NCBI RefSeq assembly: GCF_001983935.1
Contig: NZ_CP017641.1
Span: 5,613,001 to 5,677,000 of the forward strand
DNA from: Fuerstiella marisgermanici
Lineage (GTDB): Bacteria > Planctomycetota > Planctomycetia > Planctomycetales > Planctomycetaceae
DNA: 64,000 nt
Reading direction: 5' to 3'
A program made the position numbers and the translations under genes. Below the pieces are notes generated by a model. It was not told the origin of the DNA and made no database searches. It worked only from the letters and a program-made list of their open reading frames with translations. Below, piece by piece: positions 1 through 64,000 of this stretch (position 1 is its first letter; each line of letters begins with the position of its first letter).

Positions 1-2
1 AG

Positions 3-3000
3 TCGCTGCTCAACGACCTCTCCAATGGACCTCGGTGGTTGCCTGAGTCTCGCGACGTCTATTGGAATAAAGTAAGGCTGTCCCTCGCGAAACGATTCCG
101 GAAAGAGACGACAACGACAATTCCGAAACCGACGAGACTCGGAGCCTTTGTCGGTCTACTAACCCTACTTGTTCCATTGGGACTGGTCGTCTTTCGGGAG
201 GCTTACCGGGCTGGGTGGACCATTGACCCCGGCGCCGAATTCAATCTTCCCTTCTGCACGGGCCTTGCTTTGAGCTGTGGTCCAATCCTGGCAGTTCTGT
301 TTTATGCACTAGGATTGTGGATCGCTCGAAGAGGCAGCGTTTCGCTCGCTGATTTCAATTTCTTATCTGGAGACTCGATCACCGAAGTTGATCGCGTCAC
401 GATTCAAACGCCAGAGCCCACTTCGATTGAGTTCGAAGAGTACTTCGAGGAGCTTCTCAAAGATTCACTCACCAAAGTCCCTGAACGCAAGCTCGTTATT
501 GTGATTGACAACCTTGATCGCGTCGACGCGAACGACGCACAGACGATTTGGGCCGCCCTTCAACCTTTCATTGGGATTCCTCATTCGGAATTATCCAGTG
601 CCCAACGGCAAGTCACGTTTATCATTCCTTACGACCGTTCGGGTCTCAAGAAACTCTGGAGCGCAAACGGCGATGATGAAGTGGTTGACTCTTTCATTGA
701 GAAGACGTTTGCGTTGAGGTTCTCTGTCCCACCGCCAGTGTTGTCGGACTGGCGAAAATTCGCATCCGACCAGTTGGCGACGGCATTTCCGGATCATTCT
801 GATGCTCAGCGAACTGAAGTGATTCGGGTTCTTGATAGCGTTCGCCAGAGCGCCAAAGTTGAATTCAGCCCACGGCAACTGAAAGTGGCCATAAATCAGG
901 TTGGAGTCATTCATCGGCAGTGGGGGGAGGAATACACGCTTCATGGCGCGATGGCCTATGTGTTGGCAACGCAGACTGGACCAATCGTCGATGGGCTGCT
1001 GGAGAACAAGTATCCTGCCGATCCGCTGCGTCGCGTTTTCGGTGAAGACTTGAAAGCCGATTTTGCGGGCCTTGCGTTTAACGTTACGGCGGATCACGGG
1101 TTGCAGTTGTTGCTGGCTCAATCCATTGAAGACGTGCTTTCATCCGGCAATGTTGAAGGCACGACGGAACTGGAAGCGAAGCACTCTGTCGGCTTCTGGA
1201 GTGTGGTCGAGGCAGTCGTGCTTCCGAAGCTGATGGAACAACCAATCACCACAGTACTGAACGTAATTGTCGTGGCCGAGTCGGCGGATTGGGTCCCACT
1301 AGAGGACCTAAACGAGAACCGCGAATCACTAAAAACCAATCTCCTGCAAGCAGTTGCGAAGTCCACGAGTCTGGAGGCCTTTGATCAAAACACGCCGATG
1401 GGACTGACTGCATGGCTACGATTGGGGCCGGATTGGAAGCGAGTGGAGACAATTTGGCGACTCCTGAAACAATCCGTAAAGAATGCCGGGCAGCGAAAGG
1501 ACGAACGGTCGTTCGATGCCGAACTCAAATCAATCGCGGCATTCCTAGAGCAGGCGGAGAAATTGAATTTGGATATTTCGCAACTCTCGCCTCTGTCGAT
1601 GCAAGTAGATGCTGAACGCTGGATAGATGTTTGTGAGATCCTGAACAATTTGACACGCCGACCATTCTTCAAGCTGCTGCGCCCACATCGTGACATTGGG
1701 GTGGATCAAATATCTGAAGTGATTCGTGAAGCAATTGATTCAGATACCCTTGGAGAAAAACATCGCGCCTGCCTGAACGTATCGTCCGAGATGGAAGATA
1801 CGTCGTGGACAGCAGTGTGTTCGTCCCTCAAAGCTCTGATTCGAAACACGTCTAAACAGCCCGCAGAAATTCGTGAGGGGATTGAGACGTTAAGGCTGCT
1901 ATCGACGCATCCGAATCCGATGACTCGCAGCGATGCTGACACCGTTCTTGAAGAAGTGACGAACAGCGGCGAAATCCTGCACTGGCTATCGTCATTCGGA
2001 AGAAACGCTGCTACAGCAGACTTCATTTTGGTTCAACTGTTGCGTTTCAATCGTGACGCCGATGTCGCAACCGACCTTGGCAACGGAGCTGCAGGAAAGA
2101 ACATTGCGACGCAAATGTTCAACGACAGTAGTGAAGAATCGGGATCGCGATTCGCGGGGAATGTTCAGCGGTGGCGCAGCTTTGATGTTCTTTTGGACGA
2201 GTGTGATGCCGCAGCCACACCGCTTCCATTGGTGTCGGCTGCGCTGACTCAGGCTTGTGCAGGTGAGCTTCGTGTGAGCGTTGTAACAGCATCGTCGATT
2301 GCCAAGCGGGCCGACGGACTCAGGAAGGCACTCGGCCAAGAGGCTTGGTTCGAAGTAATCGTCGCTCTGCAGTCTGCCGAAAACCTGTGCGGCAATCTGA
2401 TGAACCTTGGATATCAGTCGGAAAACGACGGGCTCTACGCCGACATTATCGACTCATCGACGGCAACCAGCGAATTCAAATTGTGGCTTGTTGCAGAATA
2501 TGAAGCATTCGATGAACCAATGTGGGACAGGGTGTTTTCGCAGTCAGAAGTTTCAAGACGTCTCTTTGTTCTCGCGGGAGAACGCTTATCGGACTGGAAG
2601 CTTGGGCCAGTTTTTGAAGATGCTATTGTGCGACTGGCCGGTGAAGTTGCCAAAGGTAATTCCTCGGGAACAGCCTACGTGCGAATCGCTCCTCTGAGTA
2701 AAATGGTAGCCTCACCAGATACTCGGTTTCAGTTGCAGAAACGCATCCTCGTTATCGCATGTCAGGAAAATGCTGATGACTGTCCTCCCCCAGAATTCTT
2801 TACGCTGTTTGGTGCGGAAATGGTTGAGAACGGCGTACTGGATTCGTACGAAAATGTTGTTGACGACCTCTATCTCCCGATCGTTCGGAACGGCGATGAC
2901 ACCGCTGTGAAATGGCTAAGACAGGCCGTCGAACGTCAGCCAGATATTCTGGCTCTGGAACGTCGAGGAGTCAGTAGCTTTGTTGAACGCATCAGAGAAA

Positions 3001-3098
3001 TGGGCGATAAATCTGAAGATATGCAAGCCATCTCATCGATCGTCGATCAGAAACTTCCGTCGGCCAACGGCGGCGTTGAAGAGTCGGATCCTTCCTGA
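3..3098 (+). CDS. KAP-family P-loop NTPase, 5' end outside window
   Basis: The reading frame is open to the left edge, so the N-terminus, including the Walker A loop, lies outside the window. The first possible start here is TTG at 39, but codons before it also read as protein. Two hydrophobic segments (about residues 34-52 and 71-97 from that TTG) precede a Walker B-like segment VIVIDNLDRVD at about 153-163. This order, membrane helices inserted between Walker A and Walker B, is characteristic of KAP NTPases such as PifA of plasmid F. The following stretch continues the ATPase core. The remaining roughly 700 residues are helical with no domain I recognise. KAP proteins are membrane-associated ATPases, some linked to phage exclusion. 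The vapBC-like pair and recombinase downstream fit an accessory island. Family call is fairly sure; function is inferred. Confidence 0.72.
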   Translation, partial: SLLNDLSNGPRWLPESRDVYWNKVRLSLAKRFRKETTTTIPKPTRLGAFVGLLTLLVPLGLVVFREAYRAGWTIDPGAEFNLPFCTGLALSCGPILAVLFYALGLWIARRGSVSLADFNFLSGDSITEVDRVTIQTPEPTSIEFEEYFEELLKDSLTKVPERKLVIVIDNLDRVDANDAQTIWAALQPFIGIPHSELSSAQRQVTFIIPYDRSGLKKLWSANGDDEVVDSFIEKTFALRFSVPPPVLSDWRKFASDQLATAFPDHSDAQRTEVIRVLDSVRQSAKVEFSPRQLKVAINQVGVIHRQWGEEYTLHGAMAYVLATQTGPIVDGLLENKYPADPLRRVFGEDLKADFAGLAFNVTADHGLQLLLAQSIEDVLSSGNVEGTTELEAKHSVGFWSVVEAVVLPKLMEQPITTVLNVIVVAESADWVPLEDLNENRESLKTNLLQAVAKSTSLEAFDQNTPMGLTAWLRLGPDWKRVETIWRLLKQSVKNAGQRKDERSFDAELKSIAAFLEQAEKLNLDISQLSPLSMQVDAERWIDVCEILNNLTRRPFFKLLRPHRDIGVDQISEVIREAIDSDTLGEKHRACLNVSSEMEDTSWTAVCSSLKALIRNTSKQPAEIREGIETLRLLSTHPNPMTRSDADTVLEEVTNSGEILHWLSSFGRNAATADFILVQLLRFNRDADVATDLGNGAAGKNIATQMFNDSSEESGSRFAGNVQRWRSFDVLLDECDAAATPLPLVSAALTQACAGELRVSVVTASSIAKRADGLRKALGQEAWFEVIVALQSAENLCGNLMNLGYQSENDGLYADIIDSSTATSEFKLWLVAEYEAFDEPMWDRVFSQSEVSRRLFVLAGERLSDWKLGPVFEDAIVRLAGEVAKGNSSGTAYVRIAPLSKMVASPDTRFQLQKRILVIACQENADDCPPPEFFTLFGAEMVENGVLDSYENVVDDLYLPIVRNGDDTAVKWLRQAVERQPDILALERRGVSSFVERIREMGDKSEDMQAISSIVDQKLPSANGGVEESDPS

Positions 3099-3602
3099 CA
3101 AAGAATATATCCACTGCCCATCTTTGATGCGTTTGCACTTTCCCCGGGGCACAAACGATTGAGGGCACTGGCTCGGGAGGAGTGCTTCTCACAGGCGAAT
3201 CTGGTGCTCCGTGTTTGAGAATGTGTGGTGTCGGGCAGCCACATTGAGAGCGAGTCAATACGGGGCTTGGGACGTCTGCACGAGCTGACGTTTTCGAGAT
3301 AACAGCGGTCGTCCTTGCTGACTGATTACGTTCAAGCCCAATGGAGAGCCACCGCATGAGCGGTGGCGGCTCACATTCTGAGGTGGCATTGACAATCTGT
3401 GCAGGCTGCTAAGGAATTTTTTTCGTTGGTTGGGATCGCGGCGCGTCAAGAGTTCGCGGCAAACGACGCAGATAAAAGAGGTTGTCTATCACGATCGGCG
3501 TGAGTAGGGCGATTTGTTTCTCTGCGTCGTGCAGAAAGTTGTTGACAGGATTGTTTGTTTCGTGGCATGCTCAAAGAAAGGCCGCAAACAGGGAGGTTCG
3601 TC
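3099..3602. other. Intergenic region with one perfect hairpin
   Basis: No convincing gene is seen in this 504-bp gap. It contains a perfect 8-bp stem with a 4-nt loop (GCCACCGC-ATGA-GCGGTGGC, 3348-3367). It lacks a T-tract, so it may be a weak terminator of the KAP gene or a protein-binding palindrome. The right end holds the probable promoter of the antitoxin gene. Confidence 0.5.
3542..3571 (+). promoter_or_regulatory. Probable sigma70-type promoter of the vapBC-like pair
   Basis: A perfect TTGACA (3542-3547) is followed after 18 bp by CATGCT (3566-3571), which is preceded by TGG as in an extended -10. It sits about 30 bp before the antitoxin start. The -35 box is exact and the -10 is weak. 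Autoregulation by the AbrB-like antitoxin is expected for such pairs but no operator was identified. Confidence 0.4.
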
Positions 3603-3875
3603 GTGCTGATGGAAACAACACCGCAAGATGCGTGTCACCATATTCGCGTGGATTCGTCGGGACGCATCCGGTTGCCCATTGAGCTGAAGGAGAAACTCGG
3701 CGTCTCAAACGGCGACTGCGTCGTCGTGGTCGAACACGAGGATGAGATCCGACTTGAAACGGCTGCTCAGGCATTAGCTCGGGCTCAGGAGTATTTTTCC
3801 AGCTTCGTTCCGGAAGGTGTCAGCCTTGTCGACGAGTTGCTGGAAGAACGACATGCCGAGGCCCACGATGAGTAA
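3603..3875 (+). CDS. AbrB/MazE/SpoVT-type antitoxin (VapB-like)
   Basis: A small protein of about 90 residues. Its N-terminal half reads HIRVDSSGRIRLPIELKEKL followed by a hydrophobic strand and acidic turn, the swapped-hairpin AbrB fold: a polar strand, the SGRIxLP turn, then a GD turn. The acidic C-terminal tail would bind and neutralise the toxin. The start is taken as GTG 3603, six bases after GGGAGG (3591-3596). ATG 3609 is the alternative. The frame runs further upstream to 3555, but that part lies in the promoter. The gene overlaps the PIN-domain gene by 8 bp (ATGAGTAA), the usual coupling of antitoxin and toxin. Family call is secure; the exact toxin-antitoxin subtype is inferred from the partner. 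Confidence 0.82.
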   Translation: MLMETTPQDACHHIRVDSSGRIRLPIELKEKLGVSNGDCVVVVEHEDEIRLETAAQALARAQEYFSSFVPEGVSLVDELLEERHAEAHDE

Positions 3876-4266
3876 CGCTGTCTTCGATGCGTCGGCGGTG
3901 CTGGCGGTTCTCAATCGGGAACGCGGCTATGAAACGGCGGCAAAGGATCTGTATCAGGCCACGATCTCCGCCGTGAACTACGGCGAAGTCCTCAAGAAGA
4001 GCGCGGAGCGTGGCGGCTCGATCGTGCATGTGCGTGCCATTCTTGCTCAGCAGCGACTGGATGTCGTTCCGTTTGATCTGGAACACGCTGTGAAGGCGGC
4101 TGAGATCTGGCACGAGTGCAAACCGTTCGGGCTTTCGTTCGCCGACAGAGCATGCGTGTCACTCGGCATGATGCTGGGACTGCCTGTTGTGACGGCGGAA
4201 GAAAACATGTCGAAGCCGGAACTGGACGTCAGCGTCGAGTTGATTCGAAGGCGAGCGACCGCTTAG
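3868..4266 (+). CDS. PIN-domain ribonuclease toxin (VapC-like)
   Basis: A protein of 132 residues from ATG 3868, which overlaps the antitoxin stop. It has the PIN-domain layout: VFDASAVLAVLNRE with the first catalytic Asp near residue 7, NYGEVLKK with the conserved Glu near 38, and SFADRACVSLG with the third acidic residue near 92. PIN toxins are Mg2+-dependent RNases that cut tRNA or rRNA until the paired antitoxin binds them. An in-frame ATG at 3853 is possible but would add residues before the first strand. The pair sits between a KAP NTPase and a tyrosine recombinase, as in accessory islands. Target RNA cannot be read from the sequence. Confidence 0.83.
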   Translation: MSNAVFDASAVLAVLNRERGYETAAKDLYQATISAVNYGEVLKKSAERGGSIVHVRAILAQQRLDVVPFDLEHAVKAAEIWHECKPFGLSFADRACVSLGMMLGLPVVTAEENMSKPELDVSVELIRRRATA

Positions 4267-4296
4267 CCGCGCTCGTTGCCTTTCCGCACAGGCACG

Positions 4297-4313
4297 GGGC
4301 GATTTCATCGCCC
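4297..4313 (+). terminator. Short perfect hairpin between vapC and the recombinase
   Basis: GGGCGAT-TTC-ATCGCCC gives a 7-bp perfect stem in the 68-bp gap after the toxin stop. It is followed by an A-rich stretch and then the AGGAG of the recombinase gene. It could attenuate read-through from the toxin-antitoxin operon. No T-tract is present, so the terminator reading is weak. Confidence 0.3.
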
Positions 4314-4334
4314 ACAATAAAGGAGTTATTGTCT

Positions 4335-5318
4335 ATGCAGAAAGGCCGTTCAGAAATCCTTACGCCATCGACCGCAGGCACAAAGCTCACCGAGCATGCC
4401 GTGCCAAAGATAATTGCGGCCCACGGTGAGGCCGGCCGTTGGTGCTGGGAAGAGTATTTCGGCGGACGCATCCGGAACGCCAACACTCGCAAAACGTATC
4501 TGCACGCCGTTCGAAACTTCCTGCATTGGTGCGATACCGAAGGCGTCCCTCTGCAGGAGATTTCACCGGGCATGGTCGGGAGATACTTCGATCTGCATCC
4601 GGGCAGCACGCCCACGAAGAAGCTGCACATGTCCGCGATTCGAGGACTGTTTGATGTGCTGGTGCAACGTCATGTGATGATTCTGAATCCGGCACTGTCC
4701 GTACGCACCGAACGCTATTCCGTGACCGAAGGAAAGACGCCGGAGATCACGGTCGAGCAGTCTCGTCAGCTATTGAAGTCCATCGAACTGCAATCCGCGA
4801 TCGATTTCCGAGACCGGGCCATCATCAGCATGCTGGTCTACACTGCGGCCCGAGTGGGAGCCGTCGCAAAACTCCGTCTGGGCGATCTGGTGGATGAAGG
4901 CAACCATCTGATGATTAAGTTCCGCGAAAAGGGCGGCAAGGACCGCAGCATCCCCGCCAGAATCAGCCTGAGGGAAGAGCTGGATGAATACTTGGTCATG
5001 CTGCCGATTAATGGCAGCAGCAAAGACGATCCCGTGTTTCGATCTGCCGTTGGCCGAACGGGGCTGCTTACCGAGTCGCCCATGTCCGCGATCGACATTT
5101 GTCGGATGGTCAAACGTCGACTTAAGGCTGCAGGTCTTCCACTTTCTGCCAGTCCGCACAGTTTCAGATCCTGCACTGCCACTGACCTTTTGGAACAAGG
5201 CATCAGTCTGGAGGATGTTCAATACTTGCTCGGCCACAGCGATTCGCGGGTGACAAGACTCTACGATCGCAGGCAGCGAAAGATCACGCGGAATATTGTG
5301 GAACGGATCAGCGTTTGA
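4335..5318 (+). CDS. Tyrosine recombinase/integrase (XerC/D-like)
   Basis: A phage-integrase family recombinase of 327 residues starting at ATG 4335, with AGGAG at 4321-4325. The N-terminal SAM-like DNA-binding domain (about residues 25-110) contains RNANTRKTYLHAVRNFLHW. The catalytic domain shows box I Arg in TAARVGAVAKLRLGDL, the beta-hairpin Lys in KGGKDRSIP, HxxR in SPHSFRSC, then LGHSDSRVTRLYDRR with the third-box His and the nucleophilic Tyr. All catalytic residues appear present, so the enzyme should be active. Length suits a Xer-type or simple integron/transposon recombinase rather than a long phage integrase. It follows vapBC and converges on the spherulin-4-like gene, their stops being 13 bp apart. 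Substrate site is unknown. Confidence 0.85.
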   Translation: MQKGRSEILTPSTAGTKLTEHAVPKIIAAHGEAGRWCWEEYFGGRIRNANTRKTYLHAVRNFLHWCDTEGVPLQEISPGMVGRYFDLHPGSTPTKKLHMSAIRGLFDVLVQRHVMILNPALSVRTERYSVTEGKTPEITVEQSRQLLKSIELQSAIDFRDRAIISMLVYTAARVGAVAKLRLGDLVDEGNHLMIKFREKGGKDRSIPARISLREELDEYLVMLPINGSSKDDPVFRSAVGRTGLLTESPMSAIDICRMVKRRLKAAGLPLSASPHSFRSCTATDLLEQGISLEDVQYLLGHSDSRVTRLYDRRQRKITRNIVERISV

Positions 5319-5331
5319 TGTTCAACACCGC

Positions 5332-7494
5332 CTACGGGCTGGAGACGAACTTCACCAGTTCGTCAATGACTTCCTGTTGTGGCATTCTCGTCCAGACATC
5401 ACCGTCGACAGCTTTGCTTTGGTCGGTCACGAAAAAGAAATCCACGTCGCATTTCCGCAGCGTCTCCAGGACGACGGGGATGTGATTGGCGTCCGTTGCG
5501 GAATGCAGTAGTGAACCAAAGCGGATTTCGTCGGATGCAGTTTTCAGTCGCGTGAAATCTGAGTTCTGCGTTGTCCGCTCATCAATGCAGACCCAGTTGA
5601 AGATTTCGTCGGATGCGAATTCCGGCGGGCACATAGTTCCGGGGTTGCCGATGATCACGGGATGTGAAACTTCGGCAGCCTGCAGAGCCTTGCGGATCGT
5701 ACCGCAAAGTCGTCGCAGCCCGTCTGTGTGCGAGGGTTCCGTTGGCACTTCGTCTACAAACACGCCGTTCATTCCCGGATAGGACGACAGCCAGCAGTCC
5801 AAATCGTCTTCGCGGGAGACCTCATGAGTATTCCCGGATTTGTCCGTGAGAACTCGCGGCTTGCCGTACCCATACGTGATGTAACCGACCCACGGCACCT
5901 GCCATTGCTGCAGTTCTTCGACGAGCGCTGCGTAGTCGTCGTTGGGTTCCGTTGTTGGCTGATGGGTTTCGGCGTCTCGTCGGACGGCCCCACTGTCGAC
6001 GTTGAGGACGGCGTAAACCTGGGCGTGGCCGCGGACGGCGACGACCAGATCCCGGAACTTCTGCCACTCGTCGGACTTCCGGCTTGGTGAATCGGGATAG
6101 AAATAGGCGGGCACAAGCAACACGGGTGCCGACACGGCCGTGATGCGAATGTCGTCGGGGTTGATGCCGGGATCGTCACCGGCTCCCTTCAGGACTACCA
6201 GAAGTTCGAAAAGTCCGGCAGCCGCATTCACCGTAACCCGCGTCTGATTGAAAGATCCCCGGACAACCTGTCCGCGTCCGGAGAGGGGCAGCTTCATCCA
6301 GAAGAACGGCGTTCCCTCAGGCACGCCGTCAATTTTCAGATTAAGGGCGGCCACGTCGTTGGTAAAGGCGGATTGTCTGGCGCGAATGATCAGATCATTC
6401 TCTTCGATCCGCACGGCCTGATCCGAAGTCGCATTCTGATACTGCTGAGTTTCCTGCGGAGCCAGCCCGCCAAGATTCTGGTTCAGCACCATCGTGAAGC
6501 GGGGTGTGTTCTCCTTCAGCATCTGGTCGCGCGTGATTCGCTGCGTTTCCAACACGATAGCGGCCAGCGTCGTGGGGGAAACAGCTTGAGGATCTGTTTC
6601 GATCCTGGCCGGTACTTCACCTGGAAGGAATTTGGCCACGATCAGGATGATGCCAACCGTGGCGACGAGCCCCGCCAGGCAGGCGCCCCACACTTTGGAA
6701 GCAGGCGTGCCGGTCTGCGACTGCGCTCGTGGCGAAGCTCCGTCGACGGCACCGCGCTGAGCCGCTGGTTCTGAGCATTGAGATTCCGCATGATCACAAT
6801 CGCCCGGGTGCCGAGTTTTCGGCAGACCACGGTCATGGCTTGTCCTATTGTGGCGTGGAGTGCTCTGGTCGTCTGCAGCGATCGCATCGTCCATGTGAGT
6901 CTGTGCGGAACTCGTCCGTATTGCGCCAGCGGAGCCGTTATTCGGGACCGTTTGCGGAGCCCCAGTTCTGAGATCAATCTGCTCGACAATCTTGAGCAGG
7001 TCCGGTTCAGTTGCCGGTACGGCTGAGGCATTGTTGGGAGCGCGGATATAGACCTTGATATTTTCCGGCGGCAGCACTTCACTGTTAAATCCGTTCTCGA
7101 CTCCATCGAAGAAGTCGCTGATACGACACCGTCCTTCCAGTGGATCAAATCCGCACAGGTAAAACAGGGCTTTGTTGCCCTTGTCCCAGTATCGACAGGC
7201 GGCCAGTGTATCGGCGAAATGATCGCTGGACTCGGCAATCTCCAAACGGTGAGCGACCAGCATGCGCGCAAATACGTTGAGCTTCTTTTGCGATGCCTTG
7301 TGCTTTGCTCCTTTGGCGAGCAGCGCACGGGTGTTCTTCTCGTGATTCGCGTCGGACGTCTGCTTCCTTCGGTAAGTGGCTTCCCGACCGTCCCAAAGAA
7401 TCTTCGACTTTTCGACATCCACTCCGAAGCTCTGGATCACAGCACCAGATGCATTGAATCCGACCGTGAGATACAGCGTAACTTCTGACGACAT
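5332..7494 (-). CDS. Membrane-anchored protein with C-terminal spherulin-4-like domain
   Basis: A 720-residue protein with three parts. The N-terminal 170 residues (opening MSSEVTLYLTVGFNASGA) match nothing I recognise. A polar, low-complexity linker follows. A single hydrophobic segment (VWGACLAGLVATVGIILIVA) lies at about 270-290. The C-terminal part resembles spherulation-specific family 4 proteins: LLVPAYFYPDSP at the start, AVLNVDSGA, WVGYITYGYGKPR, MNGVFVDEVPTEP and VIIGNPGT. This pattern suggests a TIM-barrel, glycosidase-like fold with an acidic pocket. The expected topology is an N-terminal domain in the cytoplasm and the spherulin-like domain outside. It runs opposite to the recombinase and is divergent from the VirD4 block. 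Enzyme activity is not established. Confidence 0.6.
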   Translation of the reverse strand: MSSEVTLYLTVGFNASGAVIQSFGVDVEKSKILWDGREATYRRKQTSDANHEKNTRALLAKGAKHKASQKKLNVFARMLVAHRLEIAESSDHFADTLAACRYWDKGNKALFYLCGFDPLEGRCRISDFFDGVENGFNSEVLPPENIKVYIRAPNNASAVPATEPDLLKIVEQIDLRTGAPQTVPNNGSAGAIRTSSAQTHMDDAIAADDQSTPRHNRTSHDRGLPKTRHPGDCDHAESQCSEPAAQRGAVDGASPRAQSQTGTPASKVWGACLAGLVATVGIILIVAKFLPGEVPARIETDPQAVSPTTLAAIVLETQRITRDQMLKENTPRFTMVLNQNLGGLAPQETQQYQNATSDQAVRIEENDLIIRARQSAFTNDVAALNLKIDGVPEGTPFFWMKLPLSGRGQVVRGSFNQTRVTVNAAAGLFELLVVLKGAGDDPGINPDDIRITAVSAPVLLVPAYFYPDSPSRKSDEWQKFRDLVVAVRGHAQVYAVLNVDSGAVRRDAETHQPTTEPNDDYAALVEELQQWQVPWVGYITYGYGKPRVLTDKSGNTHEVSREDDLDCWLSSYPGMNGVFVDEVPTEPSHTDGLRRLCGTIRKALQAAEVSHPVIIGNPGTMCPPEFASDEIFNWVCIDERTTQNSDFTRLKTASDEIRFGSLLHSATDANHIPVVLETLRKCDVDFFFVTDQSKAVDGDVWTRMPQQEVIDELVKFVSSP

Positions 7495-7943
7495 GGCCCG
7501 TGTCGCTTTCCGTTAATGACAATCGAATCGTTTATCTGCGTCCCTGAGACCACGAACGCGATTCGTTCATGCTGCAGCGTTGTAGTCCGTTTGTCCGTAG
7601 CGTGATGCACACCCCTGAGGGTTCCTTCGTGCTCTCATGTGGGGACAGTGTGCCCGGTTCTCGCCACTTCCGCAACGGCATGCCGCAAACTTTCGGCAAG
7701 GCGAGGTGAGCCAGGCCCGGCATGGGCAGTTGCGGGGTACTCATCACGGCGTTTTCCTCCGCCCGGCGGCTCCTGAGCGTCCTTAAGCGGCCCTTTGACG
7801 GTGGAAATGTGCATATTGTGCACATACTGCTCACCCCTTGTGCACATAAGTCGTTTCAATAAAACCACTTACGACGCCACCTGCCGTATTCTCCTCCTGC
7901 CCGGGCATGACGACCCGTCAACAACCATTCGCAGGAGAAGAGC
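7495..7943. promoter_or_regulatory. Divergent control region with phased TGTGCACA palindromes
   Basis: This 449-bp gap lies between two divergent genes and has no convincing ORF. TTGTGCACATA occurs exactly twice (7816-7826 and 7838-7848), 22 bp apart, close to two helical turns. A half-copy TGTGCA lies at 7808-7813. Overlapping the second copy is an inverted repeat with 10-bp arms, 9 of 10 matching: TAAGTCGTTT (7847-7856) and AAACCACTTA (7862-7871). The arrangement looks like tandem operators or short iterons for a dimeric DNA-binding protein. The two HTH proteins or the ParB-like protein of the same block are candidate ligands by inference. Confidence 0.5.
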
Positions 7944-8567
7944 ATGAAAATTGCACGTTTTGGCCCGACTGGGGCCCTGATCACGACGGTGGAAACGGAC
8001 CCGCAGGGCGTTCGGCTCAGGCTGTTCACCGTGCTTCCGGTCATCGCCAATCTGGCCATCCAGGTCCGGCTGCTCGGACGAGACCGCATCGAACTGGCGG
8101 ACCCTGCCAGTCGCTCGGAATTTCAACAGGAAGGTCGACCGTTCCCGGACGCCGAAGACGGCTGGATTCGTCGCGCCGTGGAACTTGTGCAACGGGTCCG
8201 GATGCCGAACACGCGGCTGGCATCGTACGAAGTTTGGCTGCCACAAAGGGTGCTCCGACAGACACGATATCTCGCCGTCTACGCCGGCTCGCGAGATGAC
8301 CGGTCCGAGGCGACATGGGAGCAGAGCGAAGACACGTTTGTACTGGAAGCGAAGAAGGCTGATCTCCGACTGGATGCCAATCAACGTCCGTCATTCTTCC
8401 TGCTGATGACGCGGGGCGACGCGACTCAGCGGCTTGAGTTACTGCAACAATCAGACCGCGTGCTGCAATCACAGGATGAAGCGACGGCTGATGCTCTGTT
8501 CGACATCTACTTCCTGCTTATTGGGGGCCGAGACTTTCCGCTGATGACCTGTGAACTGGAGGATTGA
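7944..8567 (+). CDS. Hypothetical protein, first gene of the VirD4 block
   Basis: A 207-residue soluble protein that I do not recognise. It starts at ATG 7944 after AGGAG. No signal peptide or transmembrane segment is visible. The sequence mixes beta-rich stretches (KIARFGPTGALITTVET, ASYEVWLPQRVLRQTRYLAV) with acidic and polar loops. It ends close to the next gene (8572), which has its own Shine-Dalgarno inside the end of this gene, so the two are probably co-transcribed and coupled. Being first after the TGTGCACA control region, it would be the most directly regulated gene of the block. Coding potential is supported by length, start context and tight spacing; function is unknown. Confidence 0.55.
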   Translation: MKIARFGPTGALITTVETDPQGVRLRLFTVLPVIANLAIQVRLLGRDRIELADPASRSEFQQEGRPFPDAEDGWIRRAVELVQRVRMPNTRLASYEVWLPQRVLRQTRYLAVYAGSRDDRSEATWEQSEDTFVLEAKKADLRLDANQRPSFFLLMTRGDATQRLELLQQSDRVLQSQDEATADALFDIYFLLIGGRDFPLMTCELED

Positions 8568-8571
8568 AATT

Positions 8572-8985
8572 ATGAATGACAACATCAAACAGCGTCTCCG
8601 AGGCCGTGTCAGAATTGCAAAGATGCGTCTGAGCCGTGCGCGGCGAACGCGAAACGGACTGGCAACAAGTCAACGCCGCGTGGCGGGCGAGTTTCCTGGT
8701 GGTGACATCGCCTGCAGTCGGTCACGGCAATCTGTGGGCTCCGCACTGGCAGCAGAAGAACTAGCCGATGAACTCCGCCGACTGATTCGTCGGTTCACGC
8801 GCAACGTCCGGTGGACCTGGCTGCTCGAGCGGCGATTGATTTTCGACGACCAGATCAAACGGCTGGCCGCGGAGATCGGCGTGCCCAATCAGTCGGCACG
8901 CCGGAAAGTCATGCAGGCTCGACGGTTTGTTGAAGCGAACCTGGCAGACAGCTTCCTCGATGACTGGTGCCGAACACCAGCATGA
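8572..8985 (+). CDS. Hypothetical small basic protein
   Basis: A protein of 137 residues from ATG 8572, with GGAGGA at 8558-8563 just inside the end of the preceding gene. It is strongly basic, with repeated Arg-rich helices (RLRGRVRIAKMRLSRARRTR near the N-terminus). The C-terminal part, RLAAEIGVPNQSARRKVMQA, resembles a helix-turn-helix. It may therefore bind nucleic acid, but I recognise no family. There is no membrane segment. The in-frame extension up to 8551 is rejected because the Shine-Dalgarno sits between it and ATG 8572. It lies 4 bp after the previous stop, so it belongs to the same transcript. Confidence 0.5.
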   Translation: MNDNIKQRLRGRVRIAKMRLSRARRTRNGLATSQRRVAGEFPGGDIACSRSRQSVGSALAAEELADELRRLIRRFTRNVRWTWLLERRLIFDDQIKRLAAEIGVPNQSARRKVMQARRFVEANLADSFLDDWCRTPA

Positions 8986-9149
8986 TGTTCGGCACATCCG
9001 ACGGAGGCCACTGCGTGCTTTGAATCCGCGTCAATCCGAAAAAAGTGTTTTTGAATCTGCAACACACGTCGCAACAGCCGCGTGAACCGGCAATGGCCGG
9101 TCCCAATTCTTCGGACCGCCGATTCGATTTTGTATTGAGGAGTACAGTG

Positions 9150-10229
9150 ATGAAACAGTTGTACGGGAAACGAACGGGATGGATGTGGTGTGTGAACGGT
9201 CTGCTGATCGGTTGTCTGCTGGTCATGCCAACCGGCACGGCGGAAGCAGGACCGGGTGCGTTGATCGCCAAAGTCTTTCAGGCGATTGGCACCAAAGCTC
9301 ACAAGTTGATGGGTAAAGGATGGGCGGCAGGAAGCCGGGCAGCGGGAGCTGCGGGAAAGACGGCTCCGCAGGCCGGGAAGGCCGCAGCGAAAACCGTCGG
9401 CAAGTCTGGAGGGCAGGCGGCGAAAACGGTGAGCCGCGTCGGGACAACGACCGGGGGCAAAGTAGCCGGGCGAACCGGTGCGGCAACGGCGACCGCCACG
9501 GGCGGAGCCGGAAGTCAGGCCGCCAAAGCTGCGTCAGGGAGTACGGCGGCGAAAGCAGGTGACAAGTACGATAAGGTGGCCGACACGCTGACACACACGT
9601 TCGCTGATCTGCCAGCTGATCTCGGCGTCACAAGCACGGTTGCAAGTGCGGGGACCAAAGTTGTATCACAGGCCGTGTCACGCACCACCAAAAGTGCGGC
9701 GGCGAAGACTGTTGAGCAGGCCGGTCGCAAAGCGGCCGCCCAGGTTGCCACCGCATCGGCGAAGGCTGCCTCCGGTGCCGCCAGTCGCGTGCTGAAACAT
9801 CTCGGTCCGTCCGGTGGTGCGATCCTTGGGAAACTGAATCCGAATTCGACCGCGCGACTGGCTGAGATGTCCAGCCTGCTGGCGCGCAGTCCGCACAAAG
9901 CTCAATGGATGAAGTTGCTGGGGAAACACGGCGGTTCCTGTGTCGACTTCTTGTGGAAGCATAAGAAGGGAATTCTGGTGGGCACGACCGCGACAGCGGT
10001 TGTGCTGAAACCCGGCGACTTCCTGGCGTCGATCGGCAGCGTGGCGGAGGCCAGCGTGACGACCGCGGGCAAAGTTGCCGTCAATATGACCGACAAAGCG
10101 GCCGAACATGTGGCCAAACCGCTCGCTATGAGCGTCGCGAGTTCATCTTCGTGGCACACGTTCTGGAACTTTGTGTTCATCACGCTGTTCGTTGTTGTGG
10201 CGGCGAGGTGCTACGCCAAACGACGGTGA
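9150..10229 (+). CDS. Secreted Ala/Gly/Lys-rich protein with C-terminal anchor
   Basis: A protein of 359 residues from ATG 9150, preceded by GAGGAG (9137-9142). The N-terminus is a clear signal peptide: basic start, hydrophobic core VNGLLIGCLLVMPTG, and cleavage near AEA. Residues about 45-250 are low-complexity and rich in Ala, Gly, Lys and Thr (for example GKAAAKTVGKSGGQAAKTVS). A second hydrophobic segment lies near GILVGTTATAVVLKPGD. A C-terminal transmembrane helix (FWNFVFITLFVVVAARCYA) ends in a basic tail. This suggests a cell-envelope protein exposed outside the inner membrane. It directly precedes the VirD4-like gene, so a role at the envelope in the same process is possible but unproven. 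No known pilin or mating-channel motif was seen. Confidence 0.55.
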   Translation: MKQLYGKRTGWMWCVNGLLIGCLLVMPTGTAEAGPGALIAKVFQAIGTKAHKLMGKGWAAGSRAAGAAGKTAPQAGKAAAKTVGKSGGQAAKTVSRVGTTTGGKVAGRTGAATATATGGAGSQAAKAASGSTAAKAGDKYDKVADTLTHTFADLPADLGVTSTVASAGTKVVSQAVSRTTKSAAAKTVEQAGRKAAAQVATASAKAASGAASRVLKHLGPSGGAILGKLNPNSTARLAEMSSLLARSPHKAQWMKLLGKHGGSCVDFLWKHKKGILVGTTATAVVLKPGDFLASIGSVAEASVTTAGKVAVNMTDKAAEHVAKPLAMSVASSSSWHTFWNFVFITLFVVVAARCYAKRR

Positions 10230-10250
10230 CATCTGCGATCGCGATGTGAA

Positions 10251-10286
10251 CCCTCTCGTCTGTTCGGATGAGGGCTCTTCTTTTTT
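10251..10286 (+). terminator. Hairpin plus T-tract after the secreted Ala-rich gene
   Basis: CCCTC (10251-10255) can pair with GAGGG (10270-10274) and is followed by TCTTCTTTTTT. It lies 22 bp after the stop at 10229. It is the first of two tandem terminator-like structures before the VirD4 gene. Confidence 0.5.
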
Positions 10287-10325
10287 GTGGCGAGCCCGTC
10301 AGTGTGGCGGGCCACCGTTTTCTCC

Positions 10326-10363
10326 AGCCTCGTCGAATGCATTTCGACGGGGCTGTTCTTTTT
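10326..10363 (+). terminator. Second tandem terminator/attenuator before virD4
   Basis: AGCCTCGTCGAA (10326-10337) and TTCGACGGGGCT (10343-10354) pair over 12 bp with one mismatch around a 5-nt loop. GTTCTTTTT follows. It stands about 50 bp before the VirD4-like start, so it could end upstream transcription or attenuate entry into the coupling-protein gene. Confidence 0.55.
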
Positions 10364-10414
10364 GGTACGCCCGTCCGTCGCGTGCTGCGAATGGACATTC
10401 AGGAGTTAAAAGTC

Positions 10415-12244
10415 ATGTCCAGAATCATAAACCGGATTCGCGGGCTGGTGGTTTCGCTGGAGCGGCTTAGTGAAATCTGCAAGATCGTTTGGATCGTCGG
10501 TGGGGCTGCCATCATCACGTTTGTGTGCCCGCCCATTGGGGTCGTCCTGATTGCATTTATCGGATCACGGCACGTGAAGCCGAAGACTCACACGGCCAGC
10601 ACTCATGGAACGGCGCGATTCGCCACACTCAACGACATGCTGAGGGGCGGCTGTCTATTTCAGCATGTGGGCACGTTTCTTGGCAGTGCGGTCAGCTACA
10701 CACCGTTTTCCTGGTGGTTTCGCGTGCGGGCACTGTTGAGTTTCCCCGTCAAACAGTCGGCGATGGCTCTTGAGATTGCCTCCAGCGGGTCGAAGAAACC
10801 ACGGCCGCTGCTTGTTCGGGTACCGGATCAATTTCCTCACACGGCTGTCTTTGGTGCCACGGGCAGCGGCAAGTCAACCTGCTTCGGGATGCAAACATTG
10901 AGTCGCTGCGGCGACTCAATGGTGTGTCTTGATCCGAAAGGGGAACAGGCCCGCATCTTCGCTCGGCTGCGTGAAAGAAAGTTTGGTCAGCAGGTGATTC
11001 TGATTGATCCGTTCAACATCGCGAAGTGTGGCTATAAGCCGCAGCGGCTTAATCCGCTGGATTGCTTCCGGCCCGATGAGGTTCGCGTGGTCGACAACGC
11101 ACGCAGGCTGGCGAACGCCCTCATCGTTACCACAGGAAAAGAGTCAGAGAGATTCTGGACAGATTCCAGCATAACCGTGGTGACCGCGATCCTGGCATTC
11201 CTCATGACGGAAGCTGAAGAAGGAGCGAACCTCAATCACCTCCGCGACATCACCAGTAATCCGGCGACAGTGGAGAAGATTCTGCAGATGATGCTGCGAA
11301 GCGATAAGGCGTGCGGCATGCTGCGACGGCTGGCCGGAGAAGTGTCCGGGCATGAAGGCAAAACCAAAGCCAGCGTGTTCGGTGTCACGAACTCCAATCT
11401 GTCATTTCTCGACAGCATCGCCATCGCCAACTCACTCTGTGAATCCACGTTCGACCCCAATGTTCTCGTGAATAGCTCAGCGACGATTTTCCTGTGTCTG
11501 CCGATCGACCGGCTGACCGAGATGGCATCGCTGCAGCGGATCATCCTGTCGACGTTGATCAACCTCGTGTTCGCTGCCGGTGAGAATCCCAATCGACGGG
11601 TTCACTTCCTGCTCGATGAGGCCGCCACACTGGGTCCGATGGATGCCCTGTACAGCAGCGTCCAGTTCGGACGTTCGTACGGCATCCGAACGACGTTCCT
11701 CTTTCAAAGTTCCACTCAGGTCGAGCGCTGTTTCCCGGAATCACAGCGGCCTGATTTCATGAGTACCGTGGCGAAGGTCTTCGCTGGGAGCGACGATCTG
11801 GACACAGCAAAGACTGTCTCGGACATGATGGGAACGTCAACTGTTCTGAGTGCGACCGAGCAAACGGGCGTCAATGATGGCCGCACCGGATCAACGGGCA
11901 TTCACGATCAGACAACCAGCGTGAGCTGGGGTGCGAACAATTCGACATCCTACGCCGAACATTCCCGCTCACTGATGACACCGGCCGAGGTGCTGACGCT
12001 GCCGCGGCATCTGGCCATCGCTTTGTTGCCAGGCATGTCTCCGGTGCTCATTAAAAAGATGCCGTACTACCAACGGATCGGACGCGGCCTGTTCGGAAGA
12101 ATGTTTTCGCTGCTGACAAACATCGTCATCGTCAGTGCCACGTTCGTGGTGGCGGCTGCGATCATCTGGGGACTGACGCTTGGTCGGCACGAGCCGATCG
12201 TGCTTCGAGTCATGCACGCTGCCTCGTCCTTTTGGCGACAGTGA
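10415..12244 (+). CDS. VirD4/TraG-family conjugative coupling ATPase
   Basis: A protein of 609 residues from ATG 10415, with AGGAG at 10401-10405. An N-terminal hydrophobic region (about residues 18-50, VWIVGGAAIITFVCPPIGVV) anchors it in the inner membrane. The ATPase domain has Walker A FGATGSGKST (near 148), the DPKGE motif typical of VirD4/TraG, the following ILIDPFN and LNPLD, and Walker B VHFLLDEAATLG (near 400). A C-terminal hydrophobic segment (TNIVIVSATFVVAAAIIWG) is also seen. Such proteins are hexameric motors that bring relaxase-DNA or effector proteins to a type IV secretion channel. No relaxase or channel gene is visible nearby, which is odd. Family assignment is strong; the cargo is unknown. 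Confidence 0.85.
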   Translation: MSRIINRIRGLVVSLERLSEICKIVWIVGGAAIITFVCPPIGVVLIAFIGSRHVKPKTHTASTHGTARFATLNDMLRGGCLFQHVGTFLGSAVSYTPFSWWFRVRALLSFPVKQSAMALEIASSGSKKPRPLLVRVPDQFPHTAVFGATGSGKSTCFGMQTLSRCGDSMVCLDPKGEQARIFARLRERKFGQQVILIDPFNIAKCGYKPQRLNPLDCFRPDEVRVVDNARRLANALIVTTGKESERFWTDSSITVVTAILAFLMTEAEEGANLNHLRDITSNPATVEKILQMMLRSDKACGMLRRLAGEVSGHEGKTKASVFGVTNSNLSFLDSIAIANSLCESTFDPNVLVNSSATIFLCLPIDRLTEMASLQRIILSTLINLVFAAGENPNRRVHFLLDEAATLGPMDALYSSVQFGRSYGIRTTFLFQSSTQVERCFPESQRPDFMSTVAKVFAGSDDLDTAKTVSDMMGTSTVLSATEQTGVNDGRTGSTGIHDQTTSVSWGANNSTSYAEHSRSLMTPAEVLTLPRHLAIALLPGMSPVLIKKMPYYQRIGRGLFGRMFSLLTNIVIVSATFVVAAAIIWGLTLGRHEPIVLRVMHAASSFWRQ

Positions 12245-12263
12245 TTCTGCGAAGTTGAAAAGC

Positions 12264-12298
12264 AAGCCTCACGTGCCGCCGGTGCGTGAGGCTTTTTT
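12264..12298 (+). terminator. Rho-independent terminator after virD4
   Basis: AAGCCTCACG (12264-12273) and CGTGAGGCTT (12285-12294) form a 10-bp perfect stem followed by TTTTT. It lies 20 bp after the VirD4 stop and separates it from the ParB-like gene. Confidence 0.8.
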
Positions 12299-12386
12299 CA
12301 TGCAACATTCGTGCTGATTCCCGCGTGTGGATGACGGAGGCACCATCTGTGTCGTGCCCGTTTTCCAACCTTCGCGGAGAGTTTCC

Positions 12387-13223
12387 ATGAAACCGGCCAC
12401 CATCCCCACTTCGCTGATCGATCCTGATCCGGATCAGCCGCGCCAATCGATGGATCAGGAAGAGCTTGAGCTTCTCGCTGAGAACATCGGGCAGATCGGG
12501 CAGTTGCAGCCGATCATCGTGTACCGCGTCGGCGACCGCTGCTGCATCGCGGACGGCCACCGTCGCTTCGCGGCAATGATGTTGCGACAGGCGAAGTCCA
12601 TCAACGCTTTGGTGCTTGCCGAGAAACCTCCGCCCGATGTGCTGCTGCTGACGCAGCTCGCGGCGAACTGTCATCGGGCCGACCTGAAGCCCACAGAGCT
12701 GGCAAACTCATTTCAACGGTTGCGGGATCTGAAGGGCTGGTCGAATTCTGAGATCGCTCGACAGTTGAGCGTCTCCAAAGCCCGAGTCACACAGGTGATG
12801 TCGTATCTGAAGCTGCCGGACAATGTGAAAGCCATGCTGGATAATGGTTCGTTGCCAGGCAGCACGGCCTATGCCATCAGCCGGGCTCCCGATGAAGCGA
12901 CTCAGCAAAGAATGGTCACCGAGGCCATTCAGGGCAAGCTGAAACGAGACGACGCCTCCCGTCGTGTGACTCGCAAAGAGAGCGCGACCGCAGCAGTTCG
13001 CTGCAGGTTGTCTTTGAAGGAGGCCAGTCTCGTGCTGACGACGCCGAAGCGGGTAAGTCTCGACCAGATCATCAGCATCAGTCAGGAACTGATCCGGGAA
13101 TGCCGACGGGCCGCTCGGCAGGGGATCGATGTCACGACTCTGGAGCGTGTGCTTCAGGACCAGCGAAGTCCGAACGCACAGCTAACGGCCACGAACACGG
13201 GAAAGGCAGCTCACCATGAATGA
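12387..13223 (+). CDS. ParB/Spo0J-like DNA-binding protein
   Basis: A protein of 278 residues, with ATG 12387 chosen because the ParB fold begins there. The N-terminal ParB/sulfiredoxin-like domain has the opening IDPDPDQPRQSMDQEELELL, then IGQLQPIIVYRV, and the box II-like GHRRFAAMML in place of the usual GERR. A central helix-turn-helix follows: WSNSEIARQLSVSKARVTQV, about residues 118-137. A conserved segment after it (SLPGSTAYAISRAP) also fits ParB. Chromosomal or plasmid ParB proteins spread from parS sites with a ParA ATPase, but no ParA is encoded near. It may serve partitioning, maintenance or transcription control of the element. Its last 8 bp overlap the next ORF (ATGAATGA). Confidence 0.8.
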   Translation: MKPATIPTSLIDPDPDQPRQSMDQEELELLAENIGQIGQLQPIIVYRVGDRCCIADGHRRFAAMMLRQAKSINALVLAEKPPPDVLLLTQLAANCHRADLKPTELANSFQRLRDLKGWSNSEIARQLSVSKARVTQVMSYLKLPDNVKAMLDNGSLPGSTAYAISRAPDEATQQRMVTEAIQGKLKRDDASRRVTRKESATAAVRCRLSLKEASLVLTTPKRVSLDQIISISQELIRECRRAARQGIDVTTLERVLQDQRSPNAQLTATNTGKAAHHE

Positions 13224-13452
13224 ACCGATACAACAATCGGAACCCGCCGGACCAAAAATCGGACAGGGGCACGCAGCCGCCATGATGCGATTAGGAGGGA
13301 AGGAACTCTCCAATGTTCTTCCCGCGTTTCCTGAAAGCATCCAACCGGTTGAAGAATATGGTCTATTCGGCACGCAGCTTCCAAGCGAAATCGCGGAGGC
13401 AAGGAAAGGACCGGAAATGGAAGTGCAACACAACATGGAACTTGAAATGTGA
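13216..13452 (+). CDS. Small hypothetical protein overlapping parB
   Basis: A 78-residue ORF whose ATG lies inside the end of the ParB-like gene (8-bp overlap ATGAATGA). This implies translational coupling. The sequence has no membrane segment. It contains a moderately hydrophobic core (GHAAAMMRLGGKELSNVLPA) and an acidic C-terminus. I do not recognise it. The overlap and plausible composition argue for a real gene; short length and lack of homology knowledge keep confidence moderate. Confidence 0.45.
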   Translation: MNEPIQQSEPAGPKIGQGHAAAMMRLGGKELSNVLPAFPESIQPVEEYGLFGTQLPSEIAEARKGPEMEVQHNMELEM

Positions 13453-13611
13453 CGAAGGCAATACTTCCACAACTTCGAAGGCCATGTGTTGCAGAGGCAA
13501 CACGTGGCCTTCTTCGCTTCAGTTTGAAGATTCAATATCTCCAGTTGCAACATCGGACGTTCACCGAACGTGGATTCTACGGACACCAATGGACATTCCG
13601 GAGGATCAGAC

Positions 13612-13887
13612 GTGAATCACAAACGCAAACGCTCCATCAAGCACGCGCTGGCAATGCTGACCATCGAAGAAGCAGCCACCGAACTTGCCATCACGCCCGG
13701 TATGGTACGACACAGGATGCGCAACGGCACGCTGCCGTACCTTTGCCTTGGCAGGACCGGTGATCAGCTTCGCCTCATTCGCTGCGAACTGAAGACGTAT
13801 GCCAAGCGACACCGGTGGGAACTTCGTTGGCTTCAAATCGTGTCGACTGTCGTGGCACTGGTGCCTGCGGTGAGGACTGTGCGATGA
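13612..13887 (+). CDS. Small helix-turn-helix (excisionase-like) protein
   Basis: A protein of 91 residues from GTG 13612, seven bases after GGAGG (13600-13604). The core LTIEEAATELAITPGMVRHR is a MerR/excisionase-type helix-turn-helix, followed by a short wing (GTLPYLCLGRTGDQLRL). The C-terminus is a hydrophobic stretch, VSTVVALVPAVRTV, which is unusual for an excisionase. Its stop overlaps the next gene by ATGA. Together with the facing recombinase these two small HTH proteins are candidates for recombination directionality factors or element repressors. The HTH call is solid; the role is inferred. Confidence 0.62.
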   Translation: MNHKRKRSIKHALAMLTIEEAATELAITPGMVRHRMRNGTLPYLCLGRTGDQLRLIRCELKTYAKRHRWELRWLQIVSTVVALVPAVRTVR

Positions 13888-14168
13888 ACGTTCGTGAAGC
13901 GGCAGCATATCTCGGCATCGCTCGCAAGACACTGTATAAGTGGAAGCGACAGGCCGTCCGCAACCAGGGCTACCTGATCTTTCAGGGACGGGCGGTCCGG
14001 TTTCGTTATCGACAAACCGGTGTGGTCGGGCAGGGGCGGATTCTGTTTGAACAGCAATGGCTGGATGAACTTAAACGCGCGATGGAAGGTGAAAGTCCCA
14101 CACGCCGACAGCCTGCCCGTCCCTCGTTTTCGAACATCAATGTGCCACTCGGCATTCCTTCCCGCTGA
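13884..14168 (+). CDS. Small helix-turn-helix (excisionase-like) protein
   Basis: A protein of 94 residues from ATG 13884, overlapping the preceding stop by 4 bp (ATGA). It opens MNVREAAAYLGIARKTLYKW, a textbook excisionase/MerR-type helix-turn-helix. A basic wing (YLIFQGRAVRFRYRQTG) and a segment with LFEQQWLDELKRAME follow. The C-terminal tail is Pro/Arg-rich. It is the last gene of the plus-strand block and faces the second recombinase across a strong shared terminator. This order fits a recombination directionality factor or a regulator of the integrated element. Confidence 0.66.
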   Translation: MNVREAAAYLGIARKTLYKWKRQAVRNQGYLIFQGRAVRFRYRQTGVVGQGRILFEQQWLDELKRAMEGESPTRRQPARPSFSNINVPLGIPSR

Positions 14169-14241
14169 CCGGCCATTCATATCGTCGTGTGCATGAATAA
14201 TGGACGGCTACACTCTTTGAAGCACCTCTGGCTGGCACCAG

Positions 14242-14280
14242 AAACCCTCAGCCATCCGTAATGGATGGCTGAGGGTTTTC
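14242..14280. terminator. Strong bidirectional terminator between HTH genes and integrase
   Basis: AAACCCTCAGCCATCC (14242-14257) and GGATGGCTGAGGGTTT (14263-14278) form a perfect 16-bp stem with a 5-nt loop. A T-tract follows on the plus side and an A-tract on the other, so it can end both converging transcripts. Confidence 0.88.
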
Positions 14281-14299
14281 TTTGTAATCCCGCATGACA

Positions 14300-15493
14300 T
14301 TACGACGGTGTCTGCGTCAGCTGTGCTTCAAGTCGCCGTCCGCGACCGACTGCCGCCCACAGTGGTTCATTGTATTCATCACACCACTGGGCATAGTGAT
14401 CCCAGCAGACTTTGGGCGTGTTGCCCATGAGTCCCGCCAGCGTTTCGATCGTGGCCGGTTGACCGGTCCAGTAGCCGCTCAGGATTCTCTTGGCGAAGGT
14501 GTGCCGACAGGTATACAACGACAGATTCTTCTTATCCGGATTCTTGTCCCAGCCGAGCTTCCGCTTGATCGTGCAAAATGACTGAACACCATTGCAACGC
14601 TTCCACGACTTCCCGCGTGGCGTGCGGAACAGGGGCACTCCTGAGCCGCGGGGATACTCTTCCATCAGCGACCGGATCACGTCTTCCGCCTCGGCGAACA
14701 GGTAGATGGTCCGGTCCTTTCCGGTCTTCTTCGCAGCCTTGTGGCGGTAGTTTCCCGCAGCATCCGTCCCGGCTTTGAATCGAATCACCATGCCCTTGTC
14801 CGTTTCGTGGACATCGTCGGCGGTTACTCTGGCCAGTTCCGAAAACGGGCGAGCTCCCGTCTGCAGCAGGATAGAAAAGTACTGACCTGTGGGAGCCAGA
14901 CTGACGGCTTTCTTCTTCGGCTTGCGGTTACAGTAGTCCAGCACTTCCTGCACTTCGTCTTCCTTGAAGAAGGTAACTCGCGCAAACGCAGCCGGCTTCT
15001 TCAGCCCACTGATGGGATTGGTATCAAGGATCTCCTCTTCCTTGACGGCATGGTTGAAGGCCGCCATGACCATCGTCATGTTGTCCCGTTTCGTATTGTC
15101 CGACTTCCACGAGGGGTGCTGAGCCACCCAGTCGCGGACGTGCTTCTTCTTCAGGTCTGTCGCGGCCAGCCCACCGCAGTAGCCACAGAAGTCGTTCATC
15201 GCTCGGGATGCCAGATCAACATACGCGGCAGACGCTGTGGCCTTCAGGTGGTCGAGATACGCTTCCGCGACTGTGGCCACCAGCACCGCGCCATGAGCAG
15301 CCGGTTCTGGCATCTGCAGCTTGAGTCGGGCCACCGCCAGATCCGCCTGCTGCCGATTGTCCTTCCCGCGGATCGGCTGCCCCATTTCATCACGAAGCCG
15401 AGTGCGCTGGCCATCGATGGTGGCGTACCAACCGTCATCGAACCTCCGGTGCCAGGCGCAGCCGTTGGCCTGTCGTTTCCTGTTGCGTGCCAT
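14300..15493 (-). CDS. Tyrosine recombinase/integrase of the element
   Basis: A phage-integrase family protein of 397 residues. The start is the internal ATG at 15493, preceded by GAGGAGA on the minus strand; the frame extends further but without a better signal. The basic N-terminus (MARNRKRQANGCAWHRRFDD) is followed by a core-binding domain. The catalytic domain has the box I Arg in LLQTGARPFSELARV, a Lys in KKTGKDRTIYL, CRHTFAKRIL in box II, and the nucleophilic Tyr in WDHYAQ. The usual HxxR is YTCR here and the usual LGH is MGN, so two histidine positions are substituted. Related recombinases tolerate such changes, but activity is not certain. Its 5' end faces out of the block, toward the direct repeats at 15.56-15.71 kb. 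Confidence 0.82.
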   Translation of the reverse strand: MARNRKRQANGCAWHRRFDDGWYATIDGQRTRLRDEMGQPIRGKDNRQQADLAVARLKLQMPEPAAHGAVLVATVAEAYLDHLKATASAAYVDLASRAMNDFCGYCGGLAATDLKKKHVRDWVAQHPSWKSDNTKRDNMTMVMAAFNHAVKEEEILDTNPISGLKKPAAFARVTFFKEDEVQEVLDYCNRKPKKKAVSLAPTGQYFSILLQTGARPFSELARVTADDVHETDKGMVIRFKAGTDAAGNYRHKAAKKTGKDRTIYLFAEAEDVIRSLMEEYPRGSGVPLFRTPRGKSWKRCNGVQSFCTIKRKLGWDKNPDKKNLSLYTCRHTFAKRILSGYWTGQPATIETLAGLMGNTPKVCWDHYAQWCDEYNEPLWAAVGRGRRLEAQLTQTPS

Positions 15494-15562
15494 GATCAGA
15501 AATCTCCTCAGTTGTGCCCGGTTGCCGCCGGACGATAGAATGATGAGTGAACGGGACTTTCC

Positions 15563-15712
15563 TGTTCGTGCCAGCCAGAGGACCATCATGGGGTTGCCGC
15601 CCCGGTCCTCTGGCCTTTTTTATGGGCCGATCGAACGTGCGGAGCAGTGGTGATGGAAATAGAAAAGGTGGACGCATCTGTTCGTACCGATCATCGAAGA
15701 GGGTTGCCGCCC
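15563..15712. repeat. Pair of imperfect direct repeats, possible attachment site
   Basis: TGTTCGTGCC (15563-15572) with GGGTTGCCGCCC (15591-15602) recurs as TGTTCGTACC (15679-15688) with GGGTTGCCGCCC (15701-15712). The 12-mer is exact in both, 110 bp apart, and both copies can form a hairpin with a TTGCCG loop. The site is 70-220 bp outside the integrase start. That is where an attachment site is expected, but no matching copy was spotted at a left boundary. Confidence 0.45.
15574..15620 (+). terminator. Terminator-like hairpin outside the integrase
   Basis: GCCAGAGGACC (15574-15584) and GGTCCTCTGGC (15604-15614) form a perfect 11-bp stem with CTTTTTTAT after it. An inner GGGG-TTGCCG-CCCC stem is nested in the loop. 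It lies upstream of the sulfatase start and would terminate plus-strand transcription, although no plus-strand gene ends nearby. Confidence 0.6.
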
Positions 15713-18454
15713 TCAGGTTTTTCGATGAACTTAGTGCAGGTCATTAGTGCAATGGCCCTGTGGATGCCATTTGCACTTTTCCTGCCAAGTCCAGTATACG
15801 CCTCAACTTCCGACAAATCCACACCCCGTCCCAACATCATCGTGATATTGGCCGACGATCTGGGCTATGGTGACTTGTCATGTTACAACTCGAAATGCGC
15901 CTACAAGACGCCCCGCTTGGACCGCATGGCGAAGGAAGGCGTGCGATTCACGGACGCTCATAGTCCGTCAACAATCTGCTCTCCTTCGCGCTACGGCCTG
16001 TTTTCAGGGAACCAGATTTATCGATCCACGGGCCGAGGCGGCGGGGCATTTGAAGGGCCGGGTGGACCCAGTTACCTGAAACCGGGAACTCTAACCATAG
16101 GGCAGATGCTGCAGGAGCAGGGCTATCGGACTGGTGTGTTCGGTAAGTGGCATGTCGGGCTAAGCTGGTTCGACAAAGACGGCAAGCGACTCGGCGGTGG
16201 CTTCGAAAACTCGCTTCTGATCGATTACGAAAAAAGCACGCCGCTGATTGACGGACCGAACCAGCGAGGGTTCGACCAATCGTTTATCACTCCCAACTGT
16301 CCCAACACAGACCCGCTGTACGTCTACATTGATAACGGAATGGTGCCGGTCCCGGCCAGCCAGCGGCACGATAGAAACAGCCTTCCCAACCCCGGCGGAA
16401 AGTGGCGGTGGGACAATGACGAAGGCTGGAAGTCACCCGACTACAACTTTATGAACGCGGATCTGTTGTTCTACGAGAAGACGAAGACGTTTATCACCGA
16501 CCACCGTCGGAACACACCGAACAAGCCATTCTTCGCCGTACTGTCCACTCAAATCACGCACGCACCGGTACTGCCAGCAGACGAATTCAATAGCGCAACA
16601 CAAGCTGGCCCTCGCGGCGACTTTGTCTACGAACTCGACACACTTGTCGGAAAGACGCTCGACCTGCTGCAGGAACTTGGCATTGATGACAATACGTTGG
16701 TGCTGTTTAACTCAGACAATGGCGCTGAAACACTTCACGTTGATTGGATGCGACGCGATCATCAGCATGATGCATCCGGCGGCTGGCGAGGCATGAAGCG
16801 AGATGGCTGGGAAGGCGGTCATCGAGTGCCGTTTATCGCGAGATGGCCTGGGCACATTCCCGCTGGCCGCGTGACAACTCAGATGACGAACACCACCGAT
16901 ATCTTCGCGACACTGGCGTCGATTGTTGGCTACAAACTTCCTGATGACGCTGCCGTCGACAGCTTCGACATGCTGCCGGCGATGTTGGGAACTGTTGAGG
17001 ACGACGCACCGATCCGGCCGCACATGCTCACGCAAAGCTTTCGAGGCGAATTCCAAATCCGACAAGGCGACTGGAAGTACCTGGACCACACGGGCTCTGG
17101 TGGTAACAGCTACGCCAGGGGCATGATGAAAGAGTACGCTCTGCCGGAACTGGCTCCTGAAGCCCCCGGACAACTGTACAACCTGAAGGCCGATCCCGGT
17201 GAAACTCAGAACCTGTTCTTCAGCGAAGCGGCGAAACGCATCGAACTGCAAAGCCTCCTTCGGCAACTGAAGTCGTCCGGCCGCAGTGCTCCGCGAGGTC
17301 GGCAGCCGGTCAGTGAGATCCCGCAGCAGTTGATCGTACCCCCTTCGGCGTTGCTGCAAATTGTCGATTGTTGTGCGATCTGCTACTGTCCGGCGTCGCC
17401 GCGCCGGGGCGCGGACATGCGCGGGTTAATCACTGCAGTCGAAGGCTTATCAGTGTCATCACTGGACTGGGCTCCGTTACGAGCCATCATTGAAGAAAAT
17501 CAGACCTTTCTGATCACAAGCCACGTCCGACCGGACGCTGACGCGCTGGGTTCAGAACTGGGCATGGCCGCAATTCTGCAGGCTTTCGGCAAGACGGCCA
17601 CAATCGTTAACGCGACTTCGCCACCGACAACGTTGCACTTTCTGAATCCCGACGGCGGAATACTGAAGCTAAACGAAGACATCCCCCGCGATAAGCTGCC
17701 GGATGTTGATGTGCATATTGTGGTCGACACCAGCGCATGGCAGCAACTGGGCGCAATGGCTGACGTCGTTCAGAAGGCGGGTAAGAAGCGAGTCGTGATT
17801 GACCACCATGTCAGCTCTGACAACATGGGGGCCACGGAATTTAAGGACGTCCAATCTGCAGCCACGGGCGAACTCATCTATGACGCCGCCTGTTTTCTGG
17901 GAGTGACATTTGATGCCACAGTGGCCTCCGCACTGTACGCGGCCATCGCCACTGACACCGGCTGGTTTCGATTTCCTTCGACATCCGGCGACACAATGAG
18001 AACCGCGGCGGCGCTGATGGAACTGGGCGCAGAACCGCATGAGTTATTTCGGCTGCTGAACGAACAGAAGTCTCTGCCCCGCATGCACCTGAAAGGCCGC
18101 GTGTTGGCTCGCATGACAACGCTGTGTGACAACCGCCTGGCCTGGATCTATGTGGACAAGCAGGATCTGGACGAAACGAAGTCAGTGCCGTCTGATACAG
18201 AAGGGCTGGTTAATGAATGTCTGACACTGGCTGGCGTCGAAGCTGCATTTATCGCGGTTCAACTGCCATCAGGGATGATCAAATTCAGCCTGCGATGTCG
18301 CCCCCCTCACGACGTCGCCGCCCTGGCGGAAAACTTTGGCGGCGGTGGTCACAAACTGGCGTCCGGTGCGACTCTGGAAGGCCCGCTCACGGAAGCTTCG
18401 AGCAAGGTTCTCGCTAAATTCACTGAAATGATGAGTGACAGCAGCGGTGAGTAG
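15653..18454 (+). CDS. Sulfatase fused in frame to NrnA-like DHH phosphoesterase
   Basis: One continuous ORF. Residues about 25-50 are a signal-peptide core (ISAMALWMPFALFLPSPVYA). About 60-560 is a type I sulfatase: PNIIVILADDLGYGDLSCY for the metal site, and STICSPSRYGLFSG with CxPSR, the Cys converted to formylglycine. GKWHVG and LFNSDNGAE follow. The sulfatase reaches its usual end near RQLKSSGRSAPRG (about 17300). The frame then continues without a stop through about 40 ordinary residues into a complete DHH/DHHA1 protein (TSHVRPDADALGSELG, VIDHHVSSDN, GGGGHKLASG). A secreted sulfatase and a cytoplasmic RNase in one chain is implausible. Two overlapping expression units are likely. Start ATG 15653 has GGAG 8 bp upstream; ATG 15725 is the alternative. 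Confidence 0.75.
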   Translation: MEIEKVDASVRTDHRRGLPPSGFSMNLVQVISAMALWMPFALFLPSPVYASTSDKSTPRPNIIVILADDLGYGDLSCYNSKCAYKTPRLDRMAKEGVRFTDAHSPSTICSPSRYGLFSGNQIYRSTGRGGGAFEGPGGPSYLKPGTLTIGQMLQEQGYRTGVFGKWHVGLSWFDKDGKRLGGGFENSLLIDYEKSTPLIDGPNQRGFDQSFITPNCPNTDPLYVYIDNGMVPVPASQRHDRNSLPNPGGKWRWDNDEGWKSPDYNFMNADLLFYEKTKTFITDHRRNTPNKPFFAVLSTQITHAPVLPADEFNSATQAGPRGDFVYELDTLVGKTLDLLQELGIDDNTLVLFNSDNGAETLHVDWMRRDHQHDASGGWRGMKRDGWEGGHRVPFIARWPGHIPAGRVTTQMTNTTDIFATLASIVGYKLPDDAAVDSFDMLPAMLGTVEDDAPIRPHMLTQSFRGEFQIRQGDWKYLDHTGSGGNSYARGMMKEYALPELAPEAPGQLYNLKADPGETQNLFFSEAAKRIELQSLLRQLKSSGRSAPRGRQPVSEIPQQLIVPPSALLQIVDCCAICYCPASPRRGADMRGLITAVEGLSVSSLDWAPLRAIIEENQTFLITSHVRPDADALGSELGMAAILQAFGKTATIVNATSPPTTLHFLNPDGGILKLNEDIPRDKLPDVDVHIVVDTSAWQQLGAMADVVQKAGKKRVVIDHHVSSDNMGATEFKDVQSAATGELIYDAACFLGVTFDATVASALYAAIATDTGWFRFPSTSGDTMRTAAALMELGAEPHELFRLLNEQKSLPRMHLKGRVLARMTTLCDNRLAWIYVDKQDLDETKSVPSDTEGLVNECLTLAGVEAAFIAVQLPSGMIKFSLRCRPPHDVAALAENFGGGGHKLASGATLEGPLTEASSKVLAKFTEMMSDSSGE
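17361..17389 (+). promoter_or_regulatory. Candidate internal promoter for the NrnA part
   Basis: TTGTCG (17361-17366) and TACTGT (17384-17389) are separated by exactly 17 bp. They lie in the spacer between the end of the sulfatase homology and the start of the DHH domain. This would let the phosphoesterase be expressed without the sulfatase. It is a consensus-like match only. Confidence 0.4.
17417..18454 (+). CDS. nrnA: NrnA-like nanoRNase/pAp phosphatase, internal start
   Basis: A possible independent gene of 345 residues from ATG 17417, inside the long ORF (GTG 17453 is an alternative). It has the DHH-family motifs in order: RPDADALGSELG, DVHIVVDTSAW, VIDHHVSSDN, and IATDTGWFRFPST. The C-terminal DHHA1 motif is FGGGGHKLASGA. 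NrnA removes nucleotides from very short RNAs and dephosphorylates 3'-phosphoadenosine 5'-phosphate. The protein has no signal peptide of its own, as expected for a cytoplasmic enzyme. The candidate promoter 17361-17389 supports separate expression. The family call is strong; which start is used is uncertain. Confidence 0.72.
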   Translation: MRGLITAVEGLSVSSLDWAPLRAIIEENQTFLITSHVRPDADALGSELGMAAILQAFGKTATIVNATSPPTTLHFLNPDGGILKLNEDIPRDKLPDVDVHIVVDTSAWQQLGAMADVVQKAGKKRVVIDHHVSSDNMGATEFKDVQSAATGELIYDAACFLGVTFDATVASALYAAIATDTGWFRFPSTSGDTMRTAAALMELGAEPHELFRLLNEQKSLPRMHLKGRVLARMTTLCDNRLAWIYVDKQDLDETKSVPSDTEGLVNECLTLAGVEAAFIAVQLPSGMIKFSLRCRPPHDVAALAENFGGGGHKLASGATLEGPLTEASSKVLAKFTEMMSDSSGE

Positions 18455-18728
18455 CACACGTCGTTTGCTGCGATAGCGAGGTTCGATCAGTCGCATGACG
18501 GTTTTCGAACGGCGACGAAGGATTTTGACAACACAACGCATGAAGTTGTGGGGAATCGGTCGTTCCACTCCACTCGTGTTCACTAACCCGACCTGTCAGC
18601 GCACGGTTTTGTGATTTTGACGGGTTACGGTATCCGACGGGTGAGATTTTCAGCGGGTGTTTCGTTACCTTCAGGAACTCGCATTCACCTGATTTTCCTC
18701 CTTCAAAAATCTGCGGAGTTGCCGAATC

Positions 18729-20003
18729 ATGGACCACTGCATCAGTCTGATTCTGGGAGGCGGCAAAGGCACCCGCCTGCTGCCTCTGACGCAATACCGT
18801 TCCAAGCCGGCCGTTCCGATCGGCGGCAAGTATCGACTGATCGATGTCCCGATTTCCAACTGTATCCACAGCGATCTGAACCGGATCTATGTGCTAACGC
18901 AGTTTAATTCGATTAGCCTGCATCGGCACATTCGGCAGACGTACAACTTCGACTTGTTCAGCAACGGTTTTGTCGAAATTCTGGCCGCTCAGCAAACGCC
19001 CGGAGAAACAGACTGGTACCAGGGAACCGCCGACGCCGTCCGCAAGCAGATGCGTTTCCTGAAACAGCCGGGACTTAAACACGTTTTGATCTTGTCCGGC
19101 GACCAGCTCTATCGGATGGACTACCGGCAGATGCTGAACACGCATTTGAAGTCGAATGCGGATGTCACGATCTCGACGATCCCCGTGAATGCTCAGGATG
19201 CTCGCGGTTTCGGCATCATGCAACTGGACGACGGCGGCAAGGTTGTTGACTTTGTGGAAAAGCCACAGGACGACGACGCTCTTAATAAAGTCCGTACTCC
19301 CGCCGACTGGATTGATGCCCACGGAGTGCGAGCGAAGGGACGCGAGTACCTGGCCAGCATGGGTATCTACCTGTTCGATCGCGACTTGCTGGTAGACCTG
19401 CTGGAATCCAGTGACCACGACGATTTCGGTAAGCACATTTTCCCGATGGCTATCAAGCACCATCATGTTCAGACGCATTTGTTTGACGACTACTGGGAGG
19501 ACATCGGTACGATCAAAGCATTCTTCGAATGCAACCTGGCGATGGCCAGTAGTGATGCTCCGTTTCGATTCGGTGACCACAAGCACCCGATTTTTACACG
19601 CCCGCGTTTTCTTCCGTCGACACGATTCGACAATTGCGAGGTCAAAGGCAGTCTGATCGCGGACGGCTGCACGATCGGGCCGGGAAGTAAAATCGAAAAC
19701 AGCGTGATCGGAATGCGGACGACAATCGGCAGCAACGTAACCATTCGTAACAGTGCAATCATGGGAGCCGACTACTACGTTCACGACCATTCCGCTCCGG
19801 GTGAATGCATCGGGATTGGCGACAACGTCGTGATTGATGGCGCTTTGGTCGATAAAAACGTCTACATCGGCAACGGAGCCAGAATTGTCTCGGCCGACGC
19901 CCCACCAGGCGATGGCGACTACGATTCGATCGCTGTCAGCGACGGCATCGCGGTCGTTCGAAAGCGCTCAGCCATCCCTGATAACTGGTCGTTTCCAAAG
20001 TAG
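18729..20003 (+). CDS. glgC: Glucose-1-phosphate adenylyltransferase
   Basis: A protein of 424 residues, normal for bacterial ADP-glucose pyrophosphorylase. It makes ADP-glucose from ATP and glucose 1-phosphate, the first committed step of glycogen synthesis. Motifs seen: ILGGGKGTRLLPLTQYRSKP at the N-terminal nucleotide loop, AVPIGGKYRLIDVPISNC, SGDQLYRMDY, FVEKP, and YWEDIGTI, typical of GlgC. The C-terminal 120 residues form a left-handed beta-helix (IGPGSKIENSVIGMRTTIG) that carries allosteric sites in the family. ATG 18729 directly opens the nucleotide-binding strand. It stands alone, about 270 bp after nrnA and convergent with uvrA; no other glycogen gene is in the window. Confidence 0.95.
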   Translation: MDHCISLILGGGKGTRLLPLTQYRSKPAVPIGGKYRLIDVPISNCIHSDLNRIYVLTQFNSISLHRHIRQTYNFDLFSNGFVEILAAQQTPGETDWYQGTADAVRKQMRFLKQPGLKHVLILSGDQLYRMDYRQMLNTHLKSNADVTISTIPVNAQDARGFGIMQLDDGGKVVDFVEKPQDDDALNKVRTPADWIDAHGVRAKGREYLASMGIYLFDRDLLVDLLESSDHDDFGKHIFPMAIKHHHVQTHLFDDYWEDIGTIKAFFECNLAMASSDAPFRFGDHKHPIFTRPRFLPSTRFDNCEVKGSLIADGCTIGPGSKIENSVIGMRTTIGSNVTIRNSAIMGADYYVHDHSAPGECIGIGDNVVIDGALVDKNVYIGNGARIVSADAPPGDGDYDSIAVSDGIAVVRKRSAIPDNWSFPK

Positions 20004-20135
20004 TAGCGATCGGCGTGGCTGAATGGGGTGGAACTCATTCCGGCAACGGACAGCAAAGAAACGCTCCGGCCAGCGCGTAGCTCTCGGCACGTTCGGTACA
20101 CATATTCACCAAACGCGGCTGCCGGAACGCCAAGC

Positions 20136-23100
20136 CTACGCTTGTGCCAACCAGCGTTGCAGTGGCTGTTCGATTTGATTGTCGGAATCGAATCGCATTA
20201 ACACGGCGTCGCGATTGTCTTTCCCCGGCTTCACTTCCTGCTTCACCCCGAAGTCGGCGATTGCCCCAATCGTCACCGTGCCATTGGGCACGTGCAGGAC
20301 AAGATCCACACCGTCTTTACGTTTGGTATGAAGTTCGGCAGCGGGTTTGCCATTGCTGTCCTTCCAGGTGATCTTGCTTTTCGCACTGAAGTCCGGTTCG
20401 CAGTTTGCGAATGACTTCTCCACGATCGGCAGTAGCTTTTCCACCGTCTTGAAGTCCCAGGTCGGTTTCTTCGGCAGCCCTTTTTTCATCAGGTGCCACT
20501 TGCGGCCCAACTGCTTCCACGGAGTCAGGTCGGCGGGATTCGCTTTTTCTTTCTTCGCCTGTAGCAGGTGACCTTCCACGGCCTGTTCTAGGAACTGTCT
20601 AAACTGAGGCGTCTCGACCTCAGCTTTGTTCCAGATTTTGATCGTGACTTCCTGCCACGGTGACTTCAGATTGCGTACAGAAACGCGTTCCGATTGGGTG
20701 TAGTAGTGGATGTCTTCGACGTCATCGATTGGTGTGAGGTTCAGTGACGCGTCCAAAGACCTGGCATCGAACGTCCCTTTCTTGACTCGAAAGCACAGCA
20801 CCAAAACCCACGCGTGGCCAGTGCGAGCATGCAGCAGCCAGCCGAGACCTCCCTTGGCTTTTACTTCGACAGTGGAACGGTGATTCCAATTAACTGGTGC
20901 CAACCGCTTGTTCTTTGCCAGTTGATCAATCACGAACTGTAGAGCCTCCCCGTCCCACTGACAGCGTTTACCATCGTGGCTGAGACATTCTTTCGTGTGC
21001 CACTTCTGCCCCTCCGCTTCCCACGGCAAAGCGGCCGACTTTCCGAGCTGAGCTACGCTAACGTCGCCCGCCTGCTTCTTTGACGCTTCTTTCACGTCAA
21101 ACACTTTGATGGTGCCTCGCGTCCCGTCAGTCAGCACCGGGCCAAGCAGCTTGCCGGTCCACGATTGTAGGTTCCGGCGGTCCGACGGAACCTCGTCTGC
21201 AGATTGCCCCTTCTTTGAACGGCCGGAGCGACCCACAGTAGCGGCCTTCGATCCGTTCGCCGCTGCGGGTGCCGTCGAGCCGCCGGCACCTGCCACATCC
21301 TCCGGCGTGCCTTCCGCCACAATCATCCCGCCGCCGGCCCCTGCTTCCGGACCGATATCCACAATCCAGTCTGCCGTCTTGATCACGTCAAGGTTGTGTT
21401 CAATCACGACTACTGTGTTGCCCTGTTCGACCAAACTGTTCAGCACGGCCAGCAGTTTCGCAATATCATCAAAGTGCAAACCGGTGGTTGGTTCGTCCAG
21501 CAGATAGAGAGACCTTCCCTGGTTTGGCTTCGCCAGTTCGGCCGCCAGTTTAATGCGCTGAGCTTCACCGCCGGACAAAGTCGGAGCCGACTGGCCCAAC
21601 GTTAGGTATCCCAGGCCGATCGCATTCAAAGTCGCCAGCGGAGCACGAATCTTTGGCACATTCGAAAACACTTCCAGCGCTTTTTCCACCGGCATGTCGA
21701 GCACGTCGGCGATGCTGTGGCCATTGAACTTCACGTTTAGAGTTTCATCGTTGTATCGACGGCCCTGGCACGTTGTACATTCCACCCACACGTCGGGCAG
21801 GAAGTGCATCTCGATCTTCTGCTGCCCCATGCCTTCACAATCGTCGCAGCGCCCGCCAGCTCGATTAAAACTAAATCGCCCCGGCCCGAAGCCTCGCACT
21901 TTCGCTTCCGGCATTCTAGTAAACAGATCACGAATATGGTCGAACAAGCCAGTGTACGTGGCAGGATTCGATGCTGGAGTATTCCCGATCGGGTTCTGAT
22001 CGACGATCACAATTTTGGAAAGATGCTCGATGCCCAGCAACTCGCGATGTGGCCCCGGCGCATCGGTGTTCAGGTTTAACTTGCGAGCCACCGCCGGAGC
22101 GAGAGTATTCATGATCAGAGAACTCTTTCCACTACCGCTCACGCCGGTGATGCAGGTGAACGTGCCCAAGGGAATATTCAGGTCTACGCTCCGAAGGTTA
22201 TGCTGCGTCGCGCCGTGCAGTGACAGCCAATGCAGGCCTCGCTCGCCCGACAGCATCTGCGGCGCTGGGTCTTTCTTCTTAGCCTGTTTCCTTCGTTTCG
22301 TATCCGCGGCTTTCGATCCATTTGCCGCTGCGGGTGCCGCCGGGCCGCCAGCACTAATAGATTCCATCCGGCGTACTTCCGGAACCGGAATCCCCTGCTC
22401 GCCACTGAGATATCCGCCCGTCAGTGACTTCTTCGCCTGTCGGCCCAACTGCTTCGGCGTTCCTTCTGCCACCACGTTGCCCCCAAGCCGTCCGGCTCCA
22501 GGCCCGAAGTCAAACAACCGATCAGCCGCCTCCAGTACCTCACGATCGTGCTCCACCAGCAGCACCGTATTGCCAAGATCGCGGAGACGCTTCAGCGCTG
22601 CCAGCAGTCGGCCGTTGTCACGCGGATGCAAACCAATTGTCGGTTCGTCCAGAACGTATAGCACTCCGGTCAGCGACCGACCGACCTGTCCAGCCAGGCG
22701 AATACGTTGAGATTCTCCGCCGGACAATGTCGGCATCGAACGATTCATCGTCAGGTAGTCCAGCCCAACATCGACAAGGAACGTCAACCGGTGCACTGAT
22801 TCGTTAAGCAAGTCTCCGGCAATTTGTTTCTGAGCTTTCGTGAGCTTCAACGACTTCAGAAACTCCAGTGCTTTGGCCAGCGGCATCTTGCAAAGCTGTG
22901 GAAGAGTCGTGTGCTTCAACTGCACGGCAGCGGTGAGTTCCTGCAGGCGAGTTCCGTTGCACACACTGCAGTCCTTCTCGCCCGCCATCTCCAGCAGCGA
23001 ACGGCGATGTGAGAACGACAACCGTGCTGCCAGTTCGATTGTGGGAAACAGCCCTCGGTAACGAAACTGCAGCCCTCGACTGCCCGACGGAACTTCTGGC

Positions 23101-26100
23101 GCAGATTCACCCTCTTCAGTCCGCATAACTGAATTCGTATCATCCGCCTTTAATTTACTTGCCGGTGCGGGTGCCGCCGGGCCGTCGGCATCTACTTTGA
23201 TCCAGCGATCTTCATTCCCGTACAAAATCACTCGCTGCTGTTCGGGCGTCAGCAGATACCATGGCTCGTCCAACGGGATCGCGAATTCTTTTCCGATCGC
23301 CTGCAGCAACATTCCAAAGGCCGCATTCGTCTGCGGATTGGGCCATGCGCCGATCGCTCCGTCCCACAATGAACGCTCTGGACTCGTAACCAGCAGCGAC
23401 TGATTCGCGCCGTACTCCGTCCCCAGCCCTTCGCACGACCAACACCAACCCAACGGACTATTGAAGCTGAATTGCTGAGGCGTCGGGTGGTCGTAGCTGT
23501 AGCCGCAATCCAGACATGACAGGTGCAAACTGAAGACGTGGTCCTCCCACTGAGCCTCATCAGTGGCGGTGTCGGCCACGACGACTCGAATCACGCCCTT
23601 GCCAACATCCAACGCCGCTTCGACAGAATCCGTGATGCGACCGCGTTGTTTGGAATCCACAACGATGCGGTCCACCACAACTTCGACTTCGTGTTCCCGA
23701 CGGTGATCGATGTCCGGTGGTGATTCGAGACTGTGCGTCACTCCGTCAACTCGGACTCGAGCAAATCCATTCTTCTGCAAACGCTCAAACGCAGCTTCGT
23801 AGGGTGTTTGCCGATCGACAGTGATCGGAGCCAGCAACATGGCTCGAACAGATCCAGCGTTCTTCCGTGATTTCCGTTTTCCGTCCTTGTCCTTTCCTCC
23901 AAGCCGCAGAACCGCCTCCACAATCTCATCCGTGGTTTGCTTCGTGGCTTCTTTGCCGCATGTTGGGCAATGCACGACTCCCAGTCGAGCGTACAGCACT
24001 CGCAGGTAGTCGTAGATTTCCGTCACGGTGCCAACGGTTGAACGCGGAGTCGCGCCGACGGTTTTCTGTTCGATGGCGATCGCAGGACTCAATCCTTGAA
24101 TGCTGTCGACTCGCGGTTTTGGCATCTGCCCCAGAAACTGCCGAGCATACGCCGACAGGCTTTCCACGTAGCGCCGCTGTCCTTCCGCATACAGCGTGTC
24201 CATTGCCAGAGATGTCTTGCCACTGCCGCTGGGGCCACAGAAGACACTCATTTCCCCGCGCGGAACTTCCATGTCAATGTGTTGCAAATTGTGTTGAGAG
24301 GCTCCGGAAATTTGAATGCGTTTGCTGAAGATGAACGGATCAGTCTGTGGTCCCGCCGCTTTATTGTTCTTCGCTGCGCCTTTCAGCGGTTTTAAGCCGA
24401 GCACCGATCGCAGCGCGGTCCCCGTATGAGACTTCCGACACCGAGCGACTTCTTCGGGAGTCCCCTCGACCACAATTTCGCCGCCGCCCGCTCCGCCTTC
24501 CGGCCCGATGTCGATCACCCAGTCGGCCGTTTTGATCACGTCCAGATTGTGTTCGACGACGATTACCGTGTTGCCTCGATCGACAAACCCGTGCAGTACT
24601 TCCAACAGCTTGTGGACGTCTGCGAAATGCAACCCCGTGGTCGGTTCATCCAACAGGTACAACGTCTGACCGGTGGAACGTTTGCCCAGTTCGCGAGCCA
24701 GCTTGATACGCTGAGCCTCCCCGCCGGACAGTGTGGGCGATGGCTGGCCAAGCTGCATGTAGTCCAGGCCCACATCCACCAGCGTCTGCAGAAGGTTGCG
24801 AATCTTCGGCACGTTTTCGAACAGTTCCAAAGCGTCCCGAATTTCCATATTCAGAATTTCGGCAACGCTATGATCCTTGTACTTCACTTCCAAAGTTTCA
24901 TGGCTGAAGCGGCGGCCTTCACAAACATCGCACGGCACCCAGATGTCGGCCAGAAAATCCATTTCCAGCTTGGTCGCCCCATGCCCTTCGCACGCTTCGC
25001 AGCGCCCGCCCGCCACATTAAAACTGAATCGCCCCGGCTTGTACCCTCGCATTTTTGACTGAGGCAACGCCGTGAACAATTTGCGAATTTCGTCAAACAC
25101 CTTCACATACGTAGCCGGGTTACTGCGCGGTGTTCGCCCGATCGGCGACTGATCGATGTCGATGGCTTTGTCGATTTTCGTCAGCCCATTGATGCGATCA
25201 TGCTTGCCCGGTTCGCCCTTTCCTTTGTTGACGTCGCGGTTTAGCACCTGCCACAAAATATCGTTGGTAATGGAACTCTTACCGCTTCCGCTGACACCAG
25301 TGACGCAGATGAAGCGACCGAGCGGAAAGGAAACATCAATGCCTTTAAGATTGTTATGGCGAGCGTTCTTAACCGTGATGGAGTGTTTTGCGTTTGAGAC
25401 CGACGAGCCGTTAGCCGCCGATTCTGTTTTGTCCTGAGACCGACTGGTAGCGCTTTGCCGCGCAGTTGCTTTCATGCCTCGACGCGTTTCGGGCACTTCA
25501 ATTTGTAGTCGGCCGCTCAGGTATTGCCCGGTCAGACTGCGTTTGTTTTTCAGCAGATCCTTGACACTGCCTTCCACCACCAACTCGCCACCGCGCACTC
25601 CAGGTCCCGGCCCGAAGTCCACCACATGATCTGCTGCACGCATGGTTTCTTCGTCGTGTTCGACCACGATCACCGTGTTGCCCTGATCTCGCAGGTGCTG
25701 CAGACTTTCCAGCAACATCACATTGTCGCGCGGATGCAGGCCGATCGACGGTTCGTCCAGAATATAGACGACGCCCACCAAGCCACAGCCGATTTGGCCG
25801 GCCAGGCGGATTCGCTGAGACTCTCCACCAGACAGCGTTGGAGCGGAACGTTCCAGCGAGAGATAGTGTAGCCCACACTGCAGCAGAAAACCTAAACGGC
25901 CGCGAATCTCCTTCAATGCTTCTTCGGCGATCATCTGCTGCGTGGCATCCAGCTTAAGCGAACCAAAGAACTCGGACGCCTCTTCAATACTGAGAGCACA
26001 CACCTGCGGCAGGCTGAGTTCCAACGGGCGCTTGCCATTGCGCGCGCTGTTGGACGTTAGTTTCACATGCCGAGCCTGCTTGTTCAGCCGTTCTCCTTCA

Positions 26101-27479
26101 CACGAAGGGCACGGCATCACTTCCAGGTGCTTTTCCATCGCTCGACGCAGCATCGGATTCTTGACGGAACGGTATTGCTCCAGAAGCCGATTCACCCAGC
26201 CTTCCCACGTACCTCCGTGCTTGTAAACTCCGCCCCGAGTCTTCCAGCTAAACGTGATGTGCTTGTCGCCCGTTCCGTACAGCCACAAATGCTGAGCCTG
26301 CTCAGGCAGGTCCTTCCACTTGCTCTTCAACAGAGTCCCCGCGTCCATGCCGACGATCTTTTCGATCGCTTCCGCGGCGCTGACCAGAAAGTGCCGAGGC
26401 CACCGGCCGATCTTCTTGAGCGATTTCAGAAACAGCAGCGCTCCGTTTTGAATCGATTTCTTCTCGTCAACAACGACGCTCGACTGAGCAAACCCGTGCC
26501 GCATGCCCAGGCCATGACAGTCCATGCACATACCCAGCGGACTGTTGAAGCTGAACAACTGAGGCGACGGCGGCTCGTAACTCATCCCACTTTCGGCACA
26601 AGCGTAGTGGGCGCTGTAGAGGCGATCAGCCTGCAGGTCTCCGCCGCCTGGCGGGACCTTAGCTATAGATTTAGTCTTCTTCGACGACTTCACTGGATTC
26701 GTAGCATCAGCTTTCGATTGGCCTGCCGCTGCGGGTGCCGTCGGGCTGCCGGCACCTAATTCGGGCGCACAAATCAGCCGCCCGTCTCCCAGCTTAAGCG
26801 CGGCTTCCACTGTTTCCGCCAAGCGACTCCGGTTGCCCGGTCCGGCCACAAGCCGGTCGATCACCACTTCAATGGTATGCTTGTGGTGCCGGCGCAACTT
26901 CAAATCGTCATTCAGGGAGACGACGTCGCCGTCAACTCGCGCTCGCAGGTGGCCTCGTTTCAGCAGGTCTTCGAACAGATCTTTGAATTCGCCCTTCTGG
27001 TTCTGGACGATGGGAGCCAGAATTGAATAGCGAGTTCCTTCCGGCAGCGATGCGATGCTTTCGATAATCGAATCGGTTGATTGAGCCTTGATCGGCTTGC
27101 CAGAAACATAGCAGTAGCCCTGGCCAACTCGAGCAAATAGGACTCGCAGGTAGTCGAATATTTCCGTGATCGTGCCGACGGTACTTCGCGGATTCCGGCT
27201 GGTCGATTTCTGTTGAATGGAAATCGACGGAGCCAGTCCGGAAATCGAATCTACGTTCGGCTTGGGCAACTGGCCGAGAAACTGTCGCGCATAGGTGGAC
27301 AAGGATTCGACGTAGCGGCGTTGGCCTTCTGCGTACAGCGTGTCGAATGCCAGTGAACTTTTCCCGGACCCGGACACGCCGGTCATCACGATCAGTTTAT
27401 TGCGGGGCAGCGAAAGGCTGACGTTCTGCAGATTGTGTTCGCGAGCTCCGCGAATGACGATTTCGGTTTCGGGCATCAA
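20136..27479 (-). CDS. uvrA: Tandem UvrA excinuclease subunit with C-terminal extension
   Basis: A 2447-residue protein holding two full UvrA modules, so four ABC ATPase heads. Walker A loops lie near residues 40 ([10 protein letters not shown]), 730, 1085 ([10 protein letters not shown]) and 1780. The signatures alternate [12 protein letters not shown] and [12 protein letters not shown]. UvrA finds bulky DNA lesions with UvrB in nucleotide excision repair; it usually works as a dimer of about 940 residues, and this chain could be a covalent dimer. The first zinc site is damaged in module 1 (CAESG, and CYVSG where module 2 has CPTCG) but intact in module 2 (CLDCG). C-terminal zinc motifs remain in both ([16 protein letters not shown]). 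Residues after about 2105 form an extension I do not recognise. Four 126-bp in-frame repeats interrupt it. ATG 27479 or 27476. Confidence 0.92.
21165..21290 (-). repeat. 126-bp in-frame palindromic element, copy 4
   Basis: It encodes about residues 2063-2105, after the second UvrA module and before the C-terminal extension. Both ends are near-perfect palindromes of related sequence: GGTTCCGGCGGTCCGACGG plus AACC (21170-21192), and its look-alike at 21268-21290 with GGTGCCG and CCGGCACC arms. The centre is variable. Confidence 0.8.
22230..22355 (-). repeat. 126-bp in-frame palindromic element, copy 3
   Basis: It encodes about residues 1708-1750, in the linker between the two ATPase heads of the second UvrA module. 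The translated form starts [18 protein letters not shown] and ends near SGERGLHW. Boundaries match the other copies to the base. Confidence 0.8.
23067..23192 (-). repeat. 126-bp in-frame palindromic element, copy 2
   Basis: It encodes about residues 1429-1471, within a surface loop of module 2 after the [11 protein letters not shown] segment. The translated form contains [16 protein letters not shown] and ends PSGSRGLQ. This copy is the most diverged in the right arm but has the same length and ends. Confidence 0.78.
26631..26756 (-). repeat. 126-bp in-frame palindromic element, copy 1
   Basis: It encodes about residues 241-283, just before the first zinc site of module 1. The translated form contains [17 protein letters not shown] and ends GGGDLQ. 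The corresponding place in module 2 has no insertion, so the copy arrived after the module duplication or was lost from one side. Confidence 0.8.
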
Positions 27480-27865
27480 TTTTGAACGGTCTCGAAGGAT
27501 GAAAGGCTATTCGACGGGAACAGAGCGTGGCAGATTATAGGCCGCCAACATGACGCGTCATCACACCACCGATAAGTTTGTCCAGGCAGCTTCCCAGGAT
27601 TGAGCGGTTGCCGAGAAGTGCTCACGAATTCCCGGGGCAAATTGAAGTCCTGGAAGTGATTCTGTTAGGCTGCCGCCGCTACAGCGTATTACGCTGACTT
27701 GTGGCCGCGGAACAAGCGTTTCGTACTATCAATGCTGTTTGCCACGAGCCCGAACCGTCCACGACAAAAGGTAAACTGCTCTAGTCACACAGCTGAGAAG
27801 CCCCGCCTTTCAAAAAAGGCGGATTTCTTTCATTCAGCGGCAAACCGGAAAACGCGACCAGACCC
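27480..27865. other. Divergent intergenic region, uvrA and FAD oxidoreductase
   Basis: 386 bp with no ORF I can support. It should carry the promoters of uvrA (minus) and of the FAD gene (plus); no LexA-type box was recognised. An imperfect hairpin lies at 27797-27830 (CCGCCTTT and AAAGGCGG with GAAGC/TTTC flanks). It is a diverged member of the AAGCCCGGCTT hairpin family seen at other places in the window. Confidence 0.45.
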
Positions 27866-29290
27866 ATGGCCAAAGACTTTCTAAAAAATGCGAAGGACGA
27901 ATATGACGTTGTCGTGATCGGCAGCGGACTGGCCGGGCTGACGTCGGCCAACGTCCTTGCTCGGCAGGGCTATTCCGTGCTGCTGCTTGAGCACCATTAC
28001 CAACTTGGCGGCATGGCCACGTGGTTTAAGCGACGCGGCGGTCACATCTTTGACATTTCGCTGCACGGCTTCCCGATCGGAATGATCAAAAGCTGCCGCA
28101 AATACTGGTCGCAGGATATCGCGGATTCGATCGTGCAGTTGAAGGGAATTCGATTCGAGAACCCTCAGTTTTCCGTCCGCACGACCTTCGACCGCAAAGA
28201 TTTTACGCGACTGCTGACAACTGACTTTGGCGTGCCGGAAGAACGAGTCACTGCGTTCTTCGACAAGGCTCGCAGCATGAACTTCTACGACGACCAGAAA
28301 ACGACGACTCGCGAACTGTTCGAAGAATTCTTTCCGGGACGCGACGATGTTGTGCGCCTGCTGATGGAACCGATCACGTACGCGAACGGGTCGACATTGG
28401 AAGACCCAGCCATCACGTACGGCATCGTGTTTTCCAACTTCATGCACAAGGGCGTGTATACGTTTCGAGGCGGCACGGATGCGTTGGTCAATAAAATGAA
28501 GGCCGAGTTAGTCGGCAACGGCGTCGACATTCGTATTCGCACGCTGGTGGAGAAAATCGAAGTCGGTCCGGATCAGAAGGTCCAGGCGGTTGTGGTGAAC
28601 GGGCGGCGGATCAAGTGCCGTGCGGTGATGTCCAATGCGAACATCAAGTCCACGATTCTGCGCATGACGGGTGAGGAGCACTTCAGCAAAGATTATGTTG
28701 ACGAAACAAAAGCCGTGCGACTGAACAGCAGCAGTTGCCAGGTTTACATGGCCTTGAAGCCAGGCGAAGGCTTCGACGAAAGCGTCGGCGATTTGTTGTT
28801 CCATTCCGAACACAAAGGCTTCGACATAGAAGCCATTTTAAGCATGAACGTCAGCAGTCGCACATTCAGCTTTTACTATCCGGAAACTCGGCCCGGCAGC
28901 GATCGCTGGCTGATCGTATCGTCGACAAATGCCAACTACCGCGACTGGGCCGATCTGTCAGAAGAAGACTACCAGGCGGCGAAAAAGGATCTGGAAGAGA
29001 CGACTCTGGACTGCCTGGAACAGTACGTGCCGGACATTCGAGCAAAGCTGGATCACATCGAAGCCGCAACTCCGCGAACGTTTGAACACTACACTCGACA
29101 CATCGCCGGATCGTCATTCGGCACCAAGTTTGAAGGCCTAAAAGTCAGCCAGAATTTGCCGGAACAGGTGGGCGGCTTGTTTCACGCCGGTTCTGTGGGC
29201 ATCATTATGTCTGGCTGGCTGGGAGCTGTAAATTACGGCGTGATCGTCAGCAACAATGTGGACAAATATTTGATTGGCAACGGAGCGTAG
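27866..29290 (+). CDS. Phytoene-desaturase-like FAD-dependent oxidoreductase
   Basis: A protein of 474 residues. The N-terminus has the Rossmann dinucleotide-binding motif [18 protein letters not shown] followed by [20 protein letters not shown], the FAD signature of the CrtI / amine-oxidase-like superfamily. Near the C-terminus [20 protein letters not shown] is the matching FAD-closing motif. There is no signal peptide. Members desaturate, isomerise or saturate isoprenoids and related lipids. No carotenoid genes are adjacent, so the substrate is unknown. It lies 55 bp before a secreted sulfatase on the same strand and may share its transcript. Superfamily is sure; substrate is not. Confidence 0.8.
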
Positions 29291-29345
29291 AGACGGCAAC
29301 ACGGGCTCGCTCCCTCCGCCCCAGTAATTTTCGGGAGTACCGTGC

Positions 29346-30935
29346 ATGTTTCGACTCGTCGCAGTTTGTGCCTGTCTGGTTGGAATCTGCAGCTCCGCCG
29401 ACGCGGCTTCCCGGCCAAACGTTCTGCTAATCATGGCAGACGACCTGGGCTATTCGGACCTCGGCTGCTACGGCTCGGAGATTCAAACACCGAACCTTGA
29501 CCAGCTGGCCACGAACGGACTGAAGTTTACTCAGTTTTATAACACCGCCCGATGCTGGCCCACGCGAGCCGCCCTAGTGACCGGCTACTACGCTCAACAG
29601 GTCGGCCGCGACAAACTGCCGGGCGGTGGTGGCGGAGGCGGCAATCGAAACGCTCGACCGAAATGGGCTCGATTACTGCCCGACATGCTGCGACCGGCAG
29701 GCTATCGAAGTTACCACTCTGGCAAATGGCATATCGACGGTATGCCAATCGCTGCCGGTTTTGATCGTTCCTACCTGTTGAAGGACCAGGGCCGATTCTT
29801 CAACCCGACGAAGCACTGGGAAGACGATCAGCCCCTGCCGCCGGTGAAGAAGGAATCAGGGTTCTACGGTACGATTGCGATCGCCGACCATGCGATCAAG
29901 TGCCTGAAGGAACACCAGGCGGATCACGCCGACAAGCCATTCTTTCATTACCTCGCCTTCACCGCGCCGCATTTTCCGCTACATGCGTTGCCGGAAGACA
30001 TTGCGAAATATCGCGACCGCTATCTTGAAGGCTGGGAAGCCGTTAGAGACCAACGCCATCAGCGGCAGAAGAATTCCGGGCTGCTGGATGTGTCTCTGTC
30101 GGCCGTCGAAAATGATCTTGGCCCGCCGTACCACTTCCCCGATCACTTAAAAATCCTGGGTGACGCGGAAGTCAATCGCCCGGTCGGTTGGGAAACGCTG
30201 ACACCCGTTCAGAAACGGTTTCAGGCCACGAAGATGGCGATTCACGCGGCGATGATCGATCGCGTTGATCAGGAAATCGGACGCGTGCTGAGTCAGCTAA
30301 AGAGCATGTCCGCCTTCGAAGACACGCTGATCTTTTTCCTGTCCGACAACGGCGCCAGCGCAGAAATCATGGTACGTGACGATGGCCACGATCCAGACGC
30401 TCCGATGGGGTCTGCAGCCACGTATTTGTGCCTCGGCCCCGGTTGGTCGACAACCTGCAACACACCGTTTCGTCGTCACAAGACGTGGGTTCACGAAGGC
30501 GGGATCTCAACGCCGCTGATTATGCACTGGCCGACCGGCATCCAGGCCAAAGGCGAACTTCGACACGGCTCGGGGCACGTAATTGACATCGTGCCGACCA
30601 TTCTTGATGTCTGCGGAGCGGATCGTTTAAGCGAATGGAAGGGAACACCAGTGCCCGCGCCGCCGGGGAAAAGCCTGCGACCAGCTTTCGAAGAGGACTC
30701 CACGATCAAGCGTGACGATCTGTGGTGGTTTCACGACGGCCACAAAGCGATCCGGCAGGGCGACTGGAAACTCGTCGCCGCGAAGGATGAACCATGGGAG
30801 CTGTACGATCTCTCGAACGACCGAGCCGAACAGAACAACCTGGCCGCAACCCACGCTCAGCGAGTCACCGAAATGGCGGCGAAGTGGGAAGCACTGGGCG
30901 CTGAGTTCCGTGCGACGTATGAATCGGCGGAGTAG
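29346..30935 (+). CDS. Secreted type I sulfatase
   Basis: A protein of 529 residues with a clear signal peptide (MFRLVAVCACLVGICSSADA). ATG 29346 is preceded by GGGAG. RPNVLLIMADDLGYSDLGCY provides the metal-binding Asp pair. ARCWPTRAALVTG carries CxPxR, where the Cys is oxidised to formylglycine by the sulfatase-modifying enzyme. GKWHIDG and FFLSDNGAS follow. A Gly-rich stretch (GGGGGGGN) after the active site is unusual but in frame. The enzyme likely removes sulfate esters from polysaccharides outside the cytoplasm, as is typical in marine planctomycetes. The specific substrate cannot be judged. Confidence 0.92.
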   Translation: MFRLVAVCACLVGICSSADAASRPNVLLIMADDLGYSDLGCYGSEIQTPNLDQLATNGLKFTQFYNTARCWPTRAALVTGYYAQQVGRDKLPGGGGGGGNRNARPKWARLLPDMLRPAGYRSYHSGKWHIDGMPIAAGFDRSYLLKDQGRFFNPTKHWEDDQPLPPVKKESGFYGTIAIADHAIKCLKEHQADHADKPFFHYLAFTAPHFPLHALPEDIAKYRDRYLEGWEAVRDQRHQRQKNSGLLDVSLSAVENDLGPPYHFPDHLKILGDAEVNRPVGWETLTPVQKRFQATKMAIHAAMIDRVDQEIGRVLSQLKSMSAFEDTLIFFLSDNGASAEIMVRDDGHDPDAPMGSAATYLCLGPGWSTTCNTPFRRHKTWVHEGGISTPLIMHWPTGIQAKGELRHGSGHVIDIVPTILDVCGADRLSEWKGTPVPAPPGKSLRPAFEEDSTIKRDDLWWFHDGHKAIRQGDWKLVAAKDEPWELYDLSNDRAEQNNLAATHAQRVTEMAAKWEALGAEFRATYESAE

Positions 30936-31033
30936 TGAGGAGTTGGAGCCGGGCAGAATTGAAATCTGCCTGAAAGCGGTCCCCCCCCATCGAGTGTCAA
31001 ATCCTAAACTGCTGGGCGGCAGTTTCCGGCGCG

Positions 31034-31324
31034 CTACCGGTCAGCCCAGTAGTCTGGGGCGCGAGAGCTGTGGGCCAACGCTATGACTACAATATCCTTC
31101 TGCACAGTGCGATAGATAATCCGAAACGGATAGCGCCGAAGCAGGAAGTAGTGATGCCGGGCATCGCACATGGGGAAGCGGTGTGGGTCCGCAACGATTT
31201 GAGCTAACGCGCGATCGAATTCGGCATCGAAATCATTCGCAGCATCCGTGCTGTGTTCTGCGTACCAAGTCAGAGATTCGGTGTAGTCGATTTCGGCAGC
31301 CGAACATAAAACAATGTTAGCCAT
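31034..31324 (-). CDS. ParE/RelE-type toxin
   Basis: A 96-residue protein from the internal ATG at 31324, which overlaps the antitoxin gene by 8 bp. It reads AAEIDYTESLTWYAEHSTDA, then FDRALAQIVADPHRFPMCD, and LLRRYPFRIIYRTVQKDIVV, the small alpha/beta fold of the ParE/RelE superfamily. ParE members poison DNA gyrase and RelE members cut mRNA; the sequence alone does not separate them. The longer frame up to 31375 is rejected because it would run deep into the antitoxin gene. The partner is a TIGR02574-type addiction module protein, a common match for this toxin group. Confidence 0.82.
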   Translation of the reverse strand: MANIVLCSAAEIDYTESLTWYAEHSTDAANDFDAEFDRALAQIVADPHRFPMCDARHHYFLLRRYPFRIIYRTVQKDIVVIALAHSSRAPDYWADR

Positions 31325-31553
31325 CGAGGCCAGCCTTGCGGCGGGCTCGTTGGCGGACGTCTGCCCATACGGCACCAGTCATTTCGCCGGAGTCGTAAGC
31401 ATTGCTTCTGCGATCAGCCTCCGCCACCCAATGACTATCCGGAGGAACCCAGTCAGTCGGAGACACATCGTCCCAGAGTGCCGCGATAAGCTGGGCACGT
31501 TCCCCCGAGGGCAGGCTTTGAGCGGCGTTCAGGATTTCTGTTAGCGTAGTCAT
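31317..31553 (-). CDS. Addiction-module antitoxin (TIGR02574-like)
   Basis: A 78-residue protein from ATG at 31553, the first gene of the minus-strand pair. The N-terminal half ILNAAQSLPSGERAQLIAAL is the helix typical of this antitoxin group. The C-terminal half DSHWVAEADRRSNAYDSGEM ends in a basic tail, where toxin binding is expected. The frame extends to 31769 but that part has no start signal and unlike composition. It is tightly coupled to the toxin gene by 8 bp overlap. Confidence 0.78.
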   Translation of the reverse strand: MTTLTEILNAAQSLPSGERAQLIAALWDDVSPTDWVPPDSHWVAEADRRSNAYDSGEMTGAVWADVRQRARRKAGLDG

Positions 31554-31762
31554 GCCTTCAGTATACCGTTTCTGCATCGCAAGACGAGTGGCGAATAAGT
31601 TCGTGCCATTCGTAGCGGAAGCCGCCAAGGCTTTCGGCTCTCTATTCGAGGTCTGCTGGGCGCCGAATTTCGTACGATATACGAAGACTCGAAATGACTC
31701 GAATGTTGTCCCGGAGTGTGTTGCCCCGGCGGCGTAAGAACAGCTTGGGACGTTTATTTTCA

Positions 31763-32164
31763 TCACCAAGCCTGCATCGTGTATACATTACCGAACCCCA
31801 GTGCAAGCTCGGCAAGAACGCAGAGTGCGATCGGACGGGGCGAGTAATGGCGGATCAGGAGTATAACCACCAAAGGTGGAAACACATAAAAGGCACACAG
31901 GAATGAAACGGCGGCAAAACCAAGAACGACATGCCCGGTTGCGGTGTAATCATTGAGTCCGTCCGCATTTACGGTCCAGAAATCCAGAATGCCGGCTCGC
32001 TCAAGCCGAACGACTACGGCAGCATAAATCAGCCACAATGTCTGCGCCCAGATCACGGTGCGAATGCCACCAGATGGACGCTTTGAGCAACTGTTTGTGC
32101 TTGCAGTGGGTGATTCGTATGGATTCAGGATCTTCCCTCCACAGCTCAATTTGCTGCGTTCCAC
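31763..32164 (-). CDS. Small membrane protein with NPYESP N-terminus
   Basis: A protein of up to 133 residues. It carries NPYESPTA near the start, a motif that often opens small planctomycete membrane proteins, and three likely transmembrane helices (VIWAQTLWLIYAAVVV, GHVVLGFAAVSFLCAFYVF, ALCVLAELALGFG). Function is unknown. The listed start is GTG 32164, 19 bp inside the preceding ThuA gene. However, a strong GGAGGG (32135-32140) is followed 6 nt later by CTG (32128) directly before the NPYESP codons. This suggests a non-AUG start there and a protein of about 121 residues. Confidence 0.6.
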   Translation of the reverse strand: MERSKLSCGGKILNPYESPTASTNSCSKRPSGGIRTVIWAQTLWLIYAAVVVRLERAGILDFWTVNADGLNDYTATGHVVLGFAAVSFLCAFYVFPPLVVILLIRHYSPRPIALCVLAELALGFGNVYTMQAW

Positions 32165-33756
32165 TCATCCAGCATTGCTTGAATACGAGCTTTGTTGAAG
32201 TCTTCCGGCATGTCGTAGTCCTGATTCTTCAACAGGTCGTCGATTGTGACCTTCGGGGTTGGCACGCCGTCTTCGGGCACGTCTGCGTGAGCCGTCCATG
32301 CAATCGCATTTAGAACCAGCTTGCGAAAATTGTCATTGCCCCAGTTCCAATGGTAGTGGCCGCCGGTGAAGCCGAATCCGCGGCCGCCGTCGCTTCGAGT
32401 TCTCGCCCACGCCACGGCCTGCGGTTCCTTGCGATCAATGACGGCCGCTCGGACGTACTCATTGTTGCTGTGAGGACCGTCTTTGCGTGTGAGTGAGCCG
32501 TCGTCCTTGACCAGCGTGTTGGCTGGCGGCAGTTCGGTCAGAATCGGGGTGACTCGGTCCTGATCTTCGGCGAACCGCATGTGGTAATACCATTCGTCGT
32601 TGACAGTGAAAGGCTTCACTCCGTTGGCGATGGGGTGGTTGGGGAAATCATCGAAAGTGCCTGTCCAGTGAGGATTCACGGACCAGTCAGTTTCAAAATA
32701 ACCGCCCGTCCAATTTTTGAAGGCTTCGCCCACGGGGCCGATTGGAACTTCTACGCCGTAGTGAATGCAGGCCATGCCGACGCCGCGATTTTGAATCTGT
32801 TGCAGACGGTTCACGTGGTCATTAAACGGGTGCCGCCCACCGCCGTCGCAGTAGACGACGATGGAATCGACGTTGTCGAGCACGCTGTCATCCTTTGGCC
32901 AGCCGTTGGTGTAAACCTCTGCTTCGATGTTCAGGCCGCTGCTGTTCAATTGTTCCGCCAGCAGCATGCAACCGGCCTTGTGTTCGTGAGCTCCGAAGCC
33001 GTGGCTAGGGGTTCCCGCGATTAACGCGACCTTTTTTTTTACAGGCAGCTTCTTGATGCGGATGTTGCGGAACTGAACAGTCATGGCCGGGCCCACGTGA
33101 ATCTGCAAGGCCAGCAACCCGGTTGCTCGACGGTTCTTGATGTCGTTGTCGACACATTCAATCGTAGCCGTGTCGTTGATGAAGTGTTTGAAGTGGTAGC
33201 CATCTGCCACGATTCGATACTTGTTCCAGTCTTCATCCTTAATCTTCGCCTGGATGTCAGCGCTTTTTCCCACGCTGCCCGTCACGTTCACTTTGACCTT
33301 GCCATCGTCGCCGGACGTCAGTTCCGTCTTCTGACCTCGGTTTGCCAGGATGCCTCGGAACTGTTCGCCGTACAAAATCCCTGAATACGTTTTGCCAGCT
33401 TCGAAGTCGGCCTGATATCCGCCGATGCCCCATTCGCGATCGGGCAGTTCAAAGCTGCGGTACTGGATGCCGGAATTGCCGTTGACGATTTTGTATTCCA
33501 GTTGCAGTTCGAAATTATCGAACTCACCACCGCGATAGATCAGAAAACTGTTGGTCTTCAGTTTGTTGTCGTCGGTAGTTCTCCCCGTGATGGCTCCATC
33601 TTCGACACTCCATCGTTCCGGGTCGCCGTCCCAGTTCGTGAGCGTCTTGCCGTCAAACAGCGATTGCCATTCGTCGGCCGCTATGGCCTGACTGGACGCT
33701 GCGGCGGCCAACATAACAACCATCAATTTCGCACATGCTCGCATCATGTTTCTCAT
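32146..33756 (-). CDS. Secreted DUF1080-ThuA fusion protein
   Basis: A protein of 536 residues from ATG at 33756, placed before the signal peptide (MRACAKLMVVMLAAAASSQA). The longer frame to 33909 has no signal. Residues about 27-230 form a DUF1080 (3-keto-disaccharide hydrolase / concanavalin-like) domain: WQSLFDGKTLTNWDGDPERW, GNSGIQYRSFE, and GLLALQIHVGPAMTVQFRNI. Residues about 235-500 form a ThuA-like domain of the glutamine-amidotransferase fold: KKVALIAGTPSHGFGAHEHK, VVYCDGGGRHPFNDH, and GRGFGFTGGHYHWNWGND. Such proteins act on sugars outside the cytoplasm in Planctomycetota. The pairing in one chain is seen in this phylum. Exact substrate unknown. Confidence 0.85.
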   Translation of the reverse strand: MRNMMRACAKLMVVMLAAAASSQAIAADEWQSLFDGKTLTNWDGDPERWSVEDGAITGRTTDDNKLKTNSFLIYRGGEFDNFELQLEYKIVNGNSGIQYRSFELPDREWGIGGYQADFEAGKTYSGILYGEQFRGILANRGQKTELTSGDDGKVKVNVTGSVGKSADIQAKIKDEDWNKYRIVADGYHFKHFINDTATIECVDNDIKNRRATGLLALQIHVGPAMTVQFRNIRIKKLPVKKKVALIAGTPSHGFGAHEHKAGCMLLAEQLNSSGLNIEAEVYTNGWPKDDSVLDNVDSIVVYCDGGGRHPFNDHVNRLQQIQNRGVGMACIHYGVEVPIGPVGEAFKNWTGGYFETDWSVNPHWTGTFDDFPNHPIANGVKPFTVNDEWYYHMRFAEDQDRVTPILTELPPANTLVKDDGSLTRKDGPHSNNEYVRAAVIDRKEPQAVAWARTRSDGGRGFGFTGGHYHWNWGNDNFRKLVLNAIAWTAHADVPEDGVPTPKVTIDDLLKNQDYDMPEDFNKARIQAMLDEWNAAN

Positions 33757-33934
33757 TCCCGACAGTTTGGATTCGCAGGCCAAAGGAAAAGCCCACAGAC
33801 TGAAGCGTTCTAATGCTCCATGTTTACTCGATTGCCACACCGATTTCCAACAACAATCGGAGTTTCCGCAGTGACGAAGCTGGCCGCAGTGGAGCTCAAA
33901 TAGCCACACACAGCAAACGCTAAACTGGTGTCGA

Positions 33935-35398
33935 CTAGCGTTCGCTGATGGCGGCTTTGTCAGCTTTTACTTGTCCATCTCGCAGGTCCAGGCTCAACAA
34001 CCAGTCTTCGCTGCGCAGGTACAGTCGGCCGTTGGACAGCACTGGAGCGGCCCACGCCGGGTAGCCGATTTCGTCGAAGGACGTGCGGCGGTCTTCCTTG
34101 AATTCTTTGGAATCGACATGCACCACGGCCAGCGTGCCACGTTCGCCCAGCACAACAAACCTGTCGCCCACTTGAATCAGGGAGCCGCGACCAAAGTACG
34201 GAAACGGGACCGCTTTGCCCGTTTTGCGGTCGATAATTTTTCCGGTTTGGCGATCGCGAGCCAGGTCGCTGGCGGTGCCTGAAAAGCCGGTGGATTCCCA
34301 CATCACCTTTCCGTCTTCGACTCGCACACAACGCAGTTCGCCCTGATTTTCGTGGCGACCGCTGAAGCCGTAGAGAAACCCATCGACGTGGATCGGTGTG
34401 GACCAGTGAGCCAGCATATTTTCTTCGTCGCGCCAGACTTCGGTGAACGACTTGCCGTCAGGCTTCACCTTCAGCAACGCCGAACCAACCTCGTAGGCGG
34501 CCGTCAGAAAGATCTGGTCGTCAATCACGACCGGTCGTGCCGCGTTGACGGAATCGTGCGTCTTTGACCGAAACCAATAGTGGAAGTTCTCTTCACCCGT
34601 CGCGGGATCAAGCGACACCAATCCCTGCCGGACAAGGCAAAGCAGATGTTGCTGACCGTGGATGGTGGCGATCAGCGGTGATGAATAGCTGATCACCATT
34701 TCGCTGCCCGTCCAGCGATAGGGCTCTTTTGTGTGAGCGTCGATCGCGCCGTCCCACGTCTGCTTACCGACGGCTTCCCATGCGATGCTGCCGTCTGACG
34801 TGTTGAAGGCGACAACGCCGGAATTCGGCTGACCTCCGACAAACACAATCAAGCGGTCGCCGTCCAAAATCGGTGAACAGCCAACGCCGAAAAACCAACG
34901 AGGCAAGTCGTGCTTTTCTTTCAGCGCGTGTTGCCAAACGACCTTGCCGGTTTTCATGTCGGTGCAGCACAGCCTGCCTTCTGCACCCAGCGTATAGCAA
35001 TGCGTTTCCGTCAGGACGGGCGAACAGCGTGGTCCGTTGTTGTAACCGTAAGGGTCGCTGAATTCGCTTTCGTAGCCATGTTCCCAAACGACAGATCCAT
35101 CGTTGACGTTGCGGCAGGACACGATTTCTTTATCGCCCTGCCGATGGTGAATCACAAGTCGTTCGCCCAGAGTCGACGGTGCGCTGTAACCGGTGCCGAT
35201 TTCCTGCTTCCACAGAACTTTGGGACCGTCCTCCGGCCATTCCAGATTGACACTCGTTTCTGCGGACGTCCCGTCGTGACGCAGCCCCAGAAACCAGGGC
35301 CAGTCTTCAGCAACGGCGACAGAAGTCATCGCGAACCAGACGCAAGCGACAGACAAGTGCGCCATTGCAGCGGCGCGAAGGGCAGGGGGGGAAGGCAT
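33935..35398 (-). CDS. Secreted PQQ-like beta-propeller protein
   Basis: A protein of 487 residues with a signal peptide ending near SVAVAEDW. ATG at 35398 is used; an in-frame ATG at 35365 is closer to the hydrophobic core. The body is built of repeating beta-propeller blades of the BamB/PQQ-dehydrogenase type: DGSVVWEHGYE, MKTGKVVWQHAL, TSDGSIAWEAVGK, and EDGKVMWESTG. Catalytic PQQ-dehydrogenase residues were not recognised, so it is more likely a scaffold or binding protein than a dehydrogenase. The gene may be in the same transcript as the downstream DUF1080-ThuA gene. Confidence 0.82.
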   Translation of the reverse strand: MPSPPALRAAAMAHLSVACVWFAMTSVAVAEDWPWFLGLRHDGTSAETSVNLEWPEDGPKVLWKQEIGTGYSAPSTLGERLVIHHRQGDKEIVSCRNVNDGSVVWEHGYESEFSDPYGYNNGPRCSPVLTETHCYTLGAEGRLCCTDMKTGKVVWQHALKEKHDLPRWFFGVGCSPILDGDRLIVFVGGQPNSGVVAFNTSDGSIAWEAVGKQTWDGAIDAHTKEPYRWTGSEMVISYSSPLIATIHGQQHLLCLVRQGLVSLDPATGEENFHYWFRSKTHDSVNAARPVVIDDQIFLTAAYEVGSALLKVKPDGKSFTEVWRDEENMLAHWSTPIHVDGFLYGFSGRHENQGELRCVRVEDGKVMWESTGFSGTASDLARDRQTGKIIDRKTGKAVPFPYFGRGSLIQVGDRFVVLGERGTLAVVHVDSKEFKEDRRTSFDEIGYPAWAAPVLSNGRLYLRSEDWLLSLDLRDGQVKADKAAISER

Positions 35399-35513
35399 AA
35401 CGGCGAGCAGCTAATTGGTGGGCAGAAAACAAAAGTGGCTCGCATTATCGCGGGTACGGCGGGTGATGTATAGGTCTGGCTCCCGGAGATGCAGTGCTGC
35501 GGCCGAACACGAA

Positions 35514-35546
35514 AGAAGCCCGGCTTTTTGGAAAAGCCGGGCTTCT
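35514..35546. terminator. AAGCCCGGCTTTT-type terminator hairpin
   Basis: AGAAGCCCGGCTTTT (35514-35528) and AAAAGCCGGGCTTCT (35532-35546) form a perfect 15-bp stem with a 3-nt loop. It sits after the BON-protein stop (35578, minus strand). It is the best member of a recurring hairpin family. Confidence 0.82.
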
Positions 35547-35577
35547 GGTTCGGTATCTGATTATTCGGACGGTCTGA

Positions 35578-36795
35578 TCAATCGCTGTGCCAGTTCTTTG
35601 GCTGCCACAACCAGTACCAGGCACTCTTCTTCTTTTCGAAGTCAAGCTGCCAGTGACCGTCATCCCACTGCAGTGACACTTCTCGCCATCCCAGTGGTAC
35701 CTGAGGGTACGGGTAGAATGGCCCGATGTACGGCCAGGCACTCGCACTGTACTGCTTCGGATAAGAAACCGCCGCTGAGTTCGGGTATGCCGCGTAGGAA
35801 GGCCATGCGTGTGAAGGCAGGTTCGGATTCGAGTAGTTGCCCGCTCCGCCCATTGCCATTGGAGCGTTAGGAGCTCCCATTGGTGCCCCCATCATGGCAG
35901 GAGCCATCATCGAAGCTGGTCGAACCTGACCCTGAGGTCGTGGTCCGGCACCGTAAGCTGTCTGAGCAATCGGGCCTTTGACTTTCAGGTTGTTACGAAC
36001 ATCCTGAACGCCGGGAATTTCCGAAGCCGCTCGCCCAGCTTCCTGCATCTGCTGAACCGTTGAAACGTCGCCGGCCAGAGTGGCGATGCCATCTTCGTAG
36101 CGAATCTCGACGTCATAACCAACCAGGCCAACGCCAGCCAGTGATGATGCGATGTCCTGAGCGACCGCCTGATTACTGCGACCGGCAGGTTGCTGAGCCG
36201 CTGTCTTGTGAACGATCAGCTCCGAAGCCTGCGATTCCTGTGCAAAGTCAGTCTGGTAGTCCAGTGCTGGCGGAGCAGGAAGCGTTCGCGTTTGTGGCTG
36301 AGCAGCTCGCTGCGGCTGGGCAGACTGAGCTGGCTGAGCCTGTCGGCCCGGCTTCTGAAAGTGAATTCGCTGAATGTCGCGGCTGCCGCCTTCGACTTCG
36401 CTGTAGCTGGCCGGTCGCAGAGCACCGTCTGTCATTCGACCAGCCGTCTGTTGCACCTGACCTTCAGGCACGTAACGCAGGTTGTTGACAACCTGAGTGA
36501 CACCAGGCACTCGTCGAACCGCTTGTTCGGCACGTGCTCGATGAGTCACGTCGCGAACTTTGCCGTCCAGCTTAGCTGTCTCACCACGAACTTCGACCGA
36601 CAGGTCGTAGCCGTTGATGCGAGCCTGCTTGAGGGCTTCAGCAACTTTCTGAGCCTGTTGCTGATTGTGCTGCTTCTGAACCGATCGGGCCGGTGGCAAA
36701 ACCTGCCGCAACCCTGGAATTCCCTCGGCGCCGGCCCAGGCAGGATTGGCTGCCAGAATGCCCAGCACGAGTAACCATTTTCCGTACTTTCGCAT
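35578..36795 (-). CDS. Secreted protein with two BON domains
   Basis: A protein of 405 residues from ATG at 36795, with AGGAGGAGAG just upstream; the frame continues to 37026 but without a signal. The signal peptide is MRKYGKWLLVLGILAANPAWA. BON domain 1 (about 50-125) reads NGYDLSVEVRGETAKLDGKV, then VPGVTQVVNNL. BON domain 2 (about 225-285) reads VGYDVEIRYEDGIATLAGDV, then IPGVQDVRNNL. A Gln/Pro-rich linker separates them. A Met/Ala/Pro-rich region and a Tyr/Trp-rich C-terminus (HWQLDFEKKKSAWYWLWQP) follow. BON domains bind phospholipid or peptidoglycan-associated partners in the envelope. Role inferred as envelope stability. Confidence 0.83.
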   Translation of the reverse strand: MRKYGKWLLVLGILAANPAWAGAEGIPGLRQVLPPARSVQKQHNQQQAQKVAEALKQARINGYDLSVEVRGETAKLDGKVRDVTHRARAEQAVRRVPGVTQVVNNLRYVPEGQVQQTAGRMTDGALRPASYSEVEGGSRDIQRIHFQKPGRQAQPAQSAQPQRAAQPQTRTLPAPPALDYQTDFAQESQASELIVHKTAAQQPAGRSNQAVAQDIASSLAGVGLVGYDVEIRYEDGIATLAGDVSTVQQMQEAGRAASEIPGVQDVRNNLKVKGPIAQTAYGAGPRPQGQVRPASMMAPAMMGAPMGAPNAPMAMGGAGNYSNPNLPSHAWPSYAAYPNSAAVSYPKQYSASAWPYIGPFYPYPQVPLGWREVSLQWDDGHWQLDFEKKKSAWYWLWQPKNWHSD

Positions 36796-37303
36796 GAAAG
36801 CTCTCCTCCTGAGCGGGCGATGAAATTCGCCAGTCGAACGGTGCGAACCGTTTCGGGGCATATCGCCGGATATTGACGGTACTTCGTCGTGAAGTCCAAA
36901 CTTCGAAAGCAACTGAGCTGACCAACTCCGGTCGCCTCCGTCTCTTCCGTGATCCATAATTTCGATGCCTTCACTGACGATGGCCACTGACCGGACTCGC
37001 GCAGATTTAAGACACGTTGGTTTCATCGGTCGCGTAGTGCCGGTTAGATAAACCTTTCTGGTTTTTCGGCCCGTATGAACTGCATCGATTCCGCATTTCC
37101 CGGCAGCAGGGTGGTGACTGGCAAAAATTGCCGGAGCGAGCCTCCATTTGTGATTTCAGATCCCGAATCGCAGACCGCGCCGCTCTGGTCTCAACGTCCA
37201 AACTTCGGGAATCAGGTTCGCCGAGGTAGAAACCGGAGCGCGGCACAGCGACCATTCTTCTGACTTCCAGCCGCTTTGCACATCTTATGTACAGACATCT
37301 CCG
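36796..37303. other. Divergent intergenic region, BON gene and psd
   Basis: 508 bp with no supported gene; short frames here are weak and follow neighbouring start regions. It contains the ribosome-binding site of the BON gene (AGGAGGAGAG on the minus strand) at its left end. No clear promoter or repeat was recognised. Confidence 0.4.
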
Positions 37304-38308
37304 ATGACGGATCGTCAATCCAACACTCCTGACCCTGCGGCCGGCGGTCGCCGCGAACTGATGACGATGGACCCTCAGTTGAAGGATATTCAACCGGGCA
37401 GTGGCGTTGTCATTCACATCGAACAGGCGTGGGGTAGGGTTCGCCGCTGTTGGCTGAGTATCTTCCGGCGCGGGTACGTCAAAAAGATGGAAGCATGCCG
37501 CAAAGGCGACTTCAACCCGTGTCCTCACCCGGTTCTGGACCCGCGCGACCTGAAGTTCCATCAAAATCAGGGTGGCTGGTACTGGGATCGTGAAGACGAT
37601 CCGTTTACGTGGCGCGACAAACTGCCGTTCGCACGAGTCGGCCTGGCAGAACTGCTGCTTATGGGTGGTGGCTTTTTTGTCGCAGCGGCCGCATTCGGCT
37701 GGTGGGCCACACAGGCGGAAGGCACTCTGCAGGTTGTGGCGGCCATTCTGGCAATCGCGGCGGGCGTGATCGGCATTCTTATTACATGGTTCTTTCGCGA
37801 TCCGCATCGTGCGATTTCAACTGAGCCGGGCATGGTGGTGTCGCCGGCCGATGGCAAGATTGTTGAGATCGAAGAACTGGACCACGACGACTTTATTGGT
37901 GGCCCGGCAGTGAAGATTGGAATTTTCCTTTCCATCTTCAACGTGCACATCAATCGGACGCCGGTCGCGGGCCGAGTGATCGGGCTCACCTACAAACCGG
38001 GCAAATACCTGAACGCCCTGCGTCCGGAATCAGCTCGCGAAAACGAACGACTTACCGTTTTGTTTGAGGAAACGGAAGCTCCGTATCGCGGCATGGTGAT
38101 TCGCCAGATTACGGGCGCGATCGCTCGAAGAATTGTGTGCTGGGTCAAACCGGGCGATACACTGGAACGCGGTCAGCAGTTCGGCATGATCAAACTGGGG
38201 TCACGGACGGAACTGTTAATTCCTCGCGAGGACGGTCTGGAAATCAAAACCAAACTCGGCGACAAAGTTCAGGCCGGTTCGTCGATTTTGGCCAAATACA
38301 CCGGGTAG
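37304..38308 (+). CDS. psd: Phosphatidylserine decarboxylase
   Basis: A protein of 334 residues. It decarboxylates phosphatidylserine to phosphatidylethanolamine, using a pyruvoyl group made by self-cleavage. The cleavage motif is KLGSRTELLIPRE near residue 302 (Gly-Ser), a variant of the LGST found in the large enzyme. Upstream motifs are VVSPADGKIVEIE and IGIFLSIFNVHINRTPVAG. Two hydrophobic segments (AELLLMGGGFFVAAAAFGWW and AAILAIAAGVIGILITWFF) anchor it in the inner membrane. A 120-residue N-terminal extension before them is not recognised. The gene lies 4 bp before pssA, which makes its substrate, so the two form an operon in pathway order. Confidence 0.93.
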   Translation: MTDRQSNTPDPAAGGRRELMTMDPQLKDIQPGSGVVIHIEQAWGRVRRCWLSIFRRGYVKKMEACRKGDFNPCPHPVLDPRDLKFHQNQGGWYWDREDDPFTWRDKLPFARVGLAELLLMGGGFFVAAAAFGWWATQAEGTLQVVAAILAIAAGVIGILITWFFRDPHRAISTEPGMVVSPADGKIVEIEELDHDDFIGGPAVKIGIFLSIFNVHINRTPVAGRVIGLTYKPGKYLNALRPESARENERLTVLFEETEAPYRGMVIRQITGAIARRIVCWVKPGDTLERGQQFGMIKLGSRTELLIPREDGLEIKTKLGDKVQAGSSILAKYTG

Positions 38309-38312
38309 CAGC

Positions 38313-39230
38313 GTGGACACTCCAGAAGTCAAACCAAAGAAAACTTCGCGGCAAAAAGCATTTGCCGTGCTGCCCACTCTTCTCACGTTGGGAAATGCCG
38401 TTTGTGGCTTCGGAGCCATCACCATTCTGGCCCGCGTCGGCCCCACATTTGATGTGGTCGGAGGCTATGACCCGGCATTGGAAATGGTCAATGCGGCGAA
38501 GCTGATCTTTCTGGCAATGCTGTTCGACGCCCTCGACGGCAGCGCGGCTCGGCTTACCAATCAGTCCAGTGATTTTGGGGCGATGCTGGACAGCTTGTGC
38601 GATGTCGTCAGTTTTGGCGTTGCGCCCGCGTTCATGATGCTGAAACTGACGGACCCGCGCCATCGCTTGATGGAAACGCTGCAACTGAAGGGCGACTCGG
38701 CTCCCACCGTCGAGCGGATGTTCACAGCGCCGTTCGACTACCCAATTGATGTGCTGTGGCCGATCGCCGCCCTGTTTCTGGCCTGCGCAATCCTTCGCCT
38801 GGCTCGGTTTAACGTGGAAACTGAAGAGGAAGATGACCACAGCGGTTTCAGCGGCCTACCGTCACCCGCCGCAGCGGCCGTGATCGCCAGTTTTCCGATC
38901 GGAGTGGATTCACTCACCAAGAAAGCGTGGGCTGAGCCGGCAGGTGAGATTATTCTGCCCGCCCTTGCTGTGCTTCTGCCGCTGATTACGCTGGCAACGG
39001 CCGTGCTTATGGTGTCTCGCGTCCCTTACCCGCACATTTTCAATCAAATGCTGCGAGGCAGCCAGGGTCGCAAACAATTGCTGCAGCTGGTCTTCACACT
39101 GGCCCTGCTTTCTGCGATCGGCGGAATGACGATCCCCGTCATTTTCTGTTGGTTCGCCTTCGCAGGACCGTGCCAGGCCGTGTGGCGGAAATATGTGAAT
39201 CCGCTGTTTCGGAAATCCTCCGCGACGTAA
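38313..39230 (+). CDS. pssA: CDP-diacylglycerol--serine O-phosphatidyltransferase
   Basis: A protein of 305 residues from GTG 38313, four bases after the psd stop. It makes phosphatidylserine from CDP-diacylglycerol and serine, feeding psd. The CDP-alcohol phosphotransferase motif is FDALDGSAARLTNQSSDFG with AMLDSLCD following (about residues 72-98), which has all the conserved Asp residues. Several transmembrane helices are seen (IDVLWPIAALFLACAILRLA, EIILPALAVLLPLITLATAV, LLQLVFTLALLSAIGGMTI). The length exceeds short PssA forms because of a C-terminal extension of hydrophobic helices. Confidence 0.92.
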   Translation: MDTPEVKPKKTSRQKAFAVLPTLLTLGNAVCGFGAITILARVGPTFDVVGGYDPALEMVNAAKLIFLAMLFDALDGSAARLTNQSSDFGAMLDSLCDVVSFGVAPAFMMLKLTDPRHRLMETLQLKGDSAPTVERMFTAPFDYPIDVLWPIAALFLACAILRLARFNVETEEEDDHSGFSGLPSPAAAAVIASFPIGVDSLTKKAWAEPAGEIILPALAVLLPLITLATAVLMVSRVPYPHIFNQMLRGSQGRKQLLQLVFTLALLSAIGGMTIPVIFCWFAFAGPCQAVWRKYVNPLFRKSSAT

Positions 39231-39599
39231 CGACGCACCTCAGCGTAGATTCGACGCACAACCCGCTTCTGATAACTCTGAAATACAGGGCAACATGCCT
39301 CCATCGACGCTGCATTTGCAGCAGATTCCGCTCTCAGAGACATCCAGCGGGATAATCGCTAAGCGTTCGAACTCCAATTTGCCCTGCGGTAACCACGCTA
39401 ATTGGCGGGGCGGTCGTCCAGCCTTGCTTTTGGCAAAAGCCGGGCTTCTGCTGGTTCGTCGCATGACATTCGACACATTCCTGATAAACTCGCCCCGCAA
39501 CAATCGGCCGCAGTTGCTCTTGCTGGAGTAACCTGAAGGCGGTTTTTCCATTCGCGGCGTCCCCGCTGGACGCTCACTTGTTGCACAGTCATTCAGTCC
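39231..39599. other. Intergenic region with a degenerate terminator hairpin
   Basis: 369 bp between pssA and ribE. It holds an imperfect AAGCCCGGCTT-family hairpin: AGCCTTGCTTTT (39420-39431) against AAAAGCCGGGCT (39435-39446). The left arm is mutated, the right arm matches the family. This probably ends pssA transcription. The ribE promoter should lie after it. No ORF is supported. Confidence 0.5.
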
Positions 39600-40238
39600 A
39601 TGTTTACCGGTCTCGTCGAAGGACAGGGAATTGTCAGGCTCCTGAAACAGGAACCGGCCGGACTGCGCCTCACAATCAGGCCCAACGACGACTGTTTTTC
39701 TGCCACCGAAACTGCCATTGGTGACAGCATCGCCATCTGTGGCTGCTGCCTGACCGTCGTTCAGATTGCCGATGGCAACCTGGATTTCGAAGCGGGCGAA
39801 GAAACGCTTTCGAAAACATCACTTGGTGATTTGGCCGAAGGCAGCACGGTGAATCTGGAACGTTCATTGGCCGTTGGAGCTCGTCTTGGCGGCCACTTTG
39901 TACAGGGTCATGTCGACGGCGTCGCTACTGTCGACCAAATCGATCGCAGCGGCGAATGGGTCGATATGTGGTTTCGAGTGCCCCCGGAAATGACGAACCT
40001 CATGGTGCCCAAGGGCTCCGTGGCGGTTGACGGCATCAGCCTGACGTTGGTCAACGTCGAAGCCGACCGGTTTTCCGTCGCCTTGATTCCTCACACGCTG
40101 GATGTAACAACACTGGGGCAACGTGACATCGGTCAGCGAGTGAACATTGAACTGGATATTTTGGGCAAGTATGTCTCGAAGATGCTGAACGGCGTTAGCC
40201 AGGGCAGCATTTACAACTTCACGAAACGTAATCTGTGA
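39600..40238 (+). CDS. ribE: Riboflavin synthase alpha subunit
   Basis: A protein of 212 residues, normal for this family. It joins two 6,7-dimethyl-8-ribityllumazine molecules into riboflavin. It opens MFTGLVEGQG, the conserved N-terminus. Two lumazine-binding repeats follow: residues 1-95 with GDSIAICGCCLTV and ARLGGHFVQGHVDG, and 100-200 with PKGSVAVDGISLTLV and IPHTLDVTTLG. The last 4 bp overlap rsmA (GTGA), so the two are co-translated although their pathways differ. No FMN riboswitch was recognised upstream. Confidence 0.95.
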   Translation: MFTGLVEGQGIVRLLKQEPAGLRLTIRPNDDCFSATETAIGDSIAICGCCLTVVQIADGNLDFEAGEETLSKTSLGDLAEGSTVNLERSLAVGARLGGHFVQGHVDGVATVDQIDRSGEWVDMWFRVPPEMTNLMVPKGSVAVDGISLTLVNVEADRFSVALIPHTLDVTTLGQRDIGQRVNIELDILGKYVSKMLNGVSQGSIYNFTKRNL

Positions 40239-41146
40239 AAGACGCCAGCCGGCAAACTCGAACCCACCTGATGCAACTGTTTAAGCAGTTTGGCTTCAAC
40301 CCGCGCTCGGACCTGGGTCAGAACTTTTTAATCGATATCAACCTGATCGAGTTCGCTGTTCGCGCAGCCGACATCACAAAGGAAGACGTCGTTCTTGAAG
40401 TCGGCACGGGCACCGGCGGCATGACCACGTTTCTTGCGGAAGAAGCGGGCAAGGTCATCAGCGTCGAAATCGACCGAAATATGTTTGCGCTGGCAACGGC
40501 CGCCACCGAACACTGCGATAATGTCACTCTGATCAACCAGGACATCCTGAAGAACAAAAACACGATCGCTCCGGAAATCACTGAGCTGCTGACGAAGTTG
40601 ATGGACGAGCAGCCGGAAAGCGATTTAAAGCTGGTGGCCAATCTGCCGTACAGCGTGGCGACGCCCGTGATCTCCAATCTAGTCGCATCGGACCTGCCGT
40701 GGCAGAAGATGGTCTGCACCATCCAGCTGGAACTCGGCGAAAAAATGATCGCCGAACCCGGTTCGTCCAACTACGGAGCTCTGTCGGTTTGGATGCAGTC
40801 ACAGTGCAACGTGAAGATTCTGCGTCGTCTGGGGCCGAAGGTATTCTGGCCGCGTCCGGGAGTCGATTCTGCCATCATCAGCATCTGGCGACACGATCGT
40901 CGCGGCGACCGGATCATCGACAAGAAGTTCTTTCTGGACTTTCTGCGACGCATGTTCCACCACCGTCGCAAGTTGATGAGAAGCGTGCTGGTAAGAATGT
41001 ACAGCAAGCAGCTTAGCAAGCCGGAAGTCGACGAACTGATTCAGCAGCAGGAACTGGATTTGGAAACTCGTGCAGAAGCTCTGGACGTACTTACGCTGGT
41101 GAAACTGGGAAACCGGTTTTGCGAGGCGATTCGAGCCAAAGAATAG
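40235..41146 (+). CDS. rsmA: 16S rRNA dimethyladenosine transferase
   Basis: A protein of 303 residues from GTG 40235, overlapping ribE by 4 bp. It dimethylates two adjacent adenosines in helix 45 of 16S rRNA late in small-subunit assembly. Motifs: SDLGQNFLIDINLIEFAVRA at the N-terminus, the SAM loop VVLEVGTGTGGMTTFLAEEA, ISVEIDRNM for ribose binding, and LVANLPYSVATPVISNL with the catalytic NLPY. The C-terminal domain contains FLRRMFHHRRKLMRS. Length and motifs are normal for KsgA/RsmA. Regulation is presumably shared with ribE. Confidence 0.95.
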   Translation: MKDASRQTRTHLMQLFKQFGFNPRSDLGQNFLIDINLIEFAVRAADITKEDVVLEVGTGTGGMTTFLAEEAGKVISVEIDRNMFALATAATEHCDNVTLINQDILKNKNTIAPEITELLTKLMDEQPESDLKLVANLPYSVATPVISNLVASDLPWQKMVCTIQLELGEKMIAEPGSSNYGALSVWMQSQCNVKILRRLGPKVFWPRPGVDSAIISIWRHDRRGDRIIDKKFFLDFLRRMFHHRRKLMRSVLVRMYSKQLSKPEVDELIQQQELDLETRAEALDVLTLVKLGNRFCEAIRAKE

Positions 41147-41251
41147 TCTCATACGACGACCACTTGAGGGCGTTTCGCAGAATTCGCCAGCCAGAGCAGG
41201 GCAGCGTACAGGCCTTGAACCGCCAGGATTGAACAACAGAAGGACGATATC

Positions 41252-42733
41252 ATGCTAGAACGCGTTGCCTACAAGGGCCTGACATTCGACGACGTACTGC
41301 TGGAACCTGGTTACAGCGAAGTCATGCCATCAGATGTGGATCTCAGTTCTCGACTGACCCGCAACATCGCTCTGCACGTGCCGATCGTCAGCAGCCCAAT
41401 GGACACCGTCACGGAAAGTGAAATGGCCATTTCGATGGCGCAACTGGGCGGCATCGGCATCATTCACAAGAACATGTCCATCGAACAGCAGGCGATGGAA
41501 GTCGATCGCGTGAAACGCAGCGAACACGGCGTGATTGTTGACCCGGTCACTTTGCCGCCGGAAACGACCGTCGGTGAAGCATCGCGAATCATGGACGAGC
41601 GCAATATCGGTGGCGTGCCGATTACAGTCGACGGCAAGCTGGTCGGCATCCTCACGCGACGTGACCTGAGATTCCTCGAATCGCGAGATCGGCCGGTCGC
41701 TGAGGTGATGACCAAGGATAAGCTGATTACTGCACAGGAGAACACCAGTTTAGAAGACGCAGAACGGATTCTGCTGGAAAACAGAGTCGAGAAACTGCTG
41801 CTGGTGGACGATCAATATCAACTGAGAGGCTTGATAACGATCAAGGACATCGACAAGAACGTGCAGTTTCCGCAGGCGTCGAAAGATCACCGGGGAAGAT
41901 TGCGTGTCGGCGCAGCGGTGGGCGTCCATGATCTGGACCGAGTGACTCAACTCATCGAAAAAGGCGTCGATGTTCTCGTTGTCGACAGTGCTCACGGGCA
42001 CTCGAAAAACGTTATCGAGACCATTCAGGCGATAAAAAAGGAATTTGAAATCGATGTCATTGCCGGAAATGTGGCAACGGCAGAAGGAACCAAAGCTTTG
42101 GCGGACGCTGGAGCCGATGGAATAAAAGTCGGAATCGGTCCCGGTTCGATCTGCACCACGCGGATCATTTCCGGAGTCGGCGTTCCTCAACTGACGGCCA
42201 TTGCCAATGCGGCAAGGGCGTTGGAAGGTTCAGGCGTGCCGGTCATTGCCGATGGCGGCATTCGATACAGCGGAGACATGACAAAAGCACTAGCCGCCGG
42301 AGCATGGTCAGTAATGATCGGTGGTTTGTTGGCGGGTGTGGATGAAAGTCCTGGTGAGATGATTCTTTACCAGGGGCGAAGCTTCAAACGATACCGTGGC
42401 ATGGGATCGATGGGAGCAATGGTGAAGGGAAGCAGCGAACGCTACCGCCAAAGTAAGGTGGATAGCAAGGACAGTTCCAAGCTGGTTCCCGAAGGAGTGG
42501 AAGGGCGAGTTCCGTACAAGGGCGGTTTGCAGCCATTGCTGTACCAACTCACGGGCGGACTGCGATCCGGCATGGGCTATGTCGGAGTTAATACGATTCA
42601 GGATATGCGAACGAAGGCTCGATTCATCGAGATTTCGGCGGCTTCGGTTAGGGAAAACCATCCACATGATATCGCAATCACTCAGGAAGCACCGAATTAC
42701 TCGGTCGAGCATTCTTCAGACAGTCACGGCTAA
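41252..42733 (+). CDS. guaB: Inosine-5'-monophosphate dehydrogenase
   Basis: A protein of 493 residues, normal for bacterial IMPDH. It oxidises IMP to XMP with NAD, the first step of GMP synthesis. The TIM barrel opens [18 protein letters not shown]. Two CBS domains (about residues 95-205) are inserted, e.g. [20 protein letters not shown]. The catalytic Cys lies in [18 protein letters not shown] near residue 305. [20 protein letters not shown] and [10 protein letters not shown] complete the IMP site. ATG 41252 has AGAAGGA upstream. It stands 105 bp after rsmA; the following envelope gene starts about 20 bp after it. Confidence 0.96.
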
Positions 42734-42755
42734 GCTGCAGGCATCGGCAAACCGC

Positions 42756-43874
42756 TTGCGCACAGCGTCTCGCTTCACAGCAAGGTTGTGCTGCATCGCC
42801 GGACTAAGTGCTGCAGTTGCCGGTTCGGCCGTTGGTGAAGACGACGATTTGCCGTGGCTGGAACCGATCAATCAGCCGCCCGTGTCGTCGTTTGTCGGAA
42901 CGCCCATCGCCACACAACAGGCTGTTTCAGAAAGCCGCACCGCATTCATCGAAGAGCGGTCCGCTCGACGACAGGCACTCATTCAGCAGTTGTCGTCGTC
43001 CAGTGATATGACGGTCAACAACGTACTGCTGACCAACGGCGACGATTCGACCACAGGCGTCGTGAAGATCGCCGACCTAACTCCAACGCCGGACACCTTG
43101 TCGGTACCGCCCGCCCCAGCATTGCCGCACGCATCGATCGGCACTGGCCCGATCACTGAACGAAGCAGCGATCTGCAACCGTTGCGACAGGGACGAAACG
43201 TTCAGAAATACCGTCGGGCAGACGGAAACATCGTCAAACACAACAGCCGTCGTGGCACCACAAAAGTGAAACAGCCCGGCGGATTCCTCAGTCACTTTTT
43301 CGAGTTCCACGACCCGGAACTCGAACGCTTCGATCCCGATGACTACGAAATGCCAATCCTGCTGGTTGCCGCCAGCGAGGAACAGGACGAAGGTGTCGTC
43401 GACATGAACGACGGCGAGCGAAAAGGCCCGATGCTGCGGAAGCTGACCAACATTCAGCCCACTCTCGATTACGCATGGGGCGACTGGGAGAAAGAAGAAC
43501 TACCGACCGATTTCTACGATCGGATGGACAACGGACCGTACTTCGAATCGGAAGCTCCGCGAACAGTTCTGCAGTGGGCACCGACGAACCTTTGGTATCA
43601 CCCACTGTATTTCCAGGACGTCGGCCTCGAACGCTACGGACACACCCACAAGCCGTGGATTCAGCCGTTTGTGTCCTCCGGACGTTTCTTTGGACAAGCC
43701 GTTGGGTTGCCGTACCAGATGGTGCTGCATCCGCCGAAGTCGCGTGAATTCGCTCTGGGCTATTACCAGCCAGGCGAATGGGCTCCGAAGCTCAGGTATC
43801 AGATTCCGTTTAACGAAGAAGCAGCGGCAACGGAATTTCTGTGGGTCACTGGTCTGATCCTGCTGGTCCCATAG
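42756..43874 (+). CDS. Secreted planctomycete protein of unknown function
   Basis: A protein of 372 residues. The frame is open upstream into guaB, but TTG 42756 gives a compact signal peptide (basic LRTASRFTAR, then LCCIAGLSAAVAGSAVG), so it is preferred. ATG 42666, inside guaB, is the alternative. After the signal comes a Ser/Thr/Pro-rich region. The C-terminal 150 residues are Trp/Tyr-rich and look like a folded domain (TLDYAWGDWEKEELP, APTNLWYHPLYFQDVGLERY, LPYQMVLHPPKSREFALGYY). I recognise no domain. A strong terminator follows at 43911. Position after guaB may be fortuitous. Confidence 0.62.
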   Translation: MRTASRFTARLCCIAGLSAAVAGSAVGEDDDLPWLEPINQPPVSSFVGTPIATQQAVSESRTAFIEERSARRQALIQQLSSSSDMTVNNVLLTNGDDSTTGVVKIADLTPTPDTLSVPPAPALPHASIGTGPITERSSDLQPLRQGRNVQKYRRADGNIVKHNSRRGTTKVKQPGGFLSHFFEFHDPELERFDPDDYEMPILLVAASEEQDEGVVDMNDGERKGPMLRKLTNIQPTLDYAWGDWEKEELPTDFYDRMDNGPYFESEAPRTVLQWAPTNLWYHPLYFQDVGLERYGHTHKPWIQPFVSSGRFFGQAVGLPYQMVLHPPKSREFALGYYQPGEWAPKLRYQIPFNEEAAATEFLWVTGLILLVP

Positions 43875-43910
43875 TCGACCAAAAGTCAGTTTGAATTGCT
43901 CCAAACAGTA

Positions 43911-43942
43911 GAAGCCCGGCTTTTCAGAAAGCCGGGCTTCTT
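43911..43942. terminator. AAGCCCGGCTTT-type bidirectional terminator
   Basis: AGAAGCCCGGCTTT (43911-43924) and AAAGCCGGGCTTCT (43929-43942) form a perfect 14-bp stem with a 4-nt loop. It lies between two converging genes (stops at 43874 and 43974) and can serve both. Confidence 0.85.
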
Positions 43943-43973
43943 CGTGTTCCGATTTCAGGCAAACCGCTTGTCG

Positions 43974-46385
43974 CTACGCCTGCGCTGCTTTTTTCTGTTC
44001 GCGATAGCGAGTGAGCAGGATCAGAAACGCGGGTACCATCACAGGGCGGACGACAAACGTGTCGAGAATCACGCCCAGTGCCAGAGCAAAACCGAGCTGG
44101 TCCATGCCCAGAAGACTGCCTGCCATCAGCGATGAAAACGTGCCCGCCATTATGATGCCGCAACTGCTGATGATGCTGCCCGTGCGTTCCAGGGCCACGA
44201 TGATTCCGTCGATCGGACCGTGTTCCTTTGTCTCCTCGTCAATGCGAGTCAGCAGGAAGATGTTGTAGTCTTCACCCACCGCGATCAAGATCGTGAACAG
44301 GAACATGGGCACCTTCCAGTCCAGCCCGGCAAAGCCGGAGGGATCCATCGCCCAGAAAAACAGGTTGGTCAGACCAAGAGTCGCAAAGTAGCTGAACAGT
44401 ACCGTCGCCATCAGATACGCACAGATCCACGGACGTCTCAGCAGTAGCCATAAGATGGCAAAGACGACGACCGCCACCAAAGAATTGATGGACGTCCGGT
44501 CGCGATCCGTGACCGACTTCAAATCGCTTAGGCTCGCCGTCTCACCCGCGAAATACAACTTTGCTCCCTTCATCGATTCCGGAAGCATTTGCGGTAACTT
44601 CTCACGCATATTGCGAAACTCGTCGATGCTGCTGCGTGCAAACGCATCGTTCTTGAAGATTAATTCCATCCGTGTGACCGATGGCTTTTCTTCTGTGGCG
44701 TACTCCCTGACCGCTCGCGGACGCAGCAGGCGCTGCGATATTCCGATGTCTCGGCCGCCAGTGGGATCCGCGATGGAACGCACTGCCTGGATACCAAGAA
44801 CGTCTTTCGCTTCCAGAATTCGCTCTGTCAGCTCCGTGATATCAGCCGGCGGCTTCGGTGTTCTTGCGGTGTAATCCTGCCCCGGTACATCAAGAAGCAC
44901 TCGCACCGGCACGCCTTCGCCGCCAGGAAAATGAGCCTGCAACGCTCGCGCGCCGCGAACGCTGTCGGCGGTGGGAGGCAGGTCCTGCAGCAGACCGTAG
45001 CTAAGATGGCCGTACAGGAACATGCCCGTGACTGCGAATGGCAGCATGATCAGAACACTGCCCGCCCACAGCGTGGCTGGCTTCTTAAGCAGAAGCTGGC
45101 CCATGTTGCGCCAGCCGGCATTCAACACGCGCAGTTTCAGCACGCGTGAAAGCATGCTGCGCTGAGCCACCCATTCGCCACGACTGGCTTCTCGAGCAGG
45201 AATGTTGGGCCAGAAGGCGAACCGCCCGAAGATACGCAGCACTGCGGGAGCCAGCGTTAGCGACGTTGCCAGGCAGATAAACAGACCGAACGAAATTGCA
45301 ATGCCCGCCTGCTGGAACTTACCGAACTCGGCAAACGACATCATGCCGATGCCGCACATCGTTGTGCCCGCACTCGCCGCTAATGCAGAACCGACCTTGG
45401 CCAACGCCACACTGATGGCGTCTTCAATACTGCTGCCGCTGTCCAGCAGTTCTCGGTAGCGAGCGATCAGGAACAGGCAGTAGTCCACGCCGGCCCCGTA
45501 CACCAAAACCGTGACATACGGTTCGATGCCGGTGAAGACACGAATCCAACCCAGCTCAGCACCAATCGCCAGCAGGTTTAATGATAGTGCCGTCGCGACG
45601 GCCACTGTCAGCAACGGCACCAGAGCCAGCAGGGGCGCTCGATACATCCCCAGCAACAAAACAACAACAAGAATAACAGTCCATCGTTCGGTCGACTCGG
45701 CGCTCTCGTTCGCTTCTCTGATGGCGTCGCGTCCATATGTGGCGGTACCGCTAAACGTGATGTCCAGGCCAGGCGGGATCGCATCATCAGAATCGGACTC
45801 GCCGTCTTCCGCATTGTCTTCGGAAGGTCGCACCGCCACGCGTCGCCATGCCGCGATCTCCTGTTCGATTTGTTCGATCAGTTCTTCGTTGTCCTGATCA
45901 AGGAACTCAGTCTGCAATTCCAACACGATCAAAGACGCTTTGCGGTCCAGGCTTGTGTACAGTGGCCCGATATTCGGCGTCCCGCGCCACACCAGTTTTC
46001 GCACCAGCAATGGTCTGGAATTATCACGTTCCTCTGGCGGCAGTGCTTCACCGGTAACACGGTCCAGTTGAAATCGCCTGCTCAGACGCGGAATCAATGA
46101 GTCATTGATGAATCCCAAGTCTTCCTGCCGCAGCCCTTCGTCGGATGTTTCCCGCCGCACGACCAACACGACATTGCTAAAGACTGTCGCATCGGGGAAG
46201 TATTTTCGGAACAGCCGCTGAGCTTCGATGCTGGGCGAATCCTCGGGCAGAAAAGCAAATTCACCGTTTTCCGCGACGTCGGACCATTTCGGCACGTAGA
46301 CAAACGAAACGACCAAAGCCAGAACCCACATTGCGACAATGCTGGCTGAGTGCCTGGTTGCAAATTTCCCTAACGCCTGAAACAA
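43974..46385 (-). CDS. MMPL-family RND transporter
   Basis: A protein of 803 residues of the RND superfamily, MMPL/HpnN-like branch. Two homologous halves each have a periplasmic loop and several transmembrane helices. Helix pairs carry GAGVDYCLFLIARYRE in half one and ILIAVGEDYNIFLLTRI in half two; the Asp-Tyr pairs are the expected proton-relay positions. The first transmembrane helix is at the N-terminus (HSASIVAMWVLALVVSFVYV). Such pumps export lipids, hopanoids or lipid-linked molecules using the proton gradient. No adaptor or outer-membrane channel gene is near. Substrate unknown. ATG at 46385. Confidence 0.9.
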   Translation of the reverse strand: MFQALGKFATRHSASIVAMWVLALVVSFVYVPKWSDVAENGEFAFLPEDSPSIEAQRLFRKYFPDATVFSNVVLVVRRETSDEGLRQEDLGFINDSLIPRLSRRFQLDRVTGEALPPEERDNSRPLLVRKLVWRGTPNIGPLYTSLDRKASLIVLELQTEFLDQDNEELIEQIEQEIAAWRRVAVRPSEDNAEDGESDSDDAIPPGLDITFSGTATYGRDAIREANESAESTERWTVILVVVLLLGMYRAPLLALVPLLTVAVATALSLNLLAIGAELGWIRVFTGIEPYVTVLVYGAGVDYCLFLIARYRELLDSGSSIEDAISVALAKVGSALAASAGTTMCGIGMMSFAEFGKFQQAGIAISFGLFICLATSLTLAPAVLRIFGRFAFWPNIPAREASRGEWVAQRSMLSRVLKLRVLNAGWRNMGQLLLKKPATLWAGSVLIMLPFAVTGMFLYGHLSYGLLQDLPPTADSVRGARALQAHFPGGEGVPVRVLLDVPGQDYTARTPKPPADITELTERILEAKDVLGIQAVRSIADPTGGRDIGISQRLLRPRAVREYATEEKPSVTRMELIFKNDAFARSSIDEFRNMREKLPQMLPESMKGAKLYFAGETASLSDLKSVTDRDRTSINSLVAVVVFAILWLLLRRPWICAYLMATVLFSYFATLGLTNLFFWAMDPSGFAGLDWKVPMFLFTILIAVGEDYNIFLLTRIDEETKEHGPIDGIIVALERTGSIISSCGIIMAGTFSSLMAGSLLGMDQLGFALALGVILDTFVVRPVMVPAFLILLTRYREQKKAAQA

Positions 46386-46892
46386 GCTGGTGCCGTTCGT
46401 CGCGAGTTGATGTGTCTAGGCCAACTGCCCGTCCCTCCACCATAACGGCAGCTCGCGGAAAATGCGGCCGATCGCCTCGGCGGCTTTCGCCGCAACCGAG
46501 ACACAGAAGGCAGCATTTTGGTCCTCCGCTGGCACGAAAAGTAACGCCGTTGACCACCAAATTCAACGAACCTCGGTCACCCCACCACCGACCAGACAGA
46601 ATGGCGATGGTGGCGGCCACAATTCGTGGACACAAGGTCAGGTCCTGTCAGGCAGGCGATTTTCACGAACTGTGATCCTCGCCAACTTGAGCAGTTTCCC
46701 TTTTGTTGTGGACGGTTTGGGCTCGTGGGAAACAGCCTTCACAGTCCGAAATGTTTGTTCCGCGGCCACAAGTCAGCGAGATTCGCTTTAAGGACGCCTT
46801 CAATTCCCGAATTTCACTGACTTTGTTTGTTACGAAAGTGGTTTTCCAACGTCCCACCTCCGGCGCGCCCAGGCAATTAACAGGTGCGTTTT
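46386..46892. other. Intergenic region without recognised features
   Basis: 507 bp between the divergent MMPL gene and a small hypothetical gene. Short frames here are weak and lack ribosome-binding sites. No repeat, hairpin with T-tract, or operator stood out. Confidence 0.4.
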
Positions 46893-47222
46893 ATGTCTAA
46901 CGGCAGGGACATCGCTGATGAGGAGTTGCTGGAACAGTGTCGGATCACTCAAATATTCTTCAATCGCCAGCTTGCCTACGGCCATTCGCCAAGGGTCGCG
47001 TACGCCAATGCGATACGACTATTAAGCCGCGTATGCGTGTTCGCGTGGGAATCAATCAGCTTGGACCCTGATCACAACCGAATCCGCCCTCAGTTGCCTC
47101 AACCCGCAGGCCGTGCGCCTGCCGGCGCTACTGCGATCCCCGACAAGCCTGAAGAAGCCCGTTCCGACGCACAGGGAACTTACAAATCCGGCTCAGACTA
47201 TGTTCGGGCAGATGAAGCGTGA
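46893..47222 (+). CDS. Small hypothetical protein
   Basis: A 109-residue protein from ATG 46893 (a GTG at 46884 is the alternative). The N-terminal 55 residues look helical (DEELLEQCRITQIFFNRQLA, then YANAIRLLSRVCVFAW). The C-terminal half is Pro/Ala-rich and disordered. There is no signal peptide or membrane segment. I recognise no family. It lies isolated between an exporter and a DUF1559 gene on the opposite strand. Coding status rests only on composition and an intact frame. Confidence 0.4.
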   Translation: MSNGRDIADEELLEQCRITQIFFNRQLAYGHSPRVAYANAIRLLSRVCVFAWESISLDPDHNRIRPQLPQPAGRAPAGATAIPDKPEEARSDAQGTYKSGSDYVRADEA

Positions 47223-47438
47223 GCCGTCATAAACCGGTAGCCATGTCGAACACTCGAAGCATGCTCGAGTCATATTTCGCCCGGTATGGCGCGCTGTGGC
47301 AGCAAGTTTCCAGATCACGCCGAATGCTGAAGTTGGTGACCCCAGGAATGCAGCGGGGCTCGAGGTTTTTGAAATGAACTCCGCAGTCGGTCAGCGCGCC
47401 CGCGACGGCTGAGCGGCGGGCAATGACGTTCATACCTC

Positions 47439-48461
47439 TTAAAATTCGCCCACAACGTTGCCGTCGTTGCGTTGGCCGAGGTTTCGCCATGTTCCCAGGT
47501 CAATGTTCTCGCTGATGCTGCGAACCGAGCCGTCCATCAGCAGCGAGTTGACGACGCCAATGTGCCAACTGCGAGAAGTGACAGCCGCGTATGTTGGCGT
47601 GGTGCAGGTCTTATCTTCGCGACAGGATGTGTAGTCACCTTCCTCGGGGCGATCGCCTCCGGGCACAAGAACTTTACTGTTTGGCGGAAGCGTTGTCGTA
47701 AATCCTGTTTGGTGGACGCGTCCGTCAACCCATTCTGTGTGACCACTGTTCGCTTTGTTGCTGCCACCGCCTGCAATCAGCGCTTCTACATCGACGGGCG
47801 CCGATGGAACGGTGGCGGTTCCCTGGTCTCCATCGCGGTTGTAGGGAGTAAACGCTTTCACTTCGGAAAAGCCGAGCGTGTTACTGGTGCCGTCGGTGAA
47901 ATGCTGTGTGCCAAAATTCGAATTCGGCGCGAAGGCACCGTCGCCGGTTTGGCGAGTTGCGTTGGTCCAGACACGCCATGTGCCGCCGTTGTAGCCGTAC
48001 GTGATGGGATAGTGCTCAGCCACACCGCTGCTGCTAGTGCGTTGACGATCATTCACTTCGCTGGGGCAAATGTACGCCTTCATCCGCTGAATCGCGATGC
48101 CGTCGTTAACGCCCGAGGGGTCTTCGTACGATCGCGACAGGTCCGCCTGCTGATACAGGTTACTTTCTTCCAGGTATGGCATCAGCCGCGCGAGAATCGA
48201 CCATTCTCCGCCGGGAGTATTGGTCGTACTGACATCAGACACGAAGGCCGGCGGAAACGCGGAATAGGTGTCCAGATAGTTGTGCAACGCCAGGCCGACT
48301 TGCTTGAGGTTATTCTTACACTGGATTCGTCGAGCGGCTTCGCGGGCCTGCTGGACAGCGGGCAGCAGCAGGGCGATCAGGATCGCAATGATGGCGATCA
48401 CGACAAGCAGCTCAATTAACGTGAAACCTGCTTTTCGGTCGGCACGATTACGAGTTTTCAT
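47439..48461 (-). CDS. DUF1559 pseudopilin-like protein
   Basis: A protein of 340 residues. It opens with a basic leader and a type IV prepilin motif [20 protein letters not shown], then [20 protein letters not shown], the signature of the DUF1559 family, which is greatly expanded in Planctomycetota. Prepilin peptidase should cut before the Phe of GFTLIE. The C-terminal domain has the H-X9-DG-type ending seen in the family ([20 protein letters not shown]). It is presumed to be a surface or pilus-like structural component. A 15-bp palindrome (48567-48581) lies about 105 bp upstream of the start and may control it. Confidence 0.93.
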
Positions 48462-48566
48462 AGCGTTTTCCAGCTCAGGAATACATCAAAAGGAGTTCGC
48501 CCCTCCAGTTGGGAGGGAATCGATGGTCCGAGCGTGGCTGGCTGTTGGCTTGCTGGCTGCGGCGAC

Positions 48567-48581
48567 TGAGACTCAGTCTCA
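48567..48581. promoter_or_regulatory. Fur-box-like 7-1-7 palindrome
   Basis: TGAGACT-C-AGTCTCA is a perfect 7-1-7 inverted repeat, the same layout as the Fur core TGATAAT-N-ATTATCA. It lies upstream of the DUF1559 gene and downstream of the cysteine desulfurase stop. Binding by a Fur-family regulator is inferred from geometry and partial match only. Confidence 0.4.
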
Positions 48582-48651
48582 TTGACTTTCCGGGATTATC
48601 GGTACGCATTTGTGGTCGTGCAAGGCTGTCTCTGGACAATCTGCTAATTTC

Positions 48652-49794
48652 TCAGCGCTGCTCACGCAGCCGGCTGACAACATTCGCAATGCGAGCGGCC
48701 GCGTCTGCGATTTCGGCCTCCGTGTTCAGGTCGCTGACACTGAAACGCACGGAGCTGGTGCAGATGGCCGGTTCAATGTTCATGGCCAGCAACGCGGGCG
48801 CGGGTTCGGCCGATCCGCTCGCGCAAGTACTGCCGAGTGAGCAGGCGATGCCTTCCAGATCCAGACTCACCAGCATGGCTTCTCCGTCGACGCCGGGGAA
48901 GGCGATGCTGAGCGTGTTGGGCAAACGAGGGGCATCGCTCCCGTGAACGACAGTCGGAGCACTGCTTTCACAAAGTGCCTGCTGCAACTGATCACGCAGC
49001 TTCTGGACGCGCTGCATGCGTGCTTCGCAATCGGCGTCAAAGCATCTTAACGCCGTGGCCATGCCAGCGATCAGCGGAACGGGTTCCGTGCCAGCTCGGC
49101 GCCCCGACTCCTGATGTCCGCCTTCCAGCAACGGCGGCAACTGCACACCGCGTCGAAGCAGAAGGCCGCCAATGCCACGCGGGCCGTGAAACTTGTGAGC
49201 CCCAAATGCCAGGGCCGTGGCCTTGAGTTTGTGGAAGTTGACTGGAATTTTGCCCACGGCTTGCACGGCGTCGATTAACAGGGGTACGCGATGCTGTTCA
49301 CATAGGTCAGACAACTGAGTCAGATCCTGAATCACTCCAGTTTCGTTGTGAGCCAGAATGACGCAGACGAGCTTCAATTCAGCCCACGGCAGGTTCGCGA
49401 ACTGTTCGGGCTGCAGGAGTCCGGACGAATCAACCGTCAGATTCAACAGCTTCAAGCCGTTCTGGCGAGCTCGTTCGCAAGCGGCTGCAGTCGCGGGGTG
49501 CTCGCCAGCCGTCAGCGCGATGACGCCTTTGCGTCCCAGAGTCAGCCCATTGATGGCAGCGTTAATGGATTCGGTGCCGCCACTGGTAAAGATGACCTCA
49601 GTCGGATCGGCTCCCAGAATCTGCGCGATTGCATCGCGACTGTCTTCGAGAACGCGACGAGCATCGCGGCCAAAGCTGTGCTGGCTGCCAGGATTGGCGA
49701 AGGCCGTCGTCCACGCTTCTGACATCGCCTTCGCAACTTCCGGCAGAATGACGGTAGTGGCGTTATTGTCGAGGAAGATGCGGGAAGCTGACAT
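48652..49794 (-). CDS. Cysteine desulfurase (NifS/IscS-like)
   Basis: A protein of 380 residues, class V aminotransferase fold. It moves sulfur from cysteine to a persulfide for Fe-S clusters or other thio-cofactors. Motifs: FLDNNATTVILPEVAKAM at the start, TSGGTESINAAI for cofactor phosphate, AGEHPA with the ring-stacking His, the PLP Lys in AFGAHKFHGPRGIGG, and the active Cys in CSLGSTCASGSAEP, the usual SSGSACxSG region. All expected catalytic residues are visible. No iscU, iscA or other Fe-S gene is in the window, so the exact paralogue (IscS or NifS) is left open. Confidence 0.93.
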   Translation of the reverse strand: MSASRIFLDNNATTVILPEVAKAMSEAWTTAFANPGSQHSFGRDARRVLEDSRDAIAQILGADPTEVIFTSGGTESINAAINGLTLGRKGVIALTAGEHPATAAACERARQNGLKLLNLTVDSSGLLQPEQFANLPWAELKLVCVILAHNETGVIQDLTQLSDLCEQHRVPLLIDAVQAVGKIPVNFHKLKATALAFGAHKFHGPRGIGGLLLRRGVQLPPLLEGGHQESGRRAGTEPVPLIAGMATALRCFDADCEARMQRVQKLRDQLQQALCESSAPTVVHGSDAPRLPNTLSIAFPGVDGEAMLVSLDLEGIACSLGSTCASGSAEPAPALLAMNIEPAICTSSVRFSVSDLNTEAEIADAAARIANVVSRLREQR

Positions 49795-49830
49795 TGAGTC
49801 CTCGCCGATTGTTGGCCGAGTATTTGCGAA

Positions 49831-49861
49831 AGAAGCCCGGCTCTAAAAAAGCCGGGCTTCT
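49831..49861. terminator. AAGCCCGGCT-type terminator hairpin
   Basis: AGAAGCCCGGCT (49831-49842) and AGCCGGGCTTCT (49850-49861) form a perfect 12-bp stem with a CTAAAAA loop. It follows the isomerase-like gene stop (49898, minus strand) and belongs to the recurring hairpin family. Confidence 0.8.
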
Positions 49862-49897
49862 AACCTGCGTATTGTTTGCTTGCGGAACGGGCTAACT

Positions 49898-50845
49898 CTA
49901 GCCCAGCTCAGCGATCGATCGTTCAAGAAGTTTCTTGCTGGCTTTGATGCCGGCAAATTCATCCAGCTTGCCGCCTTCGTATTCGATGCCAACCCAGCCG
50001 GTGTACCCGGAATCGGCCACGATTTTCATCATCTTCTTGTAGTCCGTTTCCTTCTGCCAGCGAGAATCGATCGTCACGAACGGACGGGATTCTTCGAAGT
50101 CGTAGGTCTTGGCGCTGACTGCTTTGGCGTACGGCATCAGCAATTCTGTGCCCCGATAGCGATCGAACCACTCGCCCTTGTCGCGGTTGATTCCGAAGTT
50201 GCCGAAGTCGGGCAGGGTGCCGCAGCGTTTGTGGTCGACCTTCTTGATGACAGTTGAGAGCCAGTCGCCATCGGATGAAAGGCCACCGTGGTTTTCGACA
50301 ATTACATTGATGCCGTGCTTGTCGCCGAACTCTGAGAGTGCTCGAAGCCCATCGGCGGCTCGGTGGATCTGTTCTTCGCGGCTGCCGGAACTGCCCGCGT
50401 TAACTCGGATCGAATGGCAGCCAAGTTCTTTAGCGGCCTCAACCCACTTGTAGTGATTCTCAACGGCTTTGGCTCGTTTGGTCAGGCTGGCGTCACCCAA
50501 CTGACCTTCGCCATCGATCATGATCAACAATTGAGTCACGCCGTTGTCGGCCGCTCGTTTGTTCATCTCGGCAAGGTACTTTTTGTCGTTGGCCTTGTCT
50601 TTGAAGAACTGATTGACGTACTCAACGCCTTCGATGCCAAATTCTTTTTTCGTGGTTGCGGCGAAGTCGAGGTTGTCGAGCTTGCCGCCCTTTATGGCTC
50701 GATGCAGCGACCATTGAGCAAGGCTAATCTTGAACTTTGGATCTGCTGCAAATGCCATCGCGGCTGCAGATTGACTGGCAACGCCAGCCGCCAGAAGTCC
50801 GACGGAAGACGCGAGGAATGAACGGCGAGTTGTCGAGTCAATCAT
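49898..50845 (-). CDS. Tat-exported sugar isomerase/epimerase-like protein
   Basis: A protein of 315 residues from ATG at 50845; the upstream extension to 50893 lacks a signal. The N-terminus [20 protein letters not shown] is a twin-arginine (TRRSFL) export signal with cleavage near AMAFAADP. The mature part is a xylose-isomerase-like TIM barrel (AP endonuclease family 2): [53 protein letters not shown], and [13 protein letters not shown]. Metal-binding Glu, His and Asp positions look present. This resembles hydroxypyruvate isomerase-like proteins exported in Planctomycetota. Substrate unknown. Confidence 0.87.
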
Positions 50846-50917
50846 GGTTAGCCTTTCGGTTAAGAGGTCTGTCAGGCCCACAATGGCGGCCACACTTGTG
50901 CGTCGAAGTTACCACTT

Positions 50918-51066
50918 CTCCCAGCGTATCGCCTGGGAGGTCGGACGTTGCGAAGCAACGTCCGGGAGGGGGTTCGTGCAGACAGCAGGCCTCGAAGCGA
51001 CGTTCGGCCCTCCCCCGAACCTGCTTCGCTCGTTCGCCCCCACCCACAATAAATTGCGGGAGGGGG
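50918..51066. repeat. Cluster of three intergenic hairpins
   Basis: CTCCCAG/CTGGGAG (50918-50939), then GGACGTTGC-GAA-GCAACGTCC (50943-50963, perfect 9-bp stem), then CCCCCACCCACAAT/ATTGCGGGAGGGGG (51037-51066, two mismatches). The last ends 10 bp past the ilvC stop and may terminate it. The dense palindromes look like a dispersed repeat rather than a single terminator. Confidence 0.6.
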
Positions 51067-51076
51067 TGGTTCATGT

Positions 51077-52276
<1,200 letters not shown>

Positions 52277-52281
52277 TCAGG

Positions 52282-52818
52282 TCAGGAGGCGGTTGCATCT
52301 GAAACTTCCGGAATAACGTCCGGAGGCAGATCCTGCGTAATTGTGGCGTTGCGAAGCATGGCTATTCGGCCGGTGCGAACCATTTCCAGGATGCCGAATT
52401 CCCGCATTCGGTCGATGAAAGCTTCAATTTTGCCTTCGCGACCTGAAATTTCGACCATCACGTGGTCTTCGCCAACATCCACAATGCGACCGCGGAAGAT
52501 GTCGACCAGTTCCCGAATCTCGGTCCGGCGACCGCCTTCGGTGCTGACCTTGATCAACATCAGGTCGCGTTCAACAAATTCCGAATGCACATAATCCTGC
52601 ACAGTGACCACTGTGACCAGCTTTTCCAGCTGCTTGCGGACCTTGTCGAGGACCTTTTCGTCGCCGTTCACGACAAACGTAATGCGAGAGAACTCTTCGT
52701 TTTCGGTGGCTCCCACAGCCAAACTGTCGATATTGAAGGCTCGTGAAGCCAGCATGCCGGAAATGTGGGCGAGAACACCAGGCTGGTTCATGACCAGCGC
52801 AGAAAGAACGTGACGCAT
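52282..52818 (-). CDS. ilvN: Acetolactate synthase small (regulatory) subunit
   Basis: A protein of 178 residues. It binds the catalytic IlvB subunit and confers feedback inhibition by branched-chain amino acids. The N-terminal ACT domain reads VLSALVMNQPGVLAHISGML then ASRAFNIDSLAVGATE. The C-terminal domain has ERDLMLIKVSTEGGRRTEI and SGREGKIEAFIDRMREFGIL. Length is normal. The catalytic subunit gene is not in the window upstream (a surface protein follows instead). With ilvC just downstream this is a partial branched-chain amino acid operon. Confidence 0.95.
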   Translation of the reverse strand: MRHVLSALVMNQPGVLAHISGMLASRAFNIDSLAVGATENEEFSRITFVVNGDEKVLDKVRKQLEKLVTVVTVQDYVHSEFVERDLMLIKVSTEGGRRTEIRELVDIFRGRIVDVGEDHVMVEISGREGKIEAFIDRMREFGILEMVRTGRIAMLRNATITQDLPPDVIPEVSDATAS

Positions 52819-53125
52819 CGGAATTGAGCTTTAACTTCGTGACAAACGCAGGGTTTGTCAGCAACCGTGGCTGAATGACGGCCGATAGGCCATCCTGAGT
52901 GGGCGTGAAAGCCCGAAGCTGCGTCAGTCTACGGAGCACCAGCACGCTGGGCAACCAGACATCTGCATTCCCGCAAGGTTTCACCGGGTTTGGCAGACAG
53001 GGCCGCAAGGTTGACCTCCAGCGCGTGTCTCAAAGCTGTTTTACCCGCCGTGGAGTGGCAGCCTTCGCATTCCAACGGGAATAACGTCGACAATCCGGCC
53101 GTTATGGCGTCACTGGCTTGCTGTA
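52819..53125. other. Intergenic region before ilvN
   Basis: 307 bp between ilvN and the surface protein gene, both on the minus strand. It should carry the ilvN promoter. No T-box, leader peptide with branched-chain codons, or terminator was recognised. Short frames through it are not convincing. Confidence 0.4.
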
Positions 53126-55222
53126 TCAGCCATTTTCACGAACGTCTTTGCCGGCCCACCACTCGGTTTCGACGCATTCCTGAGCCAGAGTGCTGACCAG
53201 ATCGATGTCGAGCTGAGCGGCCGCGTTGCCGCGGACCGGTTGCATTGGCAGCGGCGAAAGATCGTCCGCTGGCGGTTGAACGTCTTCTTCGAAGTCCGCC
53301 ATTGACGCCGGAACCGAATCATCCGGTTGCCAGCTGTCCTGAGCCGGCTGAGTTGTGGCAGCGGCTTCCACGTTCAGTTCTCGCGGCAGGCTGGTGACCA
53401 TCAATTCGTCGTCAACCGGCGTGGCATCGGTCGTGGGAATGCCGCCTTTGAAGCTGACAGGCGCACTCCACGGGCCGAACGAACCGTCGGCCATGATCGC
53501 TCGCACCCAGATTCGGTAGTCACCTTCACTAAGTGGTACCGAACCTGGATTGGCCGGATCGTTAGGCTGGAACGATGTATCTTCGATTCCGCTCACGTTG
53601 ACGAATGTGAAGTCAACGCCGACGTGAGACACCCAAACCTCGTAAGAAGCAGCTTCCGGCACGCCAACCCACGTAAAGGTCGGGAAGTCGACCACTTCGC
53701 CCGGCGTAGGCGACGTAATGACTGGACGACCGCCGGTGATGGTCATGTGTTGAGGAGCACTCCACGGTGAAGGATTACCGCGCGTGTCCAACGCTCGCAC
53801 CCACACGGTGTACTGACCAGCCGGAAGTGCTTCCGCAAATGTGTAGCTGGTTGTGGTGCTGGTTGCCTCAAGAAACGGAGGTCGTGAATTAAATTTGTGA
53901 ACCAACACTTCGTAGCGAGCCGTTCCGTGAATCGGTGTCCATGTCACGGTTGGAGTGGCCGACGTGATAACACCCTGGTCCGGCACGGGGGCTGTGATCG
54001 CTGGTGCCTCGATGCTGCTGAAGGTAGCAGGGGCACTCCACGCACCAGTCACCGTTGGCAGGCCTTCGCCCATGTTGATCGCTCGCACCCAGAAGCGATA
54101 TTCGCCAGACAAAATTTGGTACAGAGTTTCCTCACCGTCCTGATCCAGCAGCGGGCGTTCGAAGGCTTCGACTGTGCCATTGTCGTTTTCAACGATTGGC
54201 GTGCCCACTTGAGATTGGACCATCTGAGTCGACTGCCGGGTCGCGTTGGCAGTCGCTTCGACAGTGCGACGGAAGAAGGGCGACGTCGTGCCGACTTCCG
54301 AAACGTAAACTTCGTAGTGAGTTGCCCCGTCAACAGTGTCCCACGTGAGGTCCGGTGTGACCTGAAACGTAGGAGAATCCGGCGTCAGGTTCTGCGGGTC
54401 CGGCCCGACATCAAACGTGTACGCAGAACTCCATCCTGTGGCCTTGCCGCTCAGGTCGATAGCACGAATCCAGATTCTGTAACGCCCCATATCGAATTCG
54501 CGAGGTTCGCTGTCGGCGTCCGTCGGATCTTCGGGAATGACAAACGAACGAACTTCCTGCAGAACCAGATTGCCATCGTCATCGACTGTGGGGTTGCCCT
54601 CGTCGTCCAAAACGGGCGTTAGATTCTGTACAGTGTATTGCTTCGAATAGCTCGTGACGTCGATTGGATCGGTTGACCCGGCGTCAGCCGCTGCTTGTTC
54701 CAAAGCTCGTTTTTCAGTGAGATCTGTCACCCAGATCTTGAACTGACTGGCCGCGCGAGGCGAGGTCCATGTGATTTCGGGTGTGCTGTCGGTTGTGCGA
54801 TTCGTTGCCCCGGTCACGCCCGCTACGCTGGCAGTAGGAGCCGCAACGATGGTGGCGACGGACGCGGGAGACCAATCAGACGAAGTGTCATCAGAAAAAT
54901 TGGCTCGCGCCCAAATCCGAATTTTCCCGAGCGTAACTTCGCCTTCGGCGGCCGTGTAGCTGGTGCCGACGATGTCTCTGGCCACAAAGGCGGTCTCGTA
55001 GGTTTCCAGGCTGGTGACCCACAAGTCGTAGCTTTCGGCGCCATCAACGGCTTCCCACGTGAACTGAGGCGTCGCGTCTGCCACGTCGCCGGTGGGTGTC
55101 AATATGTTCGGCGTAGTGGTCAGAAGCAGCCGCGATTCCAGCGTATCGATCTCAGCGGGGTTCACGCTCGTGATGCTACGCTTCGCACCAGCACGAATTT
55201 TAGAACGCATTGAAAATTTCAT
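53126..55222 (-). CDS. Surface protein with five fibronectin-III-like repeats
   Basis: A protein of 698 residues. The basic N-terminus ends in the motif IDTLESRLLLT, the short planctomycete surface-protein tag (LExRxLL) found in place of a normal signal peptide. Five repeats of about 95-130 residues follow, each with a PxxTWxxVxGAxxYEVWV strand, then YRIWVRA and GxWSAP: near 35-125, 125-275, 280-400, 400-490 and 490-590. The C-terminal 90 residues are acidic and low-complexity. The repeats look like beta-sandwich, fibronectin-type-III-like modules used for adhesion or spacing. No catalytic domain was seen. Confidence 0.72.
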   Translation of the reverse strand: MKFSMRSKIRAGAKRSITSVNPAEIDTLESRLLLTTTPNILTPTGDVADATPQFTWEAVDGAESYDLWVTSLETYETAFVARDIVGTSYTAAEGEVTLGKIRIWARANFSDDTSSDWSPASVATIVAAPTASVAGVTGATNRTTDSTPEITWTSPRAASQFKIWVTDLTEKRALEQAAADAGSTDPIDVTSYSKQYTVQNLTPVLDDEGNPTVDDDGNLVLQEVRSFVIPEDPTDADSEPREFDMGRYRIWIRAIDLSGKATGWSSAYTFDVGPDPQNLTPDSPTFQVTPDLTWDTVDGATHYEVYVSEVGTTSPFFRRTVEATANATRQSTQMVQSQVGTPIVENDNGTVEAFERPLLDQDGEETLYQILSGEYRFWVRAINMGEGLPTVTGAWSAPATFSSIEAPAITAPVPDQGVITSATPTVTWTPIHGTARYEVLVHKFNSRPPFLEATSTTTSYTFAEALPAGQYTVWVRALDTRGNPSPWSAPQHMTITGGRPVITSPTPGEVVDFPTFTWVGVPEAASYEVWVSHVGVDFTFVNVSGIEDTSFQPNDPANPGSVPLSEGDYRIWVRAIMADGSFGPWSAPVSFKGGIPTTDATPVDDELMVTSLPRELNVEAAATTQPAQDSWQPDDSVPASMADFEEDVQPPADDLSPLPMQPVRGNAAAQLDIDLVSTLAQECVETEWWAGKDVRENG

Positions 55223-55583
55223 AGATCTGCCACTTCTTTGCTATCCAGAAACGATCCCACCAAGCGCGATGCCTCTCATCCAGTATCGGTATCGCCTTTA
55301 CGGACGTCCGAAGTCGAAAACGCGACGGGGGGATATGCCAAATGGTCCGGATTAACCCCCGCCCCGCTCGCCAGCTCTTGGTGAACCGAACCAACTTCCT
55401 GATTTCTCCATTCGGCAGAACCCGTCCAAACGGAACTGTTCGCCTTGATGGACACTGTGTTTCGGCAACGGTTGCCGCAGAATGAAGACGATTGGGCGTT
55501 CTGCTCCCAACACTGGAACTTTGCCTGTGGCGGGCTTACAGTCTGATGCGCGCCCCTTCAGACCACTCGAAAACGAACCAAAC
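55223..55583. other. Divergent intergenic region
   Basis: 361 bp between the surface-protein gene (minus) and the DOMON-like gene (plus). It should carry both promoters. A C-rich stretch lies near 55358-55372. No operator, repeat or gene was recognised. Confidence 0.4.
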
Positions 55584-56243
55584 ATGGATCACGTTGTACC
55601 TCCTTCGCTGCTGTTCGATTTTCGGCTGCCCGTGCCAGGTTGCGACGGGCCGTCGAAAAAGGCGTCCGGTCGGCTGCTGAATCTGCCGGACGACTGCAGG
55701 CTGTTCGTTCCGTCGGCGATGAACGACCAACCGTCTTTCGCGTCCTTTAAGGCGGGTTGGAATGCGGACGGATTTGGCATCGCCGTTAACGTTGCAGGCA
55801 AGACCAAACCCACCGCCGGTTCGGCCCACGACACCAAACATTCAGACGCCATCCTGTTGTGGATTGATACTCGCCCCGCTGGCAATGTGCATCGAGCGAC
55901 AGAATATTGCCATCACTTCGCCTGCCTGCCGGTCGATGAAGAATCCGACGACGCCCCGGCTGTGGTCGTGATGCCGATCGCTCAACAGCGAGCTCAGCGG
56001 ATCGAATCGAATCCCAAAAAGATGGTATACCGAACTCACCAAAAGAAAGACGGGTACGAATTCGAAGTGTGGATCCCGGCCAGCCAGCTGTACGGGTTTC
56101 GCGACGTTTCAGAATTGGGGCGGATCGGTTTTTCCTGCGTCCTCCAGGATTCGGAACTCGGTGACCAGCCGCTGTCGATTGGCGAAGACTTTCCGACGGC
56201 GTACGATCCGTCTACATGGCTACAATTGGAGTTACTGACATGA
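55584..56243 (+). CDS. CBM9/DOMON-like domain protein
   Basis: A protein of 219 residues from ATG 55584. It has no signal peptide. The sequence has the feel of a carbohydrate-binding family 9 / DOMON-like beta-sandwich: WNADGFGIAVNVAGKTKPTA, HSDAILLWIDTRPAGNVHRA, YEFEVWIPASQLYGF, and RIGFSCVLQDSELGDQP. In CBM9-like proteins of this group the HSDAILLWIDTR segment marks the ligand side. The frame reaches upstream to 55482 but without a start signal. The last 4 bp overlap the next gene (ATGA), so both are co-translated. Binding target unknown. Confidence 0.65.
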   Translation: MDHVVPPSLLFDFRLPVPGCDGPSKKASGRLLNLPDDCRLFVPSAMNDQPSFASFKAGWNADGFGIAVNVAGKTKPTAGSAHDTKHSDAILLWIDTRPAGNVHRATEYCHHFACLPVDEESDDAPAVVVMPIAQQRAQRIESNPKKMVYRTHQKKDGYEFEVWIPASQLYGFRDVSELGRIGFSCVLQDSELGDQPLSIGEDFPTAYDPSTWLQLELLT

Positions 56244-57322
56244 AACTAAGTGCCTGCTGTGTTCCCATTCTGTTGATGAGCGTCCTCATGGCCGACGACG
56301 AGATCCCATCAGCAGCAAGCCGCGGCCGAGTGGCCGCAATTAGCCAGACGCTGTCGCTGCCGACGCCCATTGTGATCGCTCACCGAGGTGCGTCCGGTTA
56401 TCTGCCGGAGCACACAACCGAATCAGCCGCGTTCGCTCACGCGCTGGAAGCCGACTACATCGAACAGGACGTGGTGCTCACGAAAGACAGTGTCGCCGTC
56501 GTGCTGCACGACGTCACGTTAAATTCAGTGAGCAACGTGGCCGACGTTTTCCCCGACCGTTCCCGCGACGGCAAATACTACGTGTTCGACTTCACACTTA
56601 GCGAACTGAAGCAACTTAACGTCGTGGAACGCTACGAATCTGAATCACGAAAACGATTCCCACGCGGCAAGGGCAACTTTCAGATCGGAACACTGAAAGA
56701 ACACATCGAATTGATCCAGGGCCTCAATCAATCACGCCCACACACAGCGGGGTTATACGTTGAAATCAAGCAGCCCGCGCTGCATCGAAAAAACGGCCTG
56801 GACCCATCCAAAGTTATTCTGCAGACACTGGCCGACTACGGTTACAAAACCAGCAAAGACAAAGTCTTCCTGCAGTGTTTCGAAGAACCGGAAGTCCTGC
56901 GTCTGCGAACGGAACTCAAGTGCCGACTGCCGCTGATTCAACTACTCGGCAACACCCCGACGGCCGAAGAAATCGCTGCGATCTCCAAAGTCGCAGACGG
57001 CATCGGCGTGAAACTCACAGCCGTTGTATCAGGAGCGAAAAACGGCAAGCCGCAAGTCACCGATGTGGTTGCGGCGGCTCACGAACACGCTTTGATGGTT
57101 CACGTCTGGACGTACCGCGTTGACGACCTGCCCGAGTTCGCAGAATCTCCCACCAAACTATTGGACTGGCTGGTGAAGGAGGCTCGCGTCGACGGCATTT
57201 TCGCCGATCATCCGGACGTCGTCCTGACGTGGCGCAAAGCGGCTCACGCTCGAGCAGAACTGCCGGGGCCGTTCCATCTGCTGAAGGGCGGTTCCAGTAA
57301 AAAAGGGGCGTCGTCGAATTGA
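56240..57322 (+). CDS. Glycerophosphodiester phosphodiesterase
   Basis: A protein of 360 residues from ATG 56240, overlapping the previous stop by 4 bp and with GGAG upstream. The signal peptide is MKLSACCVPILLMSVLMA. The GDPD TIM barrel has IVIAHRGASGYLPEHTTESA (catalytic His and Arg, and metal-binding Glu), ADYIEQDVVLTKDSVAVVLH with DVTL (second catalytic His), and VEIKQPALHRKNG. Near the C-terminus HVWTYRVDDLPEF fits the closing strand. It hydrolyses deacylated phospholipids to glycerol 3-phosphate and alcohol outside the cytoplasm, like GlpQ. Both catalytic histidines are visible. Confidence 0.92.
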   Translation: MKLSACCVPILLMSVLMADDEIPSAASRGRVAAISQTLSLPTPIVIAHRGASGYLPEHTTESAAFAHALEADYIEQDVVLTKDSVAVVLHDVTLNSVSNVADVFPDRSRDGKYYVFDFTLSELKQLNVVERYESESRKRFPRGKGNFQIGTLKEHIELIQGLNQSRPHTAGLYVEIKQPALHRKNGLDPSKVILQTLADYGYKTSKDKVFLQCFEEPEVLRLRTELKCRLPLIQLLGNTPTAEEIAAISKVADGIGVKLTAVVSGAKNGKPQVTDVVAAAHEHALMVHVWTYRVDDLPEFAESPTKLLDWLVKEARVDGIFADHPDVVLTWRKAAHARAELPGPFHLLKGGSSKKGASSN

Positions 57323-57444
57323 TGTCCGGCTCACCCCGCACGTAGAAGTCACTGCGACGTTCAATGCTGCTTCGCGCTGAGCCGCGACAGACGATATGTT
57401 TGACTTCGAAATCATCTCCGATCATTCCACAGGCTGTGTCCGCC

Positions 57445-59109
57445 ATGAAACATTTCTTTGTTCTTCTTTCTGCCGCACTTTTCGCATTGCCCATGCCCAA
57501 CCTAACCTCGACCTGTCATGCGGATGAAGATCCGGACGCCATTTACGAACTCGGCCCGGAATCTCAACGGCACGAAGGTGTTCCGAAGGGCGACGTGACA
57601 AAGCACGTTTGGCAAAGCAGCATCTTTGAAGGCACAACTCGCGAGTACTACGTCTACGTGCCACAACAGTACGACGGAACTCAACCCGCCTGCGTCATGG
57701 TGTTTCAGGATGGCCACGCTTATGTCAGCGAAGACGGGCAGGTACGAGCTCCCATTGTGTTCGACAACGTGATTCACAAGGGCGATCTTCCTGTCACGAT
57801 TGGTGTCTTTATCAACCCCGGCCACAAGGCCGACAAACAGCCCGAAAATCGTTGGCGAGCCAACAATCGAAGCTTCGAATACGACACGCTTAGCGATCAA
57901 TACGCCCGTTTCGTGATCGAAGAACTACTGCCACACATTGCCGAAGACCAAAAACTAAACTTGACCAATAGTGCGGACGATCGAGCCATCTGCGGTGCGT
58001 CGTCCGGCGGCATTTGTGCCTTCACGGCGGCGTGGCAGCATCCGGAATGGTTCAGCAAAGTGCTAAGCCACATCGGCAGCTTCACCAACATTCGCGGCGG
58101 ACATGTCTACCCCGCATTGATTCGCAAGACGGACAACAAGGCTATTCGAGTCTTCCTGCAGGACGGCGAAAACGACCTGGACAATCAGCACGGCAACTGG
58201 TGGTTGTCCAATCAACAGATGGCGGCCGCTTTAAAGTTCAAAGACTACGACTACAAATTCGTCGCAGGCACAGGCCGTCATAGCCCAAAGCATGGCGGAG
58301 CGATTTTACCGGATTCGTTGCGTTGGTTGTGGCGTGATCACGTGGTGGGTGGAACAGAACCGGCCAAAGATGAAACCAAAGTCGACGCAACGGAAGTCTT
58401 CGCGGACAAGACTGTTCAATACACGGGCGGCGAGTTCAAAGACGAAACCTTTCACTACCGAATCATGCCGCCTGCCAAGGTGGAGGAAGGCAAAAAGTAT
58501 CCGCTGGTGCTGTTCCTGCACGGCGCGGGCGAACGAGGGGACGACAACAAAAGTCAGCTTCAATACTTCCCCGAACAAATGGCTCAGCCTCGCTGGCGAG
58601 AACGTTTTCCGTGCTATGTGATCGCGCCTCAGTGCCGCAAGGATGCGAAGTGGGTTGAGGTCGACTGGAGTCTTGAGGGAACTCATGAAGCACCAGACGA
58701 GCCGGGTGATCAGATGAAAGTCGTCATGCAAATTATTGAAAAGACAATGGCTGGCGAGCCAATTGATAAGAGCCGAATCTACGTCACCGGCCTGTCGATG
58801 GGAGGCTACGGTTCATGGGACCTGGCCGTCAGAAAACCAAACCTGTTCGCGGCGGTCGCTCCTATCTGCGGCGGTGCCGACAACGACAGCCTTGCGGTAT
58901 TAAAAGATGTGCCCGTCTGGGTGGCTCACGGAGACGCGGACAACGCAGTGCCGGTCGAACGCAGTCGCCTTGCCGTCGCCGCACTTCGCAAGGCGGGCGG
59001 CAATCCGGTTTACGTCGAACTGCCTGGCGTGGAACACAATTCGTGGACTCCATCGTATTCCGATAACGACGGGCTGGTGCCATGGCTGTTCCGCCAGAAG
59101 AAGCAGTAA
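57445..59109 (+). CDS. Secreted tandem alpha/beta hydrolase
   Basis: A protein of 554 residues from ATG 57445, with signal peptide [19 protein letters not shown]. Domain 1 (about 30-310) is esterase-D/enterochelin-esterase-like: [43 protein letters not shown] with the nucleophilic Ser, and [10 protein letters not shown] with the His. Domain 2 (about 320-550) is a second alpha/beta hydrolase of the phospholipase/carboxylesterase-like group: [31 protein letters not shown] with its Ser, [11 protein letters not shown] with the Asp, and [10 protein letters not shown] with the His. Two full triads in one chain is uncommon. Substrates are unknown; ester bonds of polysaccharide or siderophore type are plausible. 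Confidence 0.85.
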
Positions 59110-59165
59110 GGTTGCCGAAAGTGGGTTGCCCGCGCAAATCCCAGCTCCCGATCACGCCGATCAAA

Positions 59166-60689
59166 ATGCAGGGGTGGCTCGTCGTGGTGATGCTGCTGAC
59201 CGTGGTCGGTTGCGGCGACTCATCGCAGCCTTCTGCCCCGCCTTCGCCCAAAGCCGAGCAGCAGGCATCGTCATCGCAACCAAAATTCGAGTCGCCCGTT
59301 GCAGGTGTCTTCAGGAAGGACACACCTCCGCCCGAAGAGGTAGCAGGTAAAAACGAGCCTGAGTATCCCGCGCAAGTTGATGCGTTGCATTCTGATGGAT
59401 CGCAAGATGCGAACGTCCAACAACGCATCGCCGATGATCGTCCGCCTCTTAGCGAAAAACGCCTGCAGGCCAACGGCATTTCGCGCTATGATGGCCGCCG
59501 GCTAATTCTGCTCTCGGACCTTCCGGCCGACAAGGTAGCTCATCTGCCGGCGTTGGCCGATCAGCTCTTTGCAGCGTTGGAAGCTCACTTCGGCCCACTG
59601 CCGCCTGCATCGGATGGCTCAGAATTTAAGGTGACGGGACACCTAATGGCCGACGAAAATCGCTTTCTGGCGGCGGGCTTGATGCCGCCTCCCGGCTACA
59701 CGTTTCGGCAGGGACGACATCTGGATTATCAGTTCTGGATGTACGACCAAACGGAGGACTATTACCGCCGTCACTTGCTGTTTCACGAATTCGTTCATTG
59801 CTTCATGACCTGCGAAAGCGGCATGCAGGACATTCCACCGTTGTGGTACATCGAAGGTATGGCCGAATATTTTGCGACTCATCGGCTGGTTCCAGACGGC
59901 CAGTCTGTCGCTAGAGCAGAGTTTGCGGTTCTGCCGGATGGTTTTGAAGGCTTCGAAGGTTGGGGACGCATCTCAGAACTTAAGCGACAGTTCAGGCGTT
60001 CTTCAACTTCAACGTCTGAAACCCTGCCGATACCTTCTTTGCCCGAAGTGATGCCGAATACTGTCGCCAATTTTCAGGCAGACGATCAGTACGCTGCTTC
60101 ATGGGCACTGTGCTGGCTGCTGCAGACGCACCCGAAATACAAATCCGTTTTCGACCCCTTAATAGAACTTCGCCGACGCGATGAATTCATCGGGCAGAAT
60201 GCTGCGATTCTCGAATCCGTCGAAGACCAGTTGCGAATTGATTGGTTGCTCACGGTTGAAGACCTGGAAGAAGGCTTCGACGCCAAACGCAGCTTCCCCG
60301 TGCATCGGAATGGCGCTTCCGCCAGCGGCAGCAAACTTAAAGTGCGAGCCAGTTACGGCTGGCAGGATTTCGGCTTGCAAGTTTCAAGTGGAGATTCCGT
60401 CCGGATCACCTGCGACGGCTGCTTTTCAGTCAACGATAAGCCAACGCGATGGGTCAGCGAACCTCAGGGCGTCAGCATCGAATACCATCGCCGCCAACCG
60501 CTCGGCAAAGTGATCGGCATCTGGGTCGCGGACGATGGCTTAAAGATTTCGCCGCGTTTTCCGATCGGCCGATCAGCCACAGTCAACGCACCGTTCGACG
60601 GTTCGCTTTGGCTGCAGGTGAACGACAGCAGTGCGAGCCGCCATAACAACGACGGCGAGGTGGCAGTGAGTTTCGACACCGCCCAATAG
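59166..60689 (+). CDS. Lipoprotein with HExxH metalloprotease-like motif
   Basis: A protein of 507 residues from ATG 59166; the frame starts earlier but this ATG precedes a lipoprotein signal (MQGWLVVVMLLTVVGCGDS with lipobox VVGC). A Pro/Ser-rich linker follows. The central region reads RRHLLFHEFVHCFMTCESG, an HExxH zinc site, and then LWYIEGMAEYFATHRL, where the EGxAEYF Glu is the likely third ligand (gluzincin style). The C-terminal 130 residues form a beta-rich domain (LKVRASYGWQDFGLQVSSGD). The zinc motif supports a membrane-attached peptidase; the exact family and substrate are unknown. Confidence 0.72.
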   Translation: MQGWLVVVMLLTVVGCGDSSQPSAPPSPKAEQQASSSQPKFESPVAGVFRKDTPPPEEVAGKNEPEYPAQVDALHSDGSQDANVQQRIADDRPPLSEKRLQANGISRYDGRRLILLSDLPADKVAHLPALADQLFAALEAHFGPLPPASDGSEFKVTGHLMADENRFLAAGLMPPPGYTFRQGRHLDYQFWMYDQTEDYYRRHLLFHEFVHCFMTCESGMQDIPPLWYIEGMAEYFATHRLVPDGQSVARAEFAVLPDGFEGFEGWGRISELKRQFRRSSTSTSETLPIPSLPEVMPNTVANFQADDQYAASWALCWLLQTHPKYKSVFDPLIELRRRDEFIGQNAAILESVEDQLRIDWLLTVEDLEEGFDAKRSFPVHRNGASASGSKLKVRASYGWQDFGLQVSSGDSVRITCDGCFSVNDKPTRWVSEPQGVSIEYHRRQPLGKVIGIWVADDGLKISPRFPIGRSATVNAPFDGSLWLQVNDSSASRHNNDGEVAVSFDTAQ

Positions 60690-60714
60690 CCGTCACCGCC
60701 AGCCGCCAGTCAGA

Positions 60715-61335
60715 TTATGAGGTCGCTTCCTCCCACCAGTCCTCATCGCGCCACGAATCGTCACTTTGAGCACCCCATAAATCTGTTTGCGGTAATAGCT
60801 GCTCCGGCAGGTTGCCTTCGGCAATGTGGTCCGGCAAAGGAGAATGACGAGCGGGCACGCCATAGGCCATCGTGTTCGGCGGAACGTCTTTATTGACGAC
60901 GGCTCCAGCACCGACCATCGAATTGCGGCCAATCGTCACGCCAGGACAAACAGTCACGCCGCCGCCGATGCACACATGGTCCTCAATAATCGGCCCCTGC
61001 ACGGCGGGATCGGCTCGCATAGGATATCGAGCATTCAGAAACGTGGTGCAAGGTCCCACGAATACCATGTTGCCGATGCGAGTTGTGCTGGGCAAATAAA
61101 CCTGAGCCATCAGCTTAACTCCGTCACCGATCTGCAATCGACCTTCCAGACAACACTGATGATGCACGACGCAGCGATTGCCAATCGTTACTTCAGCGCG
61201 AATGATCACCTGATGCCCGCATTGGAAACGATCTCCAATCGTGGTGTTGGCATAAATTGTAGTGCCCGAACGAATGATGGCGTGGCTGCCGATACGAGTC
61301 GGCTGCGAATCGCCGGGATAGCGATATCCCAGCAC
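60715..61335 (-). CDS. Hexapeptide-repeat acyltransferase
   Basis: A protein of at least 206 residues made of left-handed beta-helix repeats (RIGSHAIIRSGTTIYANTTI, VTIGNRCVVHHQCCLEG, IEDHVCIGGGVTVCPGVTIG, and NSMVGAGAVVNKDVPPNTMA with YGVPA). This is the transferase hexapeptide fold used by acetyl- and acyl-transferases acting on sugars or serine. The C-terminal tail is acidic. The listed start is GTG at 61335, but the frame is open upstream to a stop at 61416, and the protein fold appears to begin earlier. AAAGGGG at 61400-61406 with ATC at 61392 six bases on suggests a non-AUG start. Substrate unknown. Confidence 0.75.
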   Translation of the reverse strand: MLGYRYPGDSQPTRIGSHAIIRSGTTIYANTTIGDRFQCGHQVIIRAEVTIGNRCVVHHQCCLEGRLQIGDGVKLMAQVYLPSTTRIGNMVFVGPCTTFLNARYPMRADPAVQGPIIEDHVCIGGGVTVCPGVTIGRNSMVGAGAVVNKDVPPNTMAYGVPARHSPLPDHIAEGNLPEQLLPQTDLWGAQSDDSWRDEDWWEEATS

Positions 61336-61417
61336 GACGCCCGCGTCGACCTGAGCGCTCGGCCCGAGTTCAAAGTATCTATTCGAAGCGATGCTGTATC
61401 CCCTTTCGAAGGTTCAC

Positions 61418-62878
61418 CTATCCAGAAAATTTCTCAAGCAGCTTCACAGCCGCGTCCGCAACCACATCTCCAGCAGGCTTGCGCAGCGGTGGGCGAAACT
61501 TTGTGTAGCGATAATGAGCACTCATGTATTCCTGTCCGCCCACGTTAGCGGCGTCAGTGATGTAGCCATGAGAGAGGTTGGTATAACCGCCCGGCAGATT
61601 GATGGGAAGCGGCGAACGACTTCGTATCTGCCGGCCAATCCCCTGGAACGGCTCGAAAGGCATTCCCACGATGCCGACGTCGCCGACACGCAGCACAGAA
61701 ATGTCGACCGGCAGCGACGTCGGCACAGAATCCGCTTTGCCCGCTTCGTGAATCCCCAAGGCCCACACATTCCATGTTCGCACCATTTCCGCCAGGCCAG
61801 CTCGGTAAGCAGGAGAAAGGGCTCGCGGAAAATTCTGCCCCGCGCACATGAGCGTGTCTTCGTCGCCCGCTTTGGCTCGCCGAATGAAGTCATCCATCTC
61901 GGCCAGTTCCTGTCGCAGGAAATCTTCAGACGGCAGCGAATCAAGCGGCAGCTGGACAGTTTCTACGGCAAAGTTCATGCCTTCACGAGCTGAATGCTGC
62001 AACTGCGGCAGGGCATCAATGTAACTTTGCCCCAGCATGCCACCGAACGTCATCGACCGCTCAACATCACCCGAAAGCATGAATTTCGAATTCACGTCAG
62101 CCGCGCAGCCCTGCAGAAATGCAATCGGCACTGTTCGATTGCTATCAAGATGAGCGGCGACAAGATCACACGCCACCTGCGACCATTCGCCGAAGACCAA
62201 CGGCTTTTCGGGATGATAACTGGTGACCGGATGGCCGGTGAAATGAGCGATCGCCGCCACCGGCTTGCCGTCCGAATCATTCAAGATGACGAGCGGTGCG
62301 TGAGTATCAATGTCGCCATTAAAGTCGACGCCCAGCCGCTGGCGATCTTCTTCACGCATCAGATAACTTGTGCCATCGGCTCGCCGGCCTTTGCGATTGT
62401 ACGTGATGCGGTCTTCGTGCCCTTCGGTCCAGGAAACGGTCACCGGCTGTAATAAGTCCGGCAGTTGCCCCGCCGTCTGCCGCAGAATTCTCAGAAACTC
62501 TTCACCCAACGGCAACAGGTCGGCGGGCTGTATGGGTTCATCGTAAGTGGCATACTGTTGCACGGCGTTGCGAGCGAACACAGCGCTGCAGTGGTTGTGT
62601 GACGTGCAAAGAAGCACGTTCGAAACTGGCAGCCCCAACAGTTCGGCGATCGATTGCCGGAACAGATCGCTAACATTCACCGGCGTTGTCCCGGCGAAGT
62701 GAGTCGTGATCAGGCACACGCGATCACCCTGATCCTCAAGCAACAGCACGGTCGTCTTCAGCGGCCCAACCACTTTCTCGACACGCACGCCCGTGCGGCT
62801 GTCAGTGTCAGCGTTCGGTTCCGGCGCGAGCTCGAAGACAGCAGCGGACGCCCGCAGGCGCGATGAGGAGGATGGCAT
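61418..62878 (-). CDS. Neutral/alkaline ceramidase-like protein
   Basis: A protein of 486 residues from ATG at 62878; the longer frame to 63001 lacks homology. It resembles the neutral/alkaline non-lysosomal ceramidase N-terminal domain family: LLLEDQGDRVCLITTHFAGT, LLCTSHNHCSAVF with metal-binding histidines, GKPVAAIAHFTGHPVT, and IAFLQGCAADVNSKF. The C-terminal part has GDVGIVGMPFEPFQGIGRQI and GYTNLSHGYITDAANVGGQE with YMSAHYRYTKF. No signal peptide is seen. Such proteins are widespread in planctomycetes and their substrates are usually unknown; lipid amide hydrolysis is only a family guess. Confidence 0.78.
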   Translation of the reverse strand: MPSSSSRLRASAAVFELAPEPNADTDSRTGVRVEKVVGPLKTTVLLLEDQGDRVCLITTHFAGTTPVNVSDLFRQSIAELLGLPVSNVLLCTSHNHCSAVFARNAVQQYATYDEPIQPADLLPLGEEFLRILRQTAGQLPDLLQPVTVSWTEGHEDRITYNRKGRRADGTSYLMREEDRQRLGVDFNGDIDTHAPLVILNDSDGKPVAAIAHFTGHPVTSYHPEKPLVFGEWSQVACDLVAAHLDSNRTVPIAFLQGCAADVNSKFMLSGDVERSMTFGGMLGQSYIDALPQLQHSAREGMNFAVETVQLPLDSLPSEDFLRQELAEMDDFIRRAKAGDEDTLMCAGQNFPRALSPAYRAGLAEMVRTWNVWALGIHEAGKADSVPTSLPVDISVLRVGDVGIVGMPFEPFQGIGRQIRSRSPLPINLPGGYTNLSHGYITDAANVGGQEYMSAHYRYTKFRPPLRKPAGDVVADAAVKLLEKFSG

Positions 62879-63130
62879 GGTGGGACTCGGGATGGTGACG
62901 TGTGGTAGGTGCAACTGAGATGCTCGGAACCCATAACATATCTCAGTTGCGTTCTGGTTGCATCCCAGCGGAACCACTGCCACGAAGCAAGGAACTGCCA
63001 TTCCTTTGTGCGTCGTCGTGCAGGAAGGTTTTGCTCAACACGTCGACCTTCCGCAACAATGTTCCAGCGTCGGGAACGAACAGTGCTCGGGAGCGATGAA
63101 GTGAAATGTCACGCAAGGACCGCTCGCAAC

Positions 63131-64000
63131 TTACCCAGGACGGGCTGCCTGAAGCTTGCTCAGCAGTTCCTCTGTTTTCTTGGGAATCTGTTGAAAAATG
63201 GTCCCCGGCCGCTGTGCCATGAGCCTGACTTGGGGCAGCGCCTTTGCCGCCTCCGGTCCCAGTTCTGTCAGAGCCGACAGCGCGTACCATGAAAGCTTGT
63301 GGATCGCGGACGACGGTTGATCAACCTTCGTTGTCTCGTCGAGAATTTGAATGACGCGAGGAATTGCTTCAGCTGCATCAGTCCCGATCGATGAAAGTGT
63401 CATTAAAGCCAAAATGCGGTGAGAATCCCCCATGTCGCTGGGGTAAGCAAATCCCATAGCCATTGACTGATCCCGTCGCTGTATCACGTCCAGCAGCACT
63501 AGCAGGCACTCTTCCGGTTTCCCCGTCAGGTTCCAAATCGCACTAGCCGCCGCAGTTCGAACGGCAACGTCGTTGTCTTTTGCCAGTTTGCGGATGGGCT
63601 CAAGCCAGGCTTTTTCGTTACGGCCTGATTTCCCCAGCAGATAGACGGCTCTCCATTGCAACGGTGGGCTCTTTCCACTCATGGCCCTTAACAGAAACCT
63701 TGTGGCGGCCGCGTCATTGGCAATGGTGACCAGAGTCGCGGCGGCATGAATCTGAATGACGGGGGACGAATGTCCGAGTTCCTTTCTGACAAGCTCGACC
63801 TGCCCCGATGCACTCTCGCCAAGCAATCTTAGTGAACTCAGCAGTCCGAGCTTCTCACCAATCTCTGCCGACTCCATCAACTCCGCCACGTCATTCGCGT
63901 ACGGTTCGCAGACATCCGGAATTCGTCGTACGAGTGAACAAATCGTCGATGAGTTGCCGCAGTTCTGTAGCCCGAAGTTCCTAACACTCACCTGAATCAG
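63131..64000 (-). CDS. HEAT-repeat protein, 5' end outside window
   Basis: The frame is open to the right edge, so the N-terminus is outside; GTG at 63991 is only the first visible start. Residues read as helical HEAT or PBS-lyase-like repeats: LGLLSSLRLLGESASGQVEL, HAAATLVTIANDAAATRFLL, WRAVYLLGKSGRNEKAWLEP, VRTAAASAIWNLTG, and WYALSALTELGPEAAKALPQ. Such scaffolds bind other proteins. No catalytic motif or membrane segment is visible in this part. A complete gene may have further domains upstream. Confidence 0.75.
   Translation of the reverse strand: MIQVSVRNFGLQNCGNSSTICSLVRRIPDVCEPYANDVAELMESAEIGEKLGLLSSLRLLGESASGQVELVRKELGHSSPVIQIHAAATLVTIANDAAATRFLLRAMSGKSPPLQWRAVYLLGKSGRNEKAWLEPIRKLAKDNDVAVRTAAASAIWNLTGKPEECLLVLLDVIQRRDQSMAMGFAYPSDMGDSHRILALMTLSSIGTDAAEAIPRVIQILDETTKVDQPSSAIHKLSWYALSALTELGPEAAKALPQVRLMAQRPGTIFQQIPKKTEELLSKLQAARPG

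Follow-up and report, generated by a model that had tools for sequence, protein, structure and literature searches.

The window analysed here, 64,000 nucleotides of Fuerstiella marisgermanici DNA (contig NZ_CP017641.1, positions 5,613,001 to 5,677,000), contains a uvrA gene that encodes a tandem double UvrA and hosts four segments of 126 bp each, all sharing the same frame and orientation within the 2447-aa open reading frame, as the initial annotation had described (Table 1). We modelled the two UvrA halves separately with AlphaFold2 from 33-sequence alignments, and the four longest stretches with pLDDT below 50 are the four inserts, in agreement with the earlier placement of the copies in loops or linkers. 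The same genome (G000; a single contig of 8,920,478 bp) has a second, single UvrA-like ORF of 1011 aa at G000:C1:3272609-3274171, so that UvrA function might be partly redundant.

Table 1. The host gene and its four inserts, in window coordinates
Feature	Position	Strand	Remarks
uvrA, tandem double UvrA, 2447 aa, insert host	20136..27479	-	NF001503 UvrA, 2528.9 bits; PF17760 and PF17755 twice each
Insert 4 (first in gene order), aa 242-283, REPIN	26631..26756	-	5' palindrome kept, 3' eroded; REP match 26735-26759; pLDDT <50 at aa 242-282
Insert 3, aa 1430-1471, REPIN	23067..23192	-	5' palindrome with GTAG tag; REP match 23171-23195; pLDDT <50 at aa 1433-1468
Insert 2, aa 1709-1750, most eroded REPIN	22230..22355	-	missed by the 3-mismatch REP pattern; BLAST kinship to the other copies; pLDDT <50 at aa 1711-1747
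Insert 1 (last in gene order), aa 2064-2105, best-kept REPIN	21165..21290	-	arms intact, 21167-21191 and 21269-21293; two REP matches; fold z -2.59; pLDDT <50 at aa 2070-2101

The four inserts are related and not near-identical, with pairwise ungapped identities of 60-67% that are unevenly distributed along their length (5' arm, 0.85-0.92; spacer, 0.49-0.61; 3' arm, 0.58-0.73). In each of the six insert pairs, no more than 1 in 2000 codon shuffles reached the in-register spacer identity. A palindrome of about 23 bp had been proposed at each end of every copy. This holds for insert 1, in which two clean palindromes delimit a full REPIN of 127 bp (21167-21293); in the other three copies the 3' palindrome is eroded. 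The pair GGTTCCGG..CGGAACC and GGTGCCGG..CGGCACC, previously assigned to insert 4, in fact belongs to insert 1. The GTAG tag has decayed on the 5' side in three of the four copies. When folded as ssDNA and compared with shuffles, the segments gave z scores of -2.59, +1.16 (the copy at 22230), -2.34 and -2.48, meaning that three fold better than their shuffles and the copy at 22230 does not; one extragenic REPIN reached -6.73.

The REP consensus GTAGGTKCCGGCRGYCCGACGGMAC, which matches the insert ends, occurs 22 times in the genome at up to three mismatches versus 0 times in the reversed control. Four of these matches fall in three of the uvrA copies, and the remaining 18 lie in 12 places outside the gene. 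Matches pair up as inverted doublets around a spacer and such doublets are able to fold, which bears out the earlier view of paired REPs around a variable centre; seven extragenic doublets that we compared measure 130-167 bp, against 126 bp for the uvrA copies. Six of the seven pair a GGTG arm with a GGTT arm in opposite orientation, as insert 1 does, and the seventh has GGTA and GGTC. At the 3-mismatch pattern, none of the 12 places outside uvrA lies within a verifiable gene, the overlapping ORFs being putative ones of 115-182 aa or an upstream extension of cas1. Because insert 2 escapes this pattern, equally eroded copies in other genes could escape it too. The proposal of a mobile element that tolerates or prefers coding DNA is supported as regards a mobile REPIN, and not as regards a general preference for coding DNA, given 0 of 12 other places in a verified gene.

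The search for a RAYT gene suggested by the initial annotation was also successful. The gene at G000:C1:6489904-6490506 scores above the cut-off for both NF047646 (88.5 bits, cut-off 80) and PF01797 (34.8, cut-off 23), and its profile match makes the product a transposase of the Y1 type. The same REPINs stand on both sides of it, one doublet stopping just upstream and another starting at the stop codon, where the GTAG of the 3' REPIN provides the TAG stop of the RAYT gene. In the whole genome NF047646 has eight matches, four of them exceeding the cut-off. As REPINs, the uvrA segments belong to a GTAG-class REP family with a linked RAYT, and by analogy with its family this RAYT would be the enzyme that mobilises them. 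The RAYT gene and its REPINs are situated within a type II CRISPR locus (L013, G000:C1:6486500-6494500), with RAYT between cas9 and cas1; the order is REPIN (G000:C1:6486443-6486591), cas9, REPIN, RAYT, REPIN, cas1, a small ORF that is probably cas2, and an apparent repeat array. A second REP family, GTAGGTCAGGCTNTGCCTGACG, has seven matches in the genome (G000:C1:2174927, 2175362, 7503368, 7503406, 7505174, 8358344 and 8366062), two of which are near another RAYT match at 2176503, and a weak RAYT-family match at G000:C1:4405754-4406101 adjoins leuS (4406370-4407728).

UvrA matches were present in 39 of 39 genomes searched, the host's own included, and 20 relatives with one double ORF of at least 2232 aa were fetched and aligned. 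In these relatives the four insert sites are occupied by linkers that differ in length and sequence. Comparison of each insert with the same-site linker of eight Fuerstiella relatives gave 32 pairs, four of them too short; 1 of the 28 tested had p<0.05, about what chance would give, and this single pair, with the G003 linker at site 1418, beat all 200 shuffles. Seven same-genus genomes together contain one REP match. The outcome named beforehand as speaking against a mobile element was that all close relatives carry the same four segments with ordinary protein-level conservation and that the genome has no further copies; we found same-genus relatives without the inserts and, in the host genome, the extragenic copies described above. 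The relatives' linkers are too divergent to define an exact empty site at which to look for the target-site duplication that, along with a cognate DDE transposase, marks MITEs; the transposase linked to the REPINs here is of the Y1 type. Ancestral duplication of UvrA was rejected as the source of the copies because relatives have the same double gene without inserts. The sites are length-variable in all relatives compared, as would be expected if the segments were ordinary disordered linkers whose DNA is alike by chance or composition. We give this reading next to no probability, since the arms match a genome-wide REP family that has no match in the reversed control and the spacer identity exceeds that of codon shuffles; conserved ordinary linkers are ruled out by the extragenic copies together with the absence of the inserts in congeners.

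How the four copies arose is addressed by their spacers. By local alignment, four of the six uvrA-uvrA spacer pairs are similar at p<=0.01 (pairs 1-3 and 1-4 are not significant), versus 0 of 28 uvrA-extragenic pairs at p<=0.02. That the uvrA spacers are alike and unlike the extragenic ones suggests one founder spreading inside the gene. Differences among the inserts are distributed over the codon positions as 99/74/103 (p=0.07); the third position shows no real excess and the second a mild deficit. These differences give no sign of strong selection on the peptide, and the second-position deficit (74) leaves room for what may be a weak constraint. Alternatively, the inserts could stem from four separate transpositions out of a REPIN subfamily that was compatible with coding DNA and has meanwhile disappeared elsewhere. 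The arm polarity matches that of the extragenic REPINs, and other genomes whose uvrA carries unrelated elements at several linkers attest that multiple insertions per gene happen; however, the inserts agree in length, frame, orientation and spacer, and the spacer is common to none of the 28 extragenic comparisons, so we think this origin improbable. The same pattern would result from separate insertions of one lost REPIN subfamily or from gene conversion from linker to linker. From the sequence comparisons, we infer that a single founder spread locally and that its copies drift almost neutrally as tolerated linkers.

To place the gene among its relatives, we assembled 83 planctomycete uvrA genes (80 loci, less 10 repeats of genomes already in the set and 8 that were incomplete or contained N, plus the 20 relatives and the window), a set that includes related MAGs and whose members are not independent. 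Linker pairs sharing DNA at 30 bits or more are 35-fold more frequent within genes (42/4437) than across genomes (98/364647), versus 2/44370 codon-shuffled pairs and 2/~26622 conserved-window pairs in the controls. DNA common to linkers at different sites was found in 18 of the 83 double-uvrA genes, and the elements are unrelated between lineages: L106, L129 and L146 carry GTAG doublets, G020 a CCCACGGG palindrome, L154 and L164 GCGAGCGGGGG doublets, and G008, G013, L146, L171 and L175 heptamer arrays whose arms are inverted. A scan of all 83 genes for intact GTAG..CTAC doublets returned three genes (L106, L129 and L146) versus 2 of 1660 codon-shuffled ones; it missed the Fuerstiella gene because the tags there have decayed. 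Several of the elements are repeated genome-wide (L146 element, 206 matches in G041; L129 element, 27 in G040; G020 element, about 29 places), and RAYT-family matches occurred in 9 of 9 genomes searched.

The 594 kb of uvrA contain 28 inverted repeats with a score of at least 15. Linkers account for 26 of these, and codon shuffling leaves 0. Other ORFs of the same loci have 11 in 635 kb, which makes uvrA 2.7-fold denser (p=0.0036), and at score 16 the density in uvrA linkers (0.26 per kb) is near that of intergenic DNA (0.37 per kb). Taking 30 genes each of infB and leuS, we counted 1 such repeat (score at least 15) in 88 kb of infB, a gene with a long variable N-terminal part, and 0 in 88 kb of leuS (p=0.0075 versus uvrA). 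At a score of at least 13, whole uvrA genes are not denser than infB and leuS together (48/594 kb versus 11/176 kb; 1.3-fold, p=0.54); the uvrA linkers are still above them, with 34 in 80 kb.

These densities bear on whether uvrA is actively favoured, either through targeted insertion or because beneficial linkers or mRNA hairpins lead to retention of the elements beyond mere tolerance. The scarcity of strong repeats in infB and leuS fits such a bias, as does the published recurrence of REPs in DNA-repair genes (PMC3733652, in the part of that article available to us); the equal whole-gene densities at the lower score do not. In Fuerstiella, 4 of 16 REP places (12 outside uvrA and 4 within) fall in one 7.3-kb gene, and the chance of finding three more there among the other 15 is about 3e-7 if insertions are independent and uniform, a value that overstates the case because local spread makes the four copies non-independent. 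Verified in-gene copies in three other genomes are again in uvrA. The G020 element has 2 of 16 examined places in uvrA, and four others overlap putative ORFs; the G040 REP has 27 matches, of which 24 were fetched and 22 judged, and the only in-gene ones are the two arms of one uvrA REPIN; and in G041, the L146 genome, 17 of the 206 matches to the REP GTAGGTCAGGCTCCGCCTGACG were examined, yielding one uvrA REPIN (two arms) and one putative ORF. These three genomes, like G008, were chosen for repeats in their uvrA, so they indicate where elements sit and not how often uvrA is struck. Against a bias toward uvrA, the G008 heptamer element sits in three linkers of uvrA, and the 17 other places looked at include one clear gene, leuS, besides several ambiguous ORFs. 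Its pattern gave 120 matches versus 94 in the reversed control, a high value expected of a tandem heptamer read backwards, and the G008 count was accordingly not used as evidence. The leuS in question, from another genus (L243, G008:C1:6352700-6356000), has in frame the same heptamer element as the uvrA of that genome. Since, in addition, no clear selection on the peptide is apparent and the palindromes are eroding, we judge it unlikely that uvrA is favoured in this sense.

The pattern suggests that mobile palindromes accumulate repeatedly in the linkers of uvrA, a sink for which tolerance, targeting and benefit are all possible causes. As a tentative and rather doubtful extension, planctomycete uvrA linkers might be a preferred landing or retention site beyond their permissiveness; the same few linkers would then have been invaded independently by at least four GTAG REPIN families (G000, L106, L129 and L146) and by several unrelated elements of palindromic or heptamer type, and nucleotide-excision repair and REPIN/RAYT systems might interact. 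The history that we favour is as follows. After the split from the sampled congeners, a REPIN would have entered a disordered uvrA linker in the present frame and orientation, in which it encodes a flexible, Ala/Pro/Gly/Lys-rich linker of 42 codons, its movement presumably being due to the RAYT at G000:C1:6489904-6490506 as the likely transposase. Copies of this founder may then have reached three further linkers of the same uvrA by local spread, and REPIN insertions into less permissive coding DNA would have been lost by selection. The inserts would now be nearly neutral spacers that drift as their palindromes erode, and the uvrA linkers of planctomycetes would repeatedly take up each lineage's own palindromic elements. 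We consider this explanation as a whole, from RAYT-linked GTAG REPINs and a single founder to uvrA linkers as a recurrent sink, to be likely.

The case shows selfish palindromes turning into protein sequence of a conserved repair enzyme; the donor family, the linked transposase gene, insert-free relatives and disordered landing sites can all be seen together. Our literature searches found no publication on the Fuerstiella uvrA inserts, nor any that counts uvrA linkers across lineages as a sink. With this recurrence in several lineages, a 2013 remark on REPs in DNA-repair genes becomes a pattern that can be counted and tested against controls. The initial annotation knew of no description of such an element for planctomycetes; GTAG REPs are, however, already on record for Planctomycetes, and several species carry them in frame within genes. 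Each uvrA of Opitutus terrae (ORFs 2709 and 3168) has two such insertions and Thioalkalivibrio uvrA has others, and many of the REP-bearing genes act in DNA synthesis and repair (PMC3733652, available part).

Like Rickettsia palindromic elements, as described in the available part of PMC3733652, the Fuerstiella REPINs are palindromic repeats translated in frame within a conserved protein; compared by description, the Rickettsia elements occupy many genes, whereas in Fuerstiella only uvrA is verified among 16 REP places, with the proviso that old copies may escape the pattern. As in the Pseudomonas REPIN/RAYT system (PMC3116915, available part), inverted REP doublets form a hairpin and a RAYT gene lies beside the same REPs. 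Unlike the Pseudomonas REPINs, which that text describes as extragenic, four copies here are translated, and the extragenic set is small (12 places). The closest parallel is with the GTAG REPs of Opitutus terrae and Thioalkalivibrio. Relative to the cases in the available part of PMC3733652, Fuerstiella differs in having four dimers in one double uvrA, one common spacer lineage, a different REP sequence and, outside uvrA, no verified copy within a gene at any of the places found. It shares with them the tag, the imperfect palindrome, inverted dimers, in-frame insertion in uvrA at more than one site, the association with RAYT and the provision by a REP of the TAG stop to a neighbouring ORF. The Fuerstiella uvrA REPINs are thus a rich new case of an already published kind, GTAG REPs in frame in uvrA.
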